A stretch of DNA of 64,000 nucleotides from Oceanirhabdus sp. W0125-5 (GTDB taxonomy: Bacteria > Bacillota > Clostridia > Clostridiales > Clostridiaceae): positions 2,576,001 through 2,640,000 of the forward strand of contig NZ_CP115913.1 in NCBI RefSeq assembly GCF_027938815.1, in the 5' to 3' direction. Below, one piece after another: positions 1 to 64,000 of this stretch. The stretch's first letter is position 1. Each line of letters opens with the position of its first letter. Made by a program: the position numbers and the translations under genes. The notes beneath the pieces were generated by a model, which did no database searches, was not told the origin of the DNA, and worked only from the letters and a program-made list of their open reading frames with translations.

Positions 1-1
1 A

Positions 2-286
2 CTAGATGGAAGAGGGGTTATCAAAGGACCCGAAGGTGACGATGTAACAGACGAGTTTTTAAAAGGAGCACAAGAGACATTAAAGATTGCCCAATCTATA
101 GGCGCTGAATATGCTGTGCTTAAAGCCAGAAGCCCATCTTGTGGATTTGGAATGATATACGATGGGAGTTTCTCAGGAGAGAAAAAAGAAGGAAATGGAG
201 TTACTGCTGCACTTTTAAATAGACATGGAATTAAAATTTTTACAGAAGAAAACATTGATGAACTTTTAAAAGAAGTGGAGAACTAA
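2..286 (+). CDS. DUF523 family protein, 3' part (5' end outside window)
   Basis: Only the last 94 codons are present, in a frame open from base 2 to the TAA at 284-286. The translation contains the ARSPSCG motif and the KGPEGDDVT segment that I associate with the DUF523 (YbbK-like) family of small cysteine-containing proteins of unknown biochemical function. The C-terminus (GVTAALLNRHGIKIFTEEN) also fits that family. Nothing can be said about its start or promoter. It is followed by a repeat element rather than an obvious terminator. Confidence 0.75.
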   Translation, partial: LDGRGVIKGPEGDDVTDEFLKGAQETLKIAQSIGAEYAVLKARSPSCGFGMIYDGSFSGEKKEGNGVTAALLNRHGIKIFTEENIDELLKEVEN

Positions 287-289
287 AAG

Positions 290-516
290 AAAATGGAGAA
301 TGTATAATGTACAATGATTGACATTTCTCTTCGAGAAATTTTAATCTTGTTGTTCCTTGGACATTATGATTTTACTTGTTTCATATTAATAAAATATTGT
401 ATCTGAACTACAATATTTTTATCGTAGATAAAATAAGTTAAAATCATTGTTTTAAGAACAAAAAAATGTAGTTTCTGCGTATGCAGAAACATCCATCATT
501 CTCCATTCTCCATTTT
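290..516. repeat. MITE-like repeat with terminal inverted repeats (copy 1)
   Basis: This noncoding stretch between two genes begins with AAAATGGAGAA (290-300) and ends with its exact reverse complement (506-516). The inverted similarity continues imperfectly inwards for roughly 30 bases on each side. Inside are two short hairpins, ATTTCTC-TTC-GAGAAAT near 332-348 and GTTTCTGC-GTAT-GCAGAAAC near 471-490. Bases 312-384 recur in inverted orientation at 2649-2720 at about four of five positions. It has no coding capacity for a transposase. Together these traits fit a non-autonomous miniature element, but no target-site duplication was firmly identified. Confidence 0.55.
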
Positions 517-558
517 CAATTATACATTTGTTTTTTTAGTCTAGAGGGGGAGATAAAG

Positions 559-1575
559 ATGAGTTATAAGGAAACTTTGATGAATGCAAGAGAAAACCTT
601 AATGCTTCTTGTAGGGTTTGCAGAGAATGTAATGGAATTGCATGTGCTGGAGAAGTTCCAGGTATGGGTGGGAAAGAAACAGCGTCAGCATTTACTTCAA
701 ATTATGAAGCTTTAAAGTCAATTAAGGTAAACATGAGAACTATACACAATATTAAAGAACCTAATATGAAGTGTAACTTTTTTGGTAAGGATATGGATAT
801 TCCAGTATTTGCTGCTCCTGTATCAGGAACAACATTAAATATGGGAGGTAAGTATTCAGAAGAAGAATACATTACGTGGGTTATTGAAGGGTGTATTAAA
901 AGTGGAATATATCCTATGGTTGGAGATACTGCGGTAGATTCTTTCCTTACAACAAATCTAAAAATGCTTAATAAATATAATGGAGATGGTATTGTATTTA
1001 TTAAACCTTGGGAAAATGAAAATGTTATAAAAAAGATAAAGCTTGCTGAAGAGGCGGGAGCTTTTGCAGTAGGAATGGATATTGATGCATGTGGACTTAT
1101 AACACTAGCATTACATGGTAAACCTGTAATGCCTAAAACAGTTGAAGATATAAGAGAGATAGCAAAGTCAACTAAACTCCCGTTCATTCTTAAAGGAATA
1201 ATGACAGTTGATGAGGCATTATTAGCTGTTGAAGCAGGTGTTGATGGAATTGTAGTATCAAATCATGGAGGAAGAGTATTAGATCATACTCCAGGAGTAG
1301 CGGAAGTGTTACCAGCCATTGCAGAAGAGGTAAAAGGAAAAGTTAAAATATTTGCCGATGGTGGTGTGAGAACTGGAATAGATGTGCTTAAATTACTTGC
1401 ATTAGGCGCAGATGGAATCTTAATTGGAAGACCATTTGTATGGGCATCATTTGGTGGAAAAACAGAAGGTGTTCAAGAGTATATTAACACATTAAAGAGC
1501 GGATTAAAATCAGCTATGATATTAACAGGATGTGCTGATGTTAACGAAGTTGACTCAAGAATAATTTATAAGTAA
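559..1575 (+). CDS. FMN-dependent alpha-hydroxy-acid dehydrogenase family protein
   Basis: Predicted 338-residue TIM-barrel flavoenzyme that oxidises a 2-hydroxyacid (for example L-lactate) to the 2-oxoacid. The family signature SNHGGRVLD, with the catalytic histidine, lies near residue 235. It is followed by FADGGVRTGIDVLKLLALGA and ILIGRP, which bind the FMN phosphate. An N-terminal cysteine cluster (CRVCRECNGIAC) is seen in clostridial members and could be redox-active or bind metal; that is inference. I use the ATG at 559 behind AGGGGG rather than the upstream ATG at 481, because codons 481-558 lie in or next to the repeat and have no ribosome binding site. Natural substrate unknown. A strong terminator follows. 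Confidence 0.8.
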   Translation: MSYKETLMNARENLNASCRVCRECNGIACAGEVPGMGGKETASAFTSNYEALKSIKVNMRTIHNIKEPNMKCNFFGKDMDIPVFAAPVSGTTLNMGGKYSEEEYITWVIEGCIKSGIYPMVGDTAVDSFLTTNLKMLNKYNGDGIVFIKPWENENVIKKIKLAEEAGAFAVGMDIDACGLITLALHGKPVMPKTVEDIREIAKSTKLPFILKGIMTVDEALLAVEAGVDGIVVSNHGGRVLDHTPGVAEVLPAIAEEVKGKVKIFADGGVRTGIDVLKLLALGADGILIGRPFVWASFGGKTEGVQEYINTLKSGLKSAMILTGCADVNEVDSRIIYK

Positions 1576-1627
1576 AAACTGAGTTGAGAGTTTATTTGTA
1601 TTTTAACTATAATAATTCATGTTAATT

Positions 1628-1677
1628 AAAGGAGTAAAACTATTGTTTATTCATACAATAGATTTTACTCCTTTTTA
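1628..1677. terminator. Rho-independent terminator
   Basis: A long stem formed by AAAGGAGTAAAA and its complement, with ACTATTGT/ACAATAGAT extending it, ends in a T run. It lies between the hydroxyacid dehydrogenase and a convergent reverse-strand gene, so it may act in both directions. Confidence 0.8.
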
Positions 1678-1713
1678 ATGTGTAGTGCGTATTTGTACTA
1701 TAATTATATATAT

Positions 1714-2400
1714 TTATAAACCGTGTTTTATATTTTTAATCACTTCTTTTTCATCATATAACTCATACACAACATCTTCCCAATACCATTTGGTCTTAAA
1801 TAAAATTTTTTGGATTGAATAATTATCTAACTTAACAACAAATTGTTCCTTTATAGTTGTTACACTTCGATTGCCATGGGTTCTGTATTCATTTTCAAAC
1901 TCATAAAATTCATTGCCAATATTATTACTTAGGGATTTTGGTAAATACACTCTTATTTTAAATTTATTTTGTTTTCTGCTGTAATCTTTTATTTTCAAAT
2001 TAAAACTTATAGTTAATTCATCATTAAAATTTTCTAAATTAATATCTGACTCTACTATGTCTACAGATTTTAATCCATCTCTCCTTAACCAGTGATAATT
2101 TGTTCTAGTAAAATCTAATGACCATTCCATTATTGGCAATACAACTATTATTATTAATAATGCAATTAGTATTTTACTCTTATTTGCAAATCTTTCTAAA
2201 CTTAAAATTCTTTTTATACCAATAATGAATGTCACCAATGGTAGTAAACCAGTAAGATGAAAAACGCTATTTTTATGTCTTATTGGTCTTAAAATATAGT
2301 GACTTATAGAATATGAATCATGAGGAAGTCTATATGTTAGTAATACTGCTAAGAATAGAATACCTAGGTATTTAAATAACTTTTTATTATCATCACTCAA
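1714..2400 (-). CDS. Hypothetical membrane protein, unknown family
   Basis: I do not recognise this 228-residue protein. It shows three hydrophobic segments in the N-terminal half (about residues 11-25, 45-66 and 75-95). A hydrophilic C-terminal domain of about 130 residues follows, rich in beta-prone and charged sequence, which topology suggests may be outside the cell. The start is a TTG preceded by AGGAGA eight bases away on the reverse strand, a good ribosome binding site. It is transcribed against both neighbours and is flanked by repeat copies on the far sides of those intergenic regions. This makes it a candidate accessory gene. No catalytic motif was seen. Confidence 0.55.
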   Translation of the reverse strand: MSDDNKKLFKYLGILFLAVLLTYRLPHDSYSISHYILRPIRHKNSVFHLTGLLPLVTFIIGIKRILSLERFANKSKILIALLIIIVVLPIMEWSLDFTRTNYHWLRRDGLKSVDIVESDINLENFNDELTISFNLKIKDYSRKQNKFKIRVYLPKSLSNNIGNEFYEFENEYRTHGNRSVTTIKEQFVVKLDNYSIQKILFKTKWYWEDVVYELYDEKEVIKNIKHGL

Positions 2401-2529
2401 TGTAATTATCTCCTATTCTAACTTTAGAAAAATATTAGTATTCTTAATTTCAAACTATTCTATTTACTTAGTATTAAAAGGTTTTGTGGTTATGTTATTT
2501 AATAATTGTAGTATACATGCTCTTTTTAA

Positions 2530-2757
2530 TTATACAGAATATCAACAATGATTTCAATATTTGGAAAGGGTTAGTGGTGTTATATGTTAAATCATTTTAT
2601 ATAGAGTACAAAGAAATATCGATGTTTAAACACAATGTTTCATCAAAGATGAAACGAGTAAACTCCCATTATCCAAGGAACAATAAATTAAAATTTCTCG
2701 TAGAGAAATGTCCATCATTCTCAATTCTCAACTCTCAATTCTACATTTGTTTTAGGT
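2530..2757. repeat. MITE-like repeat, second diverged copy in inverted orientation
   Basis: The 429-base gap between the reverse-strand membrane gene and the germination operon contains a second version of the repeat at 290-516. The clear part is 2649-2720, the inverted counterpart of 312-384, including the hairpin AATTTCTC-GTA-GAGAAAT. The right end is a pyrimidine-rich ATTCTCAA/CTCTCAA tract, matching the right end of copy 1 in style. The left part (about 2530-2648) is only weakly alignable, so the left boundary is approximate. A 94-codon reading frame through it is not credible as a gene. Confidence 0.45.
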
Positions 2758-2829
2758 ACTCCCCCTAAAGTATGAATATAATCTACAAATAAACAAAAGA
2801 TATTTATAATAACACTTTAGGAGCTGAAT

Positions 2830-4335
2830 ATGAGTAAAGATTTTAAACTTACAAAAAATTTATCTGAAAATATTGAAAATCTGAAAAATAAGGTTTTTGA
2901 TAAAAATGGAACAATACATTACAGGAAAATAATAAATATAGAATCTAACTTTGAATGTTATGTAATATTCAATGAAGGCATGATTAATGGTGATGTAATA
3001 AATGAAAATGTAATTAAAAGCTTGATATATGAAAGAAATTTATCACAGGACAATTTCTTGGAGGAGCTCGCGTATAGTAAAATTGTTGCTAAGTCTATAA
3101 AAATAGAAACAAGTGAAAAAGAGATGATTGACAGTGTACTTAGAGGAGATTCTTTAGTACTTTTTGAAGGTCAGATTAAAGCATTGGTGATAGATACAAA
3201 GGAATATAGCGGGAGGAGTATAATTGAACCACAAGCAGAAAGTGTAATTAGAGGTCCTAGAGAGGGGTTTACGGAAATTCTTATTGGGAATTTAGAACAA
3301 ATAAGAAGACGAATAAATAATCCAGAACTAAAATTTGAGATGATGAAGATGGGAAGACGTAGTGGGACGAAAATTGCTATTTGCTATGTGGATGATCTTG
3401 TTAATGATAAAATTCTTAATGAGCTAAAAAAGAGAATGAAAAAAATAGATGTTGATTATGTATTGTCAACAGCTAAGATAATGGAGTTTATAGAGGATCA
3501 CCCTAAATCACCATTCAGAACTACTGGGTTTACTGAAAGGCCAGATGTGGTGTGTGAAAAAATCCTTGATGGGAAAGTTGCAATATTATGTGATGGTACA
3601 CCAGTGGCGATTACTATTCCGTATTTATTTCATGAGTGTTTTGAATCTAATGAGGATAATTATAGCCATTACATATATAGCAGTGTGAATAGAGTTTTAC
3701 GATATTTAGCATTTTTTATTGGATGCAGTACACCAGCACTGTATGTAGCAGCATGCACATTTCATAGAGAATTGATTCCTACACAACTAGCAATGAGTAT
3801 ATATTTATCTAGAGTAGGAGTTCCTTTTCCAACATTTTTTGAATGTCTTGCAATGTTATTAGTATTTGAGATATTAAGAGAAGCATCAGTTAGGCTGCCT
3901 AAACATGTAGGATCAGCAATTTCAATTGTTGGAGCGTTAGTATTAGGAGATGCAGCAGTAAAGGCTAAATTTGTAAGTGCACCTATGGTAATTGTTATTG
4001 CACTTACAGAGATATCAGCACTTGTGCTATCTAATATGCAGGAGGCATTGATATTTTTAAGGTTTTTATTTTTGATATCTTCATCAGTATTAGGTTTGTA
4101 CGGATATATTTTTTCTGTTATGGGAGTATTTATTCACCTTATGGCAATGAAGAGCTTTGGTATAAATTATATGCTATATATGGGAAATTTGAAAATGGAA
4201 GATATATTCCGAACAATTTTTAGGGCACCTTGGTGGAGATTGAGAAAACGTACTAAGCAAATAGCAAAAGATAGTATAAAAACATCCAATGATGAAAATT
4301 TAGGTGATAATAATGACGATGAAGAAGAGAATTAA
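2830..4335 (+). CDS. Spore germinant receptor subunit A (GerA/GerKA family)
   Basis: This 501-residue protein has the two-part layout of GerA-type A subunits. A hydrophilic N-terminal domain of about 270 residues is followed by roughly five membrane segments and a short charged C-terminal tail. Family landmarks include PFRTTGFTERPDVV near residue 225, the VPFPTFFECLAMLL segment near 335, and RAPWWR close to the C-terminus. With the B and C subunits it forms the inner-membrane receptor that senses germinants in the dormant spore. The ATG is preceded by TAGGAG. It starts a four-gene operon and its 3' end overlaps the C-subunit gene. Which germinant it recognises cannot be read from sequence. 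Confidence 0.9.
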   Translation: MSKDFKLTKNLSENIENLKNKVFDKNGTIHYRKIINIESNFECYVIFNEGMINGDVINENVIKSLIYERNLSQDNFLEELAYSKIVAKSIKIETSEKEMIDSVLRGDSLVLFEGQIKALVIDTKEYSGRSIIEPQAESVIRGPREGFTEILIGNLEQIRRRINNPELKFEMMKMGRRSGTKIAICYVDDLVNDKILNELKKRMKKIDVDYVLSTAKIMEFIEDHPKSPFRTTGFTERPDVVCEKILDGKVAILCDGTPVAITIPYLFHECFESNEDNYSHYIYSSVNRVLRYLAFFIGCSTPALYVAACTFHRELIPTQLAMSIYLSRVGVPFPTFFECLAMLLVFEILREASVRLPKHVGSAISIVGALVLGDAAVKAKFVSAPMVIVIALTEISALVLSNMQEALIFLRFLFLISSSVLGLYGYIFSVMGVFIHLMAMKSFGINYMLYMGNLKMEDIFRTIFRAPWWRLRKRTKQIAKDSIKTSNDENLGDNNDDEEEN

Positions 4336-5473
4336 GGTATGGCTAATAGTAGCGGTAGTAATTTGTAACTGCTTTATAAGCAGTTCGTGCTGGGATTATA
4401 CTGAGTTTAATAATGTAATACCAGTAGCTGGAATAGCAATTGATAAAGATGAGCATACTGGAGAATATTTATTAACATTAGAAGTAATACAACCAACTGA
4501 AGATGGTAATTCTATTCAATCAGTGGTACTTGAAGGAAGAGGAAAAACTGTTCACGGTTGCTTTAGAGAAACAATAACTACAACGGGAAGTATGGTTAGT
4601 ACTAGGCATGCTGCTTTGTATGTAATTGATAAAAAGATAGCGGAAGAAGGTATTATACCTGTTATTGATCTTGTAGATAGGGATGTTGATGTAAGGTCAG
4701 ATATGCTTGTTTTTGTGTGTGAGGAAAAGAATGCAGGAGACGTTTTTAAAAAAACAAAGGATTTGGAAGAAATAATATCATATCAAATTGTTAAAACAGT
4801 TCAATCTCAGGAATTAAGTGGTAGATTTTTATCTACAAAATTATATGAATTTGTTGATGAACTTACAAGAGAAGGAATATCACCAACTATCACAAATATA
4901 TATGTGGGGCACACAGCAAATGATATTGTAGCAAAAACAAAAGGAACTCATGTATTTAAAGGAGATAAAGTGGTAGGACTATTGGATGGAGAAGAAACAT
5001 TATATCTTACTTTTATTAAAGGCAATGAAAAATTGAAAACTGTTTTTCCAATAAGTCTTTCAGATGAAACTAATGTATCACTTGAGATGGTAGGCTTTAG
5101 TAAAAAAATTAAACCTTACCTTGTGAATGATGAAATTAATTTTGATATAAAAATCGATGTAAATGTACTTGTATCTGAAATTGGAGGCGGTGAAGAAGAT
5201 TATCTATCAAAACCGGGAAGATATGAAATAAAAAGAACAGCAGAAAAATTATTAGAACGGAATATTAACAAACTTATATATAAAGCTCAAAATGATTTAA
5301 AGAGTGATATTTTTGGATTTGGTGAAATATTAAAAAAGAAACAACCTGAATATTGGAAAAAAACCAAAGAAAAATGGGATGCAGAATTTAAACTTGCAAA
5401 AGTTAATGTAGATTGTGAAGTTCATATTAGAGGAAGTGCATTAAAGAAAAATACTATAAAGGTTGGCAAGTAA
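4313..5473 (+). CDS. Spore germinant receptor lipoprotein, subunit C (GerAC/GerKC family)
   Basis: This protein of about 386 residues begins with a lysine-rich start, a hydrophobic signal segment and a lipobox-like ISSSC followed by WDYTEFN, typical of GerAC lipoproteins. The cysteine should be lipidated by the spore inner-membrane diacylglyceryl transferase. The rest matches the expected three-domain extracytoplasmic protein (for example GRFLSTKLYEF and IRGSALKKNTIKVGK). Starts are possible at GTG 4304, ATG 4313 and ATG 4319. I prefer 4313 because AGGTG sits about six bases upstream, inside the end of the A-subunit gene, so the two genes overlap by 23 bases and are probably translationally coupled. 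Confidence 0.88.
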   Translation: MTMKKRIKVWLIVAVVICNCFISSSCWDYTEFNNVIPVAGIAIDKDEHTGEYLLTLEVIQPTEDGNSIQSVVLEGRGKTVHGCFRETITTTGSMVSTRHAALYVIDKKIAEEGIIPVIDLVDRDVDVRSDMLVFVCEEKNAGDVFKKTKDLEEIISYQIVKTVQSQELSGRFLSTKLYEFVDELTREGISPTITNIYVGHTANDIVAKTKGTHVFKGDKVVGLLDGEETLYLTFIKGNEKLKTVFPISLSDETNVSLEMVGFSKKIKPYLVNDEINFDIKIDVNVLVSEIGGGEEDYLSKPGRYEIKRTAEKLLERNINKLIYKAQNDLKSDIFGFGEILKKKQPEYWKKTKEKWDAEFKLAKVNVDCEVHIRGSALKKNTIKVGK

Positions 5474-5474
5474 A

Positions 5475-5687
5475 ATGATTTTAGTACTAATTATAGTTTT
5501 TTATTTTTTTATAATATATTATGAATTTAAGCACAATTTAAAAAAGGGGCAAACAAAAGAGAAAATTATATATTCAGTTCTAATGTTGTGTCAAGTAGTA
5601 TTAAGTATAATAATCTACTTTGAGATAGAAATGAAAACTCCAGTGGATTTAATTGAAGAGATAGTTATTTTCTTCAAGAATTTATAA
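5475..5687 (+). CDS. Small two-helix membrane protein of the germinant receptor operon
   Basis: A 70-residue product with two hydrophobic segments (about residues 2-16 and 30-48) joined by a basic loop, starting one base after the C-subunit stop. Small membrane proteins of this size are found in some germination operons (for example the D-type subunits of Bacillus). I did not recognise a specific family here. AAGG sits 12-16 bases upstream of the ATG; a TTG at 5463 would overlap the previous gene. Tight packing between subunits C and B supports a role in receptor assembly or modulation, which is inference. Confidence 0.6.
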   Translation: MILVLIIVFYFFIIYYEFKHNLKKGQTKEKIIYSVLMLCQVVLSIIIYFEIEMKTPVDLIEEIVIFFKNL

Positions 5688-5699
5688 AAGGAGTTAATA

Positions 5700-6791
5700 A
5701 TGAAAGAGAAAATAAAAAGCAGTGAAATAACTGCAATGGTATTATTATTTACACCAGGAACTACTTTGCTATTTGGAGCAGGAAGTGTTGCAAAAGAGGA
5801 TAGTTGGATTGCAGTAATAATTTCTATATTTTTGATTATTCCAATTGTAAAAGTATATTGCAAATTTTTGGAGTTATATCCCGGAAAAAATCTTTTTCAG
5901 ATTTTTGAATTGATAACTGGAAAATGGATAGGGAAAATATTAATTATTATTTATCTATGGTTTGCAATTCATTCTACAACTTTGACTTTTTTCAATATAG
6001 TTGATTTTATTCATTTTGTTGGACTAAAAAAGACACCAATATTAATACTTGTGATATGTATGGCAATTTTAACTGCGTGGATAGTAAAATTAGGATTAAA
6101 AATTATAGGTAAATGGAGTGTGTTATTTTTATTTGTTGCATTTGTATTAGGATGGACTATTATTTTCATTCTCATACCACATCATAATTTTGAGAATATA
6201 AAGCCAATACTATCACAGGGGTATTATAATATTTATTTAGGAGTTATTTCAGTAGTTACTACATCTTTCTCTGGATTAATTATGTTTACATGTTTCGGGG
6301 ATAAATATGCTTCACCAAAAAAGTTTCAAAAAGTTTTTTTTACAGCTGTTTTATTAGCAGGAGGAATTATTCTTATTCTTACACTTGAAGATGTTTTAGT
6401 GTTAGGAGTGCAAAATAGTATGAGGGCCCATTTTCCAGGATATGAGCGTTACCGTAGAATTCGTTTAGGAACAGCATTTCAAAGGTTGGAAAGTGTTATT
6501 TCAATAATTTTCATTGTATGTGAATTCCTGCGGGCGAGTATATTTATTTTAGCTGGTTCTAAAGCTCTTCAGAGGCTTTTTGAATTAAAGAAATATGATT
6601 CTATGGTAACACCATTTATTATGTGTTGTGTTAATCTTTATTTCATTGAATATCAGAGTATATTAATAGGGTTAGAATTTCTTATAGAAGTATGGCCATT
6701 CTATAGTGGAACTATAAATATTTTGATTCCTTTTGGCGTTCTGATTACTGCTTATATTAAAAAATATCTAGGAACTTTACAAACGCTTTAG
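5700..6791 (+). CDS. Spore germinant receptor permease-like subunit B (GerAB/GerKB family)
   Basis: A polytopic protein of 363 residues with about ten membrane helices, belonging to the spore-germination branch of the amino acid-polyamine-organocation transporters. It opens with a short KEKIKSSEITAMVLLFTPGTTLLF segment typical of GerAB proteins and carries the internal SVVTTSFSGLIMFTCFG region. B subunits are thought to bind the germinant directly. The ATG follows AAAGGAG at good spacing and closes the receptor operon. No terminator is evident before the glutamine synthetase promoter. Confidence 0.88.
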   Translation: MKEKIKSSEITAMVLLFTPGTTLLFGAGSVAKEDSWIAVIISIFLIIPIVKVYCKFLELYPGKNLFQIFELITGKWIGKILIIIYLWFAIHSTTLTFFNIVDFIHFVGLKKTPILILVICMAILTAWIVKLGLKIIGKWSVLFLFVAFVLGWTIIFILIPHHNFENIKPILSQGYYNIYLGVISVVTTSFSGLIMFTCFGDKYASPKKFQKVFFTAVLLAGGIILILTLEDVLVLGVQNSMRAHFPGYERYRRIRLGTAFQRLESVISIIFIVCEFLRASIFILAGSKALQRLFELKKYDSMVTPFIMCCVNLYFIEYQSILIGLEFLIEVWPFYSGTINILIPFGVLITAYIKKYLGTLQTL

Positions 6792-6800
6792 CACTTAGAA

Positions 6801-6830
6801 TTGACATAAAAAAAAGATTAGTATTATACT
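6801..6830 (+). promoter_or_regulatory. Sigma-A-type promoter upstream of glutamine synthetase
   Basis: TTGACA at 6801-6806 matches the -35 consensus exactly. TATACT at 6825-6830 lies 18 bases further on, one mismatch from the -10 consensus. It lies 54 bases before the glnA start, in the only gap between the germination operon and glnA. Confidence 0.7.
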
Positions 6831-6883
6831 AAAAATATAAACTATTTTGAAAATAATATTTATAACCATGGGGGGAATTAAAT

Positions 6884-8314
6884 ATGTTTAAAAAAATTGA
6901 GGAGCTCCAACAATACATACAAGAAAATGAAATTAAAATGATTGATTTTAAAGTAATAACTTTAAATGGAAGATGGAAGCACTTAGCAATACCTGTTGAA
7001 AGATTAAACGAGAGAACATTTACAGATGGTATTGGATTTGATGGATCAAGTTATGGGTATTCAAAGATTGAATCATCAGATATGAGATTTATACCAGATA
7101 TAACAACGGCATTTATTGATCCTTACTGTGGTGTGAAAACAATTAGTATGATTGCAAATATTCATACTATTGGTAAAAAAGAAGGAAGATTTTCAGGGGA
7201 TCCAAGATATTTAGTAGAAAAAGCAAATAAATATTTAAACAATTTGGGGATAGCAGATGAGTATTTAATTGCACCAGAGTTTGAATTTTATATTTTTGAC
7301 AAAGTGAATTTTGGTGTTGAAAATCATCACCAGGAGGTTTTTATTGATTCAAATCAGGCACCATGGAATACAAACTCTAAAGAAGATAATAAAGGCTATA
7401 AAGCTCCATTCCAGGCTTCATATCATCTTGCATTACCATATGATGTTAATAATGATTTGAGAAGTGAGATGACTCTTAAACTCCTTGAAATGGGAATTGA
7501 AGTTAAGTATCACCATCATGAAGTTGGATCTGCAGGGCAACATGAGATTGAAGTTGAATTAGGTAATATGGTTAGTATGGCAGATAATACAATGATGGCT
7601 AAGTATGTTATAAAGAATGAAGCATTAAGACATGGTAAAAGTGCTACATTTATGCCTAAACCTCTTTATGGAGAAGCAGGAAGTGGAATGCATGTTCATA
7701 TGTTATTGAGAAAAAATGGACAAAATTTATTCTATGATGCTGATGGATATTCTGGATTAAGTCAGGATGCGTTATACTTCATTGGAGGTATATTAAAACA
7801 TGCTAAAGCGTTATTGGCATTTACTAATCCATCAACAAATTCCTATAAGAGATTAGTACCTGGCTTTGAAGCACCAGTATCTGTGTGTTTTGCAACAGGA
7901 AATAGAAGTTCAGTTATAAGAGTTCCAGGGTATGTAAGAAACCCAGAAGAAAAAAGATTTGAATTTAGATCATCAGATGCTACATGTAATCCATATGTTG
8001 CATACTCAGCTATGTTAATGGCTGGTATAGATGGAATAGTTAATAAGATAGATCCTACTGAAGAAGGATATGGGCCTTTTGATGTAAATGTATTTGATCT
8101 TCCAAAAGAAGAACAAGATAAGATTGAAGCTCTGCCAAAGTCATTAGAAGAAGCATTAGAAGAGTTAAAGAAAGATTATCAATTCTTACTTGAGGGAGGA
8201 GTATTTGATAAAGACTTTATAGATAATTGGATTCATAAGAAGTATGAAAAGGAAGTTAAGAAGGTTATGCCTGTTCCTACACCTGTGGAATTCCAATTAT
8301 ATTATGATTTATAA
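6884..8314 (+). CDS. glnA: Glutamine synthetase, type I
   Basis: Catalyses ATP-dependent amidation of glutamate with ammonia. The 476-residue protein shows the GFDGSSYG substrate loop near residue 48, EFEFYIF, a metal-binding stretch around HHHEVGSAGQHEIE, the SGMHVHM motif, and NRSSVIRVPGYVRNP with EKRFEFRSSDATCNPY. It is somewhat longer than the roughly 440-residue Bacillus enzyme. At the site aligned with the enterobacterial adenylylated tyrosine (NLYDLP) it reads VFDLP, with Phe404 in place of tyrosine. That enzyme control should therefore be absent. Its promoter is at 6801-6830, and phosphate butyryltransferase follows 17 bases after the stop, probably in the same transcript. Confidence 0.92.
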   Translation: MFKKIEELQQYIQENEIKMIDFKVITLNGRWKHLAIPVERLNERTFTDGIGFDGSSYGYSKIESSDMRFIPDITTAFIDPYCGVKTISMIANIHTIGKKEGRFSGDPRYLVEKANKYLNNLGIADEYLIAPEFEFYIFDKVNFGVENHHQEVFIDSNQAPWNTNSKEDNKGYKAPFQASYHLALPYDVNNDLRSEMTLKLLEMGIEVKYHHHEVGSAGQHEIEVELGNMVSMADNTMMAKYVIKNEALRHGKSATFMPKPLYGEAGSGMHVHMLLRKNGQNLFYDADGYSGLSQDALYFIGGILKHAKALLAFTNPSTNSYKRLVPGFEAPVSVCFATGNRSSVIRVPGYVRNPEEKRFEFRSSDATCNPYVAYSAMLMAGIDGIVNKIDPTEEGYGPFDVNVFDLPKEEQDKIEALPKSLEEALEELKKDYQFLLEGGVFDKDFIDNWIHKKYEKEVKKVMPVPTPVEFQLYYDL

Positions 8315-8331
8315 TTGAAAGGGTGATAAAA

Positions 8332-9231
8332 ATGATAAAGAGCTTAGATGCTTTATTAGAAAAAGCAAAAGCAGGAGAGAAAATGACATTAGCTGTAGCA
8401 GCAGCACAGGATAAACCAGTTCTACAAGCGGTTTGTGAGGCTGTAAAAGAAGGGATTGTTGAAGCAATATTAGTTGGTGATGAGAAAGAAATTACTGAGG
8501 TTGCTAATAATGAGAATTTAGATATTAGTTCTATGAAAATAATTCATGCAGCTGATGTTAAAGAAGCTGCAAGATTAGCAGTTAAATGTGTTAAAGATGG
8601 AGAAGCACAATTTTTAATGAAAGGATTATTAGGTACTTCAGTACTTTTGAAGGCTGTTCTTAATAAAGAAGAAGGATTAAGAGGAGGCGGATTACTTTCA
8701 CACATTATGGTATATGAAAGTAACGCATATCATAAATTGTTATTGCTAACTGATGGTGGAATGGTAACATATCCTGAGTTAAGTGATAAGGTTGGTCTTA
8801 TTAACAATGCAGTAAAGGTTGCAAAAGCTCTTGAAGTTGAAACACCAAAAGTAGCGCCACTTTGTGCTGTAGAGGTAGTGAATCCTAGTATGCCAGCTAC
8901 ACTTGATGCAGCAGCTTTAGTTCAAATGAATAAAAGAGGGCAGATTAAAGGGTGTATTATTGATGGACCTTTAGCTTTTGATAATGCAATTTCTAAAGAA
9001 GCAGCTGAGCATAAAGGTATAGTTAGTGACGTTGCAGGAGATGCAGATATTTTGTTAGTTCCAAATATTGAAGCAGGTAATCTTTTAGGAAAATCTTTAA
9101 CTTACATGGGTGGAGCAGTTAGTGCTGGAGTAGTTATGGGAGCGAAATGTCCTATAGTTTTAGTTTCTAGAGCTGATAGTGCAAAATCTAAATTATACTC
9201 AATTGCATTAAGTGCTATGATTTCTAAATAA
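8332..9231 (+). CDS. ptb: Phosphate butyryltransferase (phosphotransacylase)
   Basis: Converts an acyl-CoA such as butyryl-CoA plus phosphate to acyl phosphate and CoA, feeding substrate-level phosphorylation by an acyl kinase. The 299-residue product has the length and features of Ptb (GLLGTSVLLKAVLNKE, LTDGGMVTYPELSDKVGLINNAV, GPLAFDNAIS, DILLVPNIEAGNLLGKSL). The ATG at 8332 follows GAAAGGG at proper spacing; the GTG at 8323 is too close. Clostridial ptb is usually next to buk, but no butyrate kinase gene is present here. Downstream iorAB suggests that acyl-CoAs from 2-oxoacid oxidation may be a substrate source. That link is inference. Confidence 0.85.
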   Translation: MIKSLDALLEKAKAGEKMTLAVAAAQDKPVLQAVCEAVKEGIVEAILVGDEKEITEVANNENLDISSMKIIHAADVKEAARLAVKCVKDGEAQFLMKGLLGTSVLLKAVLNKEEGLRGGGLLSHIMVYESNAYHKLLLLTDGGMVTYPELSDKVGLINNAVKVAKALEVETPKVAPLCAVEVVNPSMPATLDAAALVQMNKRGQIKGCIIDGPLAFDNAISKEAAEHKGIVSDVAGDADILLVPNIEAGNLLGKSLTYMGGAVSAGVVMGAKCPIVLVSRADSAKSKLYSIALSAMISK

Positions 9232-9387
9232 AAATAGTTGATTTTATAGATTAAATGCTTACATTGTTTAAAGTTAATGAGGAAAAGGTATGGTCAAGCT
9301 ATATTAAGGATAATTAAGGAAATAAACTTAAAACAATAAGTGGAATCTATAATTGCATATAAACAATTTACATGGGGAGGAATATTT

Positions 9388-11160
9388 ATGAAAGCTATAA
9401 TGACTGGTAATGAAGCTATAGCTAGAGGAGCTTTTGAAGCAGGTGTAACAGTTGCATCAGCTTACCCAGGAACACCAAGTACTGAAATACTTGAAAATTT
9501 CGCAGAATATGAGAAGGTTTATGCAGAGTGGGCTCCAAATGAGAAGGTTGCTTTTGAAGTAGCTTCAGGGGCATGTATTTCAGGCGTAAGAGCTTTATCA
9601 ACAATGAAGCATGTTGGTCTTAACGTTGCTGCAGACCCGTTCTTTACAATGGCTTACACAGGGGTTAATGGAGGATTTGTTGTTGTTTCAGCAGATGATC
9701 CAGGAATGCACTCATCACAAAATGAACAAGATAATAGATTCTACGCACCACATGCAAAAGTAGCTATGATGGAGCCTTCAGATTCACAAGAATGTATTGA
9801 TTTTATGAAAGAAGCATATAGAGTTTCAGAAGAATTTGATACTTTAGTTCTGTTCAGAGTAACAACTAGAATTTCACACTCTAAGACAGTAGTTGAATTA
9901 GGTGAGAGAGTTGATGTTCCACAAAAAGAATACAAGAAAGATGTAACTAAATATGTAATGTCTCCTGGACATGCAAAGGTTAAGCATCCAGAAGTTGAAG
10001 AAAGATTAGAGAAGTTAAGACAGTATTCAAATAATTGTTCATTAAATAGAATTGAGATGGGAGATACTAAAATTGGTATTATAACTAGCGGTATTCCATA
10101 TCAGTATGCAAGAGAAGTATTTGGTGACAATGCATCTTATCTGAAGATTGGATTCAGCTACCCATTACCAGATGAAATGATAAGAGAATTTGCAGGCAAA
10201 GTTGAAAAATTATATGTGATTGAAGAGAATGATCCATATCTTGAGAATGTAGTTAGAGCTATGGGAATTGAATGTCATGGAAAAGATATTATTCCTATAT
10301 GTGGAGAATTGAATCCAGATATTATTAGAAAAGCTATTCTTGGTGAAGAAGCAAAGGTTGCTTACTCTGTTGATGTTCAACCGCCATCAAGACCACCAGT
10401 ATTATGTCCAGGATGTCCTCATAGAGGAATATTCTTTGAAATGTCAAAATATAAAGATATTGTGGCTACAAGTGATATTGGATGTTATACATTAGGAATG
10501 ATCGAACCACTTAACATTGGTGATACAGTTATTTGTATGGGTGCATCAGTATCAGGAGGGATAGGATTCCAAAAAGCCAATGATATGGGTGGAAGAGAAG
10601 GTCAAAAAGTATTCTCAATAATTGGGGATTCAACATTCTTCCATTCAGGGGTTACTGGATTAATTAACTCTGTTTATAACAATGTACCTATAGTTACAGT
10701 AATACTTGATAATAGTATCACTGGAATGACTGGACATCAAGAAAATCCAGGTACGGGTAAAACTCTTCAGAAGCAACCAGCGCCAATAATTGATATGGAA
10801 AGCTTAGTTAAATCAATAGGTGTTAAAGAATCTAACATGAGAGTTGTGGATCCTTATAACCTTAAGCAAACTAGACAAGCAGTTAAAGATGCTCATGATA
10901 GTACTGAACCATTTGTAATAATTACAAGACAACCATGTGCTCTTATCAAAGATGTAATGAAAGCAAGAGCAGGATTGAAGTGTGTTGTTAATCAAGAAAA
11001 GTGTAAGAAATGTAAGGTATGCTTAAAAACTGGATGTCCTGCATTAAAATTTGTAGATGGAGTAATCACAATCGATGAAAGTATGTGTAATGGATGTGAA
11101 GTATGTAAACAAGTATGTCCATTTGATGCAATCGAGAAAGTAGGTGAAAGCCATGAGTAA
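9388..11160 (+). CDS. iorA: Indolepyruvate:ferredoxin oxidoreductase, alpha subunit
   Basis: The 590-residue large subunit uses thiamine diphosphate to decarboxylate aryl- or other 2-oxoacids oxidatively to acyl-CoA, passing electrons to ferredoxin. The N-terminal pyrimidine-binding region reads AYPGTPSTEILE. The central CPGCPHRG cysteine motif is present. The ThDP/Mg region is IIGDSTFFHSGVTGLIN followed by DNSITGMTGHQ. The C-terminus carries two 4Fe-4S ferredoxin motifs (CKKCKVCLKTGCP and CNGCEVCKQVCP). The ATG at 9388 follows GGGGAGG; the upstream in-frame start at 9340 lacks support. It overlaps iorB by eight bases, so the pair is coupled. It serves fermentation of aromatic or branched amino acids after transamination. 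Confidence 0.93.
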   Translation: MKAIMTGNEAIARGAFEAGVTVASAYPGTPSTEILENFAEYEKVYAEWAPNEKVAFEVASGACISGVRALSTMKHVGLNVAADPFFTMAYTGVNGGFVVVSADDPGMHSSQNEQDNRFYAPHAKVAMMEPSDSQECIDFMKEAYRVSEEFDTLVLFRVTTRISHSKTVVELGERVDVPQKEYKKDVTKYVMSPGHAKVKHPEVEERLEKLRQYSNNCSLNRIEMGDTKIGIITSGIPYQYAREVFGDNASYLKIGFSYPLPDEMIREFAGKVEKLYVIEENDPYLENVVRAMGIECHGKDIIPICGELNPDIIRKAILGEEAKVAYSVDVQPPSRPPVLCPGCPHRGIFFEMSKYKDIVATSDIGCYTLGMIEPLNIGDTVICMGASVSGGIGFQKANDMGGREGQKVFSIIGDSTFFHSGVTGLINSVYNNVPIVTVILDNSITGMTGHQENPGTGKTLQKQPAPIIDMESLVKSIGVKESNMRVVDPYNLKQTRQAVKDAHDSTEPFVIITRQPCALIKDVMKARAGLKCVVNQEKCKKCKVCLKTGCPALKFVDGVITIDESMCNGCEVCKQVCPFDAIEKVGESHE

Positions 11161-11734
11161 AGTTAAAAGTATTTTATTCGTTGGAGTTGGTGGACAAGGA
11201 ACAATATTAGCTTCTAAGATTCTATCACAGGGTCTTTTAGAAAGTGGATATGATGTTAAAATGTCTGAGGTACACGGAATGGCTCAAAGAGGAGGAAGTG
11301 TATCAACTCAAGTAAGATTTGGTGAAAAAGTATATTCTCCTTTAATTGAAAAAGGAAAAGCTGATATTATTGTTGCTTTTGAAAAATCTGAAGTCGCTAG
11401 ATGGTTAGAGTATCTTAAAGATGGAGGTCATGCAGTAGTAAATGATTATGAAATTCATCCAGTACCAGTTCTAATTGGAAAAGAAAGTTATCCAACTGGT
11501 GTAAAAGAAAAGGTACAAAAAGAGGTTAAAAATTCAATTTTTGTTAAAGCTGGAGATATTGCAAAAGAACTAGGGAATATTAAAGCTCAGAATGTTGTTC
11601 TTCTTGGGGCTTTAGTAAAGGCTTTAGAACTTGACGATATGGACTGGGACGGAGTAATTGAAAGACTAGTTCCTAAAAAGGCTATTGAATTGAATAAAAA
11701 GGCATTCAGAGTTGGAATGGAACAGGTTAAATAA
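11153..11734 (+). CDS. iorB: Indolepyruvate:ferredoxin oxidoreductase, beta subunit
   Basis: A 193-residue gamma-domain-type subunit that completes the 2-oxoacid:ferredoxin oxidoreductase with IorA. The N-terminal GVGGQGTILASKILSQGLLE, followed by SEVHGMAQRGGSVSTQVRFG, is characteristic of these subunits. The ATG at 11153 lies inside the end of iorA, preceded by TAGGTG. An in-frame GTG at 11144 is less likely. The terminator at 11763-11790 closes the operon. Confidence 0.93.
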   Translation: MSKVKSILFVGVGGQGTILASKILSQGLLESGYDVKMSEVHGMAQRGGSVSTQVRFGEKVYSPLIEKGKADIIVAFEKSEVARWLEYLKDGGHAVVNDYEIHPVPVLIGKESYPTGVKEKVQKEVKNSIFVKAGDIAKELGNIKAQNVVLLGALVKALELDDMDWDGVIERLVPKKAIELNKKAFRVGMEQVK

Positions 11735-11762
11735 ATCATTAATAAAATGATAACTTATTGTA

Positions 11763-11790
11763 AAAAAGGCACATATACTGTGCCTTTTTT
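11763..11790 (+). terminator. Rho-independent terminator after iorB
   Basis: AAAAAAGGCACA and TGTGCCTTTTTT form a strong stem around the loop TATAC, ending in a T run 29 bases after the iorB stop. Confidence 0.85.
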
Positions 11791-11918
11791 ATTCCGTTGT
11801 GATATAATATGTGTAATAATATGAACATGGGTAAAAAGAACTTTTTTATTTTTTAGAAATTAAGAAAATTGTTCTGTAAAATTAGATGAGATTGAAGATG
11901 CGAATAGGAGGATTTGAT

Positions 11919-12752
11919 ATGAGTTTCTATGAGGTGCCGACTAATGAAGTTATGAATTCATTAAAGAAAGTAATCAAGATGGGTGAAAAGGCAAAAATAT
12001 CAAAAAAGGTTAATGTAGATGAGGCATTTTACAGAGAAGTTGTTTTATCAAAGAAAAGCTTTCTTTCCTTAAAAAAAAATGATTCTGGCATAGTATACTT
12101 AGACGAGAATAATAATGTTGTTACTGATGAAAAGTTATTAAAAAAACTAGGGAGAGATTTTTACTTTTATTCTGCATTTTTTGATGAAAGTAGCAATAAC
12201 AGTTTAATAAATGCACTTCAAAATGAAGGCGATATCAAAAGGGATAGAAAAGATTATAATGAGGCTATAGAAGCAGCAGATATTTTAATTACTGAAGGTA
12301 TAAAACAGGCTGAATTAATAAAAACTATTGCTGAAAAGGTACTTAAATTAAGAGAAAAAACCAATGAACTTCTTAATGACATAATGAATGAATATGCTGG
12401 ATTTACTAAGGAAAATGGATATCTTAATGAAAAATTTCTTGAGGAAGTAAATGATAAATATAAAGAATTAATGAGAGTAAATTTTGAAAAAGTTCTTATT
12501 ATAAATAAGGGATTAAATATTTATGATGATGTGCAAGACGCAGCACATAAAAAAAAGAAAAAGTTAACCGTTAGATTTAATACAAGTGTTGTATCACCTA
12601 TGAATAAACTTGATTATGTAATATCTTATTTTAAGAGAATTATTAGAACGTATCAACCTGTAATTCATCTTAATATGATGCAATATGTTAAGCATCATGA
12701 AAAATTTGAAAAAAACAATGTTGAAGAGAGATTAACAATAATAAGAAAATAA
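11919..12752 (+). CDS. Hypothetical protein, unknown family
   Basis: I do not recognise this 277-residue, highly charged, probably cytoplasmic protein. It has no signal peptide or membrane segment. The central part (about residues 115-215) is lysine- and glutamate-rich with heptad-like spacing and is probably helical or coiled coil (AIEAADILITEGIKQAELIK, LNEKFLEEVNDKYKELMR). A basic stretch HKKKKKLTVRF follows, then a C-terminal segment with histidines and aromatics. The ATG at 11919 is chosen because TAGGAGGA lies seven bases upstream; the longer frame from 11886 has no such site. It stands between the iorAB terminator and the L25 gene. Function open. Confidence 0.7.
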   Translation: MSFYEVPTNEVMNSLKKVIKMGEKAKISKKVNVDEAFYREVVLSKKSFLSLKKNDSGIVYLDENNNVVTDEKLLKKLGRDFYFYSAFFDESSNNSLINALQNEGDIKRDRKDYNEAIEAADILITEGIKQAELIKTIAEKVLKLREKTNELLNDIMNEYAGFTKENGYLNEKFLEEVNDKYKELMRVNFEKVLIINKGLNIYDDVQDAAHKKKKKLTVRFNTSVVSPMNKLDYVISYFKRIIRTYQPVIHLNMMQYVKHHEKFEKNNVEERLTIIRK

Positions 12753-12817
12753 TCAGATAATATATGAATATTCTTTTCCCATTCTGTTAATAATAGAAAG
12801 GAATGGGAGGAATGTAT

Positions 12818-13417
12818 ATGAACTGTTTAAATTTAGTTAATAGAGAAAGAAAAAGAAAAAATAAAAATTCTGTTCCAGGGATTTTATATGGAAAAAACAG
12901 AGAAAATTTTCTTTTTGAAATAGGAGAAATTGAACTAGGCAAATATATTAGAGAGCATGGAGAACATGGAATTACCAGTGCAAATATAAATGGAAGTAAT
13001 GAAATGGTTCTCATAAAAGAAATTCAGAGAGATTCAGTTAAACATAATATAATACATATTGATTTGGAAAGTATAGATAAAAATAAAGAGATATGTACAG
13101 AGGTACCTATTTACTTAGATCATGAAACAATGATAAAAAGTAATGGTGGAATTCTTCAGAAAGAGAAGAATAGTATAAAGGTAAAAGGCCCTGCAAGTTC
13201 AATTCCTGAAAAGATAAAAATTGATGTGGCTAACATGAGAGTTGGAGATATGATGAGAATTGCTGACTTAGAAATAGGCGAAGATTTAACTTTTATGGAA
13301 CCTTTAAATAGTGTTGTCATGAGCGTTACACATGCAAAATATGTTGAAGAAGAAGTAGATATGACTACTAATGATATGCTAATAGATACTATATATAATG
13401 AATCACAACAAAGCTGA
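12818..13417 (+). CDS. 50S ribosomal protein bL25 / general stress protein Ctc
   Basis: The 199-residue product has the two-domain layout of long bL25 proteins. The N-terminal 5S-rRNA-binding domain contains VPGILYGKNREN and NIIHIDL. The C-terminal beta domain contains VPIYLDHETM, GGILQKEKNSIKVKGPASSIPEKIKIDV and MRVGDMMRIADL. In Bacillus the equivalent gene ctc is a general stress gene; a sigma-B link here is not shown. ATG 12818 is preferred because GGGAGG lies seven bases upstream. The ATGs at 12803 and 12812 are within or before that site. The stop codon lies inside the terminator hairpin. Confidence 0.85.
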   Translation: MNCLNLVNRERKRKNKNSVPGILYGKNRENFLFEIGEIELGKYIREHGEHGITSANINGSNEMVLIKEIQRDSVKHNIIHIDLESIDKNKEICTEVPIYLDHETMIKSNGGILQKEKNSIKVKGPASSIPEKIKIDVANMRVGDMMRIADLEIGEDLTFMEPLNSVVMSVTHAKYVEEEVDMTTNDMLIDTIYNESQQS

Positions 13418-13433
13418 CCTAAGGTCAGCTTTG
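13409..13433. terminator. Hairpin terminator overlapping the bL25 stop codon
   Basis: CAAAGCTGAC and GTCAGCTTTG form a perfect 10-base-pair stem around CTAAG. It is followed by a modest T-rich stretch and lies between convergent genes. Confidence 0.7.
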
Positions 13434-13461
13434 TCTTATTCTTGATTTTAAATTGCAGTAA

Positions 13462-13734
13462 TTAAAATGAATTCAATATTAATGCTGAAGTACAAGCTAC
13501 AAATACTATAGTAATAAGGATGATAATTCCCATTAGAATAAGAGAAGCTTTTGCAAAATTTTTCTTATTCTCATTAGTTTCTGAAGAAAAAGCCCATACA
13601 ATCAAAAGTACTAAACGAACTACTGGTATCATAAGAAGTAAAAGAGTAACTACCCAATCTCCTAAAGTCATTGGTGAAGATGTAGAATGATTAAAATCAT
13701 TATTAGTTGATTCGTATGGTCTATTGTTGTCCAT
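13462..13734 (-). CDS. Small two-helix membrane protein
   Basis: A 90-residue product with a polar, Asn/Ser-rich N-terminus (about 22 residues), the segment MTLGDWVVTLLLLMIPVVRL leading into a first helix, a short polar loop with KKNFAKAS, and a second helix near the C-terminus. The GDW...LLLMIPVV...VWAF pattern recurs in many small bacterial membrane proteins of unknown role. A strong ribosome binding site (AAGGGGG on the reverse strand) precedes the ATG. It is a single gene, convergent with bL25 and divergent from the phosphoglucomutase gene. Confidence 0.65.
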   Translation of the reverse strand: MDNNRPYESTNNDFNHSTSSPMTLGDWVVTLLLLMIPVVRLVLLIVWAFSSETNENKKNFAKASLILMGIIILITIVFVACTSALILNSF

Positions 13735-13831
13735 TTTACAGCCCCCTTAAAATTAATCTTGCTGTTATATTATGTTATATTATAACAAAAAATTCAAGAG
13801 TATTTAAAAAAAAATAACAAATTTCTTTAAG

Positions 13832-13860
13832 TTGTATATGTTAGGATAATTTAGTATAAT
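13832..13860 (+). promoter_or_regulatory. Sigma-A-type promoter for the phosphoglucomutase operon
   Basis: TTGTAT at 13832-13837 and TATAAT at 13855-13860 are separated by 17 bases, 28 bases before the mutase start. The -10 is perfect; the -35 has two mismatches. Confidence 0.6.
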
Positions 13861-13887
13861 TAATTTTGGATGTAAGGAGGGATTTAT

Positions 13888-15612
13888 ATGTATAAAAAGG
13901 TTGCAGATAAATGGATAGAAAGTGATTTTATAAGTGAAGAGTTTAAGGCGATAATTAAAGCTATGGATGAAAAAGAACTTGAGGAGTGTTTCTATAAAAA
14001 TCTTGAATTTGGTACAGGTGGTTTAAGAGGTAAGATGGGGGTAGGTAGTAACAGAATGAATTATGTTACTATTGGTAAAGCTACTCAAGGGTTAGCTAAT
14101 TATCTATTAGATAAATATGAAGGTAGTAATATAATAATAAATATAGCTTATGATTCAAGAAATAACTCAAAATATTTTAGTGAAGTTGTTGCAGGTGTTC
14201 TTTGTGGTAATGGAATAGAAGTCAATCTTTTTGATGATTTAAGACCTACTCCAGAACTTTCTTTTAGTATTCCAGTTTGTGGAGCTAAAGGTGGGATAGT
14301 TATTACAGCATCACATAATCCAAAGGAATACAATGGGTATAAAGTTTACAACGAATATGGCGGGCAGATTACAGATGATGCTGCTAGAGAAATAATTGAT
14401 TCTGTAAATAAAGTTGAAAACTTTGAAGAGATAAAAAGAATATCTTTAGAGGAAGCTAAAGAAAAAGGTCTTCTAAATATTATTGGTGAAAATATAGATA
14501 AGCTTTATATGGAAAAGGTAAAACAATTAATTATAAGAAGAGATATGATTAATGAAAATGCTGATAAAATAAAGATTGTATATACTCCTATACATGGATC
14601 TGGTAATGTTCCTGTTAGAAGAGTACTGGATGAGTTAGGATTTAAAAATGTAGTTGTGGTTGAAGAACAGGAAAAGCCTAATGGTGATTTTCCTACAGTT
14701 CCATATCCAAATCCAGAAGATTCAAGAGCCTTTGAACTTGCGTTGAATTTAGCAAGAAGATTTGAGAGTGATATAGTAATTGGAACAGATCCGGATTGTG
14801 ATAGAATAGGTGTACTTTGTAAAGATGGCGATGAATACTTTGTATTCAATGGAAACATGATAGGGATTTTAATAAGTGACTATTTATTATCTTCAATGAA
14901 AGAGAAATGTATTATGCCTGAAAATGGTGAAATAATAAAAACTATTGTTACAACAGACATGATTAAAAGGATTGCAGAAGATTATGGATGTTCAATAAGT
15001 GATGTATTAACAGGGTTTAAATATATTGGTGAAAAAATTTATGGATTTGAGAAATCTGGAGAGAAAAAATTTATTTTTGGACTTGAAGAGAGCTTTGGAT
15101 ATTTAAGTGGAGCTTTTGTCAAAGATAAAGATGCTGTTATTGCATCTGCATTAATATGTGAAATGGCATTATATTATAAACTTAAAAATCAGAGTTTAAA
15201 GGATAGATTATTTGAGTTATATGAGAAATACGGATATTTTAAAGAAGACCTAATTTCTATAACGTTAGAAGGAAAAGAAGGTGCAGAAAAAATAGCAGTA
15301 GCTATGGATAGATTAAGGAATATGAGTAATATTGACTTTAATGATTTCAATATTAAAGAAATACAAGATTATAATAAAAGTCAGTGTTTAATATGTGAAG
15401 AAAAGAAAATTGAAAAAATTAATCTTCCAAAATCAAATGTTCTTAAATTTATATTTACTGATGATTCATGGTTTGTTGTTAGACCTTCTGGAACAGAACC
15501 TAAGATTAAAATATATCTTAGCACAAATGGAAAAGATAAGGAAGAATTAAATGAAAAGAGAGAATCTCTTAAGACTCAAGTAGAGAATCTTATAGATATA
15601 ATATTAAAGTAA
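13888..15612 (+). CDS. Alpha-phosphoglucomutase (phosphohexomutase family)
   Basis: Interconverts glucose-6-phosphate and glucose-1-phosphate (some family members also act on mannose phosphates). The 574-residue protein has the four family landmarks. The catalytic serine loop is TASHNPKEYNGYK (near residue 143), the Mg-binding loop is GTDPDCDRIG (near 300), the sugar loop is GLEESFGYLSG (near 395) and the phosphate loop is RPSGTEPKIKIY near the C-terminus. The start ATG follows AAGGAGGG. Glucose-1-phosphate would be used by GalU, encoded two genes downstream, linking this operon to the polysaccharide locus. Confidence 0.9.
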   Translation: MYKKVADKWIESDFISEEFKAIIKAMDEKELEECFYKNLEFGTGGLRGKMGVGSNRMNYVTIGKATQGLANYLLDKYEGSNIIINIAYDSRNNSKYFSEVVAGVLCGNGIEVNLFDDLRPTPELSFSIPVCGAKGGIVITASHNPKEYNGYKVYNEYGGQITDDAAREIIDSVNKVENFEEIKRISLEEAKEKGLLNIIGENIDKLYMEKVKQLIIRRDMINENADKIKIVYTPIHGSGNVPVRRVLDELGFKNVVVVEEQEKPNGDFPTVPYPNPEDSRAFELALNLARRFESDIVIGTDPDCDRIGVLCKDGDEYFVFNGNMIGILISDYLLSSMKEKCIMPENGEIIKTIVTTDMIKRIAEDYGCSISDVLTGFKYIGEKIYGFEKSGEKKFIFGLEESFGYLSGAFVKDKDAVIASALICEMALYYKLKNQSLKDRLFELYEKYGYFKEDLISITLEGKEGAEKIAVAMDRLRNMSNIDFNDFNIKEIQDYNKSQCLICEEKKIEKINLPKSNVLKFIFTDDSWFVVRPSGTEPKIKIYLSTNGKDKEELNEKRESLKTQVENLIDIILK

Positions 15613-15634
15613 AATAAAGAAACGTGGTGTGAAT

Positions 15635-16699
15635 ATGAAAATATTAGTTAGACTAAAGAAGAGACTTGAACAATTGGTGTTTATTGAACTTAAAGAAGGC
15701 GCACAAATAGGAACATATAAACTACCTAATGCTATTTATGTTGCAATTAGAAGTGATGAGCTCATAAATAAGGTTAAAGGTGGAGATAGCATGGAACATA
15801 TACCACTTAGTATTTTATATGAGGGAATGTTCTTTGTTCTAGGGGCAGATGAAGACTTCAGATTTAATGACGATTATAGAAAGTTATTAAAGGCAAATGA
15901 TGATTCAATAAAATTTATTAAGAGTAAAATCTTTAATTTAGTGAAAGAAGAAAAATTTGAAGATGCATTTATATTCTTAATGGGATTATCTAAAGTAGAA
16001 GAAACAAAAGAAGTATATGAAAAATTAATTGTTGTTACAGATAAGTTAAGAAATGAAGAGGAAGATTATACTGAAATTGAAATGAAAATATTGAATAGAG
16101 CTAAAGGCTTTGGTGGATTTCCTCTTCCACATCTATATGATGCACTTATTAAAAGAGATCAAGGGGATTTCATATTTGCAATGGAAGCGTTACAGAAGTA
16201 TTTGGAGTTAGGTGGAAAGGAAGATAATGATATTATTGAATTTAAACAAAATCTTTCTGCAATTTTAAGTTATGATAAAGGTAAGGAATTATCAATAACA
16301 GATCCTAAAGCATCTTTAGAAATATTAATTCCATTAATGTCTGTATTAGGAGATAGTGCAGAATATTATTATCATATAGCAGTTGCATATAGAAACTTAG
16401 AAAATTATGAGAAAGCAATATATTATTTAAATGAAGCCTTCTCAATAGATAAAAGGTTATTAGAGGTTTATAATGAGTTTGGTATTAATTATGCAGCTTT
16501 AGGAGATTATGATAAAGCAATTCAATACTTTGAAAAAGCATTTGAGCAGAGTAAGTCTATAGAGTTAGCAACTAATATTGTTATGTGTTATATTCATAAT
16601 AACAATATGAAAAAAGCTAAAGAGGCGCTTGAAGAAGCAATAAAAATTGATCCGAATGATGATATTGTTCAGCAGTTAAGAGAATATTATAAAATTTAA
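15635..16699 (+). CDS. Tetratricopeptide-repeat protein
   Basis: A soluble protein of 354 residues. The N-terminal 100 residues are unassigned. The C-terminal third carries TPR units, including AEYYYHIAVAYRNLENYEKA, LLEVYNEFGINYAALGDYDK and the unit with MCYIHNNNMKKAKEALEEAI. TPR repeats mediate protein-protein contacts, so a scaffolding or regulatory role is likely, but the partner is unknown. The ATG at 15635 is preferred to the GTG at 15629, with GTGGTG as a weak ribosome binding site. Conserved-looking spacing between the mutase and GalU suggests a role near nucleotide-sugar supply, which is inference. Confidence 0.75.
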   Translation: MKILVRLKKRLEQLVFIELKEGAQIGTYKLPNAIYVAIRSDELINKVKGGDSMEHIPLSILYEGMFFVLGADEDFRFNDDYRKLLKANDDSIKFIKSKIFNLVKEEKFEDAFIFLMGLSKVEETKEVYEKLIVVTDKLRNEEEDYTEIEMKILNRAKGFGGFPLPHLYDALIKRDQGDFIFAMEALQKYLELGGKEDNDIIEFKQNLSAILSYDKGKELSITDPKASLEILIPLMSVLGDSAEYYYHIAVAYRNLENYEKAIYYLNEAFSIDKRLLEVYNEFGINYAALGDYDKAIQYFEKAFEQSKSIELATNIVMCYIHNNNMKKAKEALEEAIKIDPNDDIVQQLREYYKI

Positions 16700-16723
16700 T
16701 GTTTTTTATAGGAGGACGAGATA

Positions 16724-17605
16724 ATGAAGGTTAAAAAGGCGGTAATTCCAGCGGCGGGGCTTGGTACAAGGTTTTTGCCTGCAACAAAGGCTCAACCTAA
16801 GGAAATGTTACCTATAGTAGATATACCAACAATTCAGCATATTATTCAAGAGGCTGTTGATTCTGGTATAGAAGATATATTGATTATTACAGGTAGAAAT
16901 AAAAAATCAATAGAAGATCACTTTGATAAATCTTTTGAATTGGAAACAACTCTTGAACAAAAAGGTAAGAAGGAACTACTAGAGGAAGTACAAAAAATTT
17001 CAAATATGGTTAATCTTCATTTTGTAAGACAAAAAGAAGCTAAAGGATTAGGTCATGCAATTTTATGTGCTAAAAGTTTTGTTGGAGATGAACCTTTTGC
17101 AGTACTACTTGGAGATGATATTGTTTATAATGCTGAAAAACCATGTTTAAAACAACTTATTGATTGTTTCGAAGAAAAATCATCTTCAGTATTAGGGGTG
17201 CAGAAGGTAGATTATGAAAATGTAAATAAATATGGAATATTAAAATGTGAAGAAGTTAGTGAGTATACATATAAAGTTAGTGATATGGTTGAAAAACCAA
17301 ATAAAGAGGAAGCACCTTCAAATGTTGCTATTCTTGGTAGATATGTTATTACTCCAAAAATATTTGAGTTATTAGAGAATACAAAGCCTGGTAAGGGTGG
17401 GGAGATTCAACTGACTGATGCACTTAAAGAATTATTAAGTTATGAAAGTGTATATGGATATGTATTTCAGGGTAGAAGATATGATGTTGGTGATAAACAA
17501 GGGTTCTTAGAAGCAACATGTGAATTTGCTTTAAGAGATGATAAGCTTCGTGAAGGCTTTAAAAAATATCTGAAAGAACTAAATGATAGAAATTATATAT
17601 TATAA
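16724..17605 (+). CDS. galU: UTP-glucose-1-phosphate uridylyltransferase
   Basis: Makes UDP-glucose from UTP and glucose-1-phosphate. The 293-residue protein has the N-terminal nucleotide-binding signature PAAGLGTRFLPATKAQPKEM and the catalytic and structural motifs AILGRYVITPKIFELL, GGEIQLTDAL and GRRYDVGDKQGFL. A strong AGGAGG lies before the ATG. With the mutase two genes upstream it forms a UDP-glucose supply module beside the polysaccharide locus. A terminator immediately follows. Confidence 0.94.
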   Translation: MKVKKAVIPAAGLGTRFLPATKAQPKEMLPIVDIPTIQHIIQEAVDSGIEDILIITGRNKKSIEDHFDKSFELETTLEQKGKKELLEEVQKISNMVNLHFVRQKEAKGLGHAILCAKSFVGDEPFAVLLGDDIVYNAEKPCLKQLIDCFEEKSSSVLGVQKVDYENVNKYGILKCEEVSEYTYKVSDMVEKPNKEEAPSNVAILGRYVITPKIFELLENTKPGKGGEIQLTDALKELLSYESVYGYVFQGRRYDVGDKQGFLEATCEFALRDDKLREGFKKYLKELNDRNYIL

Positions 17606-17639
17606 TAATAAAGAGAAGGATATCCTTCTCTTTATTATT
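17604..17639. terminator. Rho-independent terminator after galU
   Basis: AATAATAAAGAGAAGG and CCTTCTCTTTATTATT form a perfect 16-base-pair stem around ATAT, starting within the galU stop codon. It separates the supply operon from the polysaccharide locus. Confidence 0.8.
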
Positions 17640-17803
17640 TACATAAATTTAAATATACTGTTAATTCATTGATACGTATATAATATAATGTTTTATTTAA
17701 GTAAAAAATATAGTACAATAAAAAAAGAATAATTATTAGCATTTATTAGAGATAAAAGAAATGCATACTTATGATTAAAATTAGAGCAAAAGGTGGTTAA
17801 GGT

Positions 17804-19702
17804 ATGAAGAAGGACTATAAGTTGTTAATAATAGATAATATTTTTATATTAGGATGCTTATATTTAGCTTTATTATTAAAATTTGATTTTAAGATTCAGC
17901 AGGATTATATTCAATTATTTGAAGTATCAATAATTCCATTATTGGTAATTGTTTCAATAACAAATATTATATTTAATTTATATGAGAGTGTATGGAAATA
18001 TGCATCTTTTGAAGAATTTCTAAAGGTATTATATTCATTATCCATATCTAATATAATATTTATGATATTTTCCTACATTAGTACAAAAATTTTTGTAAAT
18101 AACGGAATAATTGATTTAAAATACTATAGGTTCCCATATAGTGTAATTATAATTTCTTGGTGTTTATCTATTGGTGCTCTAACAGGGATTAGACTTTATA
18201 TAAAAAATAAACATTCAAAGCGAAAAGAAAAATGCACTAATGGTAAGAATCTTCTTATTATAGGTGCTGGAGACGCTGGGGTTATGATCAATAAAGAAAT
18301 TAGTAGACATGAAGAACTGAAATATAATGTTGTAGGATTTATTGATGATGATGAGAGTAAAAAAGGTATGCTTATCGGGGGTATAAAGGTTTTAGGTAAT
18401 AGAAATGATATAGAAAGAATATGTAAGGAATATGATATAAGCGATGTACTTGTAGCGATACCTTCAGTAGAGAAAAAGAAGAGAAAAGAGATACTTAACA
18501 TTTGTAAGAAAACTGGATGTAAACTTAAGATGATACCTGGTATTTTTGAAATAATAAATGGTAATGTGGATGTATCACATATAAGAGATGTAAAGTTAGA
18601 AGATATTTTAGGAAGAGAAGAAGTTAAGTTAAATGTAAACAATATAGAAAAATATATAAAAGAAAAGGTTGTTATGATTACTGGTGGAGGTGGATCAATT
18701 GGTTCTGAACTTTGCAGACAGATTGCAGAATTCAATCCAAGCAAAATACTTGTTTTAGAGATATATGAAAATACATCATATTATTTACAAAGAGAATTAC
18801 AAAGAAAATTTCCAGAAGTTGATGTTGAAATAATAATAGCATCTATTAGGGACCTTCCAAGACTAAGAAATGTTTTTGAGAAATACAAACCACATGTTGT
18901 GTTTCATGCTGCAGCGCATAAACATGTGCCGATAATGGAATTGAATCCAAGTGAAGTTGTAAAGAATAATATTATAGGAACTTATAACGTGGTTAGCTGC
19001 AGCCATGAATATGATGTTAAAAGATTTGTATTAATAAGTACTGATAAAGCTGTTAATCCAACTAATATTTATGGAGCTTCAAAAAGATATTGTGAAAAAA
19101 TCGTGCAAGCTTTTAGTTCATTTAGTAAAACAGAATTTGTAATTGTACGTTTTGGAAATGTTTTGGGTAGTAATGGATCCATAATTCAGATATTTAAAGA
19201 CCAAATCGCATCTGGAGGACCTGTAACATTAACTCATCCAGAAATAACAAGATTCTTTATGACGATACCAGAGGCAAGTCAGTTGGTAATACAAGCAGGC
19301 GCAATGGCTCATGGTGGAGAAATTTTTGTGTTAGACATGGGTGAACCTGTTAAAATGTATGATTTAATAAAAGATATGATTAGATTATCTGGTTTAGAGC
19401 CAGAAAAAGACATTAAAATTGAAATAATTGGTCTTAGACCTGGTGAAAAGTTATATGAAGAATTGTTAATGGATAATGAAAAACTTAAAACAACTGAGCA
19501 TCATAAGATATTTGTGGAGAAGCCAAAGGAAATTTCTTTTGCATATATTGATAGAGGAATTGAAGAATTTAAGAATGCATTAAGAAAAGGTAATGATGCC
19601 GTGTTGTTTGATATAATGGAAAAATATGTTGAGACCTATAAGAAGCAAAATCTTGAAGAACAATTAGATGAAGCTGCTGTTGATATAGAGGATCAAAAAT
19701 AG
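17804..19702 (+). CDS. Membrane-bound UDP-GlcNAc 4,6-dehydratase (PglF/WbpM/CapD type)
   Basis: Predicted to convert UDP-GlcNAc to UDP-2-acetamido-2,6-dideoxy-4-hexulose, the first step towards bacillosamine-type sugars. The 632 residues comprise about four N-terminal membrane helices, a first Rossmann-like domain (LLIIGAGDAG near residue 150) and a C-terminal short-chain dehydrogenase domain with ITGGGGSIGSELCRQI (near 290). The active-site block STDKAVNPTNIYGASK has Thr413-Asp414-Lys415, Tyr423 and Lys427. As I recall, large PglF/WbpM enzymes carry Met where this has Tyr423, so the variant is notable. It is the first gene of the 30-kb locus, behind AAGGTGG. Partners for the next steps appear at 41893 and 22902. 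Confidence 0.85.
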   Translation: MKKDYKLLIIDNIFILGCLYLALLLKFDFKIQQDYIQLFEVSIIPLLVIVSITNIIFNLYESVWKYASFEEFLKVLYSLSISNIIFMIFSYISTKIFVNNGIIDLKYYRFPYSVIIISWCLSIGALTGIRLYIKNKHSKRKEKCTNGKNLLIIGAGDAGVMINKEISRHEELKYNVVGFIDDDESKKGMLIGGIKVLGNRNDIERICKEYDISDVLVAIPSVEKKKRKEILNICKKTGCKLKMIPGIFEIINGNVDVSHIRDVKLEDILGREEVKLNVNNIEKYIKEKVVMITGGGGSIGSELCRQIAEFNPSKILVLEIYENTSYYLQRELQRKFPEVDVEIIIASIRDLPRLRNVFEKYKPHVVFHAAAHKHVPIMELNPSEVVKNNIIGTYNVVSCSHEYDVKRFVLISTDKAVNPTNIYGASKRYCEKIVQAFSSFSKTEFVIVRFGNVLGSNGSIIQIFKDQIASGGPVTLTHPEITRFFMTIPEASQLVIQAGAMAHGGEIFVLDMGEPVKMYDLIKDMIRLSGLEPEKDIKIEIIGLRPGEKLYEELLMDNEKLKTTEHHKIFVEKPKEISFAYIDRGIEEFKNALRKGNDAVLFDIMEKYVETYKKQNLEEQLDEAAVDIEDQK

Positions 19703-19711
19703 GAGGGCACT

Positions 19712-20812
19712 ATGAAAGTAAATTTATTGGATTTAAAGATACAATATGAGAATATAAAAGACGAAATAAAGCAAGCAATTGATAATGTATTAGAATCAGG
19801 AAATTTCATAATGGGTGAGAATGTTAAAAAGCTTGAAGAAGAGGTAGCAGAATTTTGTGGAGTTAAGAGAGCAATTGCAGTTGCTAATGGAACAGATGCT
19901 ATTTTACTATCTCTTAGAGCTTTAGGTATAAATGAGGGGGATGAGGTTATTACTTCTCCTTTTACATTCTTTGCTTCAGCTGAGACTTCATCCTTAATTG
20001 GAGCAAAACCAGTGTTCGTGGATATTAATCCTGAAACCCTATGTATTGATGAAACTAAAATTGAAGAAGCAATAACAGAGAAAACAAAAGCAATTATCCC
20101 TGTTCATATATTTGGTCAGATGTGCAATATGGATAAAATAATGGAAATTGCAAAAAAACATGATTTAGTAGTGATAGAAGATGCATGTCAGGCAATTGGT
20201 GCTGAATACAAAGGAGTTAAAGCTGGTAATTTTGGAAATTCTGGTACATTCTCCTTTTTCCCAACAAAAAATTTGGGAGCATACGGAGATGCGGGAATGA
20301 TTGTAACTAATGATGAGGAATTAGCAGATAAGTTATGTATGTTAAGACAACATGGAACAAAGAAAAAATACATGCATGAAATGATTGGACATAATAGTAG
20401 ATTAGATGAAATTCAAGCTGCAATATTAAGGGTAAAACTAAGGTATTTAGAACAGTGGACTGAAGACAGAAGAAGAAATGCTGAGATATATGATAATATG
20501 TTGAAAGATATAAATGTAAAAACACCTATAGAGATGGAAGAAAGAAGACATGTATATCATCAATATTGTATATTAGTGGATAATAAAGAAGAAGTGATGG
20601 CTTTCCTTAAAGATAAAGGAATTGGTTGTGGGAATTATTATCCTATTCCAGTTCATCAGTTACCAATATACAAAGAAGCAGGATATACAAATCTTAAGTT
20701 AAATGTTTGTGAAGATGCTTGTAGAAAATCCATTGCTCTTCCAATGTATCCAGAGCTAAATGAAGAACAACAGAAGTATGTAGTTGAGTGTTTAAAAGAA
20801 ATAGTAAAATAA
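19712..20812 (+). CDS. PLP aminotransferase, DegT/DnrJ family, WbpE/WlbC-like
   Basis: Predicted UDP-2-acetamido-2-deoxy-3-oxo-glucuronate aminotransferase, giving the 3-amino sugar from glutamate. The 366-residue protein shows AVANGTDAILLSLRALGI near residue 55, VIEDACQAIGAEYKG near 150 and the PLP-lysine block FFPTKNLGAYGDAG near 185. Its order, followed by a WbpB-like dehydrogenase and a WbpD-like acetyltransferase, supports this substrate over the 4-keto-6-deoxy sugar. Preceded by AGGAGGG nine bases after the dehydratase stop. Sequence alone does not fix the substrate. Confidence 0.82.
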   Translation: MKVNLLDLKIQYENIKDEIKQAIDNVLESGNFIMGENVKKLEEEVAEFCGVKRAIAVANGTDAILLSLRALGINEGDEVITSPFTFFASAETSSLIGAKPVFVDINPETLCIDETKIEEAITEKTKAIIPVHIFGQMCNMDKIMEIAKKHDLVVIEDACQAIGAEYKGVKAGNFGNSGTFSFFPTKNLGAYGDAGMIVTNDEELADKLCMLRQHGTKKKYMHEMIGHNSRLDEIQAAILRVKLRYLEQWTEDRRRNAEIYDNMLKDINVKTPIEMEERRHVYHQYCILVDNKEEVMAFLKDKGIGCGNYYPIPVHQLPIYKEAGYTNLKLNVCEDACRKSIALPMYPELNEEQQKYVVECLKEIVK

Positions 20813-20873
20813 TAGGTATCTTCTGATATTAAACAATAATTATTAAAAAATACTACAGTAAGGGGCCGAATTC

Positions 20874-21968
20874 ATGAATAAGATAAAAATTGCAATAATA
20901 GGATGTGGAAGGATATCTTATAAACACGTAGAGGCTGCGGTTAATAATAGTGCAGTATGTGAAATCACAGCGTTATGTGATCCGATTATTGAAAAAGCTG
21001 AAGAGAAAATGAGAGAGTATAAAGAGAAAGCTGGAATAGAAGCTAAAGTTTATCCTGATTATAAGGAGGCATTAGAGCGCGAAGACATTCAAATGGCTGT
21101 AATTGCAACTGAGAGCGGATACCATGCAGAAATAGCAATATATTGTCTTGAAAAGGGATTACATGTGTTGGTTGAAAAACCTATGGCTCTTTCTACTAAA
21201 GATGCAGAAAATATGATTGAGATTGCAAAGAAGAACAATGTTAAATTAGGTGTTTGTCATCAAAATAGATTCAATCCTCCTATTCAGAAATTGCGCAGAG
21301 CAATAGATAAAGGTGGATTTGGTAGAATAATTAACGGTACAGCCAGAATACTATGGAATAGAAACCAAGGATACTATACTCAGGCACCTTGGAGGGGTAC
21401 ATGGGAATTAGATGGTGGAACTTTAATGAACCAATGTATTCATAATATAGATCTTCTTCAATGGATGATGGGAAGTGAAGTGCATAGCATATATTCTCAA
21501 TGTGATACTTTTATGAGAGATATTGAAGGTGAAGATTTTGGAGCTATAATCATAAGATTTAAGAATGGGTCAATTGGGATAATTGAAGGGACTGCATGTG
21601 TATATCCTAAAAACTTAGAAGAAACTCTTAGTATTTTTGGAGAAAAAGGTACTGTATGTATTGGAGGACTTGCAGTAAATAATATAGAAACTTGGAAGTT
21701 TGAAAGTGAAGAATTGAATAATCAACAAATATCTAATGGAGAAGAACCAGATAGTGTTTATGGATATGGACATACTCCGTTATATAAAGACTTTATTAAT
21801 GCTATTATTAATAATGTTGAGCCGCTTATCAGTGGAGAAGAAGGGAAAAAAGCTATGGAAATTATTTTAGGAGCCTATAAGAGTAGACTTTTAGATAAAA
21901 AAGTTAATTTCCCAATAGGAGATTTTTCAACACTTCAAATGAAAAATATAAGACAAAGAGGGGAATAA
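20874..21968 (+). CDS. Gfo/Idh/MocA sugar dehydrogenase, WbpB/WlbA-like
   Basis: Predicted NAD-dependent oxidation of UDP-GlcNAc-uronic acid at C3, coupled with the adjacent aminotransferase. The 364-residue protein has the N-terminal dinucleotide fold (IAIIGCGRISYKH), the family EKPMALS motif near residue 100, and HQNRFNPPIQKLRRAI followed by WNRNQGYYTQAPWRGTWE and DGGTLMNQCIHNIDLLQW. The last blocks are those I remember from WbpB/WlbA proteins. It lies between the aminotransferase and the hexapeptide acetyltransferase, one base from the latter, so all three are surely co-translated. Confidence 0.87.
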   Translation: MNKIKIAIIGCGRISYKHVEAAVNNSAVCEITALCDPIIEKAEEKMREYKEKAGIEAKVYPDYKEALEREDIQMAVIATESGYHAEIAIYCLEKGLHVLVEKPMALSTKDAENMIEIAKKNNVKLGVCHQNRFNPPIQKLRRAIDKGGFGRIINGTARILWNRNQGYYTQAPWRGTWELDGGTLMNQCIHNIDLLQWMMGSEVHSIYSQCDTFMRDIEGEDFGAIIIRFKNGSIGIIEGTACVYPKNLEETLSIFGEKGTVCIGGLAVNNIETWKFESEELNNQQISNGEEPDSVYGYGHTPLYKDFINAIINNVEPLISGEEGKKAMEIILGAYKSRLLDKKVNFPIGDFSTLQMKNIRQRGE

Positions 21969-21969
21969 G

Positions 21970-22710
21970 ATGCAATATATAAGTTTTAACGCTTCTATAG
22001 GGGAAAAAGTACAGGTTGGAAGATTTTCGGTTATAGAGGATAATGTTAAAATTGGTGATAATTGTGTTATAGGAAATAATGTGGTAATACATGAGGACAC
22101 AATAATTGGTAATAACGTTAGAATTGATGATAATACAGTTATAGGTAAAAAACCTATGAGGTCTGTAAATAGTGCTCTTAGACAGAGTGATAATCACAAA
22201 GGGGCAATTATTGGTGATGAATGTTTAATAGGAGCTAATGTTGTTATTTATTGTGGTTGTGTGATTGGAGATAAGACACTTGTTGCTGATTTAGCGTCTA
22301 TAAGAGAAGACGTAACAATAGGTATGAAGACTATTGTTGGAAGAGGGGTTGCTATAGAAAATCAATGTGTCATAGGTGAATTTTGCAAGTTGGAAACAAA
22401 CTGTTATATTACCGCATATTCTGAACTAGGTGATAGAGTGTTTGTTGCACCAGGGGTGACTACTTCCAATGATAACTATGCAGGAAGAAGTGAAAAGCGA
22501 TTTGATGAATTCAAAGGAATTGTAGTGAAAAAAGGTGGGAGAATTGGAGCAGGAGCTACAATATTGCCCGGGAAAGTAATTGAAGAAGATGGATTTGTAT
22601 CAGCTGGAGCTGTTGTAACAAAGGATGTACCATCAAAAAAAATTGTTGTGGGATGTCCTGCAAAGGTATTAAGAGATGTTCCAGAAGATCAATTGTTAGA
22701 AAATCAATAA
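21970..22710 (+). CDS. Left-handed beta-helix acetyltransferase, WbpD/WlbB-like
   Basis: Predicted UDP-2-acetamido-3-amino-2,3-dideoxy-glucuronate N-acetyltransferase. Almost all of its 246 residues are hexapeptide repeats (VKIGDNCVIGNNVVIHEDTI, TIIGNNVRIDDNTVIG and others). A loop near residues 55-75 interrupts the helix, and it ends with VSAGAVVTKDVPSKKIVVGCPAKVL. It would act as a trimer using acetyl-CoA. The ATG is one base after the dehydrogenase stop, with GAGGGG as ribosome binding site. The product of this three-gene set would be UDP-2,3-diacetamido-2,3-dideoxy-glucuronic acid. Confidence 0.85.
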   Translation: MQYISFNASIGEKVQVGRFSVIEDNVKIGDNCVIGNNVVIHEDTIIGNNVRIDDNTVIGKKPMRSVNSALRQSDNHKGAIIGDECLIGANVVIYCGCVIGDKTLVADLASIREDVTIGMKTIVGRGVAIENQCVIGEFCKLETNCYITAYSELGDRVFVAPGVTTSNDNYAGRSEKRFDEFKGIVVKKGGRIGAGATILPGKVIEEDGFVSAGAVVTKDVPSKKIVVGCPAKVLRDVPEDQLLENQ

Positions 22711-22718
22711 ATATTATT

Positions 22719-22756
22719 AAAGCTCAATTTATCAAAGTTGAGCTTTGAATTTTTTC
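22719..22756 (+). terminator. Terminator after the WbpB/E/D-like gene set
   Basis: AAAGCTCAA and TTGAGCTTT pair with three more flanking pairs (one G-U) across a short loop, followed by GAATTTTTTC. It may only partly terminate, since related genes continue downstream. Confidence 0.7.
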
Positions 22757-22901
22757 TTCTTTATGAACCAATAATTTATTAATCAGTGTTTGTATGTGTT
22801 TAAATAGTACTACTATATTGAATGGTTTTTACTGTGTGAAAAAATGTAGAGAAGCACGGGGGCTATAACCTAGCACATTTGATAGAAATGGAGAAATTTG
22901 T

Positions 22902-23540
22902 ATGGAGAAGATTATTATAGTTGGCGGTGGAGGTCATTGTAAAGTCATAATTGATATCATAAGGTTGGGGAAGGAATATGAGATTTGGGGCATAATAGAT
23001 AACATTGGTAATCAAATTATGGGAGTTCCAGTAATAGGGAAAGACGAGGATTTAAAGAGAATTTTTTTAAGTGGTGTTACTAATGCAGCTATTGGTATAG
23101 GGGGATTAAATAATCCTAGTTTGAGATGGAGGATTTATAAAGAGTTAAAATGTATTGGGTTTAAGTTGCCGGTACTAATTCATCCTAAAGCATGTGTTTC
23201 AGACTACTCTAAAATAAGTGAAGGAACATGTATAATGGCTGGGGCAAAAATAAACCCTGCAGTCCAAATGGGGAAAATTAACATAATTAATACAGGAGCA
23301 ATTGTGGAACATGACTGTTGTATAGGAGATAATGCACATATAAGTCCAGGGGCTGTAGTGTGTGGTGGATGCACCATTGGGGGAAATGCCCAGGTGGGGG
23401 CTAATTCCGTTGTGATTCAAGGGATTTCTATTAAAGAAAATTCCATAATTGGAGCAGGCTCAGTAGTGACTAGAGACATTGAAGAAAATTCAATTGCGTA
23501 TGGCAATCCAGCAAAAGTTACACGGAAGAATTTTATTTGA
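22902..23540 (+). CDS. NeuD/PglD-family sugar O/N-acetyltransferase
   Basis: A 212-residue protein with the two-part NeuD/PglD architecture. An N-terminal Rossmann-like UDP-sugar domain (IIIVGGGGHCKVIIDII) is joined to a C-terminal left-handed beta helix with EHDCCIGDNAHISPGAVVCG and GAGSVVTRDIEENSIAYGNPAK. The His of EHDC matches the catalytic base position of PglD. It could acetylate the 4-amino sugar made by the DegT protein at 41893, giving UDP-diacetylbacillosamine. Sialic-acid-type O-acetylation is the alternative, but no NeuB/NeuA gene is present. It stands alone, with about 190 bases upstream and 160 downstream. GGAG precedes the ATG. Confidence 0.82.
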   Translation: MEKIIIVGGGGHCKVIIDIIRLGKEYEIWGIIDNIGNQIMGVPVIGKDEDLKRIFLSGVTNAAIGIGGLNNPSLRWRIYKELKCIGFKLPVLIHPKACVSDYSKISEGTCIMAGAKINPAVQMGKINIINTGAIVEHDCCIGDNAHISPGAVVCGGCTIGGNAQVGANSVVIQGISIKENSIIGAGSVVTRDIEENSIAYGNPAKVTRKNFI

Positions 23541-23701
23541 TTTCATAAATTGAATATTTTAAAGGCTGAAGATAAATTAGGAGAGGATTATTATAATAAC
23601 ATGGCGAAATAAATAAATAATGCTTTTTTTATAACTGTTAGTCGATAAAATAAAAAAAATGGTTTGAAGTTTTTATATGAGAAAAGATAGGAGTGGGTAA
23701 T

Positions 23702-24781
23702 GTGTTAGAAAAAGCTAAGAAAATGTCAAAGGATAAAAAAGTAATTATTCCACTTATTGTGATAATTATATTAGCTGTAAGTATAATAGTACCTAAACTA
23801 ATGCCTAAAGATAAAAAAGTTGAATTACCATATGCAAATAATGTTGTGAAATTTGAAGATAAAGATTTAGAAAGGATTATTAGGGTTAAAACAGGAAAAC
23901 TTTGGGGTGATATATATACAGAAGATGTTTTTGGGATAGAAAGCATAGATATATCAAAACAGAATATCAAATCATTAAAAGGATTAGAGGAATTTTGGAA
24001 CTTAAATACATTAATAGCTAATAATAACCAAATTGAAAATATAGAATCATTAAAGAATCTTAATAAATTATCTTATGTGGATTTATCATCGAATAGTATA
24101 AGAGATATTTCAACATTTATAGGCAATACAAATATTCTGACTTTAAAATTAAGTACTAATAGAATAAGTAATATTAGTGCATTAGCAAATACAAATATTA
24201 AAAGTTTATTTATTGATAATAATCATATTTATGATCTTAAAACTTTAAAAACTATGAAATCTTTAGATATACTAAGCATAAGAAGTAACTTTCTTAATAG
24301 TTATGATGATATACTGACACTTACCAAGTTGGAATATTTGGATTTGAGTGGGAATTGTATAAGTGAGATTGAAGGAATAGAAAATTTAACAGAACTTAAA
24401 ACTCTTAGATTATCTGGGAATGGTATTGATAACTTAAACTTTATCTTGGAATTAGAAAATTTACAATGGCTCGATTTAAGTAATAATAGAATTACGAATT
24501 TAAGTGGGATTGAAAAATTAAGTGAATTAAAAAATCTTGATTTATCTAAAACGTTTATTACGGATATTACGCCAATTAAAGAACTTAATGAATTACAAAG
24601 TATTGATTTAAGAGTTACACCAGTAAAAAATATAGAAACTTTAGCTTCATTAGATAACTTAATTGAGATATTCCTCGATAAGGAAGTAGATAGAACACCT
24701 ATTAAGATATTTTATAATAAGTTGAGAAAAGCTGATGAGTATACAAAAGCTTTTTTGATTAAAAATAACTATTATGATTAA
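23702..24781 (+). CDS. Membrane-anchored leucine-rich-repeat protein
   Basis: A 359-residue protein with a basic N-terminus, one membrane helix (about residues 15-35, VIIPLIVIIILAVSIIVPKL) and a long extracellular part. About ten 20-22-residue leucine-rich repeats of the SDS22/internalin type run from about residue 95 to 335 (for example LEYLDLSGNCISEIEGIENL and LQWLDLSNNRITNLSGIEKL). There is no LPXTG or sortase signal; anchoring is by the N-terminal helix. The start is taken as GTG 23702 because AGGAG lies eight bases upstream. It sits inside the polysaccharide locus but has no enzyme motif. A role in surface binding is inferred. Confidence 0.8.
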   Translation: MLEKAKKMSKDKKVIIPLIVIIILAVSIIVPKLMPKDKKVELPYANNVVKFEDKDLERIIRVKTGKLWGDIYTEDVFGIESIDISKQNIKSLKGLEEFWNLNTLIANNNQIENIESLKNLNKLSYVDLSSNSIRDISTFIGNTNILTLKLSTNRISNISALANTNIKSLFIDNNHIYDLKTLKTMKSLDILSIRSNFLNSYDDILTLTKLEYLDLSGNCISEIEGIENLTELKTLRLSGNGIDNLNFILELENLQWLDLSNNRITNLSGIEKLSELKNLDLSKTFITDITPIKELNELQSIDLRVTPVKNIETLASLDNLIEIFLDKEVDRTPIKIFYNKLRKADEYTKAFLIKNNYYD

Positions 24782-24855
24782 TATGGAAACTGGCATATTA
24801 AAGTTAATTTATTTAAATAGATTAATGGGATTTTATTCAAACAAATGTTTAAAAG

Positions 24856-24894
24856 CAAAGAATAAAGAACAAATCATTTGTTCTCTGCTCTTTG
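24856..24894 (+). terminator. Probable terminator after the LRR gene
   Basis: AGAACAAA and TTTGTTCT form the core of a hairpin, extended by CAAAGA/TCTTTG at its base across an imperfect middle. The T run after it is weak, so efficiency is uncertain. Confidence 0.45.
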
Positions 24895-24943
24895 ATATTT
24901 GGATTTTATAAATAATTAGTCTAAAATTGAGGATGTGATTATT

Positions 24944-26290
24944 TTGAGTATTAAAATTTTAATAATATTAGCAGTGTTCTCAATTAGTACATATTTATTT
25001 TATAAAGCTAGTGGAACATTGGCAATTAATAAATTAAATATTGTATCATATATATATTATATTTTTATGATTACTGCATTTATGGGAGGAAGTTTAATTT
25101 TTTTAGGATACAGGGAGCATTACATAATAAAATCGCTGTTGATAAATCCTTCTTCAATTAATATTACTTTTATGTTTATTTTGTATTGCGCTATAGTTCT
25201 TCCTTTGACGTTAATTTTGTTTTTAAAATTATTCAAGGTTAATCCTAATAAAGAGTACAATAATTATCTTAAGAAAGATGTAATACTAGAATATGAAAGA
25301 GAAGCATTCTTGCTTGTAAGTTTGATATCTATTTTATGTATATTACTTAGTGTTTATATGTTTATAAAAATGGGTAGGGTTCCATTGTTGGACTTGATTT
25401 TTAAGTCAGATGCCAATGTTAGTGAATTAAAAAAAGAAATTTCCAAAAACTTTTATTTAAATTCATATATTAAAAATTTATTTATTTTAACATTAACACC
25501 ATTGTTATCTTACTTTACTTATATATATGCAAATATTACTGTAGATAAGAAATGGATTATGTTATTTGGATTATTATTTACTACAAGTATTTTTGTAAAG
25601 ACATATGATTATTCAATGGTTTCAGTTATATTTTATATTGTGATTTTTATTTTTATTCATATTCTGATATTTGGTAAACTAACCAATAAGATAATTCCAT
25701 GGGGAATAGTATGTGTGGGAATCGTAATATTCATGTATACAAGAAGTGGATATAAATTTGAACACATTTTTGATATTTACAATGGGCCAATAGGGGAAAT
25801 AATATTTACCACAGTGGGCACCTTATTTCTACACTTTGATTTATTTCCTAACTTTTTACCTTTCTTAGGGGGTAGAAGCTTTTCCCCTGCTGTTATGGGA
25901 GTATTTACAGAAAAAATGACTCATGTTAGGTCGGGTAGAGTAGTAATGGAATTTTATTCTCCATATGGAATTCATGAAGGAACTGCAAATGTCATGAATT
26001 CTAATTTTATAGGAGAGGCATATGCAAATTATGGATATAGTGGAGCTTTATTAGCACCTATATATGTTGGGATTTTTTTAGCAATAGTATATTTTGCTTT
26101 TCTGAGAATAAAGAAGAAACCAGATAATATGATGATATATATTGCTTTTGTTGTTTTCTTTAGCACCACTTTAAACGGAGGATTTTTCGATTATATTTAT
26201 AATTTTAATATTATTTTTATTATGGTGGGCTTAATTTCATTTAAATTTCTAGTTAGAATATTGAATAGATTTACTAATAAAGATACATAA
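24944..26290 (+). CDS. Oligosaccharide repeat-unit polymerase (Wzy-like)
   Basis: A 448-residue polytopic protein with about ten to twelve membrane helices and a large outside loop near residues 270-350. The loop contains EGTANVMNSNFIGEAYANYGYSG, the type of block seen in oligosaccharide repeat-unit polymerases. Such proteins join lipid-linked repeat units outside the membrane after Wzx flipping. The start is uncertain: a TTG at 24944 has GAGG at good distance, while the GTG at 24935 is too close. It is one of three polymerase or ligase candidates in the locus (the others at 34613 and 43143). Confidence 0.7.
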   Translation: MSIKILIILAVFSISTYLFYKASGTLAINKLNIVSYIYYIFMITAFMGGSLIFLGYREHYIIKSLLINPSSINITFMFILYCAIVLPLTLILFLKLFKVNPNKEYNNYLKKDVILEYEREAFLLVSLISILCILLSVYMFIKMGRVPLLDLIFKSDANVSELKKEISKNFYLNSYIKNLFILTLTPLLSYFTYIYANITVDKKWIMLFGLLFTTSIFVKTYDYSMVSVIFYIVIFIFIHILIFGKLTNKIIPWGIVCVGIVIFMYTRSGYKFEHIFDIYNGPIGEIIFTTVGTLFLHFDLFPNFLPFLGGRSFSPAVMGVFTEKMTHVRSGRVVMEFYSPYGIHEGTANVMNSNFIGEAYANYGYSGALLAPIYVGIFLAIVYFAFLRIKKKPDNMMIYIAFVVFFSTTLNGGFFDYIYNFNIIFIMVGLISFKFLVRILNRFTNKDT

Positions 26291-26419
26291 GAATTTATTG
26301 GATTTTAAGTGGAAAGATTTGCAGTATTCTACTTAAAATGAATTCAATCAAAAAACTTAACATAATAGATGAAAACACATGAGTAAAAGAGCTTACTCAA
26401 TGTTAAGATGGAGGAATTT

Positions 26420-27493
26420 ATGAAGATATGTTTTTTAGCTGATGCAGGCAGCAGTCACACTATAAAATGGTGTGATTTTTTTAAGAAAATAGGATATGAG
26501 GTTCATGTAATATCTTTTAATTATGGAGAAATTGTAGGGGTTAAAGTCCATACATTAGGTATAGATAAAAAAGATATAAACGTGGATACATCCTTAAAAA
26601 AAATTAGATATATTACTAAATTATTTGAGATAAAAAAGATAATAAAGAAAATATCACCGGATATATTACATGCTCATTATGCTTCAAGTTATGGTTTAAT
26701 TGGAGCACTTACATCATTCCATCCATATATATTGTCTGTTTGGGGAAGTGATGTTTACTTATTTCCAAAGAAGGGAAAAATATTTAAGAAGATATTAGAG
26801 TTCAATTTGAAAAATGCAGATATAATATTTTCAACTAGTAAACATATGGCTGTAGAGACTAATAAGTATTCAAAGAAGTCAATTGTTTTAACTCCATTTG
26901 GGATTGATGTTCAAAAATTCAAGCCATATGAAGTTAAGAAGAGTGATGAAAAAATTAGAATATGCATAATAAAATCTCTTGAGAAGGTATATGGAATTGA
27001 TTTAGCAATAAAGGCTTTTAGTGAGCTATGTGAGAGATATGATGATCTTGAATTGATTATAGGTGGAGATGGAACTCAAAAAGAAGCTTTAATCAAATTG
27101 GCAGATGAATTAGGGCATGGTGAGAAAATTAATTTTTTAGGGAAATTAAATTGGAAAGAAATTGTTGATGTATATAATAGCTGTCACTTTGGGGTTTTCC
27201 CATCTATGAGTGAAAGTTTTGGTGTATCAGCACTAGAAGCACAGGCATGCGGTATTCCTGTAATTGTCAGTGATGTAGGGGGCTTCCCAGAGGTTGTAGA
27301 TAATAATAATAGCGGGTTTATTTTTGAAAAAGGTAATTTAGATGAATTAAAAAAGCTTATGGAAAAATTAATAAATAGTAAACAATTAAGAGATTCTATG
27401 GGGATAAGAGGAAGAGAATTTGTTTTATCTAATTATAAGGAAGAAGACTGTTTCAAAGAAGTAATAAACATTTATGATGAGATAATTAAATGA
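26420..27493 (+). CDS. Glycosyltransferase family 4 (GT-B fold)
   Basis: A 357-residue retaining glycosyltransferase. N-terminal acceptor domain features are LADAGSSHTIKWCDFF and SPDILHAHYASSYGLIGAL. C-terminal nucleotide-sugar domain motifs are PFGIDVQKFKP, GGDGTQKEAL, FPSMSESFGVSALEAQACG and IPVIVSDVGGFPEVV, with the E-x7-E element. It is closely similar in layout and wording to the protein at 39715 (NPDILHGHFASSYGLYGAL there), so the two are paralogues. The ATG at 26420 follows GGAGG. Donor sugar not predictable. Confidence 0.88.
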   Translation: MKICFLADAGSSHTIKWCDFFKKIGYEVHVISFNYGEIVGVKVHTLGIDKKDINVDTSLKKIRYITKLFEIKKIIKKISPDILHAHYASSYGLIGALTSFHPYILSVWGSDVYLFPKKGKIFKKILEFNLKNADIIFSTSKHMAVETNKYSKKSIVLTPFGIDVQKFKPYEVKKSDEKIRICIIKSLEKVYGIDLAIKAFSELCERYDDLELIIGGDGTQKEALIKLADELGHGEKINFLGKLNWKEIVDVYNSCHFGVFPSMSESFGVSALEAQACGIPVIVSDVGGFPEVVDNNNSGFIFEKGNLDELKKLMEKLINSKQLRDSMGIRGREFVLSNYKEEDCFKEVINIYDEIIK

Positions 27494-27562
27494 TAGGAAA
27501 AGTTAAGACGTCTTTAAGGATAAACTTCAAAAAGGATTGATTAAATTGAATAGGGTGGTTGT

Positions 27563-29182
27563 ATGATACAATGTAAATTTAACAATTTGGTGGTAAAAGA
27601 TAATATTCAATATGCTTTTAAAGGGTATTTATACTATAATAATTGTTATTATGAGAATCAAAATATTGAATCTTTGATTTTAAATATGAATTTAAAAAAT
27701 ATCAAATCTGAAATTGTTGAGTTCAATGGTAATTTTTTTACCTATTATGAAAATGAAGAATATGTATGGGCTGCTGTAGATAAAGTGCGCAGCATGCCTG
27801 TTTTTTATAGTTATAATGGAAGTGATTTATACATTAGCGATGATGTTTATTGGATAGAAGAAAAAATTGAAAAATGTGAAATTGACAATAATTGCGTTAG
27901 TGAGTTTTTGTGTAGTGGTCTTGTTAGTGGGAGAAATACTTTATATAAAGAAATAAAACAAATTGAAGCAGGACAGTATATATTATTTTGTAAGAAGACT
28001 GGAGAAATAAAAAGAAAACAATATTATAGATATGTTCATAATAATTATTTTCAGTGTAATTACGAACAAATAGATGAAATATTTTTTGATGTATTAAATG
28101 ATGTTTTTAAAAGATTAATCAAAAGTGTAAATGGAAGGACTTTATATGTACCTCTGAGTTCAGGATTGGACTCTAGATTAATTGTACTGATGCTTAAAAA
28201 ACTAGGTTATGATAAAGTGGTTACATATAGTTATGGCAAGAAAAATAATTTTGAATCAAATTTATCCAAAAAAATTAGTGATAAACTAGGTTATGAGTGG
28301 TTTTTTGTTGAATATAGTAATTCTCTATGGAAGGAATGGTATGCTTCAGAAGAATATAAAAGATATTGTAAGTTAGCACATTCCTTTGTTTCAACACCAC
28401 ATTTTCAAGATTGGCCAGCAGTTTGGATGCTTAAAAAGCAAAAATTAATAAGTGAGGATGCTGTCTTTGTACCTGGACATACAGGTGACTTTTTAGCAGG
28501 ATCATTTTTACCATATAAATTTTGTGATTCTACAAAAGAAGTTGAGAATGAATGCATAATAAAACCTATTCTAGATAGACATTATAGTTTTAGGGGGCAT
28601 TTGAAAAAAAGTGATAAGAAGTATGAGGATTTTAAACATAAAATTCTTGAAAATGTTAAGGATTTATTTGATGGAACTTTAAATGGGGCATCAAATGCTG
28701 TTGAATGTTGGGTATGGAAAGAGCGACAAGCAAAATTTATAACAAACTCTTTGAGAGTTTATGAATTTTGGGGATATGATTGGAGAATTCCTTTTTGGGA
28801 TAGTTGTATGCTGGAATTTTTTCAAAGATTAAAACTTGAAGATAGATATTTAAAGAGATATTATAAAAGATTTGTCTTGAAGTTAAGTAGAGAAAAATTA
28901 GGAGAAGTATTTGCTAAAGAGGAAGATACTAATAAAAGTTTAAAAAGTATTGATATAAAGGACTTACTTAGAGATACTAATATGATTCAAATAGCACGGG
29001 ACTTAAATGCTATGAAGAAAAGAGTTTTATATAAAAAGGAGTATGAGAATCAGCCCTTATATATGTATGGAATCATGAGTTTAGATGAATTTAAATCAAG
29101 ATATACTGGATGGCAGGGGATAAATTCATTTATAGCTGAAGATGTATATGACTTAGTAAAAAGTAATGATTATAACAGTTAA
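27563..29182 (+). CDS. Asparagine synthetase-like amidotransferase lacking the N-terminal cysteine
   Basis: The 539-residue protein has an AsnB-type C-terminal ATP-pyrophosphatase domain with the PP-loop SSGLDS at residues 199-204. The N-terminal part resembles the second half of a class II glutamine amidotransferase (KVRSMPVFY, LYISDDVYW). The mature N-terminal cysteine needed for glutaminase activity is missing: the protein starts Met-Ile-Gln-Cys. It may use free ammonia or may not be an amidotransferase at all. In polysaccharide loci AsnB homologues amidate uronic acids. The WbpB/E/D/I-like enzymes here would make such an acid, so amidation of that sugar is the leading hypothesis. Confidence 0.75.
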   Translation: MIQCKFNNLVVKDNIQYAFKGYLYYNNCYYENQNIESLILNMNLKNIKSEIVEFNGNFFTYYENEEYVWAAVDKVRSMPVFYSYNGSDLYISDDVYWIEEKIEKCEIDNNCVSEFLCSGLVSGRNTLYKEIKQIEAGQYILFCKKTGEIKRKQYYRYVHNNYFQCNYEQIDEIFFDVLNDVFKRLIKSVNGRTLYVPLSSGLDSRLIVLMLKKLGYDKVVTYSYGKKNNFESNLSKKISDKLGYEWFFVEYSNSLWKEWYASEEYKRYCKLAHSFVSTPHFQDWPAVWMLKKQKLISEDAVFVPGHTGDFLAGSFLPYKFCDSTKEVENECIIKPILDRHYSFRGHLKKSDKKYEDFKHKILENVKDLFDGTLNGASNAVECWVWKERQAKFITNSLRVYEFWGYDWRIPFWDSCMLEFFQRLKLEDRYLKRYYKRFVLKLSREKLGEVFAKEEDTNKSLKSIDIKDLLRDTNMIQIARDLNAMKKRVLYKKEYENQPLYMYGIMSLDEFKSRYTGWQGINSFIAEDVYDLVKSNDYNS

Positions 29183-29257
29183 GTGTTTAAAATAAAATAT
29201 TGGTTCATTTAACTTCTCGTAAATGATAGGAAAGGTTAAATGAAATGAGGTAAAAAG

Positions 29258-31339
29258 ATGAGTATAGTATTTAGATTAAAAAACTTATTTTTAGATGGAA
29301 AATTAGATAAACTTTATAAGTATATAGCAATATTTTTTGTAGCAACATGTTACATTGCTACTCTATTTTATGGAGGAAAAGTATTAGAGCTTACAAAGTA
29401 TTTATTATTTCAGATAATATTTATTTATTTCCAAGGAAGATTTATATTCAGGTTATTAAAATTAAAATTTCAAGGAGCTTCTAAGGTTGCCATTTGCTAT
29501 GGATTTGGTATAGCCGCTACAATTATTGAATATCTTTTATTTTTTACTATCAATCATAAAAGCGGAGTTTTATACATTGGTGCGGCATTTGCTATTATAG
29601 AAGTTGGTTTTTATTACAAAGAGTTTAAGAACAGTAAATCAATAATTCCTATTGAATTTACTAAAATACCACCAGAAATATGGTTTATTTTTTGTGTGTT
29701 ATTTTTTATAACCTTCTTTGGCTTTGTACTTGGTAATCCTCTTCCAGATGAAATTGGACGAATGAAATATAATCAAGATCTGTTGTGGAGTATTGGTAAT
29801 ACTGAAGCACTTTTAAGACAATTTCCACCCACAGACCCAAGAATGGTAGGTATACCATTTATATATCATTGTTTCTTAAATGTACATTTAGCAGTTATGA
29901 GTTTTATTACTAAAATAAATCCAACTGTACTATTTTTTAAATATTCAATAGGTGGTAAGCTGTTTTTTCTTGTTACAGCAACTTATGCATTTGGAGAAAA
30001 GTTTTTTAATAACAAGAATAAAGGTGTAATTTTAACTTGGGTTTATTTTTTTACTAATTGCGCCAGTATGTATTTAGCATTTTCAAGAGGGTTTGGAGTT
30101 TTTCTTAACTCTAATTTTAAACATCTTACGGACAATCCTTTTGGATTAGAACTATCAATGGCTCTTCTTATGACTTTTTCCATTATACTTATGGATATAT
30201 TCAGAGAAGATAAAATAGAAATAAATAATGTTGCTGCATCAGTTATGCTGTTTTTTGCATTAAGCGGTACAAAAGGACCATTGGCACTTATGATAGTTTT
30301 AGTATTGTTTGCTGTATATGTACTTAAGATTATTTTAAGAAAAAGAGATAATAGAATACTTATACTTACTGTAGTATTTAGCTCTATATTTTTTGTCATA
30401 TTTAACCTTGTACTTTCAAGTGGAAGTTCAGATCTTAATTTCAAGTTAGGGTATATAGTAAGTGCAACATTAATTGGTCAAAAGATAACATCATTAGGTG
30501 TTGGCGATAATATAAAGGAGATCCTTAATATAGCAGCGATACCTCTTCATTATTTTTTATATCTTCCTTTTGCATCTATTCCCTTTATTGTATGGTTTGT
30601 TGGAAAGGTAAAGAGAATAAAAGACACAAGAAATATAGAATTTTTTATAGGTGGATATGTTATAGTAGGGTGTATATGCGCATACATATTTCAGCATTAC
30701 GGACATTCAGAAATATATTTTATAATGGCTGCAATCCCATTTATGGAGTTATGTGCTTTAGATTGGGTATTTAAAAATCATAAATCTTTAAAGAAAATTG
30801 GAGTTGCTTTTATTATAATGACTTTTGTAATTGCATCTATTACTACTGTTTATATAACAGTACATCAATTTAAAAAAGGGGTACATAATGTTAAGTATAT
30901 AATTAAAAGATATAACTATGAAAAAACTCCTTATGTAAATGCAATAACAAAATATGAGTATGAAGCTATGAAGTGGCTTGAAAAAAATACTGACTATGAA
31001 GATATAATAGCAGGGGATAGGCACTATTATACTGAAAAAAATACTGATATAGCATCAAGGTATTTTTATTACTCTGCCTTTTCAAATAGACAGTTTTATT
31101 TAGAAAGCTGGTTCTATATGTATGCTCCAAAAGACTATAAAGAAGAGATAAAGAGAAGAAAAAAAATTAATGATAATATTTATGACAATAATATTGATGA
31201 TTATGAAATTTTAAAAGAAGAAAATATTGAATATGTTGTGGTTTCATCGTATATAAATGCAGATTTAGAATTAACTAAAAATTATCTCGAAAAGGTTTTT
31301 GAAAATAGGGATGTGAAAATATACAAGGTGGAGAACTAG
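29258..31339 (+). CDS. Large polytopic membrane protein, probable GT-C-fold glycosyltransferase
   Basis: A 693-residue protein with about 12 membrane helices and a C-terminal soluble domain of about 150 residues (EAMKWLEKNTDYEDIIAGDRHYY, ENIEYVVVSSYIN). The first large loop, around residue 165, carries GNPLPDEIGR, where an acidic pair could serve as the catalytic residues of GT-C enzymes. Such enzymes use lipid-phosphate-linked sugars on the outer side of the membrane to decorate polymers. I did not match it to a named family, so the activity is inferred from topology and context. A GAGG site precedes the ATG. Confidence 0.6.
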   Translation: MSIVFRLKNLFLDGKLDKLYKYIAIFFVATCYIATLFYGGKVLELTKYLLFQIIFIYFQGRFIFRLLKLKFQGASKVAICYGFGIAATIIEYLLFFTINHKSGVLYIGAAFAIIEVGFYYKEFKNSKSIIPIEFTKIPPEIWFIFCVLFFITFFGFVLGNPLPDEIGRMKYNQDLLWSIGNTEALLRQFPPTDPRMVGIPFIYHCFLNVHLAVMSFITKINPTVLFFKYSIGGKLFFLVTATYAFGEKFFNNKNKGVILTWVYFFTNCASMYLAFSRGFGVFLNSNFKHLTDNPFGLELSMALLMTFSIILMDIFREDKIEINNVAASVMLFFALSGTKGPLALMIVLVLFAVYVLKIILRKRDNRILILTVVFSSIFFVIFNLVLSSGSSDLNFKLGYIVSATLIGQKITSLGVGDNIKEILNIAAIPLHYFLYLPFASIPFIVWFVGKVKRIKDTRNIEFFIGGYVIVGCICAYIFQHYGHSEIYFIMAAIPFMELCALDWVFKNHKSLKKIGVAFIIMTFVIASITTVYITVHQFKKGVHNVKYIIKRYNYEKTPYVNAITKYEYEAMKWLEKNTDYEDIIAGDRHYYTEKNTDIASRYFYYSAFSNRQFYLESWFYMYAPKDYKEEIKRRKKINDNIYDNNIDDYEILKEENIEYVVVSSYINADLELTKNYLEKVFENRDVKIYKVEN

Positions 31340-31434
31340 TATGATAACTCTATGGATTTAACAATTTTATGATGATGAAGTACAGTAAATGTAGAATAAA
31401 TGATAATAGAAAACTAATTTAAGAGGTAATAATT

Positions 31435-32853
31435 ATGAACTTAGATAAGATAAAAGGTCTTTTAAGAGGTAAGTTAATAAGAGGTGGAATTTGGCTTACT
31501 CTTTGTACAATTATTCAACAAATAATATCATACACTTCAATGGGAATTTTTACTAGACTACTGGGAACAGAAGGGTTTGGTACTGTAAAATATTATGCTA
31601 TAATGCTTACAATAGCTACAACAGTAATAACATTAGGACTTACTGCAAGTGTTAATAGGGCAAAAGTTGAATATGAAAAAGACTTTGACAAGTTTTTGTC
31701 CTCAATAATGTTTTTGGCAATGCTTCTTTCTGTAATAGCATTAACAGTTGTAATATTATTTAATAAACAGCTAAATTCTATTAAAGCTTTAGAAATAAGT
31801 GGTGGAGTCTTAATATTATTAGTTATACATAGTTTTTTTACATTCACATTTCAGTGTTATGCCTTAAAGTATATTATTAAACAAAATTATAAAAGATATT
31901 TTTTAGTGCAGGTAAGTAATGCTCTTACAGCGTTAATATTAAGTGTAGTTTTTGTTATACTACTGAATAATAATGCTATAGGAAGAATTTATGGAATGGC
32001 ACTTACAACAATAGCATTTGGATCATATTTCTTTTTAAAACAGATAAAGTGTGGAAAAGAGTTTATAAATAAAGCTTACTGGAAGTACGCTCTAGTAATA
32101 TCTGTACCATTGATATTTCATAGTTTATCTTCTATGATAATGACCTATTTTGATAGTGTTGCAATAAAACAATTCTTAAGTGAAAGTGAATTGGGGCTAT
32201 ATGGAGTTGCATACAGTGTTGGTCTGATAATAAACACAGTATGGGTAACTTTAAATAAATTATGGGTACCTTGGTTTTTTGATAAAATGAAAAAAGAAAA
32301 TTATGAAGAAATTGAAAAAGCAATTAAGTATTATATGTTAATTTTCACTTTTATTTATTTTGCATTTATGATGGTTGTACCTGAAGTTGTAAGATTATTA
32401 GCTGATAAAGAATTTTGGGTTGCGCTTGATATTATTCCAATTATAGCTTTATCCTATTATTTTTTATTTCTTTACAGTTTTCCATCTAATGTTGAATTTT
32501 ATGAAAAAAAGACAGTGCTTATTTCCTTAGGAACTTTGATTTCTGGGGCTGTAAATATAATACTGAATTTATTATTAATTCCTAGGTATGGATATAGAGT
32601 TGCAGCAGTAACAACCTTAATAAGCTATATTCTATTGTTTATCTATCATTATATGATGGCTAAAATTGTTTCGGATGTTACCTTTATAAAATTGAAACAT
32701 TATATTATTGCTATACTTACCAGTTCGGTTATAACATTAAGTTTTTATGTTTTAGTAAACAGAGTATTTTTAAGATATGTAATTTTTATTGGGTTGCTTG
32801 TATTCATATGGAAGAAGTTTAAAAATTTTATGAACGTATTAAAAGCAGCATAA
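31435..32853 (+). CDS. Polysaccharide flippase (Wzx/MVF family), first copy
   Basis: A 472-residue protein with about 12-14 membrane helices and the layout of polysaccharide transporters of the MOP superfamily. The N-terminal block GGIWLTLCTIIQQIISYTSM leads into GIFTRLLGTEGFGTVKYYA, a typical start for this family. It would move lipid-linked repeat units across the membrane. A second flippase is at 45758, and the two are clearly different proteins. AAGAGGT precedes the ATG. Confidence 0.85.
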   Translation: MNLDKIKGLLRGKLIRGGIWLTLCTIIQQIISYTSMGIFTRLLGTEGFGTVKYYAIMLTIATTVITLGLTASVNRAKVEYEKDFDKFLSSIMFLAMLLSVIALTVVILFNKQLNSIKALEISGGVLILLVIHSFFTFTFQCYALKYIIKQNYKRYFLVQVSNALTALILSVVFVILLNNNAIGRIYGMALTTIAFGSYFFLKQIKCGKEFINKAYWKYALVISVPLIFHSLSSMIMTYFDSVAIKQFLSESELGLYGVAYSVGLIINTVWVTLNKLWVPWFFDKMKKENYEEIEKAIKYYMLIFTFIYFAFMMVVPEVVRLLADKEFWVALDIIPIIALSYYFLFLYSFPSNVEFYEKKTVLISLGTLISGAVNIILNLLLIPRYGYRVAAVTTLISYILLFIYHYMMAKIVSDVTFIKLKHYIIAILTSSVITLSFYVLVNRVFLRYVIFIGLLVFIWKKFKNFMNVLKAA

Positions 32854-32870
32854 TTATATAAGGAGATATT

Positions 32871-34598
32871 ATGGGAATTTTATGCTATTATAAAAATGAA
32901 AAATATATATTGAGTCATGAGAAAAGAACAGAATTAAGTGATATAGTTGGAAGCATGAATATTAGATTAACTGTAAATGATTTCTTAAAAGGATTAGAAA
33001 AACAAACTACGTGTTATGGAGCATTAGAGGATATTTATAGATATGATGAAATTCCAATGTATATTTTTCTGAGACCAGCCCTATCAATATATCTTAAAAA
33101 AATTTTTGAATGTGTAGAAGTGCTTTCAAAAGTTAAAGATGTATTAGGGGAAAATGTTAATGTAAAAACAGATGATCATTATATGAACTTAGTATGTGGT
33201 AGATTTTTTAATATTAATTGTGAATATAAGCACAGTGAAAATAAAAATAGAATAAAAAGACAGTTAAAGCTAGGTAAGTACTTTAAAAGGTCTGTTAGAG
33301 GGATAAAGAGCTATATGAAGTTTTTAAAAAATTCATATGGAAAAGATAATATTCTTATACTTTCTCAGGCAGCAAGTATATCAGTGAGAGAGAATGAAAA
33401 AGGAGAAAAGATTTTTTATGATTCTCAATACGGTAGATTAATTGATATGCTCAATGAAAAATTTAACCCATTGAATATGCAGTTTTTACACAGTGATTCA
33501 TTAATAACTAAGACTTTAAAATATTCAAAGGACTATGTTCCTTTAGAATTTATGTCTTTATTTAAAAAATTGTTATGTAGAAAAATAATTGATAGTAATT
33601 TAACTAGCATTAATTTTAAGATATTAGATGAATTAGAATACTATTATAAAGGAATTAACTATAGGGAATTTGTAAAAGAGTTTATAGACGTTAACGGTAA
33701 AAAAATCATTCAATCATATCTGAATGAAATGCTTTTTGAGGAAAAAATTATTAAAAAGTTTAAAATAAAAAAATGTATAGTTATTGATGAAGGGGATAGA
33801 GGAAGGTGTTTTATTGTTGCTGGAAATAGGTGCGGCATCGATACTTATGCTCTTCAACATGGAATAATAAGCAAGGGGTCTTATTCCTATGATGTATGTT
33901 TAAAAGATGGACATAAGATTATACCTAAAAAAACATTTTTATGGGGAGATAAATATAGGAGGCTGTTAATAGAGTTAACTAATATTTATAATGATAAAAA
34001 TACAGTGGTAACTGGGCAAGCAAGAACAGATTACCTGTTTGATGTTAATAAATTAAAGTTAAAAAAAGATAATAGACGAAGAGTACTTTACATATCTCAA
34101 TATATGGAGGACTTGGTGAAGCCTTCATTTAATATATTGTTAGAATCAGTAAAAGAACTTGATTCTAATATTGATTTAATCATAAAGCTCCATCCAGGAG
34201 ATACAGAAAATAAGGAGTACTATGAAGAAGAAATCAAAAGGAAAAATTTAAATAATATAAGAATATGTAAAGACGAAGATTTGTATATGCTTCTTAATTG
34301 GAGTGAACTTGTAATAAGTGTACACTCAACTGTAATTATTGAAGCAGCATTGTTAAATAAACCTTCAGTATGTATTAAACTTCCAAAATATGATGATATA
34401 TGTGGTTATGTTAGAGAGGGTATTTCCCTAGGAATTAACACAAGTAGTGAATTAGCAAACATAATCAAAAATTTTGAAAGTAGTTTTGATAATCAATACT
34501 TTAAAAGATTAAACAATTATATTGGTGGTAATTTTGGTGAGATTGATGGGAAGGTTGGGCAAAGAATATATAATGAGATAATAAAAGATAACAAGTAA
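32871..34598 (+). CDS. GT-B-like surface-carbohydrate transferase
   Basis: A 575-residue soluble protein. The first 300 residues are unassigned. The C-terminal half contains ALQHGIISKGSYSYD, KLHPGDTEN and SVHSTVIIEAALLNKPSV. These are the marks of GT-B-fold enzymes acting on surface polymers, such as CDP-glycerol transferases, capsule polymer transferases and UDP-GlcNAc 2-epimerase-like proteins. The donor is not identifiable; no CDP-glycerol or CDP-ribitol synthesis genes are in the window. It follows the flippase by 17 bases, with TAAGGAG before the ATG. Confidence 0.65.
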   Translation: MGILCYYKNEKYILSHEKRTELSDIVGSMNIRLTVNDFLKGLEKQTTCYGALEDIYRYDEIPMYIFLRPALSIYLKKIFECVEVLSKVKDVLGENVNVKTDDHYMNLVCGRFFNINCEYKHSENKNRIKRQLKLGKYFKRSVRGIKSYMKFLKNSYGKDNILILSQAASISVRENEKGEKIFYDSQYGRLIDMLNEKFNPLNMQFLHSDSLITKTLKYSKDYVPLEFMSLFKKLLCRKIIDSNLTSINFKILDELEYYYKGINYREFVKEFIDVNGKKIIQSYLNEMLFEEKIIKKFKIKKCIVIDEGDRGRCFIVAGNRCGIDTYALQHGIISKGSYSYDVCLKDGHKIIPKKTFLWGDKYRRLLIELTNIYNDKNTVVTGQARTDYLFDVNKLKLKKDNRRRVLYISQYMEDLVKPSFNILLESVKELDSNIDLIIKLHPGDTENKEYYEEEIKRKNLNNIRICKDEDLYMLLNWSELVISVHSTVIIEAALLNKPSVCIKLPKYDDICGYVREGISLGINTSSELANIIKNFESSFDNQYFKRLNNYIGGNFGEIDGKVGQRIYNEIIKDNK

Positions 34599-34612
34599 AG
34601 GAGAGCTAAATT

Positions 34613-36061
34613 GTGCTAGAGTTATTAAAAGAAAAGTCTGCGTACATAATAACAGCATTATTAATTATTATAGGTTTTATTACGAATCCTGAACTTTATT
34701 ATGTATATTTATTTTGTATAGTATTATTGGGATTAATTTATAAAAAATTTAATGGTGATTTGAGAAAAAACTATTACTATGTGACATTGATGTTAGCTTT
34801 AACAGGATATAATTTAAAAGTGCCTCTAGGAAATAGATTTGGAATTTACTATTTTACAATAATACTATTTAGTTATTTTGTTATATTATTATTGGATATA
34901 ATTTCGAAGAAAGAAAACATAGATTTTAGAGCTTTACTAAAAAATAAATATGCATTATTCTTAATTATATTTATTGTATATATGATTGTTAGCATATTGT
35001 GGAGTGAAAATAAGAAGTTTTCAATAATAAGTATATATAACTACGCAAACATGATTGGATTTTTAATTATGGTAATTGTTGAAAATAAGAGTAGAGAAGA
35101 ATTAGGTAAAACTACAAGATTATTAATAGCAATATACACTGGAATGTTAATTCTTGGGTTACTACAAATTTTAAATATTGATTTGGGAATAAGAAATTGT
35201 TATAGAGAGATTAAAGATCTTAATTTAAATGATCCAATATACTCATATTTAAAGAGAATACCTACTGTATTTTTTTATAATCCTAATAATTATGCCTTTG
35301 TACTTGGAGTGGCATTAATCTTTATATTCCCATTAATTATATTTAGCAAAGATAAAAAAGAAAGGGTATTTTTAATAATCTTATATATTATGAGTACTAT
35401 TCAGATAATCTTTACAAGATGTAGAACAGCATGGATTACCGTATTTATAGTATTAGGTGTATTACTTTTAATTGCTCTTATTATTAAAAATAAGAAATGT
35501 ATAGTTCATTGTCTGGTGTTTATTACAATCAGTTGGGGAACAATTTATGGATTAAGTTTTATTCCCCAAATGAGTCCTTTTTATGGGAAAATTGATAGAA
35601 CACCTATCATTAATAATAATAAATACAATGAGAAAGTAGAAATGGGCTCTAAAAATTCAATGAGCAGACGTTATACATTGATGTATGATGTTGTAAAAGG
35701 TGTTATATTGGAAAAAAATATTCATGGATTTGGGGCAGGTAATATTGGAAATTATATATTAAAACAGAATAACACATATGGAACAATTGCAGTACATTGT
35801 TTGTGGCTTGAGATTTTAGGGGATTTTGGAATTTTCATTCTGTTTTATTTTATATTTATATGTATTAGTTTATTTGTAAGCTTATTTATAAATGCTTATA
35901 AATTGGGTTTGAACCGATGCAATTATGGCGCGTTAGGTGCAGGAATATCAATTGCTCTTCTTGTATTTGCACCAAGTTCTGTTACAGCATTTATACCGTT
36001 TTGGCTTTCATTGGCTTTAATATACAGTATATATGAAAATAGAAAAGCTTTGGGGGAATAG
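34613..36061 (+). CDS. O-antigen polymerase/ligase family membrane protein (Wzy/WaaL)
   Basis: A 482-residue protein with about 12 membrane helices and an outside loop near residues 300-390. The loop carries NSMSRRYTLMYDVVKGV and HGFGAGNIGNYI, the pattern seen in WaaL/Wzy proteins before the last helices. Start codon GTG with AAAGGAGAG upstream. It is one of three polymerase or ligase candidates; which one joins repeats and which attaches the polymer cannot be told by sequence alone. Confidence 0.75.
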   Translation: MLELLKEKSAYIITALLIIIGFITNPELYYVYLFCIVLLGLIYKKFNGDLRKNYYYVTLMLALTGYNLKVPLGNRFGIYYFTIILFSYFVILLLDIISKKENIDFRALLKNKYALFLIIFIVYMIVSILWSENKKFSIISIYNYANMIGFLIMVIVENKSREELGKTTRLLIAIYTGMLILGLLQILNIDLGIRNCYREIKDLNLNDPIYSYLKRIPTVFFYNPNNYAFVLGVALIFIFPLIIFSKDKKERVFLIILYIMSTIQIIFTRCRTAWITVFIVLGVLLLIALIIKNKKCIVHCLVFITISWGTIYGLSFIPQMSPFYGKIDRTPIINNNKYNEKVEMGSKNSMSRRYTLMYDVVKGVILEKNIHGFGAGNIGNYILKQNNTYGTIAVHCLWLEILGDFGIFILFYFIFICISLFVSLFINAYKLGLNRCNYGALGAGISIALLVFAPSSVTAFIPFWLSLALIYSIYENRKALGE

Positions 36062-36062
36062 T

Positions 36063-37193
36063 ATGAAGGTTTTAATTATTAGCAGTTGGTATCCAAATAA
36101 AAATAGTACTATAAATGGAGTTTTTGTTAAAGAACAGGCAAAAGCACTTAAAGATGCAGGTATTAACCCGATAGTTTTCTACCCATATGATGATTGTGTT
36201 CAAAAAGGGGAAATTATAAGCTGTGAAGAAGAGGGAGTATTAACATATAGAGCTAATACTAGTTATTTAAGAAATAGTAAGTTAGCTCTCCTTGTTAGTA
36301 TAAAAATGAGTATAGTGTTTATGAAAAAAATAGTAAAAGATCATTCTATTGATATAATTCACAGTCATGTGTGTTATCCTACAGGATTTATAGCTGCGGT
36401 ATATAATAAATTCTATAAAACACCTTTTATTTTAACAGAACATATGTCAAAAGTAAGGGAGTTTGCCTTAAAACCATATAATAATGTTTTATTTAAGTAT
36501 GCTTACAATAAGGCGCAGAAAGTACTTACAGTAAGTACTGCACTTTTAAACGAACTTAAGCAATTAGGTTTTAAGTTTAATGGCGAAGTTATGGGGAATG
36601 TTGTAGATGTTTCTGAATACTCCATAAATAATAATAGAGTATATGATAATAAATTTAAGATTGCATTTATTGGTTCTCTATTTGAAGTAAAGGGATTACG
36701 ATATTTCATACCAGCCTTAGCTTCCTTTTTAGATGAGAATAAAGATTATGATGTTGAATTTAATATTTATGGAGATGGAAACCAAAGAGAAGAATTGGAA
36801 GAGTTGAGCAGAAAGTTGAACTTGAATCATATATGTAAATTTCATGGTAGAGTAAAGAAAAATGAAATTCCTAAAAAAATAAGTGAGAATAATTTTCTAG
36901 TACTTCCAAGTATAAAAGAAACTTTTGGAAGTGTATTAATTGAAGCAATGGCAGGGGGAAAACCTGTATTAACAACAAAATGTGGAGGACCACAGGATTT
37001 TGTTGATGAAACAAGAGGTGTATTAGTTAATCCTAAGAGTATAGAACATTTAAAAGAAGGATTATGTAATATAATAGAAACATACAATGAATTTGATAAT
37101 CAGAAAATAAGAGATTTTGTAAAAGAAAATTACAGTTATGAAGCTATAGGAAAGAAGTTAATAGAAAAATATCAAGAAGTGTTATATAATTAG
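36063..37193 (+). CDS. Glycosyltransferase family 4
   Basis: A 376-residue GT-B glycosyltransferase. N-terminal ISSWYPNKNSTINGVFVKEQ is typical of this branch, with DIIHSHVCYPTGF in the acceptor domain. The donor domain has IAFIGSLFEVKGLRYFIPAL, YGDGNQREELEEL, LPSIKETFGSVLIEAMAGG and KPVLTTKCGGPQDFV. It starts at the ATG at 36063, one base after the polymerase stop, with GGGGGA as ribosome binding site. Donor and acceptor are unknown. Confidence 0.87.
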   Translation: MKVLIISSWYPNKNSTINGVFVKEQAKALKDAGINPIVFYPYDDCVQKGEIISCEEEGVLTYRANTSYLRNSKLALLVSIKMSIVFMKKIVKDHSIDIIHSHVCYPTGFIAAVYNKFYKTPFILTEHMSKVREFALKPYNNVLFKYAYNKAQKVLTVSTALLNELKQLGFKFNGEVMGNVVDVSEYSINNNRVYDNKFKIAFIGSLFEVKGLRYFIPALASFLDENKDYDVEFNIYGDGNQREELEELSRKLNLNHICKFHGRVKKNEIPKKISENNFLVLPSIKETFGSVLIEAMAGGKPVLTTKCGGPQDFVDETRGVLVNPKSIEHLKEGLCNIIETYNEFDNQKIRDFVKENYSYEAIGKKLIEKYQEVLYN

Positions 37194-37243
37194 TATGAAT
37201 TATAATTAATATAACAAACTTTAAATGAAAGTGATGAGTGGGT

Positions 37244-38578
37244 ATGAAAAAAATACTTATAATAGCATATTTTTATCCTCCAAAAGGAGGGGCAGGAGTT
37301 CAGAGAACTTCTAAATTTGCAAAGTATTTAACAGAATTTGGACATGAAGTTCATGTGCTTACTGTAAATGAAGATAGAAAAACATTAAATGATGATTCAT
37401 TAAAAGAGGATATATGTAAAGGTATTCATGTACATAGAACTGAATTTGAAGAAGTGAAGATTGTAAAAAAACTCAATAATTTATTAAATAACAAAAATAG
37501 TTTGAGTCCTGTGAATACTAGCAATAACCAGTTAAAAAAAAGCAATATCAAGTCAAAGATTAAATCAATATGTAAAAAATTATTTTTTAAGCTTTATAAT
37601 TTTGTTTATTTGCCTGATGATAAGAAATCATGGATAGATACTGCTGTAAAAGAAGCAGTAAAAATTATAGAGAATGAAAAAATTGATGTAATATACACTA
37701 CATCTGCACCGTATTCTGCTCATTTAATAGGATATAAGCTTTCAAAACAGAAACAAATCAAATGGATAGCTGACTTTAGAGATCAGTGGGCTAATAATCC
37801 TTTTGCTGAATATGGAAGAATGGTAGAGTGGAGACAAAAACGACTAGAAAAGAAAGTTATACATAATGCCCATAAGGTTATTAGTGTAAGTAAACCAATA
37901 ATTGAAGATTTTAAACTAAGATATTATGATACAAATAAGGAAAAGTTTGAGATTATTACTAATGGATATGATGAACCAGATTTTTGGGATATTGAACCAG
38001 TGGAAAAAAATTCGATTTTTAAGATTATTTATAATGGAACATTGTATGGTAGAATGTCTCCTGAAAACATTCTATTAGCTATCTCAAATTTAATTGAAAA
38101 GAAAAAAATTGATAGAGATAAAATAAGAATTGAATTTTGTGGGAATATTGGAAATGCACATAAGGGTAAAGTTGATTTCTTTAAAGATAAGTACCCACAA
38201 TTAATAAGTATAAAAAATTATTTGCCACATAAAGAAAGTTTAAAAAATTTAATGACAGGTAGCGCCGTTCTTTTGATCATTGATGGAGGAAAGGGTAGTC
38301 GTGGAATATATACAGGCAAGATATTTGAATATATAAGAAGTGGAAAGCCAATTATTGCAATTGTTCCAGATGGTGTTGCTAGAGATTTAATTATAAAAAC
38401 TAAAACGGGATATTGTGCGTATCCTAACGATATAGATGAAATAGAAAAAAATATTTATAATTTATACACTAAGTTTTATAAAGGTGAAAAGCTTGCAGAT
38501 TCAAATTTGAATGAAATTAAGAAATATTCAAGAAAGAATTTATCTAAGCAATTATCAAATATTATTGAAAAACTATAG
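37244..38578 (+). CDS. Glycosyltransferase family 4
   Basis: A 444-residue GT-B glycosyltransferase with the N-terminal block IAYFYPPKGGAGVQRTSKFA, WIADFRDQWANNP in the acceptor domain and IIYNGTLYGRMSPENIL opening the donor domain. The later E-x7-E segment (GIYTGKIFEYIRSGKPII) is the form seen in sugar transferases of exopolysaccharide loci. A linker near residues 75-115 is lysine- and asparagine-rich. The ATG at 37244 is preferred over the GTG two codons earlier; the ribosome binding site (GAGTGGG) is modest. Confidence 0.85.
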   Translation: MKKILIIAYFYPPKGGAGVQRTSKFAKYLTEFGHEVHVLTVNEDRKTLNDDSLKEDICKGIHVHRTEFEEVKIVKKLNNLLNNKNSLSPVNTSNNQLKKSNIKSKIKSICKKLFFKLYNFVYLPDDKKSWIDTAVKEAVKIIENEKIDVIYTTSAPYSAHLIGYKLSKQKQIKWIADFRDQWANNPFAEYGRMVEWRQKRLEKKVIHNAHKVISVSKPIIEDFKLRYYDTNKEKFEIITNGYDEPDFWDIEPVEKNSIFKIIYNGTLYGRMSPENILLAISNLIEKKKIDRDKIRIEFCGNIGNAHKGKVDFFKDKYPQLISIKNYLPHKESLKNLMTGSAVLLIIDGGKGSRGIYTGKIFEYIRSGKPIIAIVPDGVARDLIIKTKTGYCAYPNDIDEIEKNIYNLYTKFYKGEKLADSNLNEIKKYSRKNLSKQLSNIIEKL

Positions 38579-38641
38579 AGGACAAATTATTATATATAAT
38601 ATTGTGTCAGGTAAATATTAATAGATTTGTGGGGGTATAAA

Positions 38642-39700
38642 ATGAAATTATTGACAATAATAGGAGCAAGACCTCAATTTATTAAAGCAGCAGCAGTTTC
38701 AAGAAAACTAAGAACTCAGAATGAAGAGATTATTGTTCATACAGGTCAGCACTATGATGATAATATGTCAAAGGTATTCTTTGATGAGCTTGAAATACCA
38801 ATGCCAGATTATAATTTGAATGTTGGCTCGGGAAGTCATGGTACTATGACTGGAAATATGATGATAAAAATAGAAGAAGTAATGTTAAAAGAAAAACCAG
38901 ATTGTGTTATTGTTTATGGAGATACTAACTCAACTTTAGCTGGTGGAGTATGTGCAAGTAAGTTGCTTATACCACTAGCACACATTGAAGCAGGACTGAG
39001 AAGTTTCAATAAAAAAATGCCTGAAGAGCAAAATAGAATATTAACTGATCACGTTTCATCTTTTTTATTTACTCCAACAGAAACTGCAGTTGAAAATTTA
39101 AAGAACGAAGGCATTATAAATAACGTATATAATGTTGGAGATGTAATGTATGATGCTTGTTTACATTACCTAAAAATTGCAGAGAAAAGAAGCACTATAT
39201 TGGAAAAACTGAATTTAAATAAAGGTGAGTATATATTAGGAACTGTACATAGAGCGGAGAATACAAATGACCCATTGAGGCTAAAGAATATTGTTAGGGC
39301 ATTAAATGAAAGCGGCGCTAAAATAGTATTACCACTGCATCCTAGAACAAAGAAATATTTAAAGCAGTATAACCTTTCTTTTAGTGATAACATAAAAATA
39401 ATTGATGCAGTTGGATATCATGATACTCTTGTCTTGGAGAAAAATTGTAGAAAGATAGTTACAGATAGTGGTGGAATTCAGAAGGAAGCCTACTTTATGA
39501 AGAAACCTTGTATTACATTAAGAGATGAAAGTGAATGGGTTGAAACAATTAAAAGTGGTTGGAACATTTTAGCTGGAGCTGATTATGAAAAAATCACAAA
39601 TGCTATACAGAACTTTGAAAAGAACGGTGAACAAATTAATTATTATGGAAATGGAAAAGCTTCAGAAGGTATTTGCAATATATTAAAAGAAAACCTATAA
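38642..39700 (+). CDS. Non-hydrolysing UDP-sugar 2-epimerase, WecB/WbpI family
   Basis: The 352-residue epimerase has the family motifs IIGARPQFIKAAAVS, HTGQHYDDNMS, YGDTNSTLAGG, HIEAGLRSFN, PEEQNRILTDH, HRAENT, LPLHPRTK and TDSGGIQKEA. Several stretches, including the GSGSHGTMTG segment near residue 62, are as I remember from WbpI rather than WecB. With WbpB/E/D-like genes in the same locus, the favoured reaction is UDP-GlcNAc(3NAc)A to UDP-ManNAc(3NAc)A. Plain UDP-GlcNAc to UDP-ManNAc is the alternative. The ATG at 38642 follows GTGGGGG. Confidence 0.85.
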   Translation: MKLLTIIGARPQFIKAAAVSRKLRTQNEEIIVHTGQHYDDNMSKVFFDELEIPMPDYNLNVGSGSHGTMTGNMMIKIEEVMLKEKPDCVIVYGDTNSTLAGGVCASKLLIPLAHIEAGLRSFNKKMPEEQNRILTDHVSSFLFTPTETAVENLKNEGIINNVYNVGDVMYDACLHYLKIAEKRSTILEKLNLNKGEYILGTVHRAENTNDPLRLKNIVRALNESGAKIVLPLHPRTKKYLKQYNLSFSDNIKIIDAVGYHDTLVLEKNCRKIVTDSGGIQKEAYFMKKPCITLRDESEWVETIKSGWNILAGADYEKITNAIQNFEKNGEQINYYGNGKASEGICNILKENL

Positions 39701-39714
39701 ACTGGGAGTGGTTT

Positions 39715-40788
39715 GTGTTGAGAAGAACCAAGCTTTGCATATTAAGTGATGCTGATAGTATACATACTAAAAAATGGGTAGACTATTTATCACAGTATAA
39801 TTATGAAATAAGCATTATCTCAATGAGAGATACTAAGTATGTATTTGGAGATAATGTGAAAAAGTATATTATAGAACCTCCATTTAAAAATAAGTTAAGT
39901 TATTTTTTTATAATTAGTAAATTTAAAAAGTTAATAGAATATATTAATCCGGATATTTTACATGGACATTTTGCAAGTTCATATGGATTATATGGGGCAT
40001 TAAGTAAAAAAAGACCTTATATAGTTTCAGTATGGGGAAGGGATGTGTATGAATTTCCTAAGAAAAATTCAATTGCTGAAATTTTATTGAGAAAAACTTT
40101 AAAGTCAGCAGAGGTTATATGTTCTACAAGTGAAGATATGGCAGAGGAAACGAAAAAGTATTGCAATAAAGAAATAATTGTAACTCCTTTCGGAGTAGAT
40201 ACAAAAAAGTTTTCAAAAATAAATGAAATACTGGAAAAAGAATATATTACTATTGGATTAATGAAAAACTTGAAAGCAGTATATGGAATTAATTATTTGA
40301 TTGATGCTTTCAGTATGCTTATAAAAGAGTATAAGGAAGATAAATTAAAACTACTTATTGTTGGTGATGGAGTTGAAAGAAGAAAGCTTGAGGAACAATG
40401 CAAAGAGTTAAAAATCCAAGAATTTGTTGAGTTTAAAGGGAATGTTGAAAATACTGAAATTCCTAAGTATATTAATGAAATGGATATTGTTTGTCTCCCA
40501 TCTTTAGAAGAGAGTTTTGGTGTTGCGGCAGTAGAGGCCAGCGCATGTGGAAGACCTATTGTATCAACCTCTGTAGGTGGATTAAAAGAAACTGTGATTG
40601 ATGGACTAAATGGGATTCATTGTAAGTGTAAAGATCCAGTTGATTTGAAAAATAAGTTGATGTTACTACTTTCAGATAAAAAAAAGATGAAAGACCTTGG
40701 AAACAATGGAATAAAGTTAGCTCATGAAAAATACACATGGGAAAAAAATGCTGAAATAATGCAAGAAGTATATGCTAGATTTATTTGA
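39715..40788 (+). CDS. Glycosyltransferase family 4, paralogue of the protein at 26420
   Basis: A 357-residue GT-B glycosyltransferase. It shares blocks with the enzyme at 26420: SDADSIHTKKWVDYL, NPDILHGHFASSYGLYGAL, VSVWGRDVYEFPKK and TPFGVDTKKF, plus SLEESFGVAAVEASACG and IVSTSVGGLKETV in the donor domain. The two probably arose by duplication. No ATG fits; the start is GTG 39715 or TTG 39718, behind GGGAGTGG, and the longer upstream frame overlaps the epimerase. Confidence 0.83.
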   Translation: MLRRTKLCILSDADSIHTKKWVDYLSQYNYEISIISMRDTKYVFGDNVKKYIIEPPFKNKLSYFFIISKFKKLIEYINPDILHGHFASSYGLYGALSKKRPYIVSVWGRDVYEFPKKNSIAEILLRKTLKSAEVICSTSEDMAEETKKYCNKEIIVTPFGVDTKKFSKINEILEKEYITIGLMKNLKAVYGINYLIDAFSMLIKEYKEDKLKLLIVGDGVERRKLEEQCKELKIQEFVEFKGNVENTEIPKYINEMDIVCLPSLEESFGVAAVEASACGRPIVSTSVGGLKETVIDGLNGIHCKCKDPVDLKNKLMLLLSDKKKMKDLGNNGIKLAHEKYTWEKNAEIMQEVYARFI

Positions 40789-40837
40789 GAAATTAAATCT
40801 TAAGTATCTCTAAGCAGTTTGAATTGAGGTGTTACTT

Positions 40838-41866
40838 TTGAAAAAGAACAAAAGTAAAGTATCAGTTGTGATACCGTGTAGAAATGAAGAAAATTACATA
40901 GGACAATGTTTAGATTATATATGTAGACAAACGTATGGAATTGAACATATAGAAGTTATGGTCTGCGATGGAATGTCTGAAGATAAGTCTAGAATGATTG
41001 TAAGTGAATATAGTAAAAAATATCCTAGTATTAAGCTAGTTGATAATATTAAAAAAGTTGCACCAGTTGCAATGAATTTAGGAATAAAAGAAAGCACAGG
41101 AGATATTGTTATTATATTTGGAGCACATGCATATATGGATGAGTGCTATGTAGAAAATTGTGTTAAAAAGCTCGATGAAACAGATGCTATGTGCGTAGGA
41201 GGAAGAATAGAAAGTATAAGTGAGAATGAAAGTGCAGAAGTTATCTCAAAAGCTATGTCATCTCCTTTTGGTGTTGGAAATGCTCTATTTAGATATAGTG
41301 AAGAAGAAACATATGTGGACACAGTAGCTTTTGGTGCTTATAAAAGAGAAGTTTTTGAAGAAATTGGTTTATTTGATGAAGAGTTAGTTAGGAACCAGGA
41401 TGATGAAATAAACTATAGAGTAACAAAATCCGGAATGAAAATTTTACTTACACCAATTGTAAAATCATATTATTATACAAGAGGTTCTTTTGCAAAGTTA
41501 TGGAGACAATACTTTCAATATGGTTTTTGGAAAGTGCGTGTTATACAAAAACATAATAAACCAGCGGCATTAAGACATTTGGTTCCTATACTGTTTGTTT
41601 TGAGTTTAATAATAGGTATAGTATTAAGTCCATTTTCATCTATTATTAGAAATGCCTTTGTATTTGAAATTATTGTATACTTATTGTGTGCAGGAATTTT
41701 TTCCCTAAAAGTTTGTGAAGATAAAGTACAGCAGATACCAAGAATAATGATTAGCTTTTTTATACTTCACACAAGTTATGGACTTGGATTCCTAGAAGGA
41801 ATATTTAAATTTTATATAAGGAAAACTAATAAAGGAATAGAAAAATATACAAAAACATCAAGATAA
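40838..41866 (+). CDS. Glycosyltransferase family 2 with C-terminal membrane helices
   Basis: A 342-residue GT-A inverting transferase. The N-terminal domain has SVVIPCRNEENYIGQCLDYI, VMVCDGMSEDKS and the later DEELVRNQDDEINYRV acid-rich region. About three membrane helices occupy the last 100 residues, an arrangement like ExoA-type enzymes acting on lipid-linked acceptors at the membrane. Start taken as TTG 40838 because TTGAGG lies eight bases upstream; GTG 40829 overlaps that site. Confidence 0.82.
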   Translation: MKKNKSKVSVVIPCRNEENYIGQCLDYICRQTYGIEHIEVMVCDGMSEDKSRMIVSEYSKKYPSIKLVDNIKKVAPVAMNLGIKESTGDIVIIFGAHAYMDECYVENCVKKLDETDAMCVGGRIESISENESAEVISKAMSSPFGVGNALFRYSEEETYVDTVAFGAYKREVFEEIGLFDEELVRNQDDEINYRVTKSGMKILLTPIVKSYYYTRGSFAKLWRQYFQYGFWKVRVIQKHNKPAALRHLVPILFVLSLIIGIVLSPFSSIIRNAFVFEIIVYLLCAGIFSLKVCEDKVQQIPRIMISFFILHTSYGLGFLEGIFKFYIRKTNKGIEKYTKTSR

Positions 41867-41892
41867 GAATTTGAATAAATATGGAGGGTATT

Positions 41893-43068
41893 ATGAGTGA
41901 GTTTAAAGTCAGAGAAAAGTTTTTACCTTATTGTCTCCCTTTAATAGAGGAAGATGAGATAAATGAAGTAGTTGATTCATTAAAAAGTGGATGGTTATCA
42001 ACAGGACCAAAAACAAGGGAATTCGAAAAACAGTTTGCAGATTATGTAGGAGCAAAGTATGCCATAGCTATGAACTCTGCAACAGCTGCATTACATTTAG
42101 CTTTAGAAGCAGCGGATGTAGGTCCTGGAGATGAAGTTATTACAACACCAATGACCTTTTGTGCCTCTGTTAATACTATTGTACATATGGGTGCAATACC
42201 AGTATTTGTTGATATAGATCCCAAAACTCATTGCATAGACCCTAAGAAGATTGAAAAAAAAATCACACCTAAAACTAAAGCAATTGTTCCGGTTCATTAT
42301 GCAGGGCATAGTTGCGATATGGATGAAATTATGAGAATAGCAAAGAAGCATAATTTATTTGTATCAGAGGATGCTGCACATGCAGTGTATACTAAATATA
42401 AAAATAAGCTGATTGGAGCCATAGGTGATTGTACTTCTTTTAGTTTTTATGCAACTAAGAACATATGTACAGGTGAAGGTGGGATACTTACAACAAATAG
42501 AGATGATATTGCTCAAAAATTACGAGAAATAAGTCTTCATGGAATGAATAAAGCCGCATGGAATAGATATGGTAAAGGCGGAAGCTGGAGATACGATGTT
42601 GAGAATCCAGGATATAAATATAATATGACGGATATTCAGGCATCACTTGGGTTATGCCAACTTTCAAAATTAGAAAGAATGCAAAAAAGAAGAGAAGAAA
42701 TTGCGGAAAAATATAATAAAGCATTTGGGGAAATTAATGAAGTAACAACACCATATACTGCTTCATATACAAGACATGCATGGCATTTGTATATTATTCA
42801 ACTTGAAGTTGAGAAATTAAAAATTGATAGAGACCAATTTATTGAGAAGCTTAAAGAATATAATATTGGGGTAAGTGTACATTTTATTCCTGTACATTAT
42901 ATGTCTTTTTATAAAAATACTTTTGGTTACAAAGTTGGAGATTTTCCTGTAGTGGAAGAATACTTTGAAAAAATTATATCACTACCATTATATCCTAAAA
43001 TGAGTGATGAAGATGTTCAGTATGTTATAGATGTTGTTGAAAGAATAATAGAAGAATACAAGAAGTAA
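41893..43068 (+). CDS. PLP aminotransferase, DegT/DnrJ family, PglE/PseC-like
   Basis: A 391-residue aminotransferase predicted to aminate a 4-keto-6-deoxy UDP-sugar. Motifs are GWLSTGPKTREFEKQF near residue 35, NSATAALHLALEAADVGPGDEVITTPMTF near 60, SEDAAHAVYTKYKNK, and the PLP-lysine block FYATKNICTGEGG near 185. These fit the PseC/PglE group better than the WbpE group. Its likely substrate comes from the dehydratase at 17804, and its product could be acetylated by the protein at 22902. GGAGG precedes the ATG at 41893. Confidence 0.82.
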   Translation: MSEFKVREKFLPYCLPLIEEDEINEVVDSLKSGWLSTGPKTREFEKQFADYVGAKYAIAMNSATAALHLALEAADVGPGDEVITTPMTFCASVNTIVHMGAIPVFVDIDPKTHCIDPKKIEKKITPKTKAIVPVHYAGHSCDMDEIMRIAKKHNLFVSEDAAHAVYTKYKNKLIGAIGDCTSFSFYATKNICTGEGGILTTNRDDIAQKLREISLHGMNKAAWNRYGKGGSWRYDVENPGYKYNMTDIQASLGLCQLSKLERMQKRREEIAEKYNKAFGEINEVTTPYTASYTRHAWHLYIIQLEVEKLKIDRDQFIEKLKEYNIGVSVHFIPVHYMSFYKNTFGYKVGDFPVVEEYFEKIISLPLYPKMSDEDVQYVIDVVERIIEEYKK

Positions 43069-43142
43069 AGAGATTAGAACGAAACATGTTATAGAATGTG
43101 CTAAGTATATTTATAATAAATATGAAAAATAGTGGTGGTAAT

Positions 43143-44384
43143 ATGGAAACAAAATTAAGAAAAATAAATGATTATTTACTAGGAATATTTTTGATAATTA
43201 TACCATTTAGCAATAAAGTAGTTCCTATAATCAATATAACAATTAAGAGTGATATTATTTTATTTACATTCTTCTTATTATTTTTCATAAGAATGGTAAT
43301 ATTAAGAAATGAGAGAAGACGTTTTCAGGAATATTTATATAATAGGTGTTCTTCAATCTTCTTTCTTTTTTTGATAGCCCTATGTTTTTTAATGTTTTTA
43401 AGTATTAGTTATAGTGCTTATAAAGTAACAGCATTAAAAGAAAGTTTTAGGTTTTTTACATATGTAATATTATTAATTATTATTGGATACGATTATTGTG
43501 AAGATAAGTGGATAAAAACTTTAATTAATTTAATTGTACTAGTGATGATAATTGAATGTGTTATTGGAATAATTCAATTTTCCACTGGTTTATTTATGAT
43601 TAGGGCGTTTAGTAAAGAGATTTGTGGATTCAATAAAATTCACGGTACATTTGAAAATCCAAATACCTATGCAGGCTTTTTAGTTCTTCTCTTTTATCCA
43701 ATAGCTGTATATAGCTTTCAAAAGATATTTATAGAAAAGAAAAAGAGGTATTACATATTATTATTACTTATATTGATTAACTTAGTTCTCACAATGTCTA
43801 GAAATGGGATTATTGGTATTGTGGTTGGTGGGTTAATTCTAGCAATTTTTTATGAAAAAAGAGCAATGTATGGTGTAGGAGTATTAGGTGTTTTAGGGGC
43901 AATTGTATTGAAAAGTCGTAATATATTTGATATATCTTTGAATGAAACAAGATTAAAATTATGGAAATGTGCTAGACTTATAATAAGAGATAATCCAATA
44001 AAAGGGATAGGAAACGGTAATTTTAGAGAAACTTATAATATATATATACGACATTACCCTGAAGTTAGTGTTCATTCTGCCCTTAATATGCCCCCACATA
44101 ATTCATTCTTAAAAGTGTGGAGTGAACTTGGAATAATATCCATAATAATATTTATTAGCATATTATTATATGGTGGTAAAAGTATATATTTATGTGCTAA
44201 AAAATGTAATAATTCTATTGCCAGATTATTTTTTACTGGATATATGTGTAGTTTTTTAGGTTTTATAAGTATGAATATGAGTGATGATCTTTTCTTTGTG
44301 CCTAAATTAACTACTTACTTTTGGGTGTTTACGGCTCTAGCATGGGGATACGATCAAAGGAGAAATAGTAATGATAAAAGATAA
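43143..44384 (+). CDS. O-antigen polymerase/ligase family membrane protein (third copy)
   Basis: A 413-residue polytopic protein with about 11 membrane helices. The outside loop contains the WaaL/Wzy-type block NPIKGIGNGNFRETYNIY and HSALNMPPHNSFLKVWSELG, with the histidine-rich H-N-S-F-L-x6-E-L-G pattern typical of ligases. The ATG at 43143 follows GGTGG; an earlier ATG at 43098 lacks a site. It overlaps the phosphoglycosyl transferase gene by 14 bases, so the two are translated together. Confidence 0.78.
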   Translation: METKLRKINDYLLGIFLIIIPFSNKVVPIINITIKSDIILFTFFLLFFIRMVILRNERRRFQEYLYNRCSSIFFLFLIALCFLMFLSISYSAYKVTALKESFRFFTYVILLIIIGYDYCEDKWIKTLINLIVLVMIIECVIGIIQFSTGLFMIRAFSKEICGFNKIHGTFENPNTYAGFLVLLFYPIAVYSFQKIFIEKKKRYYILLLLILINLVLTMSRNGIIGIVVGGLILAIFYEKRAMYGVGVLGVLGAIVLKSRNIFDISLNETRLKLWKCARLIIRDNPIKGIGNGNFRETYNIYIRHYPEVSVHSALNMPPHNSFLKVWSELGIISIIIFISILLYGGKSIYLCAKKCNNSIARLFFTGYMCSFLGFISMNMSDDLFFVPKLTTYFWVFTALAWGYDQRRNSNDKR

Positions 44385-45036
44385 CAATTTAACATATGAT
44401 TTTGAGAGCATCGATGAATATGAGGATATAGCAAGAAAGGGATTTCAATTTTTTCTGAAGAGAGTTATGGATATAATTCTATCTGCTGTAGGTATAGTAC
44501 TGCTTTGTCCTGTATTTATCTTAATAAGTATAGCTATTAAACTTGATAGTAAAGGGCCAATAATATTTAAACAATGCAGAGTTGGTAAAGGTAATAAAAA
44601 TTTTAATATTTATAAGTTTAGAACAATGAGACAGAATGCTCACAAAGAACAAAAATTAGAAATTGGAAATATTCATGAATTTGTTTTTCAAAGTGGTGAA
44701 GATCCTAGAATAACAAAGGTAGGTAACTTTCTAAGAAAGACTAGTCTTGATGAAATACCTCAACTTTTCAATGTACTAATAGGAAATATGAGTTTAGTTG
44801 GTCCTAGACCAGAAATTCCTGAAGTTGTAGAACATTATCCAAAAGAATATATGCAGAGACTTTCAGTACTGCCTGGAATAACAGGACTTGCGCAGATTAG
44901 TGGAAGAGGAGAAATAGAATTAGGAAAAACAATTTATTATGACCTAAAATACATCAAGAATTTTTCAGTATGGTATGATGTGAAAATTCTTTTCAATACA
45001 ATATTTTCTGTATTAAGAAAAGAAGGGGCAAGGTAG
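44371..45036 (+). CDS. Monotopic phosphoglycosyl transferase (PglC-like priming enzyme)
   Basis: Predicted to start repeat-unit synthesis by moving a sugar-1-phosphate from a UDP-sugar to undecaprenyl phosphate. The 221-residue protein has an acidic N-terminal extension of about 25 residues and one hydrophobic re-entrant helix (DIILSAVGIVLLCPVFILIS). It then shows KFRTMRQNA, the catalytic Asp127-Glu128 pair in SLDEIPQLFNV, and SLVGPRPEIPE, ending in GITGLAQISGRGE. It is the short, single-domain type like PglC and lacks the extra membrane domain of WbaP. With the dehydratase, aminotransferase and acetyltransferase in the locus, diacetylbacillosamine-phosphate is the favoured cargo, by inference. 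AAAGGAG precedes the ATG. Confidence 0.9.
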   Translation: MIKDNNLTYDFESIDEYEDIARKGFQFFLKRVMDIILSAVGIVLLCPVFILISIAIKLDSKGPIIFKQCRVGKGNKNFNIYKFRTMRQNAHKEQKLEIGNIHEFVFQSGEDPRITKVGNFLRKTSLDEIPQLFNVLIGNMSLVGPRPEIPEVVEHYPKEYMQRLSVLPGITGLAQISGRGEIELGKTIYYDLKYIKNFSVWYDVKILFNTIFSVLRKEGAR

Positions 45037-45045
45037 GGCGTTGTT

Positions 45046-45771
45046 ATGGAGAATTATAGCAAAATATTAGGGTTTAATATTTATAATAACAGTATTAGTG
45101 CATTAATTAATGATGAAATTCAATGGAATGATAAAAAGGTAATTGTTTCAGGCAATCCAGAAGTACTTTATTCAGGATTAAATGACAAGAGTTTATACCA
45201 TTATTTTAAAAGTAAGAACTCTATTATTGTACCAGATGGGATAGGTACAGTTATATTATGCAGACTTAAAAAAAAGGTATTAAAAGAAAAAATTGCAGGT
45301 ATAGAAGTTTTAACATCCTTACTAAAGATATGTTCTGAGAAAAATAAAAAAGTATATATTTTAGGAGCCAATAAAGATATTCTAAATGAAGCTGTTAAAA
45401 ATATAGCATGTAAATTCTCAGGCATTAATATATGTGGGTACCATGATGGATACTTTCAGGATACTGATAAAATTATTAATAAAATTAATGGGTGTTCACC
45501 AGATCTTTTAGTAGTTGCGCTTGGGTGTCCTAAACAAGAAAAGTTTATATATGAAAACTTTGATAAATTAAATTTCAATATTGCAATGGGAGTAGGAGGC
45601 AGTATTGATATTTTAGGTGGAAAAATTAAAAGAGCACCAAAGTGGATGATTAATATTGGGTTAGAGTGGGTATATAGAGTAATAAAGGAACCTTTTAGAA
45701 TTAAACGATTATTTGTTATTCCTAAGTTTATTTTAAGAGGATTAAAGGAAAAAGAAAATGGGCGCAAATAA
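45046..45771 (+). CDS. WecG/TagA/CpsF family glycosyltransferase
   Basis: The 241-residue enzyme has the family blocks SGNPEVLYSGLND, IVPDGIGTVILCR (Asp64 at the predicted catalytic-base position of TagA), VYILGANKDIL, GYHDGYFQD, VVALGCPKQEKFI and MGVGGSIDILGGKIKRAPKW. Characterised relatives move ManNAc (TagA) or ManNAc-uronic acid (WecG) onto the first lipid-linked sugar. The neighbouring epimerase pathway makes a mannuronic acid derivative, so transfer of that sugar as the second residue is a good hypothesis. It follows the priming enzyme directly and overlaps the flippase by 14 bases. Confidence 0.9.
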   Translation: MENYSKILGFNIYNNSISALINDEIQWNDKKVIVSGNPEVLYSGLNDKSLYHYFKSKNSIIVPDGIGTVILCRLKKKVLKEKIAGIEVLTSLLKICSEKNKKVYILGANKDILNEAVKNIACKFSGINICGYHDGYFQDTDKIINKINGCSPDLLVVALGCPKQEKFIYENFDKLNFNIAMGVGGSIDILGGKIKRAPKWMINIGLEWVYRVIKEPFRIKRLFVIPKFILRGLKEKENGRK

Positions 45772-47146
45772 TAGTCTTAAAAAGAATCTCATATATATGT
45801 TTATTTGCAGCATTGGGGTTCAAATAGTGAGCTTTGTGATAGTATCATATATAAGCAAAGTATTATCTGTTGAGTTATTTGGTTTGGTGAATTATAGCCA
45901 AGCCATTATATTATATTTTAATCTTTTAACACTTTTTGGATTCCAAACCTTAGGAGTTAAAGAAGTTACAAAGAGTGAAGAAAAAGATGAGATAGTATAT
46001 TCTGTAATATCCATTAGATTGATCATTGCCTTATTATCAATTTGTGCAGTTGCAAGTATATCTGTATTTATCACAAAAGGAAATAGTTTTAGAACAATAC
46101 TGTTATTATATTCATTAACACTAATACCATTAAGTTTTAATCTTGATTGGTTCTTTGCTGGTATTTATGAGATGAAACATAATGGAGTATTCAATATAAT
46201 AAAAGTTACCATACCCTTGGTGATTATTTTATGCATACTCAAAGATGATAGTGGGGTATATATTATTCCAGTAGCTTTTATAATTGGATTAATTGCTGCT
46301 GGTACATATCATATTTTTCAATTTAAGAAAAAAGGTTTTTCATTTGGTAATAAAAATAGGAATAAACGTAAGGTACTATTTACCATAGCACTTCCATTTG
46401 TAATGAGCAGTATATTATCTACAATAAATGGAAATGTTGACACCTTAATGGTTGGAGCCTTTTTAAGTGAATATGAATTAGGCTTATATTCTGGTGCATA
46501 CAAATTGATTTTCTTGCTTATAAGTATGATTGCAGTTTTATTCAATGTTATATATCCTAATCTTACAAAGCTAAAAGGACAGGAACTAAATAGTTTTTTT
46601 GGTATGCTAACTAGAGTTGTGGTGATGTTTGCAATACCAACTGCAATTGGAGGGTTTATTTTTTCTGAAGAAATTCTCATTTTAATATTTGATAAGAAGT
46701 TTAGTGAAGGTAGCATAACACTTAAAATACTTATGATATATTTTATGGTATTATTTTTAAGAGAGTTATGTGCGTACAGCTTAAATGCTTGGGGAAAAGA
46801 AAAGATTTATTTAAAAGTAATTGGAATATCTGCATTATCAAATATTATTATAAATTATTTTTTAATAAAAAAAATAGGAATAGAGGGAGCTGCATTATCA
46901 ACTTTAATATGTGAGATAGGTACATTTATTTTAATGGCGTTTAATATCAGAGAGAAAGTTGAGTTATCATATTTAAAAGAAGCTATAAAAATTTTACCTA
47001 ATATATGTTTTGTAACTGTTTTCATGATTGTTTTTAAATTGGTCAATATTAATATAGTAATAATTATCCCAATTATAATTTTGATGTACTTTGGGATATT
47101 GTATAAAACAGGATATCTGAATACATTAGGTAAATTCTTAAAATAG
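45758..47146 (+). CDS. Polysaccharide flippase (Wzx/MVF family), second copy
   Basis: A 462-residue polytopic protein with the MOP-superfamily layout. N-terminal NSLKKNLIYMFICSIG leads to SYISKVLSVELFGLVNYSQA, and the middle contains NGNVDTLMVGAFLSEYELGLYSGAYKL, a hallmark of RfbX-type flippases. It is grouped with the priming enzyme and the WecG-family transferase, so this cluster may represent one complete assembly unit. The start overlaps the previous gene; GAAAAAGAAA gives only a weak ribosome binding site. Confidence 0.86.
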   Translation: MGANNSLKKNLIYMFICSIGVQIVSFVIVSYISKVLSVELFGLVNYSQAIILYFNLLTLFGFQTLGVKEVTKSEEKDEIVYSVISIRLIIALLSICAVASISVFITKGNSFRTILLLYSLTLIPLSFNLDWFFAGIYEMKHNGVFNIIKVTIPLVIILCILKDDSGVYIIPVAFIIGLIAAGTYHIFQFKKKGFSFGNKNRNKRKVLFTIALPFVMSSILSTINGNVDTLMVGAFLSEYELGLYSGAYKLIFLLISMIAVLFNVIYPNLTKLKGQELNSFFGMLTRVVVMFAIPTAIGGFIFSEEILILIFDKKFSEGSITLKILMIYFMVLFLRELCAYSLNAWGKEKIYLKVIGISALSNIIINYFLIKKIGIEGAALSTLICEIGTFILMAFNIREKVELSYLKEAIKILPNICFVTVFMIVFKLVNINIVIIIPIIILMYFGILYKTGYLNTLGKFLK

Positions 47147-47160
47147 ATTGGAGCAAGAAT

Positions 47161-48279
47161 ATGGTTAATTATTGTGTTTTATATCCCAATACAAGCAATG
47201 TAAATCTTGTAAAAGATATGGGGATGATTCCATATAAACTACACGATTCATATGGGTATAATTCTTGGATTGCATGTTATAACCAAGATAAATATTCTTA
47301 TTTAAATGATGAAGTTAAAGGTCTTAAGATAGAGTTTTTAAAAAAGACATTTAACAACTATATATTAGATGGATGTTTATATTTAATTAAAAACAGCAAA
47401 AAAATTGATATACTTCAAATATTCCATATGACATCATACTCAGTGGCATACTCAATAGTATATAAGTTCTTCAACAGGAAAGGGAAAATATATTTAAAAC
47501 TTGATTGTAGTGAAAAGTTGATAGAGCGATTAGACAGTATGAATTACATAGAAAGAAAAATTATTAAAGCATATCTAAAAAGAGTAGACATAATAAGTGC
47601 TGAGCAGGAGAGGCTTATAGAACCATTAAACAAAAGATTTGGGGAATTTGGTAATAAACTTATTCATATTACAAATGGGGTAGATTTGAATTGGATAAAG
47701 AACATCAATAATAATGAGAAAATTGAAAAAGAAAACTGCTTTCTTCATGTTGCAAGATTAGGTGCTGAAGAGAAAAAAACAGAAAATATTTTAAAAGCAT
47801 TTAAAATATTTTCAAAGAATAATACCTCTTGGAAGTTATTATTAGTGGGAGCAATGGAAGATAATTTTAAAAAATTCTATAATAAATTTTTAGAAGAAAA
47901 TGAAGAACTTAGAGATAGAATACTTTATAAAGGAGAAATCATAAAAAGAGAAGAACTTTATAACATTTATAAAAAATCAAAAGCATTTATCTTAAATTCA
48001 AAATTTGAAAGCTTTGGATTTGTTCTAATTGAAGCAGCCTTGTTTAATAATATGATTATTTCAACAGATGTTGGAGTGGCAGAAGAACTAAGAGTTCATG
48101 GGAATGTAGAAATTATTAAGTACCATGATATAGATAGTATTAAGAATGCTATGGTAAAAGTATCTAATGATAAAGATGTGGAAAAAAAAGGACTTGAAAA
48201 TAAGCAACTTATTGAGAAAAAATATAGTTATGATGTAATTATTAAAAAATTAAAGTTTTTCTTTGATAAAATCAGCTAA
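47161..48279 (+). CDS. Glycosyltransferase family 4, last gene of the polysaccharide locus
   Basis: A 372-residue GT-B glycosyltransferase. Features include KKIDILQIFHMTSYSVAYSI in the acceptor domain and ITNGVDLNWIK, FLHVARLGAEEKKTENILKA, VGAMEDNF, ILNSKFESFGFVLIEAALF and STDVGVAEELR in the donor domain. The central glycine-rich loop is less canonical than in the other GT4 proteins of the locus. The ATG follows TTGGAGC. After it there is a 130-base gap before an unrelated nitroreductase gene. Confidence 0.84.
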   Translation: MVNYCVLYPNTSNVNLVKDMGMIPYKLHDSYGYNSWIACYNQDKYSYLNDEVKGLKIEFLKKTFNNYILDGCLYLIKNSKKIDILQIFHMTSYSVAYSIVYKFFNRKGKIYLKLDCSEKLIERLDSMNYIERKIIKAYLKRVDIISAEQERLIEPLNKRFGEFGNKLIHITNGVDLNWIKNINNNEKIEKENCFLHVARLGAEEKKTENILKAFKIFSKNNTSWKLLLVGAMEDNFKKFYNKFLEENEELRDRILYKGEIIKREELYNIYKKSKAFILNSKFESFGFVLIEAALFNNMIISTDVGVAEELRVHGNVEIIKYHDIDSIKNAMVKVSNDKDVEKKGLENKQLIEKKYSYDVIIKKLKFFFDKIS

Positions 48280-48410
48280 TTTCACTCCCTTAAAAGTTTC
48301 AAAACATTAATATAAGGAAGATTAAATTTAATATTTCATTAGGTAAATATCAATTTACTTAAGAATAAAAAAAAAATTCATGCAAACAATAAACTCGAAG
48401 GAGTGATAGC

Positions 48411-48971
48411 ATGGATTTTTATAATGTAATTGATAAACGAGTAAGTTACAAGAAGTATAAAAATGACAGAATAGATAGAGACAGTTTACATAGAATGATT
48501 AATAGCGCTATGAATTCACCATCTTATAAAAATAATACTTCATATAAAATCATTATAGTTGAAGATAAGAGTATTAAGAATTCTTTAAGTAACTGTATTA
48601 GAAACAGTACTTCTGAAATAAGTGAAGCTATAAATGACGCCCCTGTAACATGTGTAGTTATAGGTAAGCCTGAAAATTCTGGAGCAATGAATGGTAAAGA
48701 TTTTTATATTATGGATGGAGCTATCGCTATGGAACATTTTGTCCTTAGTGCCGCAGCAGAAGGATATGGTACTTGTTGGGTAACAGCCTTTGATGAAAAT
48801 GAAATTAAAAGAATGTTAAATATTCCATCAGATTACAAGGTTATTGCTTTAACACCAGTTGGAAAACCAGATGAGACTAGAGAACCTCATGAGAAAAAAG
48901 ATGTAAGAGAATATGTTTTTATGAATGAGTTTAATGAACCATTCACTTTAAATGATAGCAAACTTTATTAA
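48411..48971 (+). CDS. Nitroreductase family flavoprotein
   Basis: A 186-residue FMN-binding oxidoreductase of the short nitroreductase type. N-terminal KRVSYKKYKNDRID is the form of the family R-R-S-x-R-x-F motif, NSPSYKNNTSYKIIIV binds the flavin, and AAAEGYGTCWVTAFDENEIKRML is the conserved C-terminal block ending in VGKPDE. It would reduce quinones or nitro compounds with NAD(P)H; the natural substrate is unknown. GAAGGAG precedes the ATG. A terminator follows, so it is monocistronic. Confidence 0.85.
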   Translation: MDFYNVIDKRVSYKKYKNDRIDRDSLHRMINSAMNSPSYKNNTSYKIIIVEDKSIKNSLSNCIRNSTSEISEAINDAPVTCVVIGKPENSGAMNGKDFYIMDGAIAMEHFVLSAAAEGYGTCWVTAFDENEIKRMLNIPSDYKVIALTPVGKPDETREPHEKKDVREYVFMNEFNEPFTLNDSKLY

Positions 48972-48991
48972 TGAATAATGGATAATGAAGT

Positions 48992-49022
48992 AGGGTTCTG
49001 ACCTAAGTCAGAACCTATTTTT
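48992..49022 (+). terminator. Rho-independent terminator after the nitroreductase gene
   Basis: AGGGTTCTGAC and GTCAGAACCT form a strong stem around CTAA, followed by ATTTTTA. Confidence 0.8.
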
Positions 49023-49054
49023 ATGATGTTGTGATAAAGTGATAACAGAGTTTA

Positions 49055-49075
49055 TATATTCAGAAAATTCTGAAT
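49055..49075 (+). promoter_or_regulatory. CodY-like site and palindrome upstream of the hut operon
   Basis: Bases 49055-49069 match the CodY consensus AATTTTCWGAAAATT at 13 of 15 positions. The same region (49058-49075) is an inverted repeat, ATTCAGAA-AA-TTCTGAAT. It lies 20-40 bases before the candidate -35 of hutH. In Bacillus subtilis the hut operon is repressed by CodY when branched-chain amino acids are plentiful, so the placement is sensible. Binding is inferred. Confidence 0.45.
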
Positions 49076-49094
49076 AATTATATTTTAAGGAATT

Positions 49095-49122
49095 TTGATG
49101 TACAATAAAGAAAATTTATAAT
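49095..49122 (+). promoter_or_regulatory. Candidate sigma-A promoter of the hut operon
   Basis: TTGATG at 49095-49100 and TATAAT at 49117-49122 are separated by 16 bases, 38 bases before hutH. The -10 is perfect; the surrounding AT-rich sequence offers alternatives. Confidence 0.45.
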
Positions 49123-49159
49123 TTTTATAATTTTAAGAAAATTAAAGGGGGTAAATTTT

Positions 49160-50683
49160 ATGGGGAAAATTATAATAGATGGTAAAAGTTTGACAATAGA
49201 AAAAGTTGTTAAAATAGCTCGATGTAATGAAGAGGTTGTTATCAGTGAAGAAGCATATGAGAGAGTAATAGAATCAAGAAAAATTGTTGACGACATTGTT
49301 GAGAATGATAGAGTGAAATATGGAATAACTACAGGATTCGGAAAATTCTCAGACGTTACTATAACACAAGAAGATTGCAAAACATTACAAAGAAATTTAA
49401 TAATATCACATGCTTGTGGGTTTGGTGAGCCGTTTTCAATTGATGAAACAAGAGGAATTATGCTTCTTAGAATAAATAATCTTGTTAAAGGTTATTCCGG
49501 TATTAGAGTAGAGACATTAAATACCCTTCTAGAAATGTTGAATAAAGGAGTAACACCTATAATACCACAAAAAGGATCTTTGGGAGCTTCAGGAGATTTA
49601 GCACCATTAGCTCACATGGTATTGCCTATGATAGGTGAAGGTGAAGCTATATTCAATGGAGAAAGAATGACTGGACAGAAAGCTATGGAGTTAGCAGGGA
49701 TAAGTACAATTGAGTTAACCGCTAAAGAAGGATTAGCATTGATAAATGGAACACAAGTTATGACATCAGTTGGCGTACTTGCGTTATATGATTCAAAAAT
49801 ATTATTAGAGACTGCTGATATAACATCAGCATTGACATTAGAAGCTTTAAGAGGAATAAGAGATGCCTTTAACCCAGCAATACATGAAATAAGACCTCAT
49901 CAGGGACAAATAAATACTGCAGAGAATATTCTAAAGCTTGTAGAGGGAAGTACTTTAATAACTTCACAGGGAGAGCTGAGAGTTCAGGATGCATATACTC
50001 TAAGATGTATACCGCAAGTACATGGAGCATCAAAAGATGCCTATAGATATGTTAGAGAAAAAGTTGAAATTGAGATTAATTCTGTTACTGATAATCCAAT
50101 AATAACTAGAGATGGAGAGGTATATTCTGGTGGTAACTTCCATGGGCAACCAATGGCAATAATATTTGATTTTCTTGGAATAGCTATGTCTGAGATTGGT
50201 AATATTTCAGAAAGAAGATTAGAGAGATTAATAAACTATCAATTAAATGACCTGCCAGCATTCTTAGTTAAAAAGGGTGGTTTGAACTCAGGTTATATGA
50301 TTACTCAATATGCTGCAGCTGCATTAGTATCTGAGAATAAGGTGCTAGCTCATCCGGCTTCAGTTGACTCAATACCGTCTTCTGCTAATCAAGAAGACCA
50401 TGTAAGTATGGGAACAATTGCTGCGAGAAAAGCAAGAGACATAATAAATAATACATATAGAGTACTAGCAACAGAGATAATGGCGGCATGTCAAGCAATA
50501 GATTTTAGAGAAGGATTTAAACTTGGGAAAGCAACTCAAGCTGCTTACAATGAGGTTAGAAAAGAAGTTAAATTTATTGAAGAGGATATTGTAATGTACA
50601 AAGATCTTGACTTATGTACAGAGTTATTGAGAAGTGAAAAGATCAATAATGCTGTTAATGAAATAATTAAAATCAATATTTAG
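49160..50683 (+). CDS. hutH: Histidine ammonia-lyase
   Basis: Removes ammonia from L-histidine to give urocanate, first step of histidine breakdown. The 507-residue protein has YGITTGFGKF near residue 55 and the A143-S144-G145 triad in GSLGASGDLAPLAHM that cyclises to the methylidene-imidazolone cofactor. VTDNPII and GGNFHGQPMA follow near 315-330, and SSANQEDHVSMG lies near 410. Length equals the bacterial norm. The ATG follows AAAGGGGG. It is the first gene of the hut operon, with a CodY-like site and a promoter upstream. Confidence 0.96.
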   Translation: MGKIIIDGKSLTIEKVVKIARCNEEVVISEEAYERVIESRKIVDDIVENDRVKYGITTGFGKFSDVTITQEDCKTLQRNLIISHACGFGEPFSIDETRGIMLLRINNLVKGYSGIRVETLNTLLEMLNKGVTPIIPQKGSLGASGDLAPLAHMVLPMIGEGEAIFNGERMTGQKAMELAGISTIELTAKEGLALINGTQVMTSVGVLALYDSKILLETADITSALTLEALRGIRDAFNPAIHEIRPHQGQINTAENILKLVEGSTLITSQGELRVQDAYTLRCIPQVHGASKDAYRYVREKVEIEINSVTDNPIITRDGEVYSGGNFHGQPMAIIFDFLGIAMSEIGNISERRLERLINYQLNDLPAFLVKKGGLNSGYMITQYAAAALVSENKVLAHPASVDSIPSSANQEDHVSMGTIAARKARDIINNTYRVLATEIMAACQAIDFREGFKLGKATQAAYNEVRKEVKFIEEDIVMYKDLDLCTELLRSEKINNAVNEIIKINI

Positions 50684-50696
50684 GAGGAGAAGTATA

Positions 50697-51593
50697 ATGG
50701 CTAAGATTATGGAATGTATACCTAATTTCAGTGAAGGAAGAGACTTGGAAAAGGTTGAAAAAATAATGAACGTACTTAGAGGAAGAGAAGGGGTAAAACT
50801 TCTTGACTACTCATCAGACAGCGATCACAACAGAACAGTTGTTACAGTGATTGGAGAGCCAACAAAACTTGAGGAAGCTATAGTTGAATTTGCTGGTGCT
50901 GTTTATGAAAATATTGATATGACAAAGCATGAGGGTGGTCATCCAAGAATGGGAGCACTTGATGTTGTTCCATTTGTACCAATAAGTGATGTATCAATGG
51001 ATGAATGTAAAGAGATGGCTAATAGAGTTGGAGAAAAAATCGGAGAAATGTACAATGTACCTGTATATTTATATGAGGAGGCTGCAACAGCTGCTCATAG
51101 AAAAAATCTTGCAAAAGTAAGAAAAGGGCAATATGAAGGATTTTTTGAGAAAATTAAAGAAGAACAGTGGAAGCCTGACTTTGGTCCAATGGAAATGAAT
51201 GAAAAGTCTGGATGTACAGCAATAAGTGCTAGAGTTCCACTTGTTGCATTCAATGTTAATCTAGGGACAGATAACCTTGAAGTTGCAACAAAAATTGGTA
51301 AGGTTGTTAGACATATTGGTGGTGGATTAAGATATGTTAAGGCAATGGGTGTTATGCTTGAGGAGAGAAATATAGCTCAAGTATCAATGAATCTTGTTAA
51401 TTATGAGAAAACAGCAGTATATAGAGCTTTTGAAATGATTAAAATGGAAGCAAAGAGATATGGAGTGCCAGTTGTAGGTAGTGAGGTTATAGGGTTGGTT
51501 CCAATGGCTGCGTTAATTGGTTGCGCTGAATACTATCTTCAAATTGAGAACTTCTCAATGGATCAAATTCTTGAAAAGAGAATTATGGAATAA
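50697..51593 (+). CDS. ftcD: Glutamate formimidoyltransferase (FtcD)
   Basis: Transfers the formimino group from formiminoglutamate to tetrahydrofolate. The 298-residue protein corresponds to the transferase half of the mammalian bifunctional enzyme, with MECIPNFSEGRD at the start and GGHPRMGALDVVPFVP containing His82, the catalytic position of the porcine enzyme. FNVNLGTDNLEVA and VGSEVIGLVPMAALIG follow. The cyclodeaminase partner is the separate, damaged gene at 52976. Thirteen bases after hutH, with TAGGAGGAG before the ATG. Confidence 0.94.
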   Translation: MAKIMECIPNFSEGRDLEKVEKIMNVLRGREGVKLLDYSSDSDHNRTVVTVIGEPTKLEEAIVEFAGAVYENIDMTKHEGGHPRMGALDVVPFVPISDVSMDECKEMANRVGEKIGEMYNVPVYLYEEAATAAHRKNLAKVRKGQYEGFFEKIKEEQWKPDFGPMEMNEKSGCTAISARVPLVAFNVNLGTDNLEVATKIGKVVRHIGGGLRYVKAMGVMLEERNIAQVSMNLVNYEKTAVYRAFEMIKMEAKRYGVPVVGSEVIGLVPMAALIGCAEYYLQIENFSMDQILEKRIME

Positions 51594-51621
51594 GAAATAT
51601 GCCTATTAAGGAGGATGTTAA

Positions 51622-52860
51622 ATGTCTATTATTATTAAAAATATAGATTGCCTTGTGACTTGTAAAGGTGAAAGACCTAAAAAAGGCATAGATATGATGG
51701 ATGCAGGAATAATTGAAAATGGATTTATTGTAATTGAAGATGATAAAATATTAAAAATTGGTAGTGGTGATGGGTATAAGGAATATATTAATAATCACAC
51801 TGAGATTATAGATGGAAGAGGCAAAACGGTTACCCCTGGATTGATAGACTGTCATACTCATGTAGTTTATGGTGGCTCAAGAGAAAGAGAACTACCATTG
51901 AAACTAAAAAAAGTTGGGTATATTGAGATATTAAAAAGCGGTGGTGGTATATTAAGTTCTGTTAGACAGACAAGAGAAGCTACAACAGCTGAACTAGTAG
52001 AGCAAGCAGGGAAGAGACTAGACACCATGTTAGCTCATGGAACAACTACAATAGAAAGTAAATCTGGGTATGGATTAGACTTTGAAAGTGAGATGAAATG
52101 CTTAGAGGTCAATAAGATATTAAATGAGAAACATCATATTGATATTGTTTCTACATTCCTGGGAGCACATGCAATACCTATGGAGTATAAAGAGGACAGG
52201 GAAAAGTATATAGATATTGTTTTGAATGATATGTTACCTCATGTTGTAGAGAATAATCTTGCAGAGTATATAGATGTATTCTGTGAAAAAGGTGTTTATA
52301 CAGTTGAAGAATCCAGAAGAATCTTAAAAGCTGGTCAGGAAAAGGGATTAAAGGCTAAGATTCATGCAGATGAAGTTGTATCAATAGGAGGTGCAGAACT
52401 TGCTGGGGAAGTTAAAGCAGTATCTGCTGAACACCTTGTAGCAGTTTCAGATGAAGGTATTAAATCAATGAGTGAAAATGATGTAATTGCAGTATTATTA
52501 CCTTCAACATCTTTTTATCTAATGTTAGATCACTTTGCAAATGCTAGAAAGATTATTGAGGGAAATGTTCCCGTAGCGTTATCAACAGATTGTAATCCAG
52601 GGACATCACCTACTGAGTCATTACAAACAGTTATGACATTTGCATGTTTTGGAATGGGAATGTTCCCAGAAGAAATAATAAATGCTATGACATACAATGC
52701 TGCTTGTGCTATTAACAGACAAGATGAGATAGGTAGTATTGAAATTGGTAAAAAGGCAGATATTGCTATTTTTGATAGTAAAAATTTAAATTATTTAATG
52801 TATCATTTTGGAATTAATCAAATACACAAAGTTATAAAAAATGGAAAAATTGTAATATAG
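51622..52860 (+). CDS. hutI: Imidazolonepropionase
   Basis: Hydrolyses imidazolone-5-propionate to N-formimino-L-glutamate. The 412-residue amidohydrolase has metal ligands in DCHTHVVYGGSRERE near residue 75, the block TTIESKSGYGLD near 145, KIHADEVVSIGGAELA near 250 with EHLVAVSDEG, and ALSTDCNPGTSPTESLQ near 325. The C-terminal KKADIAIFD is typical of amidohydrolases. AAGGAGG precedes the ATG. Its substrate comes from urocanase, whose gene is not in the window. Confidence 0.95.
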   Translation: MSIIIKNIDCLVTCKGERPKKGIDMMDAGIIENGFIVIEDDKILKIGSGDGYKEYINNHTEIIDGRGKTVTPGLIDCHTHVVYGGSRERELPLKLKKVGYIEILKSGGGILSSVRQTREATTAELVEQAGKRLDTMLAHGTTTIESKSGYGLDFESEMKCLEVNKILNEKHHIDIVSTFLGAHAIPMEYKEDREKYIDIVLNDMLPHVVENNLAEYIDVFCEKGVYTVEESRRILKAGQEKGLKAKIHADEVVSIGGAELAGEVKAVSAEHLVAVSDEGIKSMSENDVIAVLLPSTSFYLMLDHFANARKIIEGNVPVALSTDCNPGTSPTESLQTVMTFACFGMGMFPEEIINAMTYNAACAINRQDEIGSIEIGKKADIAIFDSKNLNYLMYHFGINQIHKVIKNGKIVI

Positions 52861-52975
52861 ATTTTAATCAAAAAAATCTTATAATTTATTATTGACAGAT
52901 ATACCTGTATCCCCCATAATGAAATCGTTAAGAGAAATTTCTGAGTATTTCCGTGAAAATTAAGGAGGAATAGCC

Positions 52976-53621
52976 ATGCTAGATAGCAAAAAAGTCAATG
53001 AGTTTATTGATGAGTTGGCATCGAATTCACCTGCGCCAGGTGGGGGGAAGTGTAGCGGCGCTTAGTGCAAGTATTGGAGCTGCTTTAACATCAATGGTTT
53101 TTAGTTTAACGGTAGGGAAGAAAGCTTATAGAAATATGAGTGAAGAGGATCAGAAGAGAGTAGACAATACTCTTGAAGAGGCTCAAGCACTTAAGGATGA
53201 ATTTTTAAACCTTATGAATAAGGATACTGAGGAATTCATGGAAGTAATGAAGGCTTACAAGCTACCTAAAGAAAGTGATGAGGAGAAGGCTTTAAGAAAA
53301 GAAAAGATTGAGGAAGCATATAAGAGAGCTATGCGTATTCCGATGATTGTTGGAGAAAAATCATTTGAAATGTATAATCTTATTGAGACAGCTTGTGAGC
53401 TTGGAAATAAGAATGCTATTTCAGACGCAGGCGTTGCTGCATTAATGATTCAGAGTGCAATCGAAGGTGCTGTATTGAATGTAAAAATTAATCTTACTGC
53501 TATTAATGATGAGCAGTTTAAGAATGAGAATATAGAAAAATGTAATCACATAGTAAACCAGGGCAAGTTGAAATGTGAAAAAATTCAATCAATAGTAAAT
53601 GAAAAAATCGGAATAAATTAA
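52976..53621 (+). pseudogene. fchA: Formiminotetrahydrofolate cyclodeaminase gene with a one-base frameshift
   Basis: The enzyme converts 5-formimino-THF to methenyl-THF and ammonia. A strong AAGGAGG precedes the ATG at 52976, which opens MLDSKKVNEFIDELASNSPAPGGG and then hits a stop at 53063-53065. The rest of the protein (SVAALSASIGAAL... to 53621) continues in the +1 frame. The switch is at a run of six G at 53042-53047, where five would restore an uninterrupted protein of about 214 residues with the family PAPGGGSVAAL motif. The body downstream is intact, so the change is recent or a sequencing error in a homopolymer. A frame starting at 52998 lacks a ribosome binding site and would miss the true N-terminus. 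Confidence 0.85.
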
Positions 53622-53638
53622 TACTCGGGGGAACAGGT

Positions 53639-54850
53639 ATGAACAATGAAGTGTTAAATATGAATCCGGAAGTTATTGAGCCGGTAGTAAACAATAAGAG
53701 GGTTAAAAAAGCAATTGGTTTAGAAGGGTTAGTAGCATTTGTATTATTTGTAGGATTTTTTTGGTATTTAGGTTCTATCATGGAATTACCCAATATGCTG
53801 CAGACAATGATGAATACAGCATTCGATTTATTGCTAAACACCGTTTTTTATATAATGGCTATATCGGTTTTAGCTGGAGCAGTAGCAGCAATATTAACTG
53901 AGTTTGGTATCGTAGCATTAATCAATAAAATATTAGCAATTTTAATGAAGCCGTTATATAATCTTCCTGGCGCTGCAGCATTAGGAATGGTAACGACTTA
54001 TCTTTCAGATAATCCAGCAATATTAACATTAGCAAGTGATAAAGGATTTAAGAAATATTTTAAAAAGTTTCAGCTGCCTGCATTGACAAATATGGGAACA
54101 GCTTTTGGAATGGGTCTTATTGTAACAGTGACAATGAGCCTAAAAGTATCACCAAGTGGAGAAAGTATGGCAACAGCTGCTCTTATTGGTAATATTGGAG
54201 CTGTTATTGGTAGTATTGTATCAGTTAGAATAATGATGATATTCACAAAAAAATTATTTGGAACTGAAGAAATGGCAGTGGAAAGTGATGAAAATGATTT
54301 AGATGTAATGAAGTATAGAGAAGTAAGAGAAGGAAGTGTTTCAAGTAGATTACTTGAAGCTATGCTTGATGGTGGAAAATCTGGTGTTGAACTTGGAATG
54401 GGAATAATTCCAGGAGTGCTTATTATTTGTACATTAGTTATGATGTTAACAAATGGAGCACCTGCTGGAGGATATACTGGAGCTGCTTACGAAGGAGTAG
54501 GACTACTTCCTGCTATAGGCGGCAAACTTAATTTTATATTTGAGCCTTTGTTTGGTTTTACAAGTGGTGAGGCTTTGGCATTCCCAATTACAGCACTTGG
54601 TGCAGTTGGTGCTGCTTTAGGTCTAGTTGATCCTTTACTACAAAGTGGAGCAATAACAGGTAATGAGATTGCTGTATTTACATCAATGGGAATGTGTTGG
54701 AGTGGATACTTAAGTACACATGTAGCAATGATGGACGGGCTTGGATGTAGAGAACTTACTGGTAAGGCTATATTAAGTCATACCATAGGAGGACTTTGTG
54801 CAGGGATTTCTGCCCACTGGATTTATGTATTATTTACATCAGTACTTTAA
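53639..54850 (+). CDS. Gate-domain membrane transporter of the hut operon (probable histidine or related uptake)
   Basis: A 403-residue polytopic protein with about nine membrane helices. It has the layout of nucleoside-recognition (Gate) domain proteins, with two glycine-rich repeats (YNLPGAAALGMVTTYLSDNPAIL and GKLNFIFEPLFGFTSGEALAFPITALGA). A hydrophilic loop near residues 210-250 separates the halves. Proteins of this family are found in clostridial hut and amino acid operons and are often annotated only as membrane proteins. Its position as last gene of the operon argues for uptake of histidine or export of a product. Substrate not proven. GGGGGAA precedes the ATG. Confidence 0.75.
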   Translation: MNNEVLNMNPEVIEPVVNNKRVKKAIGLEGLVAFVLFVGFFWYLGSIMELPNMLQTMMNTAFDLLLNTVFYIMAISVLAGAVAAILTEFGIVALINKILAILMKPLYNLPGAAALGMVTTYLSDNPAILTLASDKGFKKYFKKFQLPALTNMGTAFGMGLIVTVTMSLKVSPSGESMATAALIGNIGAVIGSIVSVRIMMIFTKKLFGTEEMAVESDENDLDVMKYREVREGSVSSRLLEAMLDGGKSGVELGMGIIPGVLIICTLVMMLTNGAPAGGYTGAAYEGVGLLPAIGGKLNFIFEPLFGFTSGEALAFPITALGAVGAALGLVDPLLQSGAITGNEIAVFTSMGMCWSGYLSTHVAMMDGLGCRELTGKAILSHTIGGLCAGISAHWIYVLFTSVL

Positions 54851-54861
54851 TAATTGAGAAC

Positions 54862-54900
54862 AAAGCACCTAAAAAGAAATTTACTTTTTAGGTGCTTTTT
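54862..54900 (+). terminator. Rho-independent terminator of the hut operon
   Basis: AAAGCACCTAAAAAG and CTTTTTAGGTGCTTT form a 15-base-pair stem around AAATTTA, followed by T residues, 12 bases after the transporter stop. Confidence 0.9.
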
Positions 54901-55009
54901 AATCGTATGTTCTAGAGCCCTTATTTTTTAGGATAAAAAAATAAAGGGGATAAGTAGTTTTTATAGAATATAGGAAGGGGGGATATAATTTAGTTGGGGT
55001 GAAGAATTT

Positions 55010-56737
55010 ATGGGGTTCAATGAAAGTGTTATAGACTTGTATAATACTATACAAGAAGAATATACAGAAAATTTGGAAAAAAACAAGCTTATAAAAGATT
55101 TTAAATGTAAGTATAGCATAGAAGATAGAATTGGGGAGTTCTATTTAAAAAAAAGTGATCAAGGAAAAAAAGAAAGAGGAAGAGTGTATACCCCTCAATA
55201 TATTGCATCATATATAGTTAAAAAATATTTAAATAACTTATGTTTTAGTGAGAATAGGAATATAAAAATATGTGATCCATCATGTGGGACAGGAAATTTT
55301 ATATTTGAGGTTATAGAACAATTGATTAATTTGTTTTTAACTGATGAATCAACAGAAAGTAACTGTAGAAAAGATATAATAAAATATATACTGGAAAATA
55401 ATATTGTAGGATATGATATTGATGCAGTTGCGTTAGCAATTTTACAGATTGATGTTTATGAAAAGTATGGATACTTTATAACTAAGATATATAATAAAGA
55501 CTATCTTCTTAATGATAAAGAAAAATATGATATTTTGATTGGAAATCCACCATATATAGGTCATAAGAGCATTTCGAAAGAATATAGGAAGCTACTTAAG
55601 GAAAAATATGAAAATCTTTTAATTGATAAGGGAGATATCTCATATTGTTTTTTATATGAGGCTATACAAAATACACATGAAAAAGGAAAAATAATATTTA
55701 TTACATCACGGTATTTTATGGAGTCATTAAGTGGAGAAAAACTGAGAGATGAACTTCTAAAAGTTGATGGACATGTTCAAATAATTGATTTTTACGGGTT
55801 AAGGCCATTTAAAGGAGTGGGGATAGATCCTGTTATAATAAGTATAGATAAGGAAGCAAGTGAGGGATCTCATATTTCAGTGATAAAGCCTAAAATTATT
55901 GATGGTGAAGTTGATAAAGATTTTATAAAAAAACTCATAATTAGAAATGAAATTTACAGAGAGTTTACTGTTGATAAGGAAAGACTAAGGAAAAGTAAAT
56001 GGATGCTTATAAATGAAAGTCAACAAAAAATCATAGATAAAATAAATTTAAAGAGCACTAAATCGATTGAAGAAATTGCTGATTTTTATCAAGGTGTAAT
56101 TACAGGATGTGATAAAGCGTTTATAATACATAATGAGAATAAGCTTAAAATAGAAGAATACCTTTTGAGAAGATGGATAAAAAATAGCCATATACAAAAA
56201 GGAAGAATATTTAATAGTGACAAGGCTTTAATATATTCAAACATAATAAATAATGAGGATATAATTGAAAGTAATGTTATAAAACATTTAAGACAATTTG
56301 AAGACAAACTAAGAAAAAGAAGAGAGTGCATTAATGGTGTTAGAAAATGGTATGAACTGCAATGGGGAAGAAAAAGAGAGATTTTTGAAGGAGAAAAAAT
56401 TATATTTCCTTATAAAAGTGGAAGCAATAGATTTGCAGTAGATCATGGAAGTTTTTTCAGTGCGGATATTTACTGCATAAAATTCAAGTGCAAAGAATTG
56501 AATTATGAAAGATTATGCAACCTCTTCAATTCGAAATTATATGAGTTTTATATGAAGTGTATGTGTAAAAAATTAGGAAGAGATCTGTACGAGTATTATC
56601 CAAACTCTTTAAAAAAAATTAGAGTATTGAATATTTTTTTTGAAAATGAAAATATTTCTGACCAAAAATTATATGATTATTTATCATTAAACAAAGAAGA
56701 AATAAAAATAATAGAAAATTCATGTAAAATACATTAA
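55010..56737 (+). CDS. Orphan adenine-N6 DNA methyltransferase, CamA-like
   Basis: The 575-residue protein is a type II gamma-class methyltransferase. Motif I is DPSCGTGNF (near residue 90), the YTPQYIASYIVKKYL block precedes it, and the catalytic NPPYIGHK motif IV lies near residue 183. A C-terminal target-recognition domain carries YQGVITGCDKAFII, RRECINGVRKWYELQWGR and FPYKSGSNRFAVD. These blocks, their order and the total length agree with what I remember of CamA, the C. difficile enzyme that methylates CAAAAA and affects sporulation. No restriction endonuclease gene is adjacent, so it is probably an orphan regulator. It lies 127 bases before spoIIAA. Start: ATG in TTTATGGGG, with a weak upstream site. 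Confidence 0.85.
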   Translation: MGFNESVIDLYNTIQEEYTENLEKNKLIKDFKCKYSIEDRIGEFYLKKSDQGKKERGRVYTPQYIASYIVKKYLNNLCFSENRNIKICDPSCGTGNFIFEVIEQLINLFLTDESTESNCRKDIIKYILENNIVGYDIDAVALAILQIDVYEKYGYFITKIYNKDYLLNDKEKYDILIGNPPYIGHKSISKEYRKLLKEKYENLLIDKGDISYCFLYEAIQNTHEKGKIIFITSRYFMESLSGEKLRDELLKVDGHVQIIDFYGLRPFKGVGIDPVIISIDKEASEGSHISVIKPKIIDGEVDKDFIKKLIIRNEIYREFTVDKERLRKSKWMLINESQQKIIDKINLKSTKSIEEIADFYQGVITGCDKAFIIHNENKLKIEEYLLRRWIKNSHIQKGRIFNSDKALIYSNIINNEDIIESNVIKHLRQFEDKLRKRRECINGVRKWYELQWGRKREIFEGEKIIFPYKSGSNRFAVDHGSFFSADIYCIKFKCKELNYERLCNLFNSKLYEFYMKCMCKKLGRDLYEYYPNSLKKIRVLNIFFENENISDQKLYDYLSLNKEEIKIIENSCKIH

Positions 56738-56791
56738 AATTGTATAATAAACAATAAAATGGATATAATTTAAAAATAATTATAAATAATT

Positions 56792-56818
56792 GAAGGATTT
56801 TTGAGTTTTATAAAGAAT
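56792..56818 (+). promoter_or_regulatory. Sigma-H promoter of the spoIIA operon
   Basis: GAAGGATTT at 56792-56800 matches RnAGGAwWW. AAAGAAT at 56812-56818 matches RnnGAAT, with 11 bases between, all within the Bacillus sigma-H consensus. It lies 46 bases before the spoIIAA start. No clear Spo0A box (TGTCGAA) was found nearby. Confidence 0.75.
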
Positions 56819-56864
56819 ATTATAAAAGGAAATAAATGTAAATTAACCGATAGGGGGAGTGGAA

Positions 56865-57200
56865 ATGCATTTAGACTTTTATAGAGTTAAAGATCATCTG
56901 GTTATCAAACTATTTGGTGAATTAGATCACCATAATGCCATGGAAGTGAGAACTAAGATAGATGATAAAATTGATAGAGAAAAAATTTATAAGGTAATTA
57001 TTGATTTTAGGGATGTATCATTTATGGACAGCTCAGGGCTAGGCATGTTGATAAACAGATACAAGAAAGTTGTTGAACATGGTGGAGAACTGAAGATAGT
57101 TAATACCAATGAAAGAGTAGACAAAATATTTAGTGTATCTGGAATTTATAAGATTATCAAAAAGATTGACTCTATTGAGAGTATTGTTAGTAATTTTTAG
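56865..57200 (+). CDS. spoIIAA: Anti-sigma-F factor antagonist SpoIIAA
   Basis: A STAS-domain protein of 111 residues that frees sigma-F in the forespore by binding Spo[16 protein letters not shown] and [16 protein letters not shown] are clear; Ser56 of DSSG aligns with the Ser58 phosphorylated in B. subtilis. The ATG at 56865 is preferred to the GTG two codons upstream because AGGGGGAG is then at normal spacing. First gene of the operon spoIIAA-spoIIAB-sigF behind a sigma-H promoter. Confidence 0.95.
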
Positions 57201-57213
57201 TGGGGGGATTAAT

Positions 57214-57633
57214 ATGCAAAAGAATAGTATGAGACTAGAATTTTCAAGCAAATCAATTAATGAGGGGTTCGCACGTGTAGCTGTGGCGAGTTTTATATCA
57301 ATTTTGGATCCTACAATTGATACCCTTGCTGACATTAAAACAGCAGTTTCTGAAGCTGTAACAAATAGTATTATTCATGGATATGGGAATGAAGATGGGA
57401 AAGTAATTATCGAATGTACCATTGAAAATAATGATATTGAAATTAAAGTTATGGATGAGGGAAATGGTATCAAAAACATTGAATTAGCTATGCAGCCATT
57501 ATATACTTCAAGGCCTGATTTAGAACGATCAGGAATGGGCTTTACAGTTATGGAAACATTTATGGATGAGCTAAAAGTTGAATCAGAATATGAAAAGGGA
57601 ACATGCGTTGTAATGAGAAAACATATCAATTAG
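57214..57633 (+). CDS. spoIIAB: Anti-sigma-F factor and serine kinase SpoIIAB
   Basis: A 139-residue GHKL-fold kinase that holds sigma-F inactive and phosphorylates SpoIIAA. The N box [13 protein letters not shown] (Glu47, Asn51), the DEGNGI box near residue 82 and the [14 protein letters not shown] loop near residue 106 are intact. The ATG at 57214 follows TGGGGGG. The frame extends upstream to 57133 without a suitable start. Spacing to spoIIAA is 13 bases. Confidence 0.95.
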
Positions 57634-57656
57634 CAAATGTGGAACGGGTGAATTAG

Positions 57657-58388
57657 ATGGACAAAAACTATGGAAATAATCTAGAACTTATTAAAGAAGC
57701 AAGAAAAGGGAATAAAGAAGCCCTCGATAATATTGTTCAGAATAATCTACCGCTTGTAACTTCTATTTGTAAGAAATTTATAAATAGAGGTTATGAGTAC
57801 GATGATTTATTTCAGATAGGTTGTATTGGGTTAGTTAAGGCAGTATCAAATTTTGATGATAGTTATGGCGTTAAATTTTCAACATATGCTGTTCCAATGA
57901 TTATGGGAGAGATTAAGAGATTCTTTCGTGATGATGGAATAATAAAGGTAAGTAGAAGTGTTAAAAAGCAAGCAAGGCAGCTCCATTATGATAGAGAAGC
58001 TTTAACTAATGAACTGCAACGAGACCCAACAGTGGAGGAATTATCCGAATATTCTGGAATTTCAAAAGAAGAAGTAGTATTTGCACTTGAATCAAGTGCT
58101 GGAATGAATTATTTATATGATACTATACATCAAGATGATGGTTCTCCAGTGCTTCTAATTGATAAAATAACATGTAAGAAAGAGAATAGTGTAAAATTGA
58201 TAGACAAAATTGCTTTAAAAGAAGCAATAAGACAATTAGATTCAAGAGGAAGACAGGTAATTATATTAAGATACTTTAAAGATAAAACACAGGTACAAGT
58301 GGCAAAAATGCTTGGTATAAGTCAAGTTCAGGTATCAAGAATTGAAAAGAAAGTTTTAGGTCAAATAAAGGAAAAGATAAGTGGATAA
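57657..58388 (+). CDS. sigF: RNA polymerase sporulation sigma factor sigma-F
   Basis: The 243-residue forespore-specific sigma factor. Region 2 includes YDDLFQIGCIGLVKAV and FDDSYGVKFSTYAVPMIMGE followed by IKRFFRDDG. Region 3 has KQARQLHYDREAL. Region 4, with the -35 recognition helix, is VIILRYFKDKTQVQVAKMLG followed by SQVQVSRIEKKVL. It is the last gene of spoIIA and would direct transcription of early forespore genes. Confidence 0.96.
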   Translation: MDKNYGNNLELIKEARKGNKEALDNIVQNNLPLVTSICKKFINRGYEYDDLFQIGCIGLVKAVSNFDDSYGVKFSTYAVPMIMGEIKRFFRDDGIIKVSRSVKKQARQLHYDREALTNELQRDPTVEELSEYSGISKEEVVFALESSAGMNYLYDTIHQDDGSPVLLIDKITCKKENSVKLIDKIALKEAIRQLDSRGRQVIILRYFKDKTQVQVAKMLGISQVQVSRIEKKVLGQIKEKISG

Positions 58389-58413
58389 AAATCTACTTAT
58401 TTTTTCTTTTTTT
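58377..58413 (+). terminator. Weak terminator candidate after sigF
   Basis: AAGTGGAT and ATCTACTT form a short stem with one mismatch around AAAA, followed by a long T-rich stretch. It starts inside the end of sigF. It could partly separate spoIIA from spoVA transcription, but read-through is likely. Confidence 0.4.
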
Positions 58414-58473
58414 TTATTATTTTTTTGAAAATTACACAAAATAATAAAAAGTAGTAAAAGTGAGGTGTACACT

Positions 58474-58926
58474 GTGAAAGATGAGTTGCTTAAAGAGTCA
58501 TATAGGAAACATAATATTGTAAGTAAACCTAAGCCAAACCTGCTGTCACATTGTTTTAGAGCATTTCTTGTTGGGGGGCTATTTTGCGTTCTAGCACAAT
58601 TAATTAATGATTTTTACCTTATGATAAACATTTCAGAAGAGAATGTAGGGTTGTTAGTTACAATTACAATGGTATTTATTGGTGCCTTGCTTACTGGTAT
58701 AGGTGTTTATGATAAAATAGGAGAATTTGCAGGTGCTGGATCAATAGTGCCCATTACTGGATTTGCAAATTCTATTGTATCACCAGCAATGGAATTCAAA
58801 AAAGAAGGTTTTGTTTTTGGTGTTGGAGGAAAGATGTTTACAATTGCTGGACCTGTACTTATTTATGGAATAAGTTCATCTGTAGTTTTAGGAATCATAT
58901 ATTATTTTACTAAACTTTTAAATTAG
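58474..58926 (+). CDS. spoVAC: Stage V sporulation protein AC
   Basis: A 150-residue polytopic protein with about four membrane helices, part of the SpoVA channel that moves dipicolinic acid into the forespore and out on germination. KPNLLSHCFRAFLVGGLFCV and the GAGSIVPITGFANSIVSPAMEFKKEG block are typical. In B. subtilis SpoVAC is described as mechanosensitive. The start is GTG 58474 with GTGAGGTG upstream; the GTG at 58465 overlaps that site. Confidence 0.93.
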   Translation: MKDELLKESYRKHNIVSKPKPNLLSHCFRAFLVGGLFCVLAQLINDFYLMINISEENVGLLVTITMVFIGALLTGIGVYDKIGEFAGAGSIVPITGFANSIVSPAMEFKKEGFVFGVGGKMFTIAGPVLIYGISSSVVLGIIYYFTKLLN

Positions 58927-58942
58927 GAAAAGTGGTGATAAA

Positions 58943-59956
58943 GTGAAAAATCATATTGGAAAACAGACTATTATTCTAAGAAATAAACCCAGTATTATTT
59001 CAACATACAGTACTGTTGGTCCTAAAGAAGGGGAAGGTCCATTAGGGAGATACTTTCATTCAATATTAAGTGATGATATGGATGGACAAATGTCTTTTGA
59101 AATGGCAGAAAGTCATATTAGTCACACTACAATAATGAAATGTATACATAAAATAGGATTAGAAGATAAAGATATTGATTATATATGCGGTGGAGATTTA
59201 TTAAACCAACTAACTGCAACTACATTTGCTTCAAGAGATTTTGATATTCCTCTTATTGGACTTTATGGGGCTTGCTCTACTATGGCTTTGGCTTTAGCGG
59301 TAGCAAGTATACTTATAGATGGAGGATATGGGTCATACGCGATTGCAGAGGCTTCATCTCATTTTTCTTCAGCTGAGAGACAGTTTAGAGCTCCACTGGA
59401 AATGGGAGGGCAAAGAAGTCCAACATCTCAATGGACTGTTACAGGGTCAGGGGCTATGCTTCTAGGTATGAGAATTGGGTTTCCTAGAGTTACTCATGTA
59501 ACATTTGGTCAAGTAAAAGATTTTGGAGAAAAAGATCCTACTAATATGGGCGGGGCTATGGCACCAGCTGCTGTACATACAATAAAAACACATTTTGAAG
59601 ATACAGGATTTCGCCCTAAAGATTATGATATTATTGCTACTGGGGATTTGGGGATAGTTGGTAAAAAACTCACTGAGGAAATGCTTCTTGATTTTGGATA
59701 TGATGTTAGAGATATTTATATGGACTGTGGTGAGTGTATATTTAATATTGAAGAACAAAAAGTTAATTGTGGAGGTAGTGGTGCAGGGTGTTCAGCTGTG
59801 GTAGCTAGCAGTTACCTATATGAAAAGTTAATAAATAAAACAGCAAAACGAATACTTCTTGTTTCAACAGGGGCATTATTAAGTACTACTAGTGCTCAAC
59901 AAGGAGAAAGTATACCAGGAATAGCACATGCAATTACTATAGAAAGCGAGGAGTAA
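58943..59956 (+). CDS. spoVAD: Stage V sporulation protein AD
   Basis: A soluble 337-residue protein with a thiolase-like fold, shown in Bacillus to bind dipicolinic acid and sit with the SpoVA channel. Landmarks: GPKEGEGPLGRYF near residue 27, GDLLNQLTATTFASR near 85, the GACSTMALAL thiolase cysteine block near 110, and TGDLGIVGKKLTEEM near 233. Start codon GTG after AAAGTGG, 16 bases after spoVAC. The end is one base from spoVAE. Confidence 0.95.
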   Translation: MKNHIGKQTIILRNKPSIISTYSTVGPKEGEGPLGRYFHSILSDDMDGQMSFEMAESHISHTTIMKCIHKIGLEDKDIDYICGGDLLNQLTATTFASRDFDIPLIGLYGACSTMALALAVASILIDGGYGSYAIAEASSHFSSAERQFRAPLEMGGQRSPTSQWTVTGSGAMLLGMRIGFPRVTHVTFGQVKDFGEKDPTNMGGAMAPAAVHTIKTHFEDTGFRPKDYDIIATGDLGIVGKKLTEEMLLDFGYDVRDIYMDCGECIFNIEEQKVNCGGSGAGCSAVVASSYLYEKLINKTAKRILLVSTGALLSTTSAQQGESIPGIAHAITIESEE

Positions 59957-59957
59957 A

Positions 59958-60317
59958 ATGTATAATTATATAGCATCCTTCCTTGTTGGAGGAACAATTT
60001 GTGTTATAGCACAAATTTTAATGGATAAAACTAGTTTAACACCAGCTAGGATTTTGGTATCCTTTGTAACTATAGGAGTTATTCTTGGAGGAATGGGAAT
60101 CTATGAGAAAGTAGTTGAAGTAGGCAAATACGGCGCTACATTACCTTTGCCTGGATTTGGGAATACTCTAGCTAAAGGAGTTATGGAAGAGGTTGATAAG
60201 GTTGGTCTTATAGGTGCTTTTACAGGGGGATTAAAAGGTAGTGCTGGAGGGATTTCTGCTGCTATTGTTTTTGGGTATATTATGGCATTAATATTTAATT
60301 CAAAAACAAAAAATTAA
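59958..60317 (+). CDS. spoVAE: Stage V sporulation protein AE
   Basis: A 119-residue membrane protein with about four helices (AEb type), third member of the clostridial spoVAC-AD-AE trio. LVGGTICVIAQILMDKTSLTPARILV opens the protein and GATLPLPGFGNTLAKGVMEEV is the conserved internal block, related to the same region of SpoVAC. GAGGAG precedes the ATG. A terminator follows. No spoVAA, AB, AF or AEa homologue is present here, as usual for clostridia. Confidence 0.94.
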   Translation: MYNYIASFLVGGTICVIAQILMDKTSLTPARILVSFVTIGVILGGMGIYEKVVEVGKYGATLPLPGFGNTLAKGVMEEVDKVGLIGAFTGGLKGSAGGISAAIVFGYIMALIFNSKTKN

Positions 60318-60323
60318 TATTAT

Positions 60324-60357
60324 AAAAGCGAGAAGTATTAAACTTCTCGCTTTTTTT
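60324..60357. terminator. Bidirectional terminator between spoVAE and the PBP1A gene
   Basis: AAAAGCGAGAAGT and ACTTCTCGCTTTT form a perfect stem around ATTAA with a run of seven T. The convergent PBP gene ends 17 bases further on, so it probably serves both transcripts. Confidence 0.9.
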
Positions 60358-60374
60358 AAATCATTATCATTACT

Positions 60375-62975
60375 CTACTCATTTGGAGTGTCGATGTCAT
60401 CTGGTGTTTCTGAGTTTGAATCATCTTCCGGATCAGCACCAAAAAGTTCTAAAAGCTTCTTAAGCTCATCATCTATAGGTGCTTTCTCTGTAGGAGCAAC
60501 ATACTTCTGATCTAATAGAGTATATGATTTTCTATCTGGACCAGTAAATGGAAGAGACTCTCTTGTGATATATACTTTTTCTATAAGCTCAGTTTCGTTT
60601 GTATAGTTATTAGGTAAATAATCTTTACCATCAATAGTAACAACCTTCAGTAATACATGGACATCATCTTTTTCAGTTGGAACAGTTCCATCTATAAATA
60701 ATTCTTCGTAAATTCTATTTTTACGAGGATCTTTTTCTGTTAAATCTGTAGGTAGAGTACCTGAATCTTTGGAAATTTTTTCTTTCTTAATTTTGTTAGG
60801 CATTTCAACAGCTGCTTTATTTTCAAGTCCTTCATGGATTGGTTGCATAATTTTATTCCAAATACCAGCAACACTATTACTTCCAAAATAATTCCCAGAT
60901 TTATATTTAATTACAGAATAATCATCGTTACCTACCCAAACAGAACATGAGTAATAAGGTGTAAAACCTGTAAACCATAAATCCTTACGATCAGCAGATG
61001 TTCCTGTTTTACCTCTAGTATCCATTCCATCTAACATTGCTCTTGTACCTGTACCAATACCCGGATTAGTAACTGGCTCTTTAAGAAGATCATACATAAT
61101 GTATGAGGCTTCAGGAGAAAGTACCTTTTGAGTTGATCTTTCAGGTTCAAGAATTATCTCGCCATTACTATCAACAACTTTAGTATAAACTAATGGTGAA
61201 GTCATAACTCCATTGTTACCAAATGAACCATATGCAGTTGCAAGCATTAATGGATTTGCTCCAGAAGTACCTCCTGAAACAGTTAACTGACCAAGGGCAA
61301 GAGAAGCAAGGCTATGCTCATCAACAGTATTAATTTTAAGACCGAATTTTCTTCCATATTCTGCTGCAGTTGATAATCCAACTTGATCAACAACCTTCAT
61401 TGCAACAGTATTTTTAGATTCTTTAAGACCATAACGTAAGTTAAGATATCCAGCATACTTATCAGGAGCATTACGAGGATATTGTAAAATCTTGCCGCCT
61501 TTTTTCGTATCTGCTACATTATATTTTTTTCTAGTCTCTTCATCAAGAGGAGAATCCTCAATTATTGTTCCAGCAGTAAGTTTTTTAGTATCTATTGCTG
61601 GTCCGTATACAGTAAGAGGTTTTATAGTAGAGCCAGGAGCTCTTAAAAAGTTATTAGAGGCTGCTCTATTATAAGTACGTGGACCTTGCTCCCCACGTCC
61701 ACCGATTATTACTTTTACCTCACCAGTTCTATAATCCATAACAACAGCTGAAGCTTGTAAATCTTCTTGAAGTGGTGTTAAATCATTGTTTCTTGGGAAA
61801 AGATAATCAGAAACTTTTGTTTTATCGATACTTTTATCATCATTTAATATCTTTTGAGTATTTTCTTGCCATTCTTTATTCATTGTAGTGTATATTTTAA
61901 GTCCGCCATTAGCAAGAAGATTGTATATTTCATCCGCGCTTTTTCCTTGTTTTTTTAAATCTTCTGTGACTGTCTCAATAACTATTCTTGAGAAGTATTC
62001 ATAATTCATCTCATCTGAAGAAGCTTCAGTAAAATCAAATGCTACAGCGATTTTATTATCTGTGATTTTATCTTTTGTAGCCTCATCAAATTCCTGTTGA
62101 CTTATATAACCTAATTCCAACATTTTATTTAGAACTGCTAGAGTTCTTTGTGAAGGAAACACACCATTATTGTTTTCTACCGACCTGCTGGCTAAAAGAT
62201 GTGAATTTCCTGGGTTTTGTGCCGCACTAGCAAGAAAGGCACATTCAACAAGAGTCAATTCACTAAGTTCCTTACTAAAGTATTGTTTAGCAGCAGCCTT
62301 TATACCATAAGCTTTTGAACCAAGAGGAAGTGTGTTTAAATATGCTTCCAGTATTTTTTTCTTAGAAAGCTTATTATCTAACTGCCAAGCTAAATACATT
62401 TCTTGAACTTTTCTTTCTACATCAAGTCTATTTTCTAGTGAACTTTTAAGAAACATTCTCTGCTTTATAAGCTGTTGAGTTATAGTAGAAGCTCCTTGTA
62501 TGCTTCCAGATGGCTTGCCAGTTAATTTATTGAATACAGTTTTAACGTTGCCTTTCATAGCACCTGCAAAACGATACCAGTCAATACCGTGATGATCTTC
62601 AAAACGTTCATCCTCAATTGCAATAAATGCATTCTGAAGATTTATAGGAACTTGATTGATAGATACATTTTCTCTACTAAAAAGTGTTATGTATTCATCA
62701 ATAAAATTTCCTTCATCATCATAAAATTTTGCTGGTTCATCTAGTTTCAGTATTTTATCAACATTTAAAGGTGGAGCCGTTTTTATCATTGCAAGTCCAA
62801 CACCTGCCATAGCTACTCCTGAAACTAAAAATAATATAAAAAGTGTGATAAAAGTTATTTTAAAGAACTTTTTTAACCCACCACTTTTTTTCTTTATCTT
62901 TTTATTTTTTTTACCATTTGAAGAGTGATTTCTAGCATCACTGCTTTTACCCTTAGGTTTCTTAGTATTTCGCAT
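60375..62975 (-). CDS. Class A penicillin-binding protein (PBP1A family)
   Basis: A bifunctional peptidoglycan glycosyltransferase and DD-transpeptidase of 866 residues. A lysine- and serine-rich cytoplasmic tail of about 35 residues precedes one membrane helix. The glycosyltransferase domain has EDERFEDHHGIDW (catalytic Glu121) and GSIQGASTITQQLIKQ. The transpeptidase domain has the STIK active-site motif (Ser449), then SKN and RGKTGTS. The C-terminal 150 residues are acidic and proline-rich. The ATG at 62975 is chosen because AAGGAGG precedes it; the frame opens 15 codons earlier without a site. It is the only gene on this strand between yunB and spoVAE. Confidence 0.92.
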   Translation of the reverse strand: MRNTKKPKGKSSDARNHSSNGKKNKKIKKKSGGLKKFFKITFITLFILFLVSGVAMAGVGLAMIKTAPPLNVDKILKLDEPAKFYDDEGNFIDEYITLFSRENVSINQVPINLQNAFIAIEDERFEDHHGIDWYRFAGAMKGNVKTVFNKLTGKPSGSIQGASTITQQLIKQRMFLKSSLENRLDVERKVQEMYLAWQLDNKLSKKKILEAYLNTLPLGSKAYGIKAAAKQYFSKELSELTLVECAFLASAAQNPGNSHLLASRSVENNNGVFPSQRTLAVLNKMLELGYISQQEFDEATKDKITDNKIAVAFDFTEASSDEMNYEYFSRIVIETVTEDLKKQGKSADEIYNLLANGGLKIYTTMNKEWQENTQKILNDDKSIDKTKVSDYLFPRNNDLTPLQEDLQASAVVMDYRTGEVKVIIGGRGEQGPRTYNRAASNNFLRAPGSTIKPLTVYGPAIDTKKLTAGTIIEDSPLDEETRKKYNVADTKKGGKILQYPRNAPDKYAGYLNLRYGLKESKNTVAMKVVDQVGLSTAAEYGRKFGLKINTVDEHSLASLALGQLTVSGGTSGANPLMLATAYGSFGNNGVMTSPLVYTKVVDSNGEIILEPERSTQKVLSPEASYIMYDLLKEPVTNPGIGTGTRAMLDGMDTRGKTGTSADRKDLWFTGFTPYYSCSVWVGNDDYSVIKYKSGNYFGSNSVAGIWNKIMQPIHEGLENKAAVEMPNKIKKEKISKDSGTLPTDLTEKDPRKNRIYEELFIDGTVPTEKDDVHVLLKVVTIDGKDYLPNNYTNETELIEKVYITRESLPFTGPDRKSYTLLDQKYVAPTEKAPIDDELKKLLELFGADPEDDSNSETPDDIDTPNE

Positions 62976-63098
62976 AAGAACCTCCTTATTTTTTAAGACA
63001 ATATAGCAGCATAAAATCAATATACAGCACTATTATATCATAAATATCAAAAAGGGTATAATTTCAAAAATTAATATATTGTAAAAATTAAAGTTATA

Positions 63099-63128
63099 TC
63101 AATATTTTGTTCATTTGAAACATACATT
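63099..63128 (+). promoter_or_regulatory. Candidate sigma-E promoter of yunB
   Basis: CATACATT at 63121-63128 fits the sigma-E -10 (CATACAnT). TCAATATT at 63099-63106 is a fair -35 with 14 bases between. YunB is a sigma-E-controlled protein in B. subtilis, which supports the assignment. Confidence 0.45.
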
Positions 63129-63156
63129 ATACAAATACAGGAATTAGGGTGATTAT

Positions 63157-63846
63157 ATGTGGTATAAAAAAACAATTAAAAAGAAAAAGAGTTTTAAAAA
63201 AAAGCTAATAATTATTCTTACAATCATATTTGCATTGTTTATGTTATTTATATATCTATTTGATCATATTGTTACACCAACAGTAATGGCAGTTTCAGAA
63301 GCAGAAATGAAAGCTAAATCTTTAGAGGTAATTAATAAGTCTATTATTGATGAGTTCTCAGAGAATTTCGATTATAACGAAGTTATAACTATTGAAAGAG
63401 ATAATGATGGGAATATAGCATTGTTGAAAGCTGATACTTTGAAATTAAATAAGATAGCTTGTACTGTTGCACTTAAGTCACAAACTGAATTGAATGAGCT
63501 GGGCAATGTTGGAATAAAGCTGCCGATTGGATACATAACAAGAAATAATATTCTATCTTATTTAGGTCCACCTATAACTGTAAAGATGCAGCCATTAGGA
63601 TATGTAGAAGCAAAGTATATATCAGCATTTGAATCTGCAGGAATTAATCAAACAAGGCATAAGATTTATGTTAATGTAAAGAGTCGTGTTAGAATAATCA
63701 TACCCCTTATGAGTAAAGATGTAGAAGTTAATCATCAAATTGCTATTGCAGAAACAATTATTGTAGGAAAAGTACCTAAAACCGCATTACAATTAAACTT
63801 AGATAAGGCAGGATTTAATTTAAATTCTGTTGGAAATGTAGAGTGA
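63157..63846 (+). CDS. yunB: YunB-family sporulation protein
   Basis: A 229-residue protein with a very basic N-terminus, one membrane helix (about residues 18-37) and an outside domain. The blocks HIVTPTVMAVSEAEMKAKSL, NDGNIALLKADTLKLNKIAC, VGIKLPIGYITRNNILSYLG and GPPITVKMQPLGYVEAKY are typical of YunB. In B. subtilis yunB is expressed in the mother cell under sigma-E and is needed for efficient sporulation; its mechanism is not known. TTAGGGTG lies before the ATG. Confidence 0.87.
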   Translation: MWYKKTIKKKKSFKKKLIIILTIIFALFMLFIYLFDHIVTPTVMAVSEAEMKAKSLEVINKSIIDEFSENFDYNEVITIERDNDGNIALLKADTLKLNKIACTVALKSQTELNELGNVGIKLPIGYITRNNILSYLGPPITVKMQPLGYVEAKYISAFESAGINQTRHKIYVNVKSRVRIIIPLMSKDVEVNHQIAIAETIIVGKVPKTALQLNLDKAGFNLNSVGNVE

Positions 63847-63963
63847 AAACGTTTGCATTAAGCTGGGATTTCTGTTAAATTAGTATTATAAATTACAAAT
63901 AGACTAATATTCAACAATGTTAAGTATTTGTTGTGTGTTAAAAACTTGAGAGGAGTAGTGAGT

Positions 63964-64000
63964 ATGGCTATTGATAGTAAAAAGACTCTAAGAAATAAGC
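63964..64000 (+). CDS. Start of a gene running off the window
   Basis: An ATG with GAGGAG about ten bases upstream opens MAIDSKKTLRNK and stays open to the last base. Twelve codons are too few to assign a function. The 120-base gap after yunB suggests its own promoter. Confidence 0.4.
   Translation, partial: MAIDSKKTLRNK

Follow-up and report, generated by a model that had tools for sequence, protein, structure and literature searches.

Among the closest known relatives of the gene reported here is that of the CamA methyltransferase of Clostridioides difficile (CD2758; PDB 7LNI, 7LNJ and 7LT5), an orphan enzyme with CAAAAA specificity in which 15 residues touch bases or wedge between them (PMC8187626). 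In C. difficile, CamA acts through one promoter site to give higher spoIIE expression and sigma-F activation (PMC13395437). The enzyme has been called specific to C. difficile (PMC13395437) and rare in other bacteria (PMC8187626), and has been proposed as a selective drug target.

A closely similar mark has been described in other clostridia. CAAAAAR was found methylated at 97.1% of sites in the methylome of Clostridium pasteurianum (PMC4690370) and was assigned to the lone methyltransferase CP6013_1459 of this species in a study of lower coverage, where 24% of the sites were modified (PMC5027557). Cloning and expression of Awo_c14460 of Acetobacterium woodii, on its own, resulted in CAAAAAR methylation (PMC6700114), and CAAAAAR or CRAAAAR methylation has been reported for many other clostridia. 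The more distant M.BseCI and M.TaqI share the gamma-class architecture of the enzyme reported here, including a recognition domain at the C terminus, but are parts of restriction-modification systems, recognise other motifs and show far lower similarity to it.

In this paper, we report the analysis of a CamA-like gene located in a stretch of 64,000 nucleotides from Oceanirhabdus sp. W0125-5, hereafter the window. A previous reading of the window, made from the letters alone (the sequence-only reading), had described the gene as a CamA-like orphan directly upstream of the spoIIA operon and had implied that such enzymes are rare outside C. difficile; the latter view is wrong, as many species of Clostridium have a known CAAAAAR methylome.

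The methyltransferase gene and its predicted target

The protein encoded by the open reading frame (Table 1) consists of 575 amino acids and carries the motifs quoted in the sequence-only reading, namely DPSCGTGNF (motif I, residues 89-97), NPPYIGHK (with the NPPY of motif IV at residues 179-182), YQGVITGCDKAFII and KWYELQWGR. The gap of 127 nt to spoIIAA (56738-56864) was likewise as claimed, taking the ATG as the spoIIAA start. The family is represented by a single gene in the 5.78-Mb single-contig genome, and the enzyme of the closest relative among the genomes compared, G192, most likely that of Oceanirhabdus seepicola, is 73% identical. The boundary between the catalytic and recognition domains is approximate and was set at CamA residue 320.

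Table 1. Coordinates of the methyltransferase gene and of neighbouring features in the window
Feature	Position	Strand	Remarks
CD0519/CD1768-family membrane protein gene	53639..54850	+	upstream neighbour, after histidine-utilisation cluster
Probable terminator	54862..54898	+	15-bp hairpin then T run; -19.2 kcal/mol (folding)
Candidate sigma-A-type methyltransferase promoter	54960..54989	+	TTTATA-18-TATAAT; consensus match only
CamA-family DNA adenine methyltransferase gene	55010..56737	+	predicted to methylate the last A of CAAAAA in CAAAAA(R)
N-terminal part with catalytic domain	55010..55999	+	33% identity to CamA-type protein
C-terminal target recognition domain	56000..56734	+	TaqI_C match; 41% identity to CamA-type protein
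Sigma-H-type spoIIA promoter	56794..56818	+	AGGATTT...GAAT; layout as in most relatives
CAAAAA site	56798..56803	-	CAAAAAT context; overlaps spoIIA -35; not conserved, absent in sister species
spoIIAA	56865..57200	+	ATG 56865 after GGGGGAG; longer GTG form from 56859
spoIIAB	57214..57633	+	TIGR01925
sigF (spoIIAC)	57657..58388	+	TIGR02885

Upstream of the gene lies a histidine-utilisation cluster of hutH, formiminotransferase, hutI and cyclodeaminase genes, together with the CD0519/CD1768-family membrane protein gene (49160-54850 in all), an arrangement that is partly conserved among relatives. The hairpin that follows, which was missing from the list given by the terminator consensus scan, probably separates the methyltransferase gene from the membrane protein gene, and the candidate promoter is of a sigma-A type whose consensus matches are no commoner here than in shuffled sequences. 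On the downstream side, spoIIAA, spoIIAB and sigF each scored above the NCBIfam equivalog cut-off and are followed by spoVAC-spoVAD-spoVAE.

When the protein was compared to the PDB sequences using phmmer, CamA was the best match (6e-92, 312 bits, residues 52-559) and the next family was M.BseCI (6e-19), a result that would hardly be expected by chance. An AlphaFold2 model, for which the input was the window protein and 28 relatives, had a pLDDT of 86 and a pTM of 0.83; in a fold search of the PDB with this model the top 33 matches were all CamA chains (best E 7e-52, TM 0.72-0.75), followed by M.BseCI. The order of motif I, motif IV and a TaqI_C-like C-terminal recognition domain is that of the gamma class, and the enzyme resembles CamA in length, fold and motif order. 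Overall identity to C. difficile CamA is 37%, with 41% in the recognition domain versus 33% in the catalytic domain. This is the reverse of the usual pattern when targets diverge and thus argues for an unchanged target.

CamA residues were numbered via a Clostridioides CamA-type protein, all 577 residues of which could be aligned to the PDB chain with no gap. Of the 15 base-contacting or wedging residues, 13 are identical in the window enzyme: H171 and K172 (window H185 and K186), and, in the recognition domain, Q346, I349, R425, Q438, W439, R441, Y455, K456, S472, A473 and Y521 (window Q361, I364, R438, Q451, W452, R454, Y468, K469, S484, A485 and Y530). These contact the pairs C1:G1 to A4:T4 or wedge into the helix. 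Eight (K172, Q346, R425, W439, R441, S472, A473 and Y521) were invariant across all 138 aligned family proteins; position 171 varies within the family and is Q in C. pasteurianum, which indicates that the DNA contacts tolerate change. The description as a CamA-like orphan is thus borne out by fold, contact residues, conservation of the recognition domain, the single copy and the lack of a nuclease neighbour.

Among the DNA contacts, the differences from CamA are at S514 and I517, replaced in the window enzyme by G523 and L526, and at the phosphate-contacting K173, replaced by S187. S514 and I517 sit at the rearranged A5:T6 pair; their replacement could change what the enzyme requires at the 3' end of its motif, and, judged by these two residues, the window enzyme would not be a strict ortholog of C. 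difficile CamA with its CAAAAA specificity. In the alignment, G523 and L526 set it apart from the C. difficile enzyme and not from the wider family, as G at position 514 and L at position 517 are common to the window, C. pasteurianum and A. woodii enzymes. Their occurrence in both CAAAAAR enzymes suggests that they are candidate determinants of the seventh base.

In the family tree, the only family gene of C. pasteurianum (DSM 525, G148) falls inside the clade of the window gene, and the A. woodii enzyme falls with CamA in the sister clade; genome G294 was taken to be that of A. woodii on grounds that include the position of the gene. With C. pasteurianum in one clade and A. woodii in the other, the ancestral state is most simply taken to be CAAAAAR, and phylogenetic bracketing predicts CAAAAA(R) as the target of the window enzyme. 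CP6013_1459 and Awo_c14460, for which the motif is known from experiment, belong to the same family; the former gene likewise lies upstream of spoIIA, at about 1.4 kb, whereas the latter is not linked to spoIIA and comes from a species in which no spoIIE was found.

We therefore consider it highly likely that the window gene encodes an orphan, presumably active and probably constitutive gamma-class N6-adenine methyltransferase of the CamA family, modifying the last A of CAAAAA and most likely reading it as CAAAAAR. Such an enzyme would mark one strand only and would do so genome-wide, where 9,024 CAAAAA sites are present; by analogy with CamA, methylation at a few promoter sites could then tune gene expression.

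Distribution of the family and its linkage to spoIIA

Family matches at E <= 1e-40, which include a few fragments or more distant relatives, were obtained in 98 of the 207 Clostridiaceae genomes and 33 of the 46 genera, and a profile search of a class-wide Clostridia sample matched 50 of 391 genomes (E <= 1e-60). The spread among Clostridium relatives contradicts the published view of CamA as rare or specific to C. difficile. While this kind of enzyme is already known, the family is much broader than has been stated; and as it occurs in about half of the sampled Clostridiaceae genomes with key contacts invariant, the claims made for the selectivity and evolution of CamA need revision. A broken family gene, in two pieces with three stops, was seen at G098:C1:646384-648095, with intact copies in relatives.

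For the neighbourhood survey that the sequence-only reading had suggested, 81 loci (that of the window and 80 others) were compared, of which 76 were assessable and five lie on contigs that end too soon. In 66 of the 76, the methyltransferase gene precedes spoIIAA on the same strand, at a distance of 3 kb or less in 59, and the linkage spans 22 genera; its position directly upstream of spoIIA was hence correctly described and is conserved across many genera. The distance to spoIIAA is at most 500 bp in 33 loci (15 genera), 0.5-3 kb in 26 loci (12 genera) and 3-17 kb in seven. Ten loci, seven of them in one genus, were unlinked within the stretch examined. The Caloramator and Thermobrachium genes are 2-6.5 kb from spoIIA; outside these two genera and the Clostridiaceae, no linkage was found within about 9 kb, including in A. 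woodii and at the Clostridioides locus (L236), which differs in this respect from the window.

Recurrent neighbours of the gene are FTCD_C (53 genomes, 18 genera) and speE (29 genomes), and in 41 genomes of 16 genera, although not in the window, a divergent pdaA (TIGR02884, spore cortex) lies upstream of it. In Clostridium lineages that have no methyltransferase gene (L333-L342 and L345-L348), the place just upstream of spoIIAA is mostly taken by a Lon-related protein of about 770 residues, for which lon_rel was the best NCBIfam model with a score below the cut-off.

As a check on vertical inheritance, distances between the methyltransferases were compared with those of SpoIIAB and SigF; the correlation was significant overall (r 0.53) but weak between genera (0.21). 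A mobile origin was rejected, given that the relatives listed in plasmid and phage collections are all distant, with 21-27% identity. The gene is best explained as ancient in the chromosomes of Clostridiaceae and the sister group, where it was inherited largely in synteny with spoIIA.

Relation to sporulation and alternative explanations

The sequence-only reading had further proposed a local regulatory link to spoIIA and an extension of epigenetic control of sporulation beyond C. difficile. Of 66 loci, 39 had a sigma-H pattern ahead of spoIIAA, versus none of the 78 upstream regions of methyltransferase genes, indicating that the methyltransferase gene is not under the sporulation promoter of spoIIA; co-regulation of the two by sigma-H was accordingly rejected. 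The spoIIA promoter as a conserved target of methylation was also discarded, as the CAAAAA at its -35 is missing from the sister species and from nearly all relatives, nor are CAAAAA sites enriched at this promoter; neither result supports the proposed local link.

The promoter site through which CamA acts in C. difficile has no counterpart in the window genome, where the 300 bp preceding spoIIE contain no CAAAAA. Over the last 160 bp before spoIIE, genomes bearing the methyltransferase had 15 CAAAAA versus 20 occurrences of the reversed control motif, and genomes devoid of it had 6 versus 13, so that the bearers show no excess over either the control or the other genomes. The C. difficile mechanism is thus not transferable as such. 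Across the class, no association between the methyltransferase and spoIIE was detected (35/50 versus 277/391, Fisher p 0.87, phylogeny ignored), which led us to reject a restriction of the family to spore-formers. Several genomes without a spoIIE match keep a CAAAAAR methyltransferase, among them G294 (A. woodii) and G574, which suggests that the mark is probably of some use to the cell apart from sporulation. In C. pasteurianum M150B, CAAAAAR methylation persists despite deletion of spo0A (PMC4690370), consistent with expression of the methyltransferase independently of sporulation. Control of sporulation by the window enzyme, as suggested by its position and by analogy with C. difficile, therefore found no support in the promoter motifs, the association with spoIIE or the spo0A-deleted strain.

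Two readings of the place beside spoIIA can be set against these results. If the enzyme regulated sporulation in the manner of C. difficile CamA, sigma-F activity would be raised by methylation at sites near spoIIE or spoIIA, and the position would reflect this role; the precedent of CamA at spoIIE (PMC13395437), the linkage in 22 genera, often with the divergent pdaA on the other side, the CAAAAA site over the spoIIA -35 of the window and the lack of a detectable terminator between the methyltransferase gene and spoIIAA point in this direction. We nevertheless regard this reading as unlikely in view of the spoIIE upstream regions and the class-level comparison, and because the -35 site, besides its absence in the sister species, reads CAAAAAT and not CAAAAAR. 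More doubtful still is the wider proposal that a lineage-wide, strand-asymmetric mark from a spoIIA-linked gene feeds sigma-F activation via species-specific sites throughout the Clostridiaceae and the sister group; if true, CamA in C. difficile would be one case of a general and older epigenetic input into sporulation. It is rather probable, instead, that the position is a neutral ancestral gene order and that the enzyme would serve some general function not concerned with spores, be it in replication, repair, global expression or self-marking. The conserved block also contains the non-sporulation genes FTCD_C and speE, the methyltransferase has been lost in place in some species (G133 retains a remnant just upstream of spoIIAA, and in G154 hut/FTCD_C genes adjoin spoIIAA), and both the genomes lacking spoIIE and the spo0A-deleted C. 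pasteurianum fit this reading. Against a neutral order, the methyltransferase and spoIIA form the most widespread neighbour pair of the block, reaching the sister group. C. pasteurianum and other genetically tractable non-pathogens that carry the spoIIA-linked gene, and whose CAAAAAR methylomes are known, allow a role in sporulation to be tested directly outside C. difficile.

That the enzyme could instead supply the modification in a system of restriction-modification or of phage exclusion is suggested by PADLOC, which scored it as a type II methyltransferase, by weaker matches, BREX PglX and type IIG enzymes among them, and by C. carboxidivorans, where the related motif CRAAAAR was assigned to a fused type II restriction-modification protein (PMC10745947). 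We consider this highly improbable. As the sequence-only reading had noted, no endonuclease gene adjoins the methyltransferase gene, with none among those that could be identified between 49 and 63 kb, nor was a BREX gene set found in the neighbourhood or a recurrent nuclease neighbour across the 81 loci; the BREX NCBIfam score was 80 of 500, far below the cut-off, and the gene is widespread, single-copy and chromosomal in position. A restriction enzyme recognising CAAAAA(R) may still be encoded elsewhere in the genome. Locus L343 (G094), possibly from C. carboxidivorans, has no spoIIA-linked methyltransferase; if it is indeed from this species, CRAAAAR methylation there would come from a different gene, that of the fused protein.
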